DNA of 26,016 nt, taken from the IMG/VR virus record IMGVR_UViG_3300020205_000694, positions 1 through 26,016 of that record; one strand, 5' to 3'. A program made the position numbers and the translations under genes. A model generated the notes under the pieces. It saw only the letters and a program-made list of their open reading frames with translations. It did no database searches and was not told where the DNA came from. The stretch is from a virus. Below are positions 1-26,016 of this stretch, piece after piece (position 1 is the stretch's first letter; each line of letters starts with the position of its first letter).

Positions 1-3000
1 AAAAGTCAATGGTATCAGGGTCGTAGTGGTAACTGTAATTTGGATTATAACTTGCTGTGCTTTTTATAATCAAGCCAGTAAGGTGCAGTTTAGGAACAAT
101 ATTGTTTAGTTGATCTCTGGCATTTTGAATTTTTACTGGATCGGTTAATTTAATTACAAAATCGTTGGGCCCGACGCCATCGGTTACTCTAAAATAAGCC
201 GCTGTGGGTGTTGGACCAGATTTACGAATTGCTTGATAGTACTCACCGTTATAACGAACAATTTCTTGAAATTCAGTTGTAGTAAAAGGATCCCATTCTT
301 TCCACTTGTCTTGGCCGCTTGCCCAGTTTTGTGTAGTCCAGAATAAAAATTCTTTAGCACTAGTTTCCCAATTGGTAATTAACGCAATGTTATTATTAAA
401 ATCGTCAAATATAAACCCTTGACGCTTTAACCATTCACCGTATCCAATAATAAAATCAACTGTTTCTTGTATTGTTCTAAACTTTGTGCCGTAAGGTACT
501 GTAATCTCTATTGAGGTGTCCCACATTGTTCTAAAGATTGCTTCTTGACCGCCGATGATTGGCAACGCCCCTAATACTTCAACATATTTTAAATCAAATA
601 TGTTAGTCGATGTATGTCCAACTTTTACTCTATAATATCGATTATTATATTTTACAATTTTACCAACGGTGTATTGTTCTCCAGTAGTCCATGTTGAAAA
701 GCTTTCTGAAATTCCGCCAACATTAATTGTTGGACCGTTTTTTATATAAGGATAATATTTAAAAAACGGTTGTACTCGACTATATCCTTTAACTTCAAAA
801 CCGTCGGACAGTTTTGTAATAATGATACCACTATAGTTGATTCTCTTAACTGCAGAACTAACGTTTAAAATTATATCATAATCTTCTTTTGGAACAAATA
901 CACTACCTGAACTAGCCGGTGTCTTGCTATCTAATAATAAATTAAATTTTTCTTTACTAGTAAACGCACCTAACCTATGACTTAATTGCATATTAAGATT
1001 CTGTAAATTATATGAATAATTTTCATACGATTTTAAATTATCACTAATCACATAATCAACAATATAATTAATTACGCCTGCTGTTTGTAGTCTTTTCTTA
1101 CTTGAATATATACTAGGTAACACTACATCTTGTGGACGAATACGTAACCCGGTATCTTTATATACTAGTTGTCCAGTTAAATTCCTAACAATCCTTGAGC
1201 GGTCTAAAAGCAATCCAAGTGTTTTTGCCGGAGCCGTTAGCATCGCAGTTATTAAAAAACTAAATGGATAATAACTACCCCTGCGCCATGCCGCTTCAAT
1301 TGGGCTAACATCACCAAATATAAAATCGTTGTTAACTGATACAGTGTTTGGTCCGATAACTAGATTTGCTAGTATTGGTCCTAAAATTTCACCGTTTTCG
1401 TCTACAGGAATACAATCAAGTAAAAATGGTCTGATGTATTTGTCTAATGTTACTACCGGTTTACCAGGTTCTTTAACTAATCCTTGACTTAGATCCTGCC
1501 ATAACACTAAATTATCTCTTGTGTAAGGGGCTGGTCCGTAAACTTCTTCCCACCATGCTGGCGCTAAACTAAAACCTAACATTTCCCATGGGCAAAGATT
1601 AGGGCGATCAGTGTCAAGCATCCAGCGATATATACCTCTCCAATATCCTGGAACTGGGCTTCCATCAGGCGCAGAATGCCCTTGATAGTTATATGTTAGG
1701 CTATTTTCTCTGTCGTAACTTAACGGTTTAGTAAAATCTCGATCAATTAATCTAGTCCATTTATAAAATTGACTTGCTAGTACTTCGTTAAATTCAGTTA
1801 AGGAATAATCTGTTGTTCTAACATAGCTTGGTAAAAAGTCACTAATATCAAATATGCTAGCATCATATTCTACTTTAATATTATTAAAAATTCGTTTTTC
1901 TAATTCTAATATTAAATCATCACGGTAGTCACCGTATGCTAGTATTTGACTGCCGTCATGACCTTGAATCATTGTTCGAGGAGTTACTAGACTTGTGTCA
2001 AGATAAATTTTAGGTTCGTATTTTGGCCAAATTCCTAACTTTGTAGGAGTTTGGGGAATAAAACTCCCGTCAGTACTATCGTATTCGTAGATCGCAATAG
2101 TGTCATCGTTATTTAATACAGCACTAATAATAATGAATCCTTGACTATCAAACGTGTAATCCTTTTTATACAATAACTGCTCGCCATTTAAGTAAACATA
2201 TACTGCTTGATTTGATAATTCATTTAAGTTAAATGCTGTTACTAATGGATAAGATTTTATTCTATAATCAATAACAGAATATGCGTTGTACTGATGTGCG
2301 CCATGTCCTAACATATCACTAAAATAATATGCTACGTTAGTTGGTTTATCTTTGTTAATTTCTTGTAAAATTAAATTAACTTGAACAATTATATCTGTAG
2401 AATAAGTTTGTAATGTATCAATAATAGATATAAAATTTCTTTTAAATTTATTATAATCATCTTTAGATGCTTCTATCGCACGAATAATATTGTTTTCTTG
2501 ATCAGTAATATGATATAACGATAATCCCATCGGGCCGCTATGCTGAACAAATTTAGTACCGTATGGAGTTATATCGCCTAAATCTCTAAGATTGTTTGCT
2601 CCAGGATATTGTCCTACAAATAATTCAACGTTATCTACTATTGAACTTACGTGATCAATAACTTCTCCTAATGTAAAATCGGCAAGATTATTGTTTAAAG
2701 GATTATTTTGTAAATTAATAGGAGTTTCATAATACCCGTTACTGTTAATTGGCTGCGTAGCAAATGCTCTAATTGTTAATACATCATTTAAAGAAATATC
2801 TGTAGTCAATACTACTTTTTTGTATACTGGCCCAGTCACTACTGACCACAATGACTTATCTAGTCGGCGGCCATTAATGTATATGCGGACTATTAGATCG
2901 TCTAGTGTATCTTTATTATCAAAAATATCAATTTCAAAATTATTAGTTAAATTTGAATTCTTATAAATTCTAATAGCGGCTTGATTTTTAGTTGCTAATG

Positions 3001-4954
3001 ACGTTTTCCAGCCATTAGCATATTTGATTGCTTGTGTTGTTGGCGACATTACTGTAAGATATCCAACATTAATATTTTTATCAATAACGTCTGCTAACTG
3101 TTTATACTTAAAAGTATCAGTAAGGATATTAAAATTAAAAACAATATCACCTATATTACTAATATTTTTATAAGTTAACGCAAATCCTAATTGTGTGTCA
3201 ACAGCGCCTGTTCCAATTTTATATGAAAATAATTTTGTTCCAACAAACGTAGACCCTTCGTATGTGTTAATATCGCCGTAACTAATAGTATTGTCGTCAA
3301 CAATATCAAATAGTGGCGGCTGATTTAAAATAGTTTTTTGTTGTCCAGCCTGCCATGTGGTTCCATTAAACCAAAATGATTTTCCAACATTCACAGTGCC
3401 TTGCTTAACTAATACTACATCATGTAATAATGGTTCAGTTTCTAATACAAGGTGAATCTGACGGCTTCCAGAATTAAGATGGAGTACATCAATAAATTCT
3501 ACTCTATAAATTTTATTTTGTACAAAGCTGTCAGTATCGGCAGTAAACAGAATTCGTTGACCTTGAATAAGAGGTATTCCGTCAATGTTATAGCCTAATG
3601 ATCCTTCAATTGTAGAAAATACATCAGTAGTATAAGTGTCAATCAAATCAATATCAGCAATTGACTTTAGACCAAAATTAAATAATTTTAGTCCTGCTTC
3701 AAATTCAATAATTGGTCGAACTGCTCTAGCTGTTTGATCAATGTCTGGAACTTTATTATTAAATGCCGAGCTAGTATCAATTACATCTTTATGAAACCAC
3801 CGATTATAGCGAGACCACGGGTTTTTATCAACACTTGCTCTATTAATAATAATATAATCAGGTGTTCCGGCAAATGCTGTGGCGTCACTAAAGGGCAACG
3901 TGTCAAATGGTGTAGAATCAAATAACACAGATTGAGATTGTGTATAAGCACTAATTAATGCTAGATTAGATTCCTTAATTAAAATAATAGCAGTGCCTAC
4001 CCCTTCAACGTAATATTCGTCAGAAGCGTAGGATGTCGGAAGAACATTTCCAACAAATTTTATTTTCATTCCGTTACTAAGAGGAGTGCCGTCAGTTAAA
4101 GAATAAGTTTTTTTGCCAATAATCTCATCTTCAACATTAATTTTCGTATTTTCAGTTATTGAAAATATTTGAAATACTCCACCTAGATCAATATCTGATT
4201 CGCTGACATAATACAATACGTCAGGCGCATCAGTTGGCACTGTAAATGTAATAGTTCCTGTTTCTACAGCAAATCCATCAAGACCAAATGTAGTGTATCT
4301 ATCTAATTCTCCTAAAGACCGCACAGTTTTAATACTAAACGGGTTGCCGGGGCTGTTAATTTCAAATTTATAAGTTTGCCCTTTAAATAATTTAATTGTT
4401 GGGTTTCGTGTCAATCCGTCAGGGCTAAACACATATTGAAAGCTATCACCTTCAGACTCAACTAAAACAGAATATGTGCTTTCAATTTTTTGTTGCTGTC
4501 CTGCAATAGCAATTACATCAGGGCCGTAAGGCAACCAATAATAATTTTGAAAGTTAACAAATTTATCCCAATCAATGTGCGGATCCCAAGAATAAAATTC
4601 TTGTTTGTTTAGAAGAGAATGATTTTTAACATTACCGCCAAACACTTCAATTTGGTTAATATAATCAATGTAGTCTTTAAAAAATGTTACATTACTTAAA
4701 CTATCCTTAATCACCATTCCGGGTTCTAATTGATAATTTTGTCGTTGGTTATTAATTTCTTTAATAAAAATGTCATCACCGGTACTGGCTTTAGCATTTT
4801 GTCTGCCAACAAATCCGTTGAGTTTATCAACCGTTCCGGGTTGTACAAGCTGGTCAATTGTGGCTTGCGTAAATTTCTTGTTTGCGTCTGATCTATAAAA
4901 TCTAGGAAGAAAATTAGAAACCTTGTTACTGTTTGGATTAATGCTATCAGCCAT
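1..4954 (-). CDS. Giant virion structural protein downstream of gp6, 3' end outside window
   Basis: I read this minus-strand frame by eye from the ATG at 4954 to base 1 and found no stop, giving at least 1651 codons with the C-terminus missing. It starts MADSINPNSNKVSNFLPRFY and overlaps the end of gene 6 by 8 bp (ATGGCTGA), so it is translationally coupled to a baseplate wedge gene. Visible pieces are NYYWLPYGP near residue 130, a beta-sandwich-like stretch (LFKGQTYKFEINSPGNPF, about 180-200), a WRRGSYYPFSF region near 1230, and a W-x6-Y-x2-G-x2-V-x-YNN-x2-Y segment near 1420 that resembles small carbohydrate-binding modules. In T4 the gene after 6 is wedge gene 7 (1032 residues). Giant proteins occupy a similar place in marine T4-like phages. 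A baseplate or fibre-network structural role is inferred from position; equivalence to gp7 is only a possibility. Confidence 0.85.
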   Translation of the reverse strand, partial: MADSINPNSNKVSNFLPRFYRSDANKKFTQATIDQLVQPGTVDKLNGFVGRQNAKASTGDDIFIKEINNQRQNYQLEPGMVIKDSLSNVTFFKDYIDYINQIEVFGGNVKNHSLLNKQEFYSWDPHIDWDKFVNFQNYYWLPYGPDVIAIAGQQQKIESTYSVLVESEGDSFQYVFSPDGLTRNPTIKLFKGQTYKFEINSPGNPFSIKTVRSLGELDRYTTFGLDGFAVETGTITFTVPTDAPDVLYYVSESDIDLGGVFQIFSITENTKINVEDEIIGKKTYSLTDGTPLSNGMKIKFVGNVLPTSYASDEYYVEGVGTAIILIKESNLALISAYTQSQSVLFDSTPFDTLPFSDATAFAGTPDYIIINRASVDKNPWSRYNRWFHKDVIDTSSAFNNKVPDIDQTARAVRPIIEFEAGLKLFNFGLKSIADIDLIDTYTTDVFSTIEGSLGYNIDGIPLIQGQRILFTADTDSFVQNKIYRVEFIDVLHLNSGSRQIHLVLETEPLLHDVVLVKQGTVNVGKSFWFNGTTWQAGQQKTILNQPPLFDIVDDNTISYGDINTYEGSTFVGTKLFSYKIGTGAVDTQLGFALTYKNISNIGDIVFNFNILTDTFKYKQLADVIDKNINVGYLTVMSPTTQAIKYANGWKTSLATKNQAAIRIYKNSNLTNNFEIDIFDNKDTLDDLIVRIYINGRRLDKSLWSVVTGPVYKKVVLTTDISLNDVLTIRAFATQPINSNGYYETPINLQNNPLNNNLADFTLGEVIDHVSSIVDNVELFVGQYPGANNLRDLGDITPYGTKFVQHSGPMGLSLYHITDQENNIIRAIEASKDDYNKFKRNFISIIDTLQTYSTDIIVQVNLILQEINKDKPTNVAYYFSDMLGHGAHQYNAYSVIDYRIKSYPLVTAFNLNELSNQAVYVYLNGEQLLYKKDYTFDSQGFIIISAVLNNDDTIAIYEYDSTDGSFIPQTPTKLGIWPKYEPKIYLDTSLVTPRTMIQGHDGSQILAYGDYRDDLILELEKRIFNNIKVEYDASIFDISDFLPSYVRTTDYSLTEFNEVLASQFYKWTRLIDRDFTKPLSYDRENSLTYNYQGHSAPDGSPVPGYWRGIYRWMLDTDRPNLCPWEMLGFSLAPAWWEEVYGPAPYTRDNLVLWQDLSQGLVKEPGKPVVTLDKYIRPFLLDCIPVDENGEILGPILANLVIGPNTVSVNNDFIFGDVSPIEAAWRRGSYYPFSFLITAMLTAPAKTLGLLLDRSRIVRNLTGQLVYKDTGLRIRPQDVVLPSIYSSKKRLQTAGVINYIVDYVISDNLKSYENYSYNLQNLNMQLSHRLGAFTSKEKFNLLLDSKTPASSGSVFVPKEDYDIILNVSSAVKRINYSGIIITKLSDGFEVKGYSRVQPFFKYYPYIKNGPTINVGGISESFSTWTTGEQYTVGKIVKYNNRYYRVKVGHTSTNIFDLKYVEVLGALPIIGGQEAIFRTMWDTSIEITVPYGTKFRTIQETVDFIIGYGEWLKRQGFIFDDFNNNIALITNWETSAKEFLFWTTQNWASGQDKWKEWDPFTTTEFQEIVRYNGEYYQAIRKSGPTPTAAYFRVTDGVGPNDFVIKLTDPVKIQNARDQLNNIVPKLHLTGLIIKSTASYNPNYSYHYDPDTIDF

Positions 4955-7900
4955 TTGTTGATCCGTATGTTGAACTTGTAATTGTCTGTTGAGAAGTTGC
5001 TGTCGATGCTACTGTAGTACTGCTTGTTGATTTAATTGCGCTCGACGTTATTCCAGATATAATTTCAATATCGTTAACAGTTGCTCCGTTAATAAAAATT
5101 TGATCGGTTGCTGATTTAATTTCAAACAAGCTACCAAAGTTTAAACCAGATTGTCTAGGCACAATTACAAAATTACTAATATCTGGTGCTAACTGATTTA
5201 CTACATAAGTTGCTAATTCTGTAAAATAAAAAGTGTCGCCAAAATCCCAATTTTCTAAAGCAAAAAATTGATTCATTGCGGTAATAACTCGAGCTTTAGC
5301 TTCGTTATCAGTTAATACTTGTCCGACGTTTTTTACAATTTTAAAACTTGCTTGCACATCTTCTTCTGCTGTTGGCCCAAATAAAATTTTATAACTTACA
5401 GGGTGATAGATAATTTCATCACTAATTGATTTAATTAAATTTAATGATGGGGCAACAGTATTATACAATTCGTCCGAGCTAGGGGCCAGTGGTTTAATAG
5501 TACCAGCACCGTTTAACCATTGTCTAAATGAAGTATCATAACCTTTAGTTAGTACAAATACATCCATAACATTACTTGATCCCGGATCGACTCTTGATTC
5601 GTAATCGGCACTATGAGTGTATTGGAATTTTAAATTATCTCTGCCAATAAAAACTTTATAATCTAAACTAGTTATTAATTTTCCAGTAGATAAATTTAAT
5701 TGTTTTACTACATTAGTATCAATAAAATAAAAATATTGTCCATCACTGTATCCGCTGTATGAATTAGGATCTGTAGGTAATATTAATACTTTATTATCAG
5801 TATTAGAAACATATTTGTAATCTTCTTGCCCTTGACTAATCAAATATTTTTGCTGTAAAATATATTTTGTTGTTGGATTATTAGTTGGGTCAACAATATT
5901 AATAAACAATTCAGGATCATCCACAACACTGTTATCATCAGTGTCAGCAAATGAAACTATTAATTTTTTAGTGTCAACATACCCGTCAAGTCCGACAAAT
6001 TCAGAAACAACGTCCCATATCTGATCACGAGTAAATTGACTTATAATTCCGGGTTTTGTATTAATACTTAAAATGTTAATACTATCCTTAACTACTGAGT
6101 TAGATTTACTGTCATAAATTTTATTGTTACTATCAAAATAAAATCTAATCTGTTGGTCACTTTCAAAAAGGTATTGTTCTTCACGACTAGTAATAGTATA
6201 AAATTCGTTATCCGTAGTAAACAATAGTAACCAACTAGCATCTTGTTGTTTGTTAGAAACGTCGCCCTGTTTACCAAGACTAAATTGAGATACTACATCA
6301 AGGTTTGATTCAAACACGATTTGCCATGTTTGTGTAACACTACTGTATCGTAAACCAAACGGTTTATTGGCAAAAACTAATTCAATCATAGTAGTAATAA
6401 CTGTACTATCGATTACTGTACGCCATTTTGGTAGAATTTGAGTTATAGTTGAATCTGTAGGAACTGTTCGATTTAGTATAAGCGGTCCAAAGCCAGTTGA
6501 TAATTTGCCGGTGCCGGCAGCAGTGCCATCATCAACAACAGATACAACTTCCGCCCATATGTACGAACTAGTGCCAGGGGCAGCAGGTGTTGTTATTTGA
6601 ACTAATGAGTTGTTGCGTAAAGTATCAAAATAATACCCTGTTGGTGGAATAAATTTAATTAGTGAACCGGTAGTAAAATATTTCAAATCAGTACTAGTGT
6701 AAGATCCTACCTTATACGGGGTTCCATCACTTGCGCCAATATAGCCAGATGACATACCGGTGTCTGTCGTTTGATTAAACCACGAAATATTAAGACTAGA
6801 TGTAATAAAATTATTAAATTTTGAATAATAATAATTACGTAAATTTTTTCTATTTAAAATATCAAAAACATTATTATAAATTATACCTTCAATATCTGTT
6901 TTATTAGCATAACTAAATCGTGTTTGAGAACTGTATTCTTCTTTGTATAACACTCCATCAGTAGCAAACAAATTAGTAGAACTATATTTTCCTGTTGGGT
7001 CAACTAAATCAAAATATCGACTAATGCCACTGCTTGTTCTATTAACCGCTTTTACCTTTGCTACTTGTGTGCTAGCTGACAACGGACTAATATTATAATC
7101 TTCTCCGGTTATCATTCTATTTTGTGTGTAGTATGTTTGCGGAGCATTGGCTTTAATGCTGTCATTAGTTTCTGAAATATCAGCATTAGACACTGACGTT
7201 GCTAAACTTAAAGAAATTGTTAATGTTTCTTGTTGGTTTGAACTAGAAAAATAAGGGATATCAATAGTCACACTACGGATATCTTGAGTGTTAACAGTGT
7301 ACGCAAAACCGTTACTAATTCTATAGTAAACTCTAAATGTGCCTAATGGAAGATTACCAAAGGTACCGTCGCTGAATGTTAAACTAACAGCATCGCCTGC
7401 TCTAGTAACAACTCCGTATATGTTACGAATACTTTTGTTTAAACTATTATAGATAATGTTGTTGCCTTCAAAGCTAGACACTTTTGACCACTTTTCAGAC
7501 TCGATTCCCGATTGATCTAACTTGTATAACCAGACATCACTATCATTAATATTTGTAGAATCAAGGTCAACAGATTCTGTTGAACTAGGCTGACTAATTG
7601 TAAAAGTGCCTTGATTTAAAGTACCTTGAGTAAAATTTAAAAAGAAACCCGAACCTCTACTGCCAGGACCGCGGCCGTCATCTCGATAAACACATGCCAT
7701 TTTATTACCAACTGATGGAGGTTCTTCATAAATGTAATTTTGTCCGGCAAAGGTTGTACTTGTTATTTCAAAATTCATAGTGCGGCCACCAACTGATTTT
7801 GAAAATGCGTAAACAGGAACATCGTTGTTGGCTGCGTTGAATCTGTATTGTTCTGAAGGAATTCCGTAAACAGTTGCTTTGTCAGACGGACTACCAAATT

Positions 7901-8405
7901 GTTGCGTATTTGGCATTGCCGCGTTTAACACTTTGATAAATTGATCATACCAATTGTCGTTTGATGGATCATTCCACGCAATAATCTGTCCGGATAGATT
8001 TCTTCCGTTGCTGTCAATGACATTTTGTGTAGTTTGGACTGCTGAAAATTTTAATACACCCGACGCTGCAACGTTACGTTTAGCGTTATAACTTAACATT
8101 CGTGCTAATCTTAGCACACTTTCTCTACGTTCTGCTAGTTCAAGAAAGTTTTCACGAGCATTTAAGTCAACACGGAACGCTATGCTTTGTCCCAAGAAGG
8201 CAATAAGGTCAATTAGGGCAAGGTATTCGCTAGATTCAATGTAATCGTTATAATCTTCTGGATAGTTTTGACGAATATAATCAATCATGGTCCTGCGCAA
8301 GTTTTCAAAGTCGTAACTTTGAAAGTCGGCATTTCTAAAACTCTGATAGACTTTTTTCCAGTCCTCAGCCACTAATAACCTATTTTGTCTATCGGTTGAA
8401 CTCAT
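4947..8405 (-). CDS. 6: Baseplate wedge protein gp6
   Basis: This 1152-residue protein matches the T4 gp6 (baseplate J-like) family. gp6 forms the inner ring of the baseplate that links the wedges and changes shape when the sheath contracts. The N-terminal part is the clearest: DWKKVYQSFRNADFQSYDFE and then a helical stretch with YLALIDLIAFLGQSIAFRVD and NARENFLELAERRESVLRLA, up to about residue 110. A later segment near 1020-1100 (EAKARVITAMNQFFALENWD) is the usual C-terminal wedge part. It is nearly twice as long as T4 gp6 (660 residues), with the extra length in the beta-rich middle. AGGA sits 6 bases before the ATG, and a late-type promoter lies in the 56-bp gap after gene 25. It overlaps the next gene by 8 bp. 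Confidence 0.9.
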   Translation of the reverse strand: MSSTDRQNRLLVAEDWKKVYQSFRNADFQSYDFENLRRTMIDYIRQNYPEDYNDYIESSEYLALIDLIAFLGQSIAFRVDLNARENFLELAERRESVLRLARMLSYNAKRNVAASGVLKFSAVQTTQNVIDSNGRNLSGQIIAWNDPSNDNWYDQFIKVLNAAMPNTQQFGSPSDKATVYGIPSEQYRFNAANNDVPVYAFSKSVGGRTMNFEITSTTFAGQNYIYEEPPSVGNKMACVYRDDGRGPGSRGSGFFLNFTQGTLNQGTFTISQPSSTESVDLDSTNINDSDVWLYKLDQSGIESEKWSKVSSFEGNNIIYNSLNKSIRNIYGVVTRAGDAVSLTFSDGTFGNLPLGTFRVYYRISNGFAYTVNTQDIRSVTIDIPYFSSSNQQETLTISLSLATSVSNADISETNDSIKANAPQTYYTQNRMITGEDYNISPLSASTQVAKVKAVNRTSSGISRYFDLVDPTGKYSSTNLFATDGVLYKEEYSSQTRFSYANKTDIEGIIYNNVFDILNRKNLRNYYYSKFNNFITSSLNISWFNQTTDTGMSSGYIGASDGTPYKVGSYTSTDLKYFTTGSLIKFIPPTGYYFDTLRNNSLVQITTPAAPGTSSYIWAEVVSVVDDGTAAGTGKLSTGFGPLILNRTVPTDSTITQILPKWRTVIDSTVITTMIELVFANKPFGLRYSSVTQTWQIVFESNLDVVSQFSLGKQGDVSNKQQDASWLLLFTTDNEFYTITSREEQYLFESDQQIRFYFDSNNKIYDSKSNSVVKDSINILSINTKPGIISQFTRDQIWDVVSEFVGLDGYVDTKKLIVSFADTDDNSVVDDPELFINIVDPTNNPTTKYILQQKYLISQGQEDYKYVSNTDNKVLILPTDPNSYSGYSDGQYFYFIDTNVVKQLNLSTGKLITSLDYKVFIGRDNLKFQYTHSADYESRVDPGSSNVMDVFVLTKGYDTSFRQWLNGAGTIKPLAPSSDELYNTVAPSLNLIKSISDEIIYHPVSYKILFGPTAEEDVQASFKIVKNVGQVLTDNEAKARVITAMNQFFALENWDFGDTFYFTELATYVVNQLAPDISNFVIVPRQSGLNFGSLFEIKSATDQIFINGATVNDIEIISGITSSAIKSTSSTTVASTATSQQTITSSTYGSTNG

Positions 8406-8423
8406 GATTTATCCTATATCTTG

Positions 8424-8431
8424 TATTTATT
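8424..8431 (-). promoter_or_regulatory. Late-type promoter element AATAAATA before gene 6
   Basis: The minus strand reads AATAAATAC in the 47-bp gap between genes 25 and 6, one base from the T4 late consensus TATAAATA. The implied start site, about 6 bases downstream, would leave a leader of about 12 bases with an AGGA ribosome site before the ATG at 8405. The same AATAAATAC occurs before the first gene of this operon. The motif is short and could occur by chance in AT-rich DNA, but its position is suitable. Confidence 0.55.
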
Positions 8432-8452
8432 GAATAAAATTATCTACGTATA

Positions 8453-8896
8453 TTATGCTGCCAATAGACCATTTTCCTGGTCAAAGCGTAGTTGTAGGCT
8501 CTGACTGATGTTATAAGGTAGATAGGTTAAAAAGCATTCGATTTGAATTCCACTTTCATAGGCAGTAACAATGACATTATCAGCTGTAACTCGAGGATCA
8601 TAATTTATAATAGTGTTTACATTTTCTAAAATTAGACCTTTTAAATCTTCTGTTAATGGTTCAAATAACAAATCCCATATAATAGTGCCAAACGCAGGAT
8701 TCATTAATCGTTCACCTTGTCGAACATTGAAATGATTTAACAGGTCTTGCTGTATTAACGCTAGATCATAAAGACTATAATTTTCTGTTTCAGCACTAAG
8801 AGTGCTAAATCCTTTATACATTTTAGGCCTAGTATCTTCTAATCGATTAGCGGCTGGTAATGATATTTTAGTATATAAATTTCCGTTTGAACTCAT
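8453..8896 (-). CDS. 25: Baseplate wedge protein gp25
   Basis: At 147 residues this is close to the usual size of the gp25/GPW family (T4 gp25 is 132), whose members sit in the inner baseplate and nucleate sheath assembly. The family hallmarks are visible: NHFNVRQGERLMNPAFGTII (about residues 54-73), then WDLLFEPLTEDLKGLILENV, then INYDPRVTADNVIV. The start ATG at 8896 overlaps the stop of gene 5 by one base (TAATG), and AAAGGA lies 8 bases upstream. This is one of the firmest calls in the window. Confidence 0.93.
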   Translation of the reverse strand: MSSNGNLYTKISLPAANRLEDTRPKMYKGFSTLSAETENYSLYDLALIQQDLLNHFNVRQGERLMNPAFGTIIWDLLFEPLTEDLKGLILENVNTIINYDPRVTADNVIVTAYESGIQIECFLTYLPYNISQSLQLRFDQENGLLAA

Positions 8897-10257
8897 TATT
8901 CTGTTCCTTTAATTTTGCTGAATGTATCAGTAGCAGTTGAATATTTTTGTGCGCTTGCGGCAGCAACAGGGGCAGCAACAGATTTAGTTTTGTCCGGCGT
9001 TGCCGCTTTTGGATTTAAATTCTCGTGTCCTGCCCACGGCTCAGCCATTGGAATTCTACCAGCTTTTGTTGCTTTAGCGGCGGCTGGTCCGTTCATATCT
9101 ATTCTTCCTGCTGTTTCTCTGTGTGCGGCGCTGTTAATATTAGTGTTGCCAGTAGCAGTTAAATTAGCGTTGCCAGTAGCGTTTAAATTAATATTACCCG
9201 TGGCTGTTAAATTAATATCTCTGTCAGCTGTTACATTAAAATCTTGTTTAGTATGAATACTAATACTATCCTCGGCGTATATGTCAATTTTACCGTTACT
9301 AGTTAATTCAATCCAAGTTGTACCGCGAGCATTACCAATGTAAATTAAATCTTCACTGTTGTGTAAAAGAATTTGGTGCCCTGTTCTAGTACGAATACGG
9401 ACTAGTTCATTGTGTGGTATTTTTACATCGCCGCCTGCGTCGCCTTGCTCTTTTGCCGCATACTCAGGAGGGCCTTCACTAGCTTTTGTTTTGCGTAAAA
9501 ATTTATCATCACCATCGTCCATGACAAATGTACTTCCGCCTAATCTACTAACCGGTACTCCTTTTTGTTCGTTTTCTTTTACACCTATCGTGCCAGTTTT
9601 TGCGCCGGAAGTTTTATCAAGAGGGCCGGGCGTAGATATTCCAAATACTGCGCTTGGAATATCTCTCCTAGCACTACTAGAAGTGATGCCTCGAATATCA
9701 TCTTTTAACAATCCTTGAATTTCCAATACTGAAGCAAATGGGTGCTTTGGTTTTTTAACTTTAGTTACATCAACACACATTTGCTCATTCAATTTTTTAT
9801 TGTATTCAGCAACCGGTAATCTGCCGCCACCTTCAACTACTGCGTCAGTTGCGGCGATGCCGGGTAACATAAAATTCATGCCGTTGTCAAGAGCGCACCC
9901 CATCCAGTATCCGTATTCTGGATTGCCGTCAATAAAGAATACTAAAACAATTGTTCCCACATCTGGAGGTACAAACCACATACCATAACTCTTTTGAGTG
10001 TTGTTGTAGTCATTAGGATCAGCACCTACATTGCCTACTCCAGTAGTTCCGTAAAACGGAGTCAACATTTTAACCGGGATTGTTTGGCCGTCGACCGGAG
10101 CGTTCCCTCCCGGTTTCATTAACTGGACTTGTAAGCCGCCCATATACTCCTGGTCAAGCACACCGACAACCTTTGCTAGAAAGGGACCGGGACGAGGTGC
10201 CGGCTGATCGGTTGGAGCGACGCTTTTATCTGTTGATTGATCATCCATTCCTGCCAT
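8896..10257 (-). CDS. 5: Baseplate hub and spike protein gp5 (OB fold plus beta-helix, no lysozyme)
   Basis: The 453-residue protein forms the membrane-piercing spike under the hub. The N-terminal OB-fold domain (about 25-130) starts GPFLAKVVGVLDQEYMGGLQ and includes the typical GMWFVPPDVGTIVLVFFIDG. The region around 318-390 is the spike: octad repeats such as DINLTATG, NINLNATG and NANLTATG, which in T4 gp5 and VgrG build a triple-stranded beta-helix. T4 gp5 carries a lysozyme domain between these two parts. Here the middle region (about 135-310) has no recognisable lysozyme motif, as I recall for cyanophage gp5. AAAGG precedes the ATG, and the gene begins 12 bp after the upstream hub gene. 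Confidence 0.85.
   Translation of the reverse strand: MAGMDDQSTDKSVAPTDQPAPRPGPFLAKVVGVLDQEYMGGLQVQLMKPGGNAPVDGQTIPVKMLTPFYGTTGVGNVGADPNDYNNTQKSYGMWFVPPDVGTIVLVFFIDGNPEYGYWMGCALDNGMNFMLPGIAATDAVVEGGGRLPVAEYNKKLNEQMCVDVTKVKKPKHPFASVLEIQGLLKDDIRGITSSSARRDIPSAVFGISTPGPLDKTSGAKTGTIGVKENEQKGVPVSRLGGSTFVMDDGDDKFLRKTKASEGPPEYAAKEQGDAGGDVKIPHNELVRIRTRTGHQILLHNSEDLIYIGNARGTTWIELTSNGKIDIYAEDSISIHTKQDFNVTADRDINLTATGNINLNATGNANLTATGNTNINSAAHRETAGRIDMNGPAAAKATKAGRIPMAEPWAGHENLNPKAATPDKTKSVAAPVAAASAQKYSTATDTFSKIKGTE
9133..9220 (-). repeat. 24-bp period coding repeats of the gp5 spike
   Basis: Within gene 5, 24-base units encode 8-residue repeats of the type N-x-N-L-x-A-T-G, with GCCAGTAGC repeated exactly in two of them. 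The period and the alternating small and hydrophobic residues fit the intertwined beta-helix of spike proteins. About four units are visible. Confidence 0.75.
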
Positions 10258-10269
10258 TTTTTTCTGCCT

Positions 10270-12498
10270 TTAATTTGTTAAGTACGGATCTTTAGGATCC
10301 GGTTTTGAATTGCTTGTAGTAAATGTGTTAGACGCAGTTCCTGTTTTTGGATTTTCTTGTTGGGTAATTCGAGTGCCTGATATTGTTTGTTTAAATTGGC
10401 CGCTGTCAAATGTACTTTTAACTAGTATTATTCGATACAATCCGCTCCATTGAACAACTGGAGCGGATTTTGATCCAGCAAAATTATATAATCCTGATCC
10501 TTGGTTGATATCAATAGGTGTTCTAAAATTAACTGAAATATGAACTTCCCCGTTTTGATGATTAACTGTACCGTCTTTATTCAAATTTTGAAAAGCTGAC
10601 GGTTTTGATGTATAGTTGCCCATACCGCTTTGCGCAATATAATACGGGTCTCCCATTATTTCCATATTCAGTTTCATCATATCTACACCTCTAGTAATAG
10701 CATCATGAAACACACGAGCAGCCCGTGTTGCTTGCGTTTCTTGTCCTCCGCCACCAACGCCGTCAGTAGAGGTACGGGTCATTGTGGGGCTAACTGAGGT
10801 AGGAGTAACTCCGGCAATTGCTGGCACTTTAGCACCATCTGGTTGAGGATCTAGCGCATTTCTTTTAACTTCTGCCGAACCGTTATTTGCTCCTAACTGC
10901 ACACCTTGAGATCTTTTTAATCCGTCTGCTGCCATAAGAGTTGAAAAACTCATATTAAATTCAATATCAAATTTTAAAATTTCTGTATTTTTACCAGTAT
11001 ACAAATAGTTGTATTCTTTGACTGCTTGTTTTTTTAAATTTTTAATTCCTGGAGGAGCGGTATTTGGTGGGTTAGTTGACGCAGTACTAACTTTATAGGG
11101 CAATACTCTATATACAAATAAACTAGGTTTTTTACCAGTAGTATCATCGTTTTCATCAGTGTCGATTGGAAATGTTTGTACATCAATAATCCACCAATCT
11201 CTCATGCCTTCTGGGCTTAGTTTTCCGGGATCTAATGTTTCTGACGGAAAGTTACTGTTTATTAACACGTTGTTAATAGCACTTACTATATTTGTATCTT
11301 GACTAAATTTAAACTCTCCTTCTTTAACGTTACTAGTAGAATTACCTCGAGCCCATACTTTATTCTTAGGATCCCATTGTTTACTTTCATTACCAAATGC
11401 AGGATCGCCTTTTTTATCAAGACCGAATCCCATACTAGCTTTTCCAAGAGCGTTGCATTCTCCTTCAGGTTGTACTAACGTTTTATTAATTTTACTTTCA
11501 GATACTCCTAATTTTTTAAGTAATTCTCCTTTTCCGCCGCTTCCTCCTGTTGATGCTGAAGAAGTAGTTGCTGAACCTTTAGATTCAGTATTAGTTGACG
11601 ACGCGGCTGCTGTTGCAGATGACGCTGGATTAGTAGGGAATAAAATAACCACTTCGTCCGGAACTTTTACTAGTCCGTCTGTTTTCATTTGTTGGAGTCG
11701 TTGATTAATTACTGTTTGTAAACTTTTTTCTCCAGTCTGGAGCATTTCTTGAACTGTTGCTCCCTTAAATGATACATCGCTTTTAAAATTTGCGTTCTTT
11801 GTACTGAGAGCTGTAAAATTATAAGGAATAACTTTACAATCATAAGTTGTGCCAATATGACTAGTACGCATACTCATTGAAATAAATTTAAATGGTATGT
11901 ATCTGGTAGAGTTTGGTACTACTGACATTGACCCGTCAGCTTTGTTACCTCTAAATTCAATTTTTAATAAAAATGGCGCATCTCTATAATTCTTCCATCC
12001 GTATTGAAATGCAGCAGTTTGGAGTGCTATTGGAAACATACCCATACTAAACGGTTCTGTAATTGAAAAATTAAATTTTGTAATATTAGTATTTGCGTGT
12101 TTTTGAAAACCCATCATACTGTTAAGTTCTAACCGCTCAATAAAAAAATCAAATTTTCCATAAGCAGTTGCTATCCTGTTAGACGGATCAGCATTAGCTG
12201 ACTTACAAATTAATGGGATGTTTTTTCCTGCCATGTATGTAGTATCAGGATTAGTTAAGTCGGCAGTAGTTAGCACCCCAATGCTTAATACATAATTGTA
12301 CGTAGTGTATTGAGACAACACATTCGGTAGTGGCAACTTTGATCCTCCTAGGCTAGATAAGAACGATCCAGCAGAGCTTAGTGCGCCTGATACTGCATTA
12401 GTTACACTTGACAGCGCAGATGCTGGGCCAGATGTAATTGCGTTAACTGCGCCGCTGGCAGCAGTAGTAGCTGATGTAACTGAATCAAGAATTGCCAT
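10270..12498 (-). CDS. Probable baseplate hub protein (gp27-like by position)
   Basis: This 742-residue protein lies between the gene 53-like and gene 5 reading frames, where a hub partner of the spike is expected. The first 55 residues are low-complexity Ala/Ser/Gly. A structured domain follows (about 60-270: NYVLSIGVLTTADL, FDFFIERLELNSMMGF, FNFSITEPFSMGMFPIAL), then a Ser/Thr/Gly linker near 295-325 and a C-terminal part from about 595. The C-terminal MKLNMEIMGDPYYIAQSGMG followed by GLYRIILVKSTFDSGQFKQT recalls the 'low-slope path' pattern of gpD/gp27-type hub proteins. It is almost twice as long as T4 gp27 (391). It begins 1 bp after the gene 53-like stop, with AGGA at the junction. The structural role is likely; gp27 equivalence is an inference. 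Confidence 0.6.
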   Translation of the reverse strand: MAILDSVTSATTAASGAVNAITSGPASALSSVTNAVSGALSSAGSFLSSLGGSKLPLPNVLSQYTTYNYVLSIGVLTTADLTNPDTTYMAGKNIPLICKSANADPSNRIATAYGKFDFFIERLELNSMMGFQKHANTNITKFNFSITEPFSMGMFPIALQTAAFQYGWKNYRDAPFLLKIEFRGNKADGSMSVVPNSTRYIPFKFISMSMRTSHIGTTYDCKVIPYNFTALSTKNANFKSDVSFKGATVQEMLQTGEKSLQTVINQRLQQMKTDGLVKVPDEVVILFPTNPASSATAAASSTNTESKGSATTSSASTGGSGGKGELLKKLGVSESKINKTLVQPEGECNALGKASMGFGLDKKGDPAFGNESKQWDPKNKVWARGNSTSNVKEGEFKFSQDTNIVSAINNVLINSNFPSETLDPGKLSPEGMRDWWIIDVQTFPIDTDENDDTTGKKPSLFVYRVLPYKVSTASTNPPNTAPPGIKNLKKQAVKEYNYLYTGKNTEILKFDIEFNMSFSTLMAADGLKRSQGVQLGANNGSAEVKRNALDPQPDGAKVPAIAGVTPTSVSPTMTRTSTDGVGGGGQETQATRAARVFHDAITRGVDMMKLNMEIMGDPYYIAQSGMGNYTSKPSAFQNLNKDGTVNHQNGEVHISVNFRTPIDINQGSGLYNFAGSKSAPVVQWSGLYRIILVKSTFDSGQFKQTISGTRITQQENPKTGTASNTFTTSNSKPDPKDPYLTN

Positions 12499-12499
12499 A

Positions 12500-12802
12500 T
12501 TATATTCCTAATACTGTTTTTAAACTACTAGACTTTGGAATGTAAATGCTAGTGCCCGGAACAAAATCAAATATAGGATCTTGTAGTACATCTAAATTAC
12601 GTTGGATAAACACCCACCACAGCGCAGCCTCACCGTATAAGTCGTATGCTAATAAATCTGGACGATGTGTGTATTGCGATTCTATTGTATATAAAAAATC
12701 ATCTGACTCTGCACTAACTGCTCTAATTGATAGTACATCTAAATAGTTTTCTTTTATTTCTGTAGTTGACCACGGGCTTAAATTTGAATAGACTGCTGAC
12801 AT
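12500..12802 (-). CDS. 53: Baseplate wedge protein gp53-like
   Basis: The 100-residue protein carries the gp53 core HRPDLLAYDLYGEAALWWVF (46-65), which aligns with RPEELANAIYGNPQLYWVLL in T4 gp53. It ends with DPIFDFVPGTSIYIP, a LysM-like tail common in short gp53 relatives. gp53 holds the wedge arms together around gp6 and gp25. The protein is half the length of T4 gp53 (196). Both of its junctions have the same form, TAAT-ATG with a single spare base. Confidence 0.72.
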   Translation of the reverse strand: MSAVYSNLSPWSTTEIKENYLDVLSIRAVSAESDDFLYTIESQYTHRPDLLAYDLYGEAALWWVFIQRNLDVLQDPIFDFVPGTSIYIPKSSSLKTVLGI

Positions 12803-12803
12803 A

Positions 12804-13805
12804 TTAAATGTACCCCACTGAATTGTTCATATATCCACCTTGTACAAATCTATCAAGACTAAAGTTTCGAGTACTTGCTCTGCTGTAGGCAGGTATTAAT
12901 GTAACTGCAATTGTACTCTTTGTAGGAACATGTGCTGTACCACCGCTTGTTGACCCGCCAACTCCAAAACTACCTAATAGGCTTGCTACTTGACCAACAC
13001 CGCCTGCTATACTACTTACCGTACTTGTAATTCCGCTTAACTGCGGAAGGGCGCCGCCTACTGCATCAGCAAGGCCGCCAATACTATCAGCAATGCCAGC
13101 AATCTCTCCGGCAGCACTTCCTACTACGTCACAGCTAATATAATCACATTCTTTGCTTAGAGTAATTTTCATAGACTGTATTACTACTGGTATGTTTTTA
13201 AACACGTATGCTCCATATCCGTTTAATTTTACAATTGGTGGAGGGTTTCCGGCCTTAGGATCATATCCTGAAAACATTTTTGTTGCTGAACGCAAATAAT
13301 GAACACAAGCAATCCAGTATAATGCTTGCGAACTATCTTCTACGTTAAAATCGCCAGTTATAGATATTGTGCCAGGATCACTGTTTGAATAGGCCTGAAA
13401 GGGGTAATTACTGTGTATAGGAGTAACTGGGGTATATTTTGCTGCACTACTAATTGCTATTTCTGGAGTATATGGAAATATAAATCCGCCAGCATCTTTC
13501 AATGGTTTTAATACGGCACTGTTTTTAAAGCTGACCCAGTTTGGAAGGCTTAACTTAACTCGCCAATCATTAGGATTATCGCCGCTGCCACCAAACATGG
13601 AGATAGCACCCATAATATCACCAACTGCTTCACCTGCCGCTGGTAAGTTTATTGATCGTATTGCAGATCCTACCATGTCCGGGCCACTAATATTAGACAG
13701 TGCCGACCCTAGTCGCTGTGCAGTGCCAATTGCGGCAGTTGCCGCACCAAACGTTGCTGTAGTTGCCGCAATTTTTGATTGTAAATTTTGTCCTTTGATT
13801 GCCAT
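12804..13805 (-). CDS. Baseplate-tail tube junction protein, gp54/gp48-like
   Basis: I start this 333-residue protein at the ATG at 13805 (MAIKGQNLQSK), because AAAGGGA lies 7 bases upstream; a TTG 18 bases earlier only adds residues that overlap the ribosome site. The core is GGFIFPYTPEIAISSAAKYT (about 100-120) followed by DFNVEDSSQALYWIACVHYL and GNPPPIVKLNGYGAYVFKNI. This is a pattern found in cyanophage-type tube-cap proteins of the gp48/gp54 group, which end the baseplate and start the tube. The flanks (1-75, 235-290) are Ala/Gly/Ile-rich and low complexity. First gene of the minus-strand tail operon. I cannot tell gp48 from gp54; an unrelated tube-like structural protein is also possible. 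Confidence 0.55.
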   Translation of the reverse strand: MAIKGQNLQSKIAATTATFGAATAAIGTAQRLGSALSNISGPDMVGSAIRSINLPAAGEAVGDIMGAISMFGGSGDNPNDWRVKLSLPNWVSFKNSAVLKPLKDAGGFIFPYTPEIAISSAAKYTPVTPIHSNYPFQAYSNSDPGTISITGDFNVEDSSQALYWIACVHYLRSATKMFSGYDPKAGNPPPIVKLNGYGAYVFKNIPVVIQSMKITLSKECDYISCDVVGSAAGEIAGIADSIGGLADAVGGALPQLSGITSTVSSIAGGVGQVASLLGSFGVGGSTSGGTAHVPTKSTIAVTLIPAYSRASTRNFSLDRFVQGGYMNNSVGYI

Positions 13806-13824
13806 AATATGTCCCTTTGGCAAG

Positions 13825-13832
13825 TATTTATT
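13825..13832 (-). promoter_or_regulatory. Late-type promoter element AATAAATA before the tail operon
   Basis: The minus strand reads CAAATAAATACTTG here. AATAAATA is one base from the T4 late consensus. The predicted start, near 13819, leaves about 14 bases with AAAGGGA before the ATG at 13805. The octamer shares its last base with the -35 box of the plus-strand early promoter. Confidence 0.6.
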
Positions 13833-13860
13833 TGACTTTATTAACCGCGTAGTTTATAAT
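13832..13860 (+). promoter_or_regulatory. Near-consensus sigma70 promoter for the 55-47-46 operon
   Basis: TTGACT (13832-13837) and TATAAT (13855-13860) are separated by 17 bases, essentially a textbook host housekeeping promoter. The expected start is near 13867, leaving a short leader with AGGA at 13871-13874 and ATG at 13882. This suggests the operon is transcribed by unmodified host RNA polymerase early in infection. Confidence 0.8.
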
Positions 13861-13881
13861 AACTTAAAATAGGAATGACTC

Positions 13882-14715
13882 ATGACCGCTAAAGTTAACT
13901 ATCTAAACAACAAAGATATGTTGTTAGAAATACACAGGAGTAAGACATCGTACTGTAGTTTTACCGATCCAAAGTATCATCAATATGACATTATTTTGCC
14001 AAGTGTAGACAAAATAAACATACGTACAGTAGCCGAAGCTAAACGAAATCAAGCCAAAAGAATAGGTGATTTAGACTACGCTACCCGTAAAAAAGACGGG
14101 CAAAAAGTTAAACAAGCCGACTGTGAAGTAGACTATAAGAAGATACAAAAAACTGATTTAGTCTTTAGAATTATGACGTTTGATCATATTCCGCTTAATA
14201 ATACACGCAAGAAAAATCCTAAAAGTCTAGCAGATCATAGAGATAAAGTTAACTTTCCTCCTTTCCAACACTGGAGGTTTAATGACGAGGATCAGCTAAT
14301 TTGTGTGGGAAAAAGCCATTGGAAGGGCGATTTAGAAAAAGGTCACTTTGACAAAGACGCTGGCCAAATTACTCCAACATTAGCAAGAATGATGTTAAAA
14401 TTATGTGAGAGGTACGCTACTCGCGGCAACGTTCGTGGCTACACATATAATGACGAAATGAAAGGACAAGCTATTTTACAGCTTACACAAATAGGACTAC
14501 AATTTGATGAATCGAAATCTGATAACCCGTTTGCGTATTTTACAGCGGCTGTTACTAATAGTTTTGTTCGTGTTATTAATATTGAAAAACGAAACCAAAA
14601 TATTCGAGACGATATTTTAGAAATGAATGGTATGAATCCTAGTTACTCACGTACCGGAGCAGGAGAACATGCTGCCGCTGTTAAGCGACATGAGGAAAGT
14701 AATAACAATGAGTAA
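13882..14715 (+). CDS. 55: Late-transcription sigma factor gp55
   Basis: gp55 replaces the host sigma factor on RNA polymerase and recognises TATAAATA late promoters. The ends of the 277-residue protein align with T4 gp55: VNYLNNKDMLLEIHRSK (5-21, T4 YVNNKELLQAI), then a sigma region 2-like block at about 162-245 including RGYTYNDEMKGQAILQLTQI, FDESKSDNPFAYFTAAVTNS and NSFVRVINIEKRN. Between them lies about 100 residues more than in T4 (185 total), basic and rich in Trp, His and Lys. The T4-type C-terminal clamp-binding tail (hydrophobic LDFLYE) is not evident; this protein ends in a hydrophilic HEESNNNE. AGGA lies 7 bases before the ATG. The next gene overlaps by 8 bp. Confidence 0.87.
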   Translation: MTAKVNYLNNKDMLLEIHRSKTSYCSFTDPKYHQYDIILPSVDKINIRTVAEAKRNQAKRIGDLDYATRKKDGQKVKQADCEVDYKKIQKTDLVFRIMTFDHIPLNNTRKKNPKSLADHRDKVNFPPFQHWRFNDEDQLICVGKSHWKGDLEKGHFDKDAGQITPTLARMMLKLCERYATRGNVRGYTYNDEMKGQAILQLTQIGLQFDESKSDNPFAYFTAAVTNSFVRVINIEKRNQNIRDDILEMNGMNPSYSRTGAGEHAAAVKRHEESNNNE

Positions 14716-15721
14716 TATGTTTAAAAAGATTGCCTGTTTTACAGACATACATTTTGGATTAAAGTCAAATAGTAACACGCACAATCAAGATTGTGAAGAT
14801 TTTGTAGATTGGTATATTGCTAAAGCAAAGGAGGAAGGTTGTGACACAGGAATTTTTATGGGTGATTGGCACCACAACCGCAATAGTCTTAATATTACTA
14901 CTATGGATTATAGCCTTAGAGCATTGGAAAAGTTGGGTCAAGCGTTTGACAATTTTTACTTTTTTCCTGGCAATCATGATCTGTATTATAAAGACAAGCG
15001 AGACATTCATTCCGTTGAGTTTGGGAAGTATATCCCTGGTGTTACTGTTGTACACGAGCCTACTACTATTGGTGGCGTTACGCTATTCCCGTGGTTAGTT
15101 GGGGACGAGTGGAAAACTATACAGAAACGTACGGGCAAATATTGCTTTGGTCACTTTGAATTACCCAAGTTCTTTATGAACGCAATGGTACAAATGCCAG
15201 ACCACGGTGAACTTCAAGCAGAAGCATTTAAAGGCTTTGAAATGGGGTTCAGTGGACATTTTCACAAGCGCCAGATGAATGAAAATATGTGCTACATTGG
15301 TAACGCATTTCCGCACAACTATTCAGATGCGTGGGACGACGATCGAGGCATGATGGTCTTAGAATGGGGCGGAGCTCCTGTATTTTATTCATGGCCGGAT
15401 CAACCAACGTTCCGCACTCTCTCATTAAGTAGACTTATTGACGAAGCTGATACTATCATTAAGCCTAAACAACATTTGCGTGTTGCTCTAGACATTGATA
15501 TCACTTACGAAGAAGCAAGTTTTATTAAAGAAAAGTTTATTTCCGACTATGATATTCGTGAGCTTACACTTATTGCTGAACGTAAGGAAATTGAAATTAA
15601 TACTAATATCGACATTCAAGCATTTGAATCAGTTGATCAAATTGTGTCTAGTCAAATTATTAATATTGACTCTGACCAATTTAATAAAAATACGCTACTA
15701 GCGATCTATAACAGCTTATGA
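14708..15721 (+). CDS. 47: Recombination endonuclease subunit gp47 (Mre11-like)
   Basis: gp47 is the metallophosphoesterase nuclease of the phage Mre11-Rad50 pair, used for recombination-dependent replication and end processing. I start at ATG 14708, which overlaps the gene 55 stop (ATGAGTAA) and has GAGGAA 10 bases upstream. This gives 337 residues against 339 in T4. The metal-binding motifs are all present: TDIHFG (D13, H15), GDWHH (D53), GNHD (N89, H90, D91), GHFELP (H149) and SGHFHKR (H184, H186). The stop overlaps the start of gene 46 by 4 bp (ATGA). The catalytic site looks intact. Confidence 0.93.
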   Translation: MSNMFKKIACFTDIHFGLKSNSNTHNQDCEDFVDWYIAKAKEEGCDTGIFMGDWHHNRNSLNITTMDYSLRALEKLGQAFDNFYFFPGNHDLYYKDKRDIHSVEFGKYIPGVTVVHEPTTIGGVTLFPWLVGDEWKTIQKRTGKYCFGHFELPKFFMNAMVQMPDHGELQAEAFKGFEMGFSGHFHKRQMNENMCYIGNAFPHNYSDAWDDDRGMMVLEWGGAPVFYSWPDQPTFRTLSLSRLIDEADTIIKPKQHLRVALDIDITYEEASFIKEKFISDYDIRELTLIAERKEIEINTNIDIQAFESVDQIVSSQIINIDSDQFNKNTLLAIYNSL

Positions 15722-17496
15722 TAAAGATTAAAGAATTAACAGTAAAAAACTTTATGAGCGTGGGTAATCAAACCCAAGCAGTTAACTTTGCTCAACAGAA
15801 TTTAACACTTGTGTTGGGTGAAAACTTAGATCAAGGTGGAGACGACAGCGGAAGCCGTAATGGTACGGGTAAAACTACTATTGTAAACGCACTAAGTTAT
15901 AGTTTATTCGGTAACGCATTAACTAACATTAAAAAAGATAATCTTATTAACAAGATTAACAATAAAAATATGTTAGTTACACTGGCGTTTGAAAAAGATG
16001 GAACAGACTATCGCATTGAGCGTGGGCGGAAGCCTAACGTATTAAAGTTCTATGTAAACGATCAAGAGCAGGAAACTGACGAGTCAGACGATGCGCAGGG
16101 CGATATGCGTGAAACACAAAAAGATCTTGACGAGTTGTTAGAAATGTCGCATGACATGTTTAAACACATTGTGGCATTAAACACCTACACAGAGCCGTTT
16201 CTTAGTATGCGGGCCAACGATCAACGGGTTATTATTGAGCAGTTACTAGGTGTTACATTGCTGTCTGAAAAAGCAGAAACACTTAAAGAAATGATTAAGA
16301 CTACTAAAGACGATATCTATCAAAAGAACGCAGATTTAGAAGCCGCAAAGAAAAGTAATGAAAAGATTCAAGTAAGTATTGACGGATTGTTAACTAGACA
16401 AAGCGCATGGAATACTCAGCACGAAACTGAATTAGAAAAAATTGGCCGGGCTATTATTGAGTTGGAAGGTGTTGACATTGACGCCGAGCTTACTAAACAT
16501 GCTGAACTAAAAGTGTACGAAGAACGTACTACTAAGCTCAAGAGTTTGAACAAGGAGCGGGCAACTTTAGACAGCGCGACAGCGCAAGCGGAGCGAAGCG
16601 TAAAAAAGTACGCAAGTGAGCTTGCTAAGTTGAAAGACAAAAAGTGCCACGCTTGCGAACAAGATCTTCATGATCACAAACATGAAGAAATGTCTGCCGA
16701 AGCTAACACGCACTTAAACGAAGCACAAAAGTATTTTGATAAAGTTGGAAAAGATCTAGCTAAAATTAACAAAGAAATTGCCGCACTAGGTGAACAGACT
16801 CCTCGTCCTGATACTTACTATGACTCTGTTGAGCAAGCACTAAAACATCAGAATAATCTTAAAACGTTAGAAACACAACTACAGATTAAAGCGGGCGAGT
16901 CTGATCCGTATCAAGAGCAAATTGACGAGCTTACTGATACCGCCCTTCAAGAAATTAACTGGGACAGTATCAATGAACTTAGCACGTTAAAGGACCATCA
17001 AGAGTTTTTGCTAAAGCTATTAACTAGCAAGGACTCATTTATCCGTAAGAAGATTATTGATCAGAATTTAGCATATCTAAACAACCGTCTTACTTACTAT
17101 CTCGACAAGATGGGCTTGCCGCATACTGTTAGTTTCTTGAACGATCTTAATGTTGAAATTACACAACTTGGGCAAGATCTTGATTTTGATAACTTGTCAA
17201 GGGGTGAGCGTACTAGATTAATTCTATCGTTATCACTAGCGTTCCGTGACGTGTGGGAAAGTTTGTATCAGCAGATTAACTTGTTGTTTGTAGACGAACT
17301 TATTGACAACGGTCTAGACGCAAGTGGTGTAGAAGGCGCATTGAGTATACTGAAGAAAACTAGTCGTGAACGTAAAAAGAATGTATTTTTAATCAGTCAC
17401 AAAGATGAACTTATTGGACGTGTTAACAACGTACTACGGGTAATTAAAGAAAACGGATTTACCAGTTATGCTAATGATTTAGAGGTTACTGAGTAA
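15718..17496 (+). CDS. 46: Recombination endonuclease subunit gp46 (Rad50-like ATPase)
   Basis: This SMC/Rad50-type ATPase of 592 residues partners gp47 (T4 gp46 is 560). The N-terminal Walker A is SRNGTGKTT (46-54), preceded by an acidic glycine-rich loop (DQGGDDSG); Ser46 replaces the usual first glycine. Two coiled-coil arms flank the zinc hook CHAC (C310, C313). The C-terminal half has the ABC signature LSRGERTRLILSLSLAFRD, Walker B INLLFVDELIDNGLD and the H-loop VFLISHKDEL. Start and stop are fixed by 4-bp and 1-bp overlaps with the neighbours, so all three recombination and transcription genes are probably co-translated. Confidence 0.94.
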   Translation: MIKIKELTVKNFMSVGNQTQAVNFAQQNLTLVLGENLDQGGDDSGSRNGTGKTTIVNALSYSLFGNALTNIKKDNLINKINNKNMLVTLAFEKDGTDYRIERGRKPNVLKFYVNDQEQETDESDDAQGDMRETQKDLDELLEMSHDMFKHIVALNTYTEPFLSMRANDQRVIIEQLLGVTLLSEKAETLKEMIKTTKDDIYQKNADLEAAKKSNEKIQVSIDGLLTRQSAWNTQHETELEKIGRAIIELEGVDIDAELTKHAELKVYEERTTKLKSLNKERATLDSATAQAERSVKKYASELAKLKDKKCHACEQDLHDHKHEEMSAEANTHLNEAQKYFDKVGKDLAKINKEIAALGEQTPRPDTYYDSVEQALKHQNNLKTLETQLQIKAGESDPYQEQIDELTDTALQEINWDSINELSTLKDHQEFLLKLLTSKDSFIRKKIIDQNLAYLNNRLTYYLDKMGLPHTVSFLNDLNVEITQLGQDLDFDNLSRGERTRLILSLSLAFRDVWESLYQQINLLFVDELIDNGLDASGVEGALSILKKTSRERKKNVFLISHKDELIGRVNNVLRVIKENGFTSYANDLEVTE

Positions 17497-17762
17497 TGGA
17501 CAAAGACGAACAGCTACATGATGAACTCATGGCAGCTTTTCGCGAGTATTTTAAGGCAAATCAAAAATGGCTTAACGAAAACACCAAACGAGCGGGTATG
17601 GATGTTCGCTGGTGGTTAAGTGAAATTAGGCGCATCTGCTCTGCTCGTCGTGTAAAAGTACAGGAATGGCGAGAGTGGAAAAATGAAGATATGAAACAGG
17701 CAAAAGAAAAACGTAAGGCAAACCAGAATCAAGACAAAGGCACACCCAGTGACACTAATTAG
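17496..17762 (+). CDS. Small charged protein of unknown function
   Basis: I do not recognise this 88-residue protein. It begins within the stop of gene 46 (TAATG) and so is coupled to it. It is predicted helical and highly charged, with paired tryptophans in MDVRWWLSEIRRICSARRVK (35-54) and a Lys/Gln/Asn-rich, probably disordered tail from about 66. Position suggests a role linked to the gp46/gp47 nuclease or to replication, but nothing in the sequence shows a catalytic motif. Confidence 0.75.
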   Translation: MDKDEQLHDELMAAFREYFKANQKWLNENTKRAGMDVRWWLSEIRRICSARRVKVQEWREWKNEDMKQAKEKRKANQNQDKGTPSDTN

Positions 17763-17764
17763 TG
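17753..17764. promoter_or_regulatory. Perfect 12-bp palindrome before the GIY-YIG gene
   Basis: CACTAATTAGTG is a perfect dyad that covers the stop codon of the small upstream gene and ends one base before the ATG at 17766. No good Shine-Dalgarno is seen there. An operator role is speculative; it may be chance. Confidence 0.3.
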
Positions 17765-17765
17765 C

Positions 17766-18191
17766 ATGTCATGGACTTATCAAAATGAACTTGTTGAAAC
17801 ACTTCCCGAAGATTGTGTTGGGTTCGTGTACTTGATAACCAATGACATCTCTGGCAAAAAGTATATAGGCAAAAAATTAGCCAAGTTCGCAAAAACTACC
17901 TACAAAGTAGTCAAGCTAAAGAACGGAACTAAGAAAAAGAAGAAGATTCGTAGCAAAGTTGACAGTGATTGGAGAGAATATTATGGCTCCAGCGATGCGT
18001 TAACAAAAGACATAGACACATTAGGCAAAGAAAACTTCAGTAGAGAAATCCTATATTACTGTACATCCAAGGCGCAATGCTCTTACATCGAGGCCAGAGA
18101 ACAATTTTCCCGCAAAGTTTTAGAAAGTAATGACTATTATAACGGACATATTGCTGTTCGTGTACATGGTTCGCATATACTCAAAGGCTAA
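17766..18191 (+). CDS. GIY-YIG nuclease-like protein
   Basis: The 141-residue protein has a GIY-YIG-type core: GFVYLITN (19-26) and KKYIGKK (31-37) correspond to the two name-giving motifs. A Lys-rich insert (about 50-64) follows, then DWREYYGSSDAL with a candidate catalytic Arg, then ENFSREILYYC and SYIEAREQF with a candidate Glu. The closing NDYYNGHIAV is also typical of phage members. No separate DNA-binding domain such as that of I-TevI is visible. Last gene of the early operon, 3 bp after the previous stop. It could be a stand-alone homing-type nuclease or a structure-specific nuclease working with gp46/47; the sequence cannot decide. Confidence 0.7.
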   Translation: MSWTYQNELVETLPEDCVGFVYLITNDISGKKYIGKKLAKFAKTTYKVVKLKNGTKKKKKIRSKVDSDWREYYGSSDALTKDIDTLGKENFSREILYYCTSKAQCSYIEAREQFSRKVLESNDYYNGHIAVRVHGSHILKG

Positions 18192-18401
18192 TAATTCAGG
18201 CTGTTTAACTGCCAAATAAGCCCGCACCGGCGACTAATTTGTGCCCCGAATCCGTTCTGATGTGTGACGGCAGGGTATTCTGAGTGGCAGCAGAGACGTA
18301 AATCAGTATCCTTAACAGGACCACGATGGAATATGCCTACATACAATCCGTTTGATTTATAAGAGAAATTTTAAACAAGGCTAAAAGAGGGAGAAATACC
18401 C

Positions 18402-18442
18402 ACGGCTTATCGCATGTTAACGTATGCTTTGAGACCCGCCGT
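18402..18442 (+). other. Two-part stem: ACGGC/GCCGT enclosing GCAT/ATGC
   Basis: ACGGC (18402-18406) pairs with GCCGT (18438-18442), and inside it GCAT (18412-18415) pairs with ATGC (18424-18427). Short, but nested correctly and within a GC-rich patch. Confidence 0.35.
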
Positions 18443-18516
18443 TGTATAAAGACTCAGCTCGTGGTACCGGACAACCGCCACTGTAATGCTGTAACGTTAA
18501 GTGAACTGGTCAACTC

Positions 18517-18566
18517 AGATAATGTTCATTTTTTGCCCGCCAGGGCAAAGTGTGACTGAACAATCT
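18517..18566 (+). other. Long hairpin with three stacked stems
   Basis: AGAT/ATCT, TGTTCA/TGAACA and TTTGCCC/GGGCAAA nest in order, closing on a GCCA loop (17 base pairs in all, with an AA bulge and one internal loop). No U-run follows it on either strand, so it is not a classical terminator. Confidence 0.6.
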
Positions 18567-18579
18567 AGATAATATTTAC

Positions 18580-18592
18580 AGTGCTTCGCACT
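18580..18592 (+). other. Small hairpin AGTGC-TTC-GCACT
   Basis: Five perfect base pairs around a three-base loop, 14 bases after the long hairpin. Too short to stand alone, but part of a series. Confidence 0.35.
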
Positions 18593-18620
18593 TAATAGTT
18601 CTTATAAAAAAGAAACAATA

Positions 18621-18646
18621 TGTGTTAGAGCGATAGCGATAACACA
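18621..18646 (+). other. Hairpin TGTGTTA/TAACACA
   Basis: Seven perfect base pairs enclose a 12-base purine-rich loop (GAGCGATAGCGA). It is immediately adjacent, with no spacer, to the next hairpin. Confidence 0.5.
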
Positions 18647-18664
18647 GAAGAACGTTAGTTCTTC
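18647..18664 (+). other. Hairpin GAAGAAC-GTTA-GTTCTTC
   Basis: Seven perfect base pairs with a four-base loop, followed only by TTAATA. It could stack coaxially on the preceding stem. It ends 12 bases before the late-type promoter element and could also serve as a weak end point for early transcripts. Confidence 0.5.
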
Positions 18665-18675
18665 TTAATACAGTT

Positions 18676-18683
18676 GATAAATA
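18676..18683 (+). promoter_or_regulatory. Late-type promoter element GATAAATA before the internal-protein gene
   Basis: GATAAATAT differs from the T4 late consensus in its first base and is the same form seen before the tape measure gene. The expected start near 18690 leaves a very short leader; GAGG (18691-18694) lies 8 bases before the ATG at 18703. Confidence 0.5.
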
Positions 18684-18702
18684 TCACATAGAGGATATAC
18701 AA

Positions 18703-19134
18703 ATGAAGATTTACGACATTATTAGCGAAACACAAGTTCAAGAAGGACCTGCTATTGATCTATTAAAATTAGCGGGCAGAGGAATTGCTTCTGGAGCTAA
18801 ATGGATAGCACAAACTGGCTCACGTAGAGACCTCGTTGATATAATGTCAAAGAATAGTCAGATTATTAGAGATACATTACGTGGAACTGCTCCTACTGCG
18901 GCACAGGTTGAAGCTATTTACGGACCTCGAGCAGGGCAAATGTTTGCTAATGATCCTAACTTTATGGCTAAAGTTCTTAAGAAATTCCATGCCGATAGAG
19001 CAATTAAAAAGTCTCCACCGCCCCCTCCTCCATCTAAAAATTCACCACTTGATCCAAATGCTCCACCAGTAGACCCAAATGCCCCAGGAGCTTTCACAAA
19101 AATAAGAAAATCGTTAACTCCAAAATTACATTAG
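18703..19134 (+). CDS. Putative capsid internal (injected) protein, N-terminal part
   Basis: The 143-residue frame starts MKIYDIISETQVQEG. This closely resembles the capsid-targeting peptide of T4 internal proteins (MKTYQEFIAEA), which the head protease gp21 cuts after an I/L-x-E triplet; here that would be I7-S8-E9. The body (10-105) is helical and basic. It is followed by a Pro-rich linker (SPPPPPPS, DPNAPPVDPNAPG) and then an abrupt end 15 residues after that linker. GAGG precedes the ATG. The following frame appears to be the rest of the same protein. Proteins of this kind are packed in the head and injected with DNA; what this one does in the host is unknown. Confidence 0.65.
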   Translation: MKIYDIISETQVQEGPAIDLLKLAGRGIASGAKWIAQTGSRRDLVDIMSKNSQIIRDTLRGTAPTAAQVEAIYGPRAGQMFANDPNFMAKVLKKFHADRAIKKSPPPPPPSKNSPLDPNAPPVDPNAPGAFTKIRKSLTPKLH

Positions 19135-19169
19135 TTGGGTCTACTTCTAAACTTGTTTCCTTATACGGG

Positions 19170-19787
19170 TTGACTTCTATGGTTCAAGACTATAACGCAG
19201 GTATTGATTATGCTAATGAACAATTAAAGAAAGGACCTCCTGATGGTTGGACACAAGCGCAGTATGACGCCTCTGTTAAACATTTAAAAGCAACACTAGT
19301 ATTTCAAATTGCTGCATCAACTGTTGTGTTTTCCTCATTAAAGCATTTATCAGGATGGAGTACACTGGGTGTGGGACTTAGAAGTAGTAGATGGCCGATG
19401 TTTCAAACAATTGGAAATAGAATGGGTCAACTAAGCTCAGCTGCTCGTGCGTCACTTATTATGGTCTTACAAACTAAAGAAGCTAGACAAATTTGGTCTG
19501 AATTTATATCTGGAGTCTTACTTGATAATATTGGAAAAGAAATTTTTGACCAAGTTTCAAAACTACTTGATATGGCGCAGGAGAAAGCTTCGGAATATTC
19601 AGGCGGGGTGATCAAAAAACCTGGCTCAAATAGAGATACTGGAACAAAACCTGATACTAGTGCTCAAACAGATAAAAACGCAACATCATCTACATCTAGT
19701 AACAATACGTCAACATCATCTAGTAACAATACAGCTACGTCTGGTTCAACCTACAAAGGTGACCCAATGTTTCAGAATATTAGATAA
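19170..19787 (+). CDS. Downstream part of the putative internal protein, in the -1 frame
   Basis: This frame has no good start: TTG at 19170 or ATG at 19179 (MVQDYNAGIDYA), neither with a ribosome site. However, the frame is open back to the A-rich tract at 19098-19110 and reads like real protein there (KIVNSKITLVGSTSKLVSLY), which suggests it continues the preceding gene after a -1 shift. It contains a hydrophobic stretch (LVFQIAASTVVFSSL, near 45-60 from the TTG), helices, and a Ser/Thr/Asn-rich repetitive tail ending GDPMFQNIR. Function unknown. If joined, the product would be about 361 residues. Its stop overlaps the stop of the convergent gene 51 by 8 bp. Confidence 0.6.
   Translation: MTSMVQDYNAGIDYANEQLKKGPPDGWTQAQYDASVKHLKATLVFQIAASTVVFSSLKHLSGWSTLGVGLRSSRWPMFQTIGNRMGQLSSAARASLIMVLQTKEARQIWSEFISGVLLDNIGKEIFDQVSKLLDMAQEKASEYSGGVIKKPGSNRDTGTKPDTSAQTDKNATSSTSSNNTSTSSSNNTATSGSTYKGDPMFQNIR
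19693..19732 (+). repeat. 16-bp direct repeat in a Ser/Thr/Asn-rich tail
   Basis: CATCTAGTAACAATAC occurs exactly at 19693-19708 and 19717-19732, a 24-base period that keeps the frame. A related CAACATCATCTA occurs at 19681 and 19711. It looks like slippage-prone expansion of a disordered tail. Confidence 0.7.
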
Positions 19788-20064
19788 AAGGTTGTTGCAT
19801 TATTTTAGATAATTCCATGTTATCTGAAATAAGTTTATACATTAAACTGCGATCTTCATAGCTATAGATATGCATTAAATCATTAATGCTAACACCACCC
19901 CGCATGTACCAACTTAATCTAAACAACTCATCTTTAAAGTTAAGTGCTTCTTTATCTAGCCTAACTAAATATTCTTCAATTTCCTGGGTGGATAATTTAA
20001 TTAGGCGTTCGCGAAAAAAGCTGCATGATCTAAAGCGATTCGTAGTGTATTTTCTTTTCCACAA
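19780..20064 (-). CDS. 51: Baseplate hub assembly protein gp51-like (start uncertain)
   Basis: The C-terminal two thirds carry a pattern of the small gp51/tail-assembly chaperone type: DELFRLSWYMRGGVSINDLM, then YSYEDRSLMYKLISDNMELS and a final QQPFI. Following gene 26 on the same strand repeats the T4 order 26-51. The only conventional start is TTG at 20064, which overlaps gene 26 by 64 bp and adds 21 Arg/Lys/Phe-rich residues that look like a shadow of the gene 26 zinc region. A better start may be ATT at 20001, overlapping the gene 26 stop by one base (TAATT) and giving 73 residues. gp51 acts catalytically in hub assembly and is not thought to be in the virion. Confidence 0.6.
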   Translation of the reverse strand: MWKRKYTTNRFRSCSFFRERLIKLSTQEIEEYLVRLDKEALNFKDELFRLSWYMRGGVSINDLMHIYSYEDRSLMYKLISDNMELSKIMQQPFI

Positions 20065-20828
20065 CTATCGCATTGAGCAAGTTGTGGCGGCGTGTCCCAT
20101 AATTTTTTATTTTTATCAAGGTGATCTTTAATTTGATCAAATGTAGATTTTTCAGAGTTAGCTAACCATTCATTAATAAATGCACGTTCGTTAACTATTG
20201 TAGATCCAACTTCAATAACACTAATATTTGACGAATACACCTCAACTTGTAATACTCCATACCCTTCAAATAATCTAGATGTTTCTTTGACACGTTCAAC
20301 ATCATCTTTAATTTGCATTGCTGCTTCTAGTTGTTGTCTTAATTCAAAATTACGCTGTCCAAATACAGTAACTTGTTCGTACGTTAACGGCCTTAATTTT
20401 AAAACTACATCCTTTAACACAGCACGTTCGTCAAATGTAATATGATTATAGTAATCTACAATCTTTGAAAGATCAAGATCGTATTCGTTTTCAGTTTGAC
20501 AATGCTCGCATGTATGGCCAACTGTAATACTATTTGTATACGTAGCAATACGTATAGCCGCTAACACTAAATCTAAATCTAAATTACTTAGTGCCCATCC
20601 TGACGATATCCACGGGCAACAGCTTTCGATAACTTTAACTGTGCTTTCACCGGTAATTAACGCATCTGGTGTTTTTATAAGAATTTCGTCCATTCCAGTC
20701 ATACCGTAAACGGGTAATCTAGTAACATCACCGGTAATTTCTCCGGGATTATTATACTTCCCTTTACTAGGTAAACTAATAAAGATTTTAGGTTGGCGAA
20801 AGAACTTCTGTAGTGGATTATTGGCCAT
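20001..20828 (-). CDS. 26: Baseplate hub assembly protein gp26-like
   Basis: The 275-residue protein fits the T4 gp26 family of baseplate proteins. The recognisable core is RLPVYGMTGMDEILIKTPDA (37-56), then a CCPWI segment and LDLDLVLAAIRIATYT. It contains two CxxC pairs, CEHC (107/110) and CDSCG (253/256), which could together hold one zinc ion. GGAG lies 6 bases before the ATG, and a TATAAATA late promoter about 30 bases upstream. Gene 51 follows. Confidence 0.75.
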   Translation of the reverse strand: MANNPLQKFFRQPKIFISLPSKGKYNNPGEITGDVTRLPVYGMTGMDEILIKTPDALITGESTVKVIESCCPWISSGWALSNLDLDLVLAAIRIATYTNSITVGHTCEHCQTENEYDLDLSKIVDYYNHITFDERAVLKDVVLKLRPLTYEQVTVFGQRNFELRQQLEAAMQIKDDVERVKETSRLFEGYGVLQVEVYSSNISVIEVGSTIVNERAFINEWLANSEKSTFDQIKDHLDKNKKLWDTPPQLAQCDSCGKENTLRIALDHAAFFANA

Positions 20829-20839
20829 TTTTGACTCCG

Positions 20840-20847
20840 GATAAATA
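20840..20847 (+). promoter_or_regulatory. Late-type promoter element GATAAATA before the tape measure gene
   Basis: GATAAATATAT is one base from the T4 late consensus, 43 bases before the ATG at 20891; the expected start is near 20854. AGGAAAA follows at 20879, before the start codon. Confidence 0.5.
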
Positions 20848-20857
20848 TATCATATAG

Positions 20858-20865
20858 TATTTATA
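20858..20865 (-). promoter_or_regulatory. Exact T4 late promoter TATAAATA before gene 26
   Basis: The minus strand reads TATATAAATACTAT, containing the exact T4 late octamer. The expected start near 20851 gives a leader of about 23 bases with GGAG before the ATG at 20828. Confidence 0.7.
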
Positions 20866-20890
20866 TACGCATATTTTTAGGAAAAATAAA

Positions 20891-23161
20891 ATGAGTGGAT
20901 CAAAAAAAGTATCTGACATGACTGGTGATGAATTTGCTGACTCGATCAGCAAAGCATTAGGCGGACGATCTAGTTCCACTTCGTCGTTTAGCGGTTCTAG
21001 TGACAAAAATCCGGTAGGTATTGGTGCTTGGGTTAAAGATTGGGACAAAAGTATCGCAGGTGGAGTTCAAGGGATTGATAAATTAAAAAATTCAAGTTCT
21101 CTCACTTCTACAGTTATGGATGGACTTAATACTGTTATTAGTAAATTTTCGCCAACACTAGGAACATTATCGGGATCTTTGTCATCATCAGTAGCCGGTT
21201 CTGTTGACAGTTATCAGAAACAACAATTGGCAGGCACGTCCTGGGCTGGCGGCTTAAGAGAGATGGAGAACGACCGAAAGGCACTAGGGCTTTCGCAACA
21301 AGAATATGCCGATCGACAGCGCGATATGGCTCGCAATGCATTAGCGTTGTCTGGCCAAAGTGGCGAGGCAATGAAGAAATTAACTGACTTCTCTGACGAT
21401 TTTAAGAAAACTGATGTAGGTAAACAGCTACAATCTTCTTACGGTATGAATGCTCTCCAAATGCAAGCGTTTACAGACACATGGGTATCTAGACAAGACG
21501 CTAGCTTTCTAAAAGATGAAAAGTCAAAAGCTGCCGCATTAAAATCTCTTGAAGGGTTTACACAACAAACTATTCGAGCAAGTCAAGAACAAGGTGTTAG
21601 TGTCGACGTAATGCTCAAGCAAAACAAAGTAATGAATGAAAGTCTTCAAATGCAACTATTAAGACTTGACGGAGATGAAAAACAAAACGAAGCATTAAAC
21701 GATCTTTTGCCGCAGTTATCCGGGCTTGGTCCAGAACTTAAAAATCTTGCCATGGAAGCGGCATCAGATATGGGAGTAACTGGTAAAGGAGCAATGACAG
21801 AGTCTGTGCTTGGCGACGCTGGAAGAGAATTTTCCGCAGCCGTTAAGAACATGAAAGAAGTGACTGAGAACGGTGGAACACAACAAGAAAAAAATCTTGC
21901 AGAACAACGATTGATAGCTGCCAGAGTGGGTGTTGATCAAATGATTGCGTCTAAACAATTTAGAGATAATGCTGAAATCGAACGTCGAGGCCTGCCAAGT
22001 GCCGGTGAAGGTAATTTTCTTGCTTTAATGCAAGAACGTTTGCCAAATGTACAAAAAGATAGAGCAACTGGCGCTGATCTAAGAGCTGCAAATCTTGATG
22101 ATACTCCAGAAAACCGAGAACGATTGAAAGCAGAACGAAATCGTAGAGACATGACTGCTACAACTGAGACTGGAGAGAAACGTTCAGGTGCTGCCGTTAT
22201 AGATGTCAATCAACAAGCAAACATGGAAGCGCGAAACAACATTATAGCTGCAGAAGTTGAAGCAATTAAAGGAGTTATAGGCGCATTAGATAGACTTGGT
22301 GGAAAAATACAAAGTGTGTTAGGAGAAAGAACAACTTCAGGTGATTTAGCAGGCAGAAATGGTCAACCTGGCTCACGCGAACAATACAACAGTTCAATTC
22401 CAAGAAATCCAACGTTGTATCCAACAGACAAACGTAATACCGGAACAGAAGGCGAAATAAAAGAAAAACTAGAACCTAAAGATGTTATTGCACAGCTACA
22501 CAAAGGCGAAAAAGTATTGAAACCAGAAGATGCTATGAAGTTTGAAAGTATTGGTGGGCTTGACTTTCTTAAATCAGCACCCGGCGGTAAAATGCCAGCA
22601 GGAATGCCTAACGATATGTTAGGAGGAATGGATCCAAGTAAGATGTTTGGAGATATGCAAAAACAAATGGCCCCAATGATGGGGGACATCCAAAAGCAAA
22701 TGGCTCCTATGATGGGAGAAATGAAGAGCGCATTTAGCAACATAAAAATGCCAAGTGGGTTTGATACTAGCAAGATTACCAGTATGCTTGGCAATATTAA
22801 GCAACCCGATATGGGACAGTTGGCTAACATGGCAAAATCAATGATACCGCCAACCGACGGATCAGCGGCTGCTATGTCAAAAGACATGATGAGCAATTTA
22901 AAGAGTACAGTATCATCTATAGCACAACAGCCCAACGTGTCTGAGCCAGTTAAAAATGAGTATGACGATGAAGGAACTACTCCTACAGTAGCTAGTCCAA
23001 CGGCAGCGCCAACAGATTCAATCAATAGTGACATACTAAATGCTCTAAATAACTTAAATAAGCTAACAGCACAAAGTCTTGATGCGCTTGTTCGCACAGC
23101 AGGACACGCTGAAAAAACAGCCGGTGGAATTGATGGCATGAATGCTAACAGATTTGGCTAA
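20891..23161 (+). CDS. Probable tail tape measure protein
   Basis: The 756-residue protein has the look of a tape measure. The N-terminal region is low complexity, Ser/Gly-rich with hydrophobic patches. A long helical, charged middle (about 120-490) contains many Gln, Lys and Glu. Near 530-550 is DVIAQLHKGEKVLKPEDAMK, the 'L-h-x-G-E-x-V-L' motif often seen near the end of tape measure proteins. A Met/Gly/Pro-rich stretch (570-650) holds an 11-residue tandem repeat. AGGA precedes the ATG. Genes 26 and 51 lie next door and the portal gene follows 12 bp downstream. In T4 the corresponding gene, 29 (590 residues), is located near 51. A different structural protein cannot be excluded. Confidence 0.6.
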   Translation: MSGSKKVSDMTGDEFADSISKALGGRSSSTSSFSGSSDKNPVGIGAWVKDWDKSIAGGVQGIDKLKNSSSLTSTVMDGLNTVISKFSPTLGTLSGSLSSSVAGSVDSYQKQQLAGTSWAGGLREMENDRKALGLSQQEYADRQRDMARNALALSGQSGEAMKKLTDFSDDFKKTDVGKQLQSSYGMNALQMQAFTDTWVSRQDASFLKDEKSKAAALKSLEGFTQQTIRASQEQGVSVDVMLKQNKVMNESLQMQLLRLDGDEKQNEALNDLLPQLSGLGPELKNLAMEAASDMGVTGKGAMTESVLGDAGREFSAAVKNMKEVTENGGTQQEKNLAEQRLIAARVGVDQMIASKQFRDNAEIERRGLPSAGEGNFLALMQERLPNVQKDRATGADLRAANLDDTPENRERLKAERNRRDMTATTETGEKRSGAAVIDVNQQANMEARNNIIAAEVEAIKGVIGALDRLGGKIQSVLGERTTSGDLAGRNGQPGSREQYNSSIPRNPTLYPTDKRNTGTEGEIKEKLEPKDVIAQLHKGEKVLKPEDAMKFESIGGLDFLKSAPGGKMPAGMPNDMLGGMDPSKMFGDMQKQMAPMMGDIQKQMAPMMGEMKSAFSNIKMPSGFDTSKITSMLGNIKQPDMGQLANMAKSMIPPTDGSAAAMSKDMMSNLKSTVSSIAQQPNVSEPVKNEYDDEGTTPTVASPTAAPTDSINSDILNALNNLNKLTAQSLDALVRTAGHAEKTAGGIDGMNANRFG
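22658..22723 (+). repeat. 33-bp tandem repeat in the tape measure gene
   Basis: Two adjacent units encode QKQMAPMMGDI and QKQMAPMMGEM. Their third codon positions differ (GCC CCA against GCT CCT), so the duplication is old or is being kept at protein level. Confidence 0.75.
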
Positions 23162-23173
23162 AAGGATAATTGA

Positions 23174-24919
23174 ATGAGTTGGAAAAAGTATTTTACACCA
23201 GTACCAGTGGGGTCTTCTTTAAGTCCAATCTCTGGTTCTGAAAATAATAGCAAAGCTGGACCAGCTAAATCAAACTACAGTAGTTACCTACCTGATGTAT
23301 ATTCAGGTAGCCCTAACCGTATCGAACGCTATCAGCAATACGAAGTAATGGATTCTGATCCTGAAGTTAACGCGGCTTTAGATATTCTAGCTGAATTCTG
23401 TACACAAAAATTAAAAGACGGTAAAACACCATTCAGTGTTAGTTGGAGACATCGTGCTACTAACGCTGAAATACGTATTCTAGCTGAATACATGCAACAG
23501 TGGACTAAAATACAACTCTTTGACACCCGAATCTTCCGTATTATGCGTAACACATTCAAATACGGCGATGCTTTCTTTATTCGTGATCCAGAAACTCAAA
23601 AATGGTCTTATGTTGATCCAAGTAAAATTGTTAAAATTATTGTAAACGAAAGTAACGGTAAAAGCCCCGAGCAATATGTTATTAAAGACCTAGCACCTAA
23701 CTTTGAAAATTTAGTTGCTACACAAATTACTCCTAATATTAATCCACGTCAATCAGGCGGCGGCATTACTAGCGGAGCAGGGTATCTTGGAGCTCAAGGA
23801 GCACAAAAAGGTGGATCAGGGCCTTATCCTAGCAGTTCAGGAGGCAGTCGCTTTGGTACAACTGAAACAGAACACGCAATTGATGCTAAACACGTTGTAC
23901 ATTTAAGTTTAAGCGAAGGTCTAGACAATAACTTTCCATTTGGTAACAGTTTATTAGAGAACATCTTTAAAGTTTACAAGCAAAAAGAACTATTAGAAGA
24001 TGCTATTCTTATCTATCGTATACAACGTGCTCCAGAAAGACGTGTATTCCATATCGATGTAGGCAACATGCCAAGCCATTTAGCTATGGCATTTGTAGAA
24101 CGTGTTAAGAATGAAATCCATCAAAGACGTATTCCAAGTCAAACAGGCGGTGGACAAAACGTTATTGACTCAGCTTATAATCCGTTAAGCATTAACGAAG
24201 ACTATTTCTTTCCGCAAACGGCAGAAGGGCGTGGATCAAAAGTTGAAACACTGCCCGGCGGAACTAACTTAGGCGAAATTGATGACTTAAAGTACTTTAC
24301 TAACAAGTTATTCCGTGGTTTACGTATCCCATCAAGCTACTTACCAACAGGCGCAGATGACAGTCAAGCAAGTTATAATGACGGTCGTGTGGGCACTGCT
24401 TATATTCAAGAGTTACGCTTTAACAAGTACTGCGAACGCTTACAAAGTTTAGTAACAAGTGTGTTTGATGAAGAATTTAAAATGTACATGAGCGCAAAAG
24501 GCTTAAACATTGATTCAAGTTTGTTTGAATTGAAGTTTAATCCGCCTTTAAACTTCGCAAGTACACGTCAAAGTGCGCTAGACGGCGAACGTATTAACAC
24601 ATTTAACACCATTCAAGCAGTTCCTTACATGTCAAAACGCTTTGCTCTAAAGCGTTTCTTAGGTCTAACAGACGAAGAAGTAGCAGAAAATGAGCGCATG
24701 TGGGGAGAAGAAAGTGGAAAAGGACAACCTACATACACTGATGCCGCTGGAGAATTACGTTCAGCAGGACTAAGTGCCGCTGGAATTGAAGGCGACTTAG
24801 GTATGTCAGGAGATTTAACTGCGCCTGATGGCATGGAAGGTGACATAGACGGAGCAGATGCTGCCGGAGGAATGGCTCCAGCGGTTGCTCCAGGCCCAGC
24901 TACACCGCCTGCCGCATAA
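23174..24919 (+). CDS. 20: Portal vertex protein gp20
   Basis: gp20 forms the dodecameric portal through which DNA enters and leaves the head, and it starts prohead assembly. The 581-residue product (T4: 524) has the family start YEVMDSDPEVNAALDILAEF (about 55-74), RIFRIMRNTFKYGDAFFI, the wing and crown segment RIQRAPERRVFHIDVGNMPS, and FTNKLFRGLRIPSSYLPTGA. A Gly/Ser-rich insert (about 193-232) and an acidic, Ala/Pro-rich tail are extra. AAGGA lies 8 bases before the ATG. Confidence 0.93.
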   Translation: MSWKKYFTPVPVGSSLSPISGSENNSKAGPAKSNYSSYLPDVYSGSPNRIERYQQYEVMDSDPEVNAALDILAEFCTQKLKDGKTPFSVSWRHRATNAEIRILAEYMQQWTKIQLFDTRIFRIMRNTFKYGDAFFIRDPETQKWSYVDPSKIVKIIVNESNGKSPEQYVIKDLAPNFENLVATQITPNINPRQSGGGITSGAGYLGAQGAQKGGSGPYPSSSGGSRFGTTETEHAIDAKHVVHLSLSEGLDNNFPFGNSLLENIFKVYKQKELLEDAILIYRIQRAPERRVFHIDVGNMPSHLAMAFVERVKNEIHQRRIPSQTGGGQNVIDSAYNPLSINEDYFFPQTAEGRGSKVETLPGGTNLGEIDDLKYFTNKLFRGLRIPSSYLPTGADDSQASYNDGRVGTAYIQELRFNKYCERLQSLVTSVFDEEFKMYMSAKGLNIDSSLFELKFNPPLNFASTRQSALDGERINTFNTIQAVPYMSKRFALKRFLGLTDEEVAENERMWGEESGKGQPTYTDAAGELRSAGLSAAGIEGDLGMSGDLTAPDGMEGDIDGADAAGGMAPAVAPGPATPPAA

Positions 24920-24926
24920 ATACATC

Positions 24927-25166
24927 ATGATCCTTAGAGAATTATTTTATATTGACCCTGATACTCGACATACCGCAAACGACATGCGGTATGATCCTAA
25001 ACGCGACTCAGGCGTAGTTAAAAAAAGTGATACTCGTAAAACAAGATTAACTCTACGTCAAATCAATCAACTTCGCAAATCTAGCGAAGCACACATCTTA
25101 GAACAAGAAACAGAATTAAGTTTTATTAATACTATGTACGCAACGCCAACGGCGCCTGCGGCATAA
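24927..25166 (+). CDS. Small conserved-type protein between genes 20 and 67, function unknown
   Basis: I start at the ATG at 24927 (MILRELFYIDPDTRHTANDM), 7 bases after the gene 20 stop, giving 79 residues. The sequence is charged with helical MxRYDPKRDSG and TRKTRLTLRQINQLRKSSEA parts. Small genes of this look lie after gene 20 in marine T4-like phages, but I know of no function. Context suggests head or prohead-core assembly. A 9-bp hairpin lies 42 bases into the frame. Confidence 0.7.
   Translation: MILRELFYIDPDTRHTANDMRYDPKRDSGVVKKSDTRKTRLTLRQINQLRKSSEAHILEQETELSFINTMYATPTAPAA
24969..24993 (+). other. Perfect 9-bp hairpin inside the small gene after gene 20
   Basis: CATACCGCA (24969-24977) pairs perfectly with TGCGGTATG (24985-24993) around a 7-base loop. 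It lies shortly after the start codon, so it could affect ribosome progress or mRNA stability between the portal and core genes. No U-run follows. Confidence 0.6.
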
Positions 25167-25169
25167 ATA
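25162..25169 (+). promoter_or_regulatory. Possible late promoter CATAAATA before the gp67-like gene
   Basis: CATAAATAT overlaps the TAA stop of the small gene and precedes the 113-bp gap before the gp67-like gene. The same octamer spans the gene 20 stop at 24915-24922, but there it is too close to the next ATG to serve that gene. One base differs from the T4 late consensus. Confidence 0.35.
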
Positions 25170-25180
25170 TCTTGATTTAA

Positions 25181-25199
25181 TAAAAACTAGTCGTTTTTA
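25181..25199. terminator. AT-rich hairpin, possible weak terminator
   Basis: TAAAAAC (25181-25187) pairs with GTTTTTA (25193-25199) around TAGTC. Only one GC pair and no long U-run after it, so termination would be weak. It lies between a late-type element and the gp67-like gene. Confidence 0.3.
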
Positions 25200-25279
25200 G
25201 GCTATATCGTACCGCTTTTGTAATTAAAGTGTAAATATAATACAGCCTTGTATAACCATCATTCACAGGAGAACAAACA

Positions 25280-26016
25280 ATGACTGATCGTACCCAATTT
25301 GAAGCCATGCTAGAGGCATTGATCAACGAAGATCAAGAAACAGCAAAAGAAATTTTCCACAACATCGTAGTAGCAAAATCACGCGAAATCTATGAAGAAC
25401 TTTTAGAAAGTGACTTTATGGAAGAAAAAGAATATGATGATGACGGTAACGAAATTACGAAAGATTCAAATGATTCGCAAGAAGAGTCAATAGACGACGA
25501 AGAAGATTCAGACGCAAATCCATTTGGTGCTGACGATTCTGAAGATGACGCAGAAGCTGATGACGCAGAAGGCGAAGAAGATGACATAGACGCCGACAGT
25601 GAAGAAGATCCATTTAGTGATGAAGAAAGCGACGGCGGTGACATGGAAGACCGTGTCATGGACTTAGAAGATGCTTTAGACGAATTAAAAGCTGAATTTG
25701 AACAGTTAATGGCTGACGAAGAAGGCGAAGACAGCATGGGCGGAATGGACGACATGGGCGGTGACGACATGGGCGGAATGGACGCTATGGGCGGTGACGA
25801 TTTAGAATCAGAGCCAATGATGGAATACACTAGAAAAGTTAGTCTTCCAAAACACGGTGACAACGGTACACAAACCCGTTCAGCTGTAGCTGGTAAGAAC
25901 AACATGGGCGGAACAACTGCTAACATTGCTAAGTCATTCTCAACAGAGAAAGGCGGTACCGAAGGTGGTTTAGCTAGTCCTAAAGCTGGCGATTTAACCA
26001 GCGGCCTAGGCAAGAT
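25280..26016 (+). CDS. 67: Prohead core protein gp67-like, 3' end outside window
   Basis: AGGAG (25267-25271) lies 8 bases before the ATG, and the frame stays open to the window edge (245 complete codons). The first 45 residues (MTDRTQFEAMLEALINEDQE and then AKEIFHNIVVAKSREIYEEL) match the style of T4 gp67 (LIEAIKSNDLVAARKLF). A very acidic region follows (about 50-155, Asp/Glu-rich as in gp67), then Met-Gly-Asp repeats (MGGMDDMGGDDMGG) and a basic Gly/Ser-rich part absent from the 80-residue T4 protein. gp67 is a scaffold-core component cut into peptides by gp21. Position two genes after the portal fits. It may include functions that T4 places in separate core genes. Confidence 0.65.
   Translation, partial: MTDRTQFEAMLEALINEDQETAKEIFHNIVVAKSREIYEELLESDFMEEKEYDDDGNEITKDSNDSQEESIDDEEDSDANPFGADDSEDDAEADDAEGEEDDIDADSEEDPFSDEESDGGDMEDRVMDLEDALDELKAEFEQLMADEEGEDSMGGMDDMGGDDMGGMDAMGGDDLESEPMMEYTRKVSLPKHGDNGTQTRSAVAGKNNMGGTTANIAKSFSTEKGGTEGGLASPKAGDLTSGLGK

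Follow-up and report, generated by a model that had tools for sequence, protein, structure and literature searches.

A candidate free-standing structured RNA of T4-like phages with the orphan motif Polynucleobacter-1 as its 5′ domain

A structured noncoding RNA of about 460 nt was found on the plus strand of a T4-like phage record at about 18205–18665 (ends approximate), delimited by conservation and by covariation from 18209 to 18664; its existence at this locus is close to certain. It is probably a phage noncoding RNA gene in its own right, serving as a scaffold that acts in trans in the manner of GOLLD and ROOL. Only its first third was known to databases; the remainder, including the core, was unrecorded.

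A gene-free gap with a partial Rfam match

The analysed DNA (the window, 26,016 nt) is a 26-kb viral record assigned to a T4-like phage by gene content (portal gp20, baseplate gp25 and gp53, T4_baseplate proteins); further genes are of the SbcC/gp46 type and the calcineurin-type phosphoesterase type. Against named phages, the portal protein reached at best about 50% identity, with jumbo phages such as PA5oct and Atu_ph07. The gap at 18192–18702 comprises 511 nt, and the remaining gaps between the main ORFs of the window measure at most 113 nt, as an earlier sequence-only reading had described: a gene-free stretch in a genome with almost no spacer DNA. The longest ORF inside the gap has 52 aa and runs antisense. 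Variability by codon position was 0.89/0.88/0.91 bits for the element (99 homologues), that is, without codon periodicity, compared with 0.54/0.41/1.27 bits for the adjoining gene by the same measure. A protein-coding reading of the gap was therefore dropped, no coding signal for a conserved protein having appeared in any frame. The GC-richness noted earlier is present but mild (gap 0.409 and element 0.426, window 0.373).

The window was scanned against Rfam, as the same reading had proposed, and one family exceeded its cut-off: RF01718 (Polynucleobacter-1) at 18219–18362 on the plus strand, a segment which that reading had missed (cmscan, 66.8 bits, E 2.2e-12, model positions 1–141 of 141; gathering cut-off 37 bits). 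RF01718 was over the cut-off in 39 of 50 related records too, and a permissive scan of 18100–18800 gave nothing else above chance. Polynucleobacter-1 is an orphan motif of 2010, listed by Weinberg et al. as probably RNA and probably cis-regulatory ('cis-reg: y'), with the entry 'Burkholderiales, fresh water/estuary' (PMC2864571). Within the searchable literature (subscription journals and supplements lying outside this scope), the motif was named only in that paper.

Covariation support and fold

Covariation was scored by a G-test with APC on 119 aligned elements, the non-redundant set among the matches listed. For the null, inferred substitutions were placed again along the tree in randomly drawn columns, following the R-scape principle but with our own script. 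Against this null, 35 pairs were obtained at E < 0.05, 23 of them canonical and two pseudoknots included, with observed scores up to 189 compared with a null maximum of 96 in about 4.3 million scores. In a 99-sequence subset, from which elements with a divergent 5′ domain had been removed, 45 pairs (24 canonical) were significant; several of the non-canonical pairs are neighbours or alignment noise. For a fixed-structure test, 48 sequences were aligned separately with MAFFT: 92.3% of the cells were paired (35–47% when the structure was slid), 236 cells were doubly changed (67 ± 7 in shuffles), and the covariation score was 0.437 (at most 0.118 when slid), counts that arise partly by construction because the structure was derived from related sequences. 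Folding of the single sequence beats chance only moderately (z = −2.55, 0/100 shuffles); the strong evidence is covariation, which has no power to separate contacts within one molecule from contacts between copies.

The compensatory changes that the sequence-only reading had suggested looking for were thus found in many helices, and its proposal of a conserved noncoding RNA is upheld by an Rfam match over the cut-off, covariation beyond the nulls and the lack of a coding signal. That the gap is instead conserved DNA, such as an origin or a recombination site, or structured by chance, would suit its position between early-type and late genes, but is scarcely credible in view of compensatory changes across so many helices.

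The 5′ part contains the helices P1, P2, P3, P5 and P6. P1 (18209–18211:18285–18287) lies partly outside the Rfam model (18209:18287, E 5e-3, and 1e-4 in the 99-sequence subset). Covariation also supports hairpin P2 (18224–18228:18240–18244) and stem P5 (18300–18305:18353–18358; 18304:18354 with E 1.2e-6, 18302:18356 and 18303:18355 with E 2e-5), inside which P6 is located (18325–18330:18347–18352).

The core domain (18403–18580) is the best conserved part and is matched by no Rfam family. Hairpin P8 (18405–18434) and stem P10 (18461–18465:18477–18481) are supported by covariation and by the fixed-structure count, and stem P9 (18455–18458:18488–18491) by the pair 18455:18491 (E 2e-4). The loop of P8 forms pseudoknot PK1 (18417–18423:18494–18500; 18420:18497, E 6e-3), which is paired in 80–99% of sequences and shows changes on both sides at all six pairs counted in the fixed-structure test. 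Pseudoknot PK2 (18441–18445:18471–18475) joins the strand 3′ of P8 to the loop of P10, its pair 18443:18473 being U-A or C-G (E 2e-4). Hairpin P11 occupies 18531–18550 (18534:18547, E 9e-6). Its 5′ arm, 18531–18535, covaries with 18546–18550 and, chiefly at one position, with 18447–18451: 18448:18534 reached E 1.6e-3, and 18448 is the same base as 18547 (E 1.9e-3, 119 sequences). The arm thus probably takes part in alternating pairings or in a triple; the second pairing is graded no higher than probable because 18448:18534 taken alone falls below significance in the 99-sequence subset.

Towards the 3′ end follow P12 with a UUC(G) loop (18580–18592, weakly supported), P13 with a GAGC-GNNA-GCGA tip (18623–18645; 18626:18642, E 1e-3) and P14 with 8 pairs (18646–18665; 18652:18659, E 8e-9; 18649:18662, E 8e-8). 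P14 is likely the end of the RNA; a simple terminator scan did not report it. Several hairpins had been marked beforehand from the letters of the sequence. Those at 18402–18442, 18621–18646 and 18647–18664 are supported by covariation, and 18580–18592 weakly; from the one at 18517–18566, the inner stem (18531–18538:18543–18550) stands and the flanks proved to be two unpaired repeats. Both pseudoknots and the lockstep behaviour of these repeats had gone unseen.

Two heptamers that change in lockstep

The repeats are two heptamers on the plus strand, AGAUAAU at 18517–18523 (copy 1) and its counterpart at 18567–18573 (copy 2), with the family consensus RSAURAW. Both are unpaired, and they change together by identity, not by complementarity: two positions alternate between A and G, a third among G, C and A, and a fourth between U and A. 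The copies were identical in 66 of 68 loci that had not been chosen by this motif. On the tree of the RNA, positions 18517 and 18567 changed on a shared branch in 24 of 26 cases and 18521/18571 in 11/11; on the GIY-YIG tree the figures were 34 of 34–36 and 20/20, respectively. A divergent element in L011 (3427–3950), missed by the core model R1 described below, has ACATGA in both copies, a lockstep of another kind. Each copy has its own invariant flanks (CUC...G for copy 1, UCU...A for copy 2), and gene conversion is an unlikely source of the lockstep because these fixed differences directly flank the 7-nt unit.

Other accounts of the heptamers were tried and rejected. As genome-wide promoters or repeats they failed, since the extended motif occurs in the window only here and the heptamers are no more frequent nearby than expected (264 observed against 264). 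A complementary target was sought as an exact 11-nt complement outside the element in 17 phage records, which gave sporadic extra matches and no consistent recurrence. Coevolution with the neighbouring GIY-YIG protein was not detected (best p 0.019 among 112 columns), and no third column in 18093–18702 covaried with the heptamers. Two readings remain: the heptamers touch each other, or both interact with a single partner.

Two identical seeds or protein sites that bind one common partner, making the RNA a sponge or a trans regulator, are a possibility that we hold to be rather unlikely; this is a special case of the trans-acting scaffold and not its opposite. The lockstep identity and the fixed, different flanks, which speak against gene conversion, are in its favour. 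Against it stand the lack of a consistently recurring complement, the lack of enrichment nearby and the number of lockstep switches (24–36), which is high for a coevolving protein. More doubtful still is a like-with-like pairing of the heptamers (A-A, G-G, C-C, U-U), which would be a parallel or pseudo-symmetric contact kept by evolution beside the strand that pairs by turns with two copies of one sequence.

Relatives and the exchangeable 5′ domain

The whole gap is conserved in about 65 relatives found via the GIY-YIG neighbour, mostly at 65–83% DNA identity and most strongly outside the Rfam part, at about 18390–18590. By a second route, a DNA-pattern scan independent of the GIY-YIG neighbour, relatives were collected as well, and at least 183 element-bearing phage loci were obtained, some of them overlapping stretches from a single contig. 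One clear copy was present in each large record (up to 346,856 bases). We take these phages to be freshwater phages, relying on the 2010 listing and general knowledge and not on sample data. One element-bearing phage record (L142) also carries a freshwater-2 RNA (RF02980, 77.8 bits) at 13570–13650 on the plus strand.

A model of the core, R1 (18403–18556), matched 92/92 chosen element-bearing loci at E ≤ 2e-6. In about 20 relatives among the matches listed (L019, L021, L043, L047, L061, L063, L092, L144, L159, L161, L189 and L196 among them), the core and the 3′ hairpins are preceded by another 5′ domain, which is structured too, carries CCCAUUGAGG, GGUGAGAUACC, CUUGGGCGUCAAAGG and GCUAACUUAAGG and has no Rfam match. 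Among 20 loci scanned because they were divergent, RF01718 was found only in L129 and L193 and R1 in all; the core is therefore constant and Polynucleobacter-1 exchangeable.

No DNA match to the element was found in 50,697 phage records or in 72,556 plasmid records, and the element model did not match any of six cultured phages, Melnitz included. An exact pattern run on 84,980 bacterial genomes gave a single match (L200), which is due to chance, as it scored 9.7 bits with E 0.4; this pattern recovers 48/68 known elements, so that absence from bacteria is unproven. RF01718 was over the cut-off in 0/398 genomes of one phylum, which had not been chosen by name; one sub-threshold match (L219, 25.8 bits) has no core.

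Gene neighbourhood and transcription

The RNA adjoins a SegE-like GIY-YIG gene (PF19835; 17766–18191, plus strand). Among the matches listed, 102 pattern-sourced loci could be tested, and in 97 of them this gene immediately precedes the RNA. A gene is inserted between the two in 4/102, and one element (L143), in a different gene neighbourhood, is the only one of the 102 without GIY-YIG on the fetched DNA. The pairing is not obligatory, the RNA being apart from the nuclease in 5/102 loci and GIY-YIG occurring without the RNA in several phages. Structured RNAs adjoining an endonuclease gene are familiar from HEARO and other nuclease-associated RNAs, and the present element might by analogy be the 3′ UTR or the partner RNA of the nuclease, forming a ribonucleoprotein. 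Since the element almost always follows the GIY-YIG gene, a function connected with this gene is conceivable, but such a partnership is improbable: there are the loci with an intervening gene or without the nuclease, the RNA is absent beside a 74% identical GIY-YIG (L072, L074, L076) and from Melnitz and other cultured phages, heptamer variants track no GIY-YIG residue, and a variable guide segment was not seen. The nuclease family also differs from that of HEARO.

On the other side, ATAAATA, the core of T4-type late promoters, is located at 18677–18683 (plus strand), outside the RNA and ahead of the next gene. In the window the motif further occurs at 20841, 25163 and 24916 (plus) and at 20864, 13831 and 8430 (minus), in all but one case no more than about 120 nt ahead of a gene start; the exception, 24916, is at a gene end. 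Among the matches listed, 60 of 65 distinct loci with a plus-strand next gene have TAAATA within 70 nt before its ATG; 3′ of the element, the motif was present in 2/47 loci whose next gene is on the other strand. The next gene thus has its own late promoter, and, judged by T4 biology, the RNA most likely belongs to the upstream transcription unit. A promoter at the 5′ end of the element was looked for and none was found, so the RNA may form one segment of a longer mRNA.

The 2010 rating of Polynucleobacter-1 would make the RNA a leader or riboswitch that regulates the downstream gene in cis, and the sequence-only reading had likewise offered a long regulatory leader. In the 2010 paper, RNAs often located 5′ of genes were as a rule presumed to be cis-regulatory (PMC2864571), and of the 142 loci with sufficient flank among the matches listed, 82 have the next gene on the plus strand. 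In the other 60 of the 142, however, it is on the minus strand, and the late promoter intervenes in 60/65 same-strand loci; on these two grounds a leader in the 5′ UTR was rejected. The downstream proteins add to this. A shared leader peptide, M-K-[IV]-x-[DE]-[IVL]-[ILV]-x-E, starts 60 distinct next-gene proteins (18703–19134 of the window and 79 loci) and looks like a capsid-targeting sequence on a variable cassette of internal proteins; without it, the proteins fall into 11 unrelated families. Regulation in cis is accordingly very improbable, and the RNA is, on this comparative evidence, very likely free-standing.

Relation to known RNAs and proposed role

GOLLD and ROOL are large phage RNAs of unknown function whose tertiary contacts are conserved (PMC12286853). 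They are the nearest in kind to the present RNA, which is likewise large, phage-borne, pseudoknotted and without a known protein partner, and which resembles GOLLD in that the 3′ region is conserved and the 5′ region variable. In contrast to both, it is shorter, matches neither Rfam model, and adjoins a GIY-YIG gene instead of tRNA genes, of which the window has none. GOLLD and ROOL form homo-oligomeric cages. Its likeness to Polynucleobacter-1 is a full-length match of the 5′ domain, but it extends about 300 nt further into a pseudoknotted core outside Rfam, resides in T4-like phages, appears free-standing and not cis-regulatory, and in some relatives has the core without that domain.

We lean towards a compact scaffold working in trans. 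Transcription of the RNA would be shared with the early or middle genes that precede it (46/47 and GIY-YIG side), and the transcript would stop at the 3′ hairpin, ahead of the late promoter that serves the next gene. The scaffold may set the two heptamers side by side, touching each other or bound to one partner, and could act during lytic growth, alone or with protein, along the lines of GOLLD and ROOL.

An orphan motif of 2010, rated a probable cis-regulator, now looks like an exchangeable terminal domain of a large, free-standing RNA of phages, and the small group of known large phage RNAs gains a candidate. Its boundaries, fold, phage context and lockstep heptamers make structure and partner directly testable. 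If true, the like-with-like contact would represent a rule of folding that covariation has seldom revealed, in a large phage RNA that may self-assemble.
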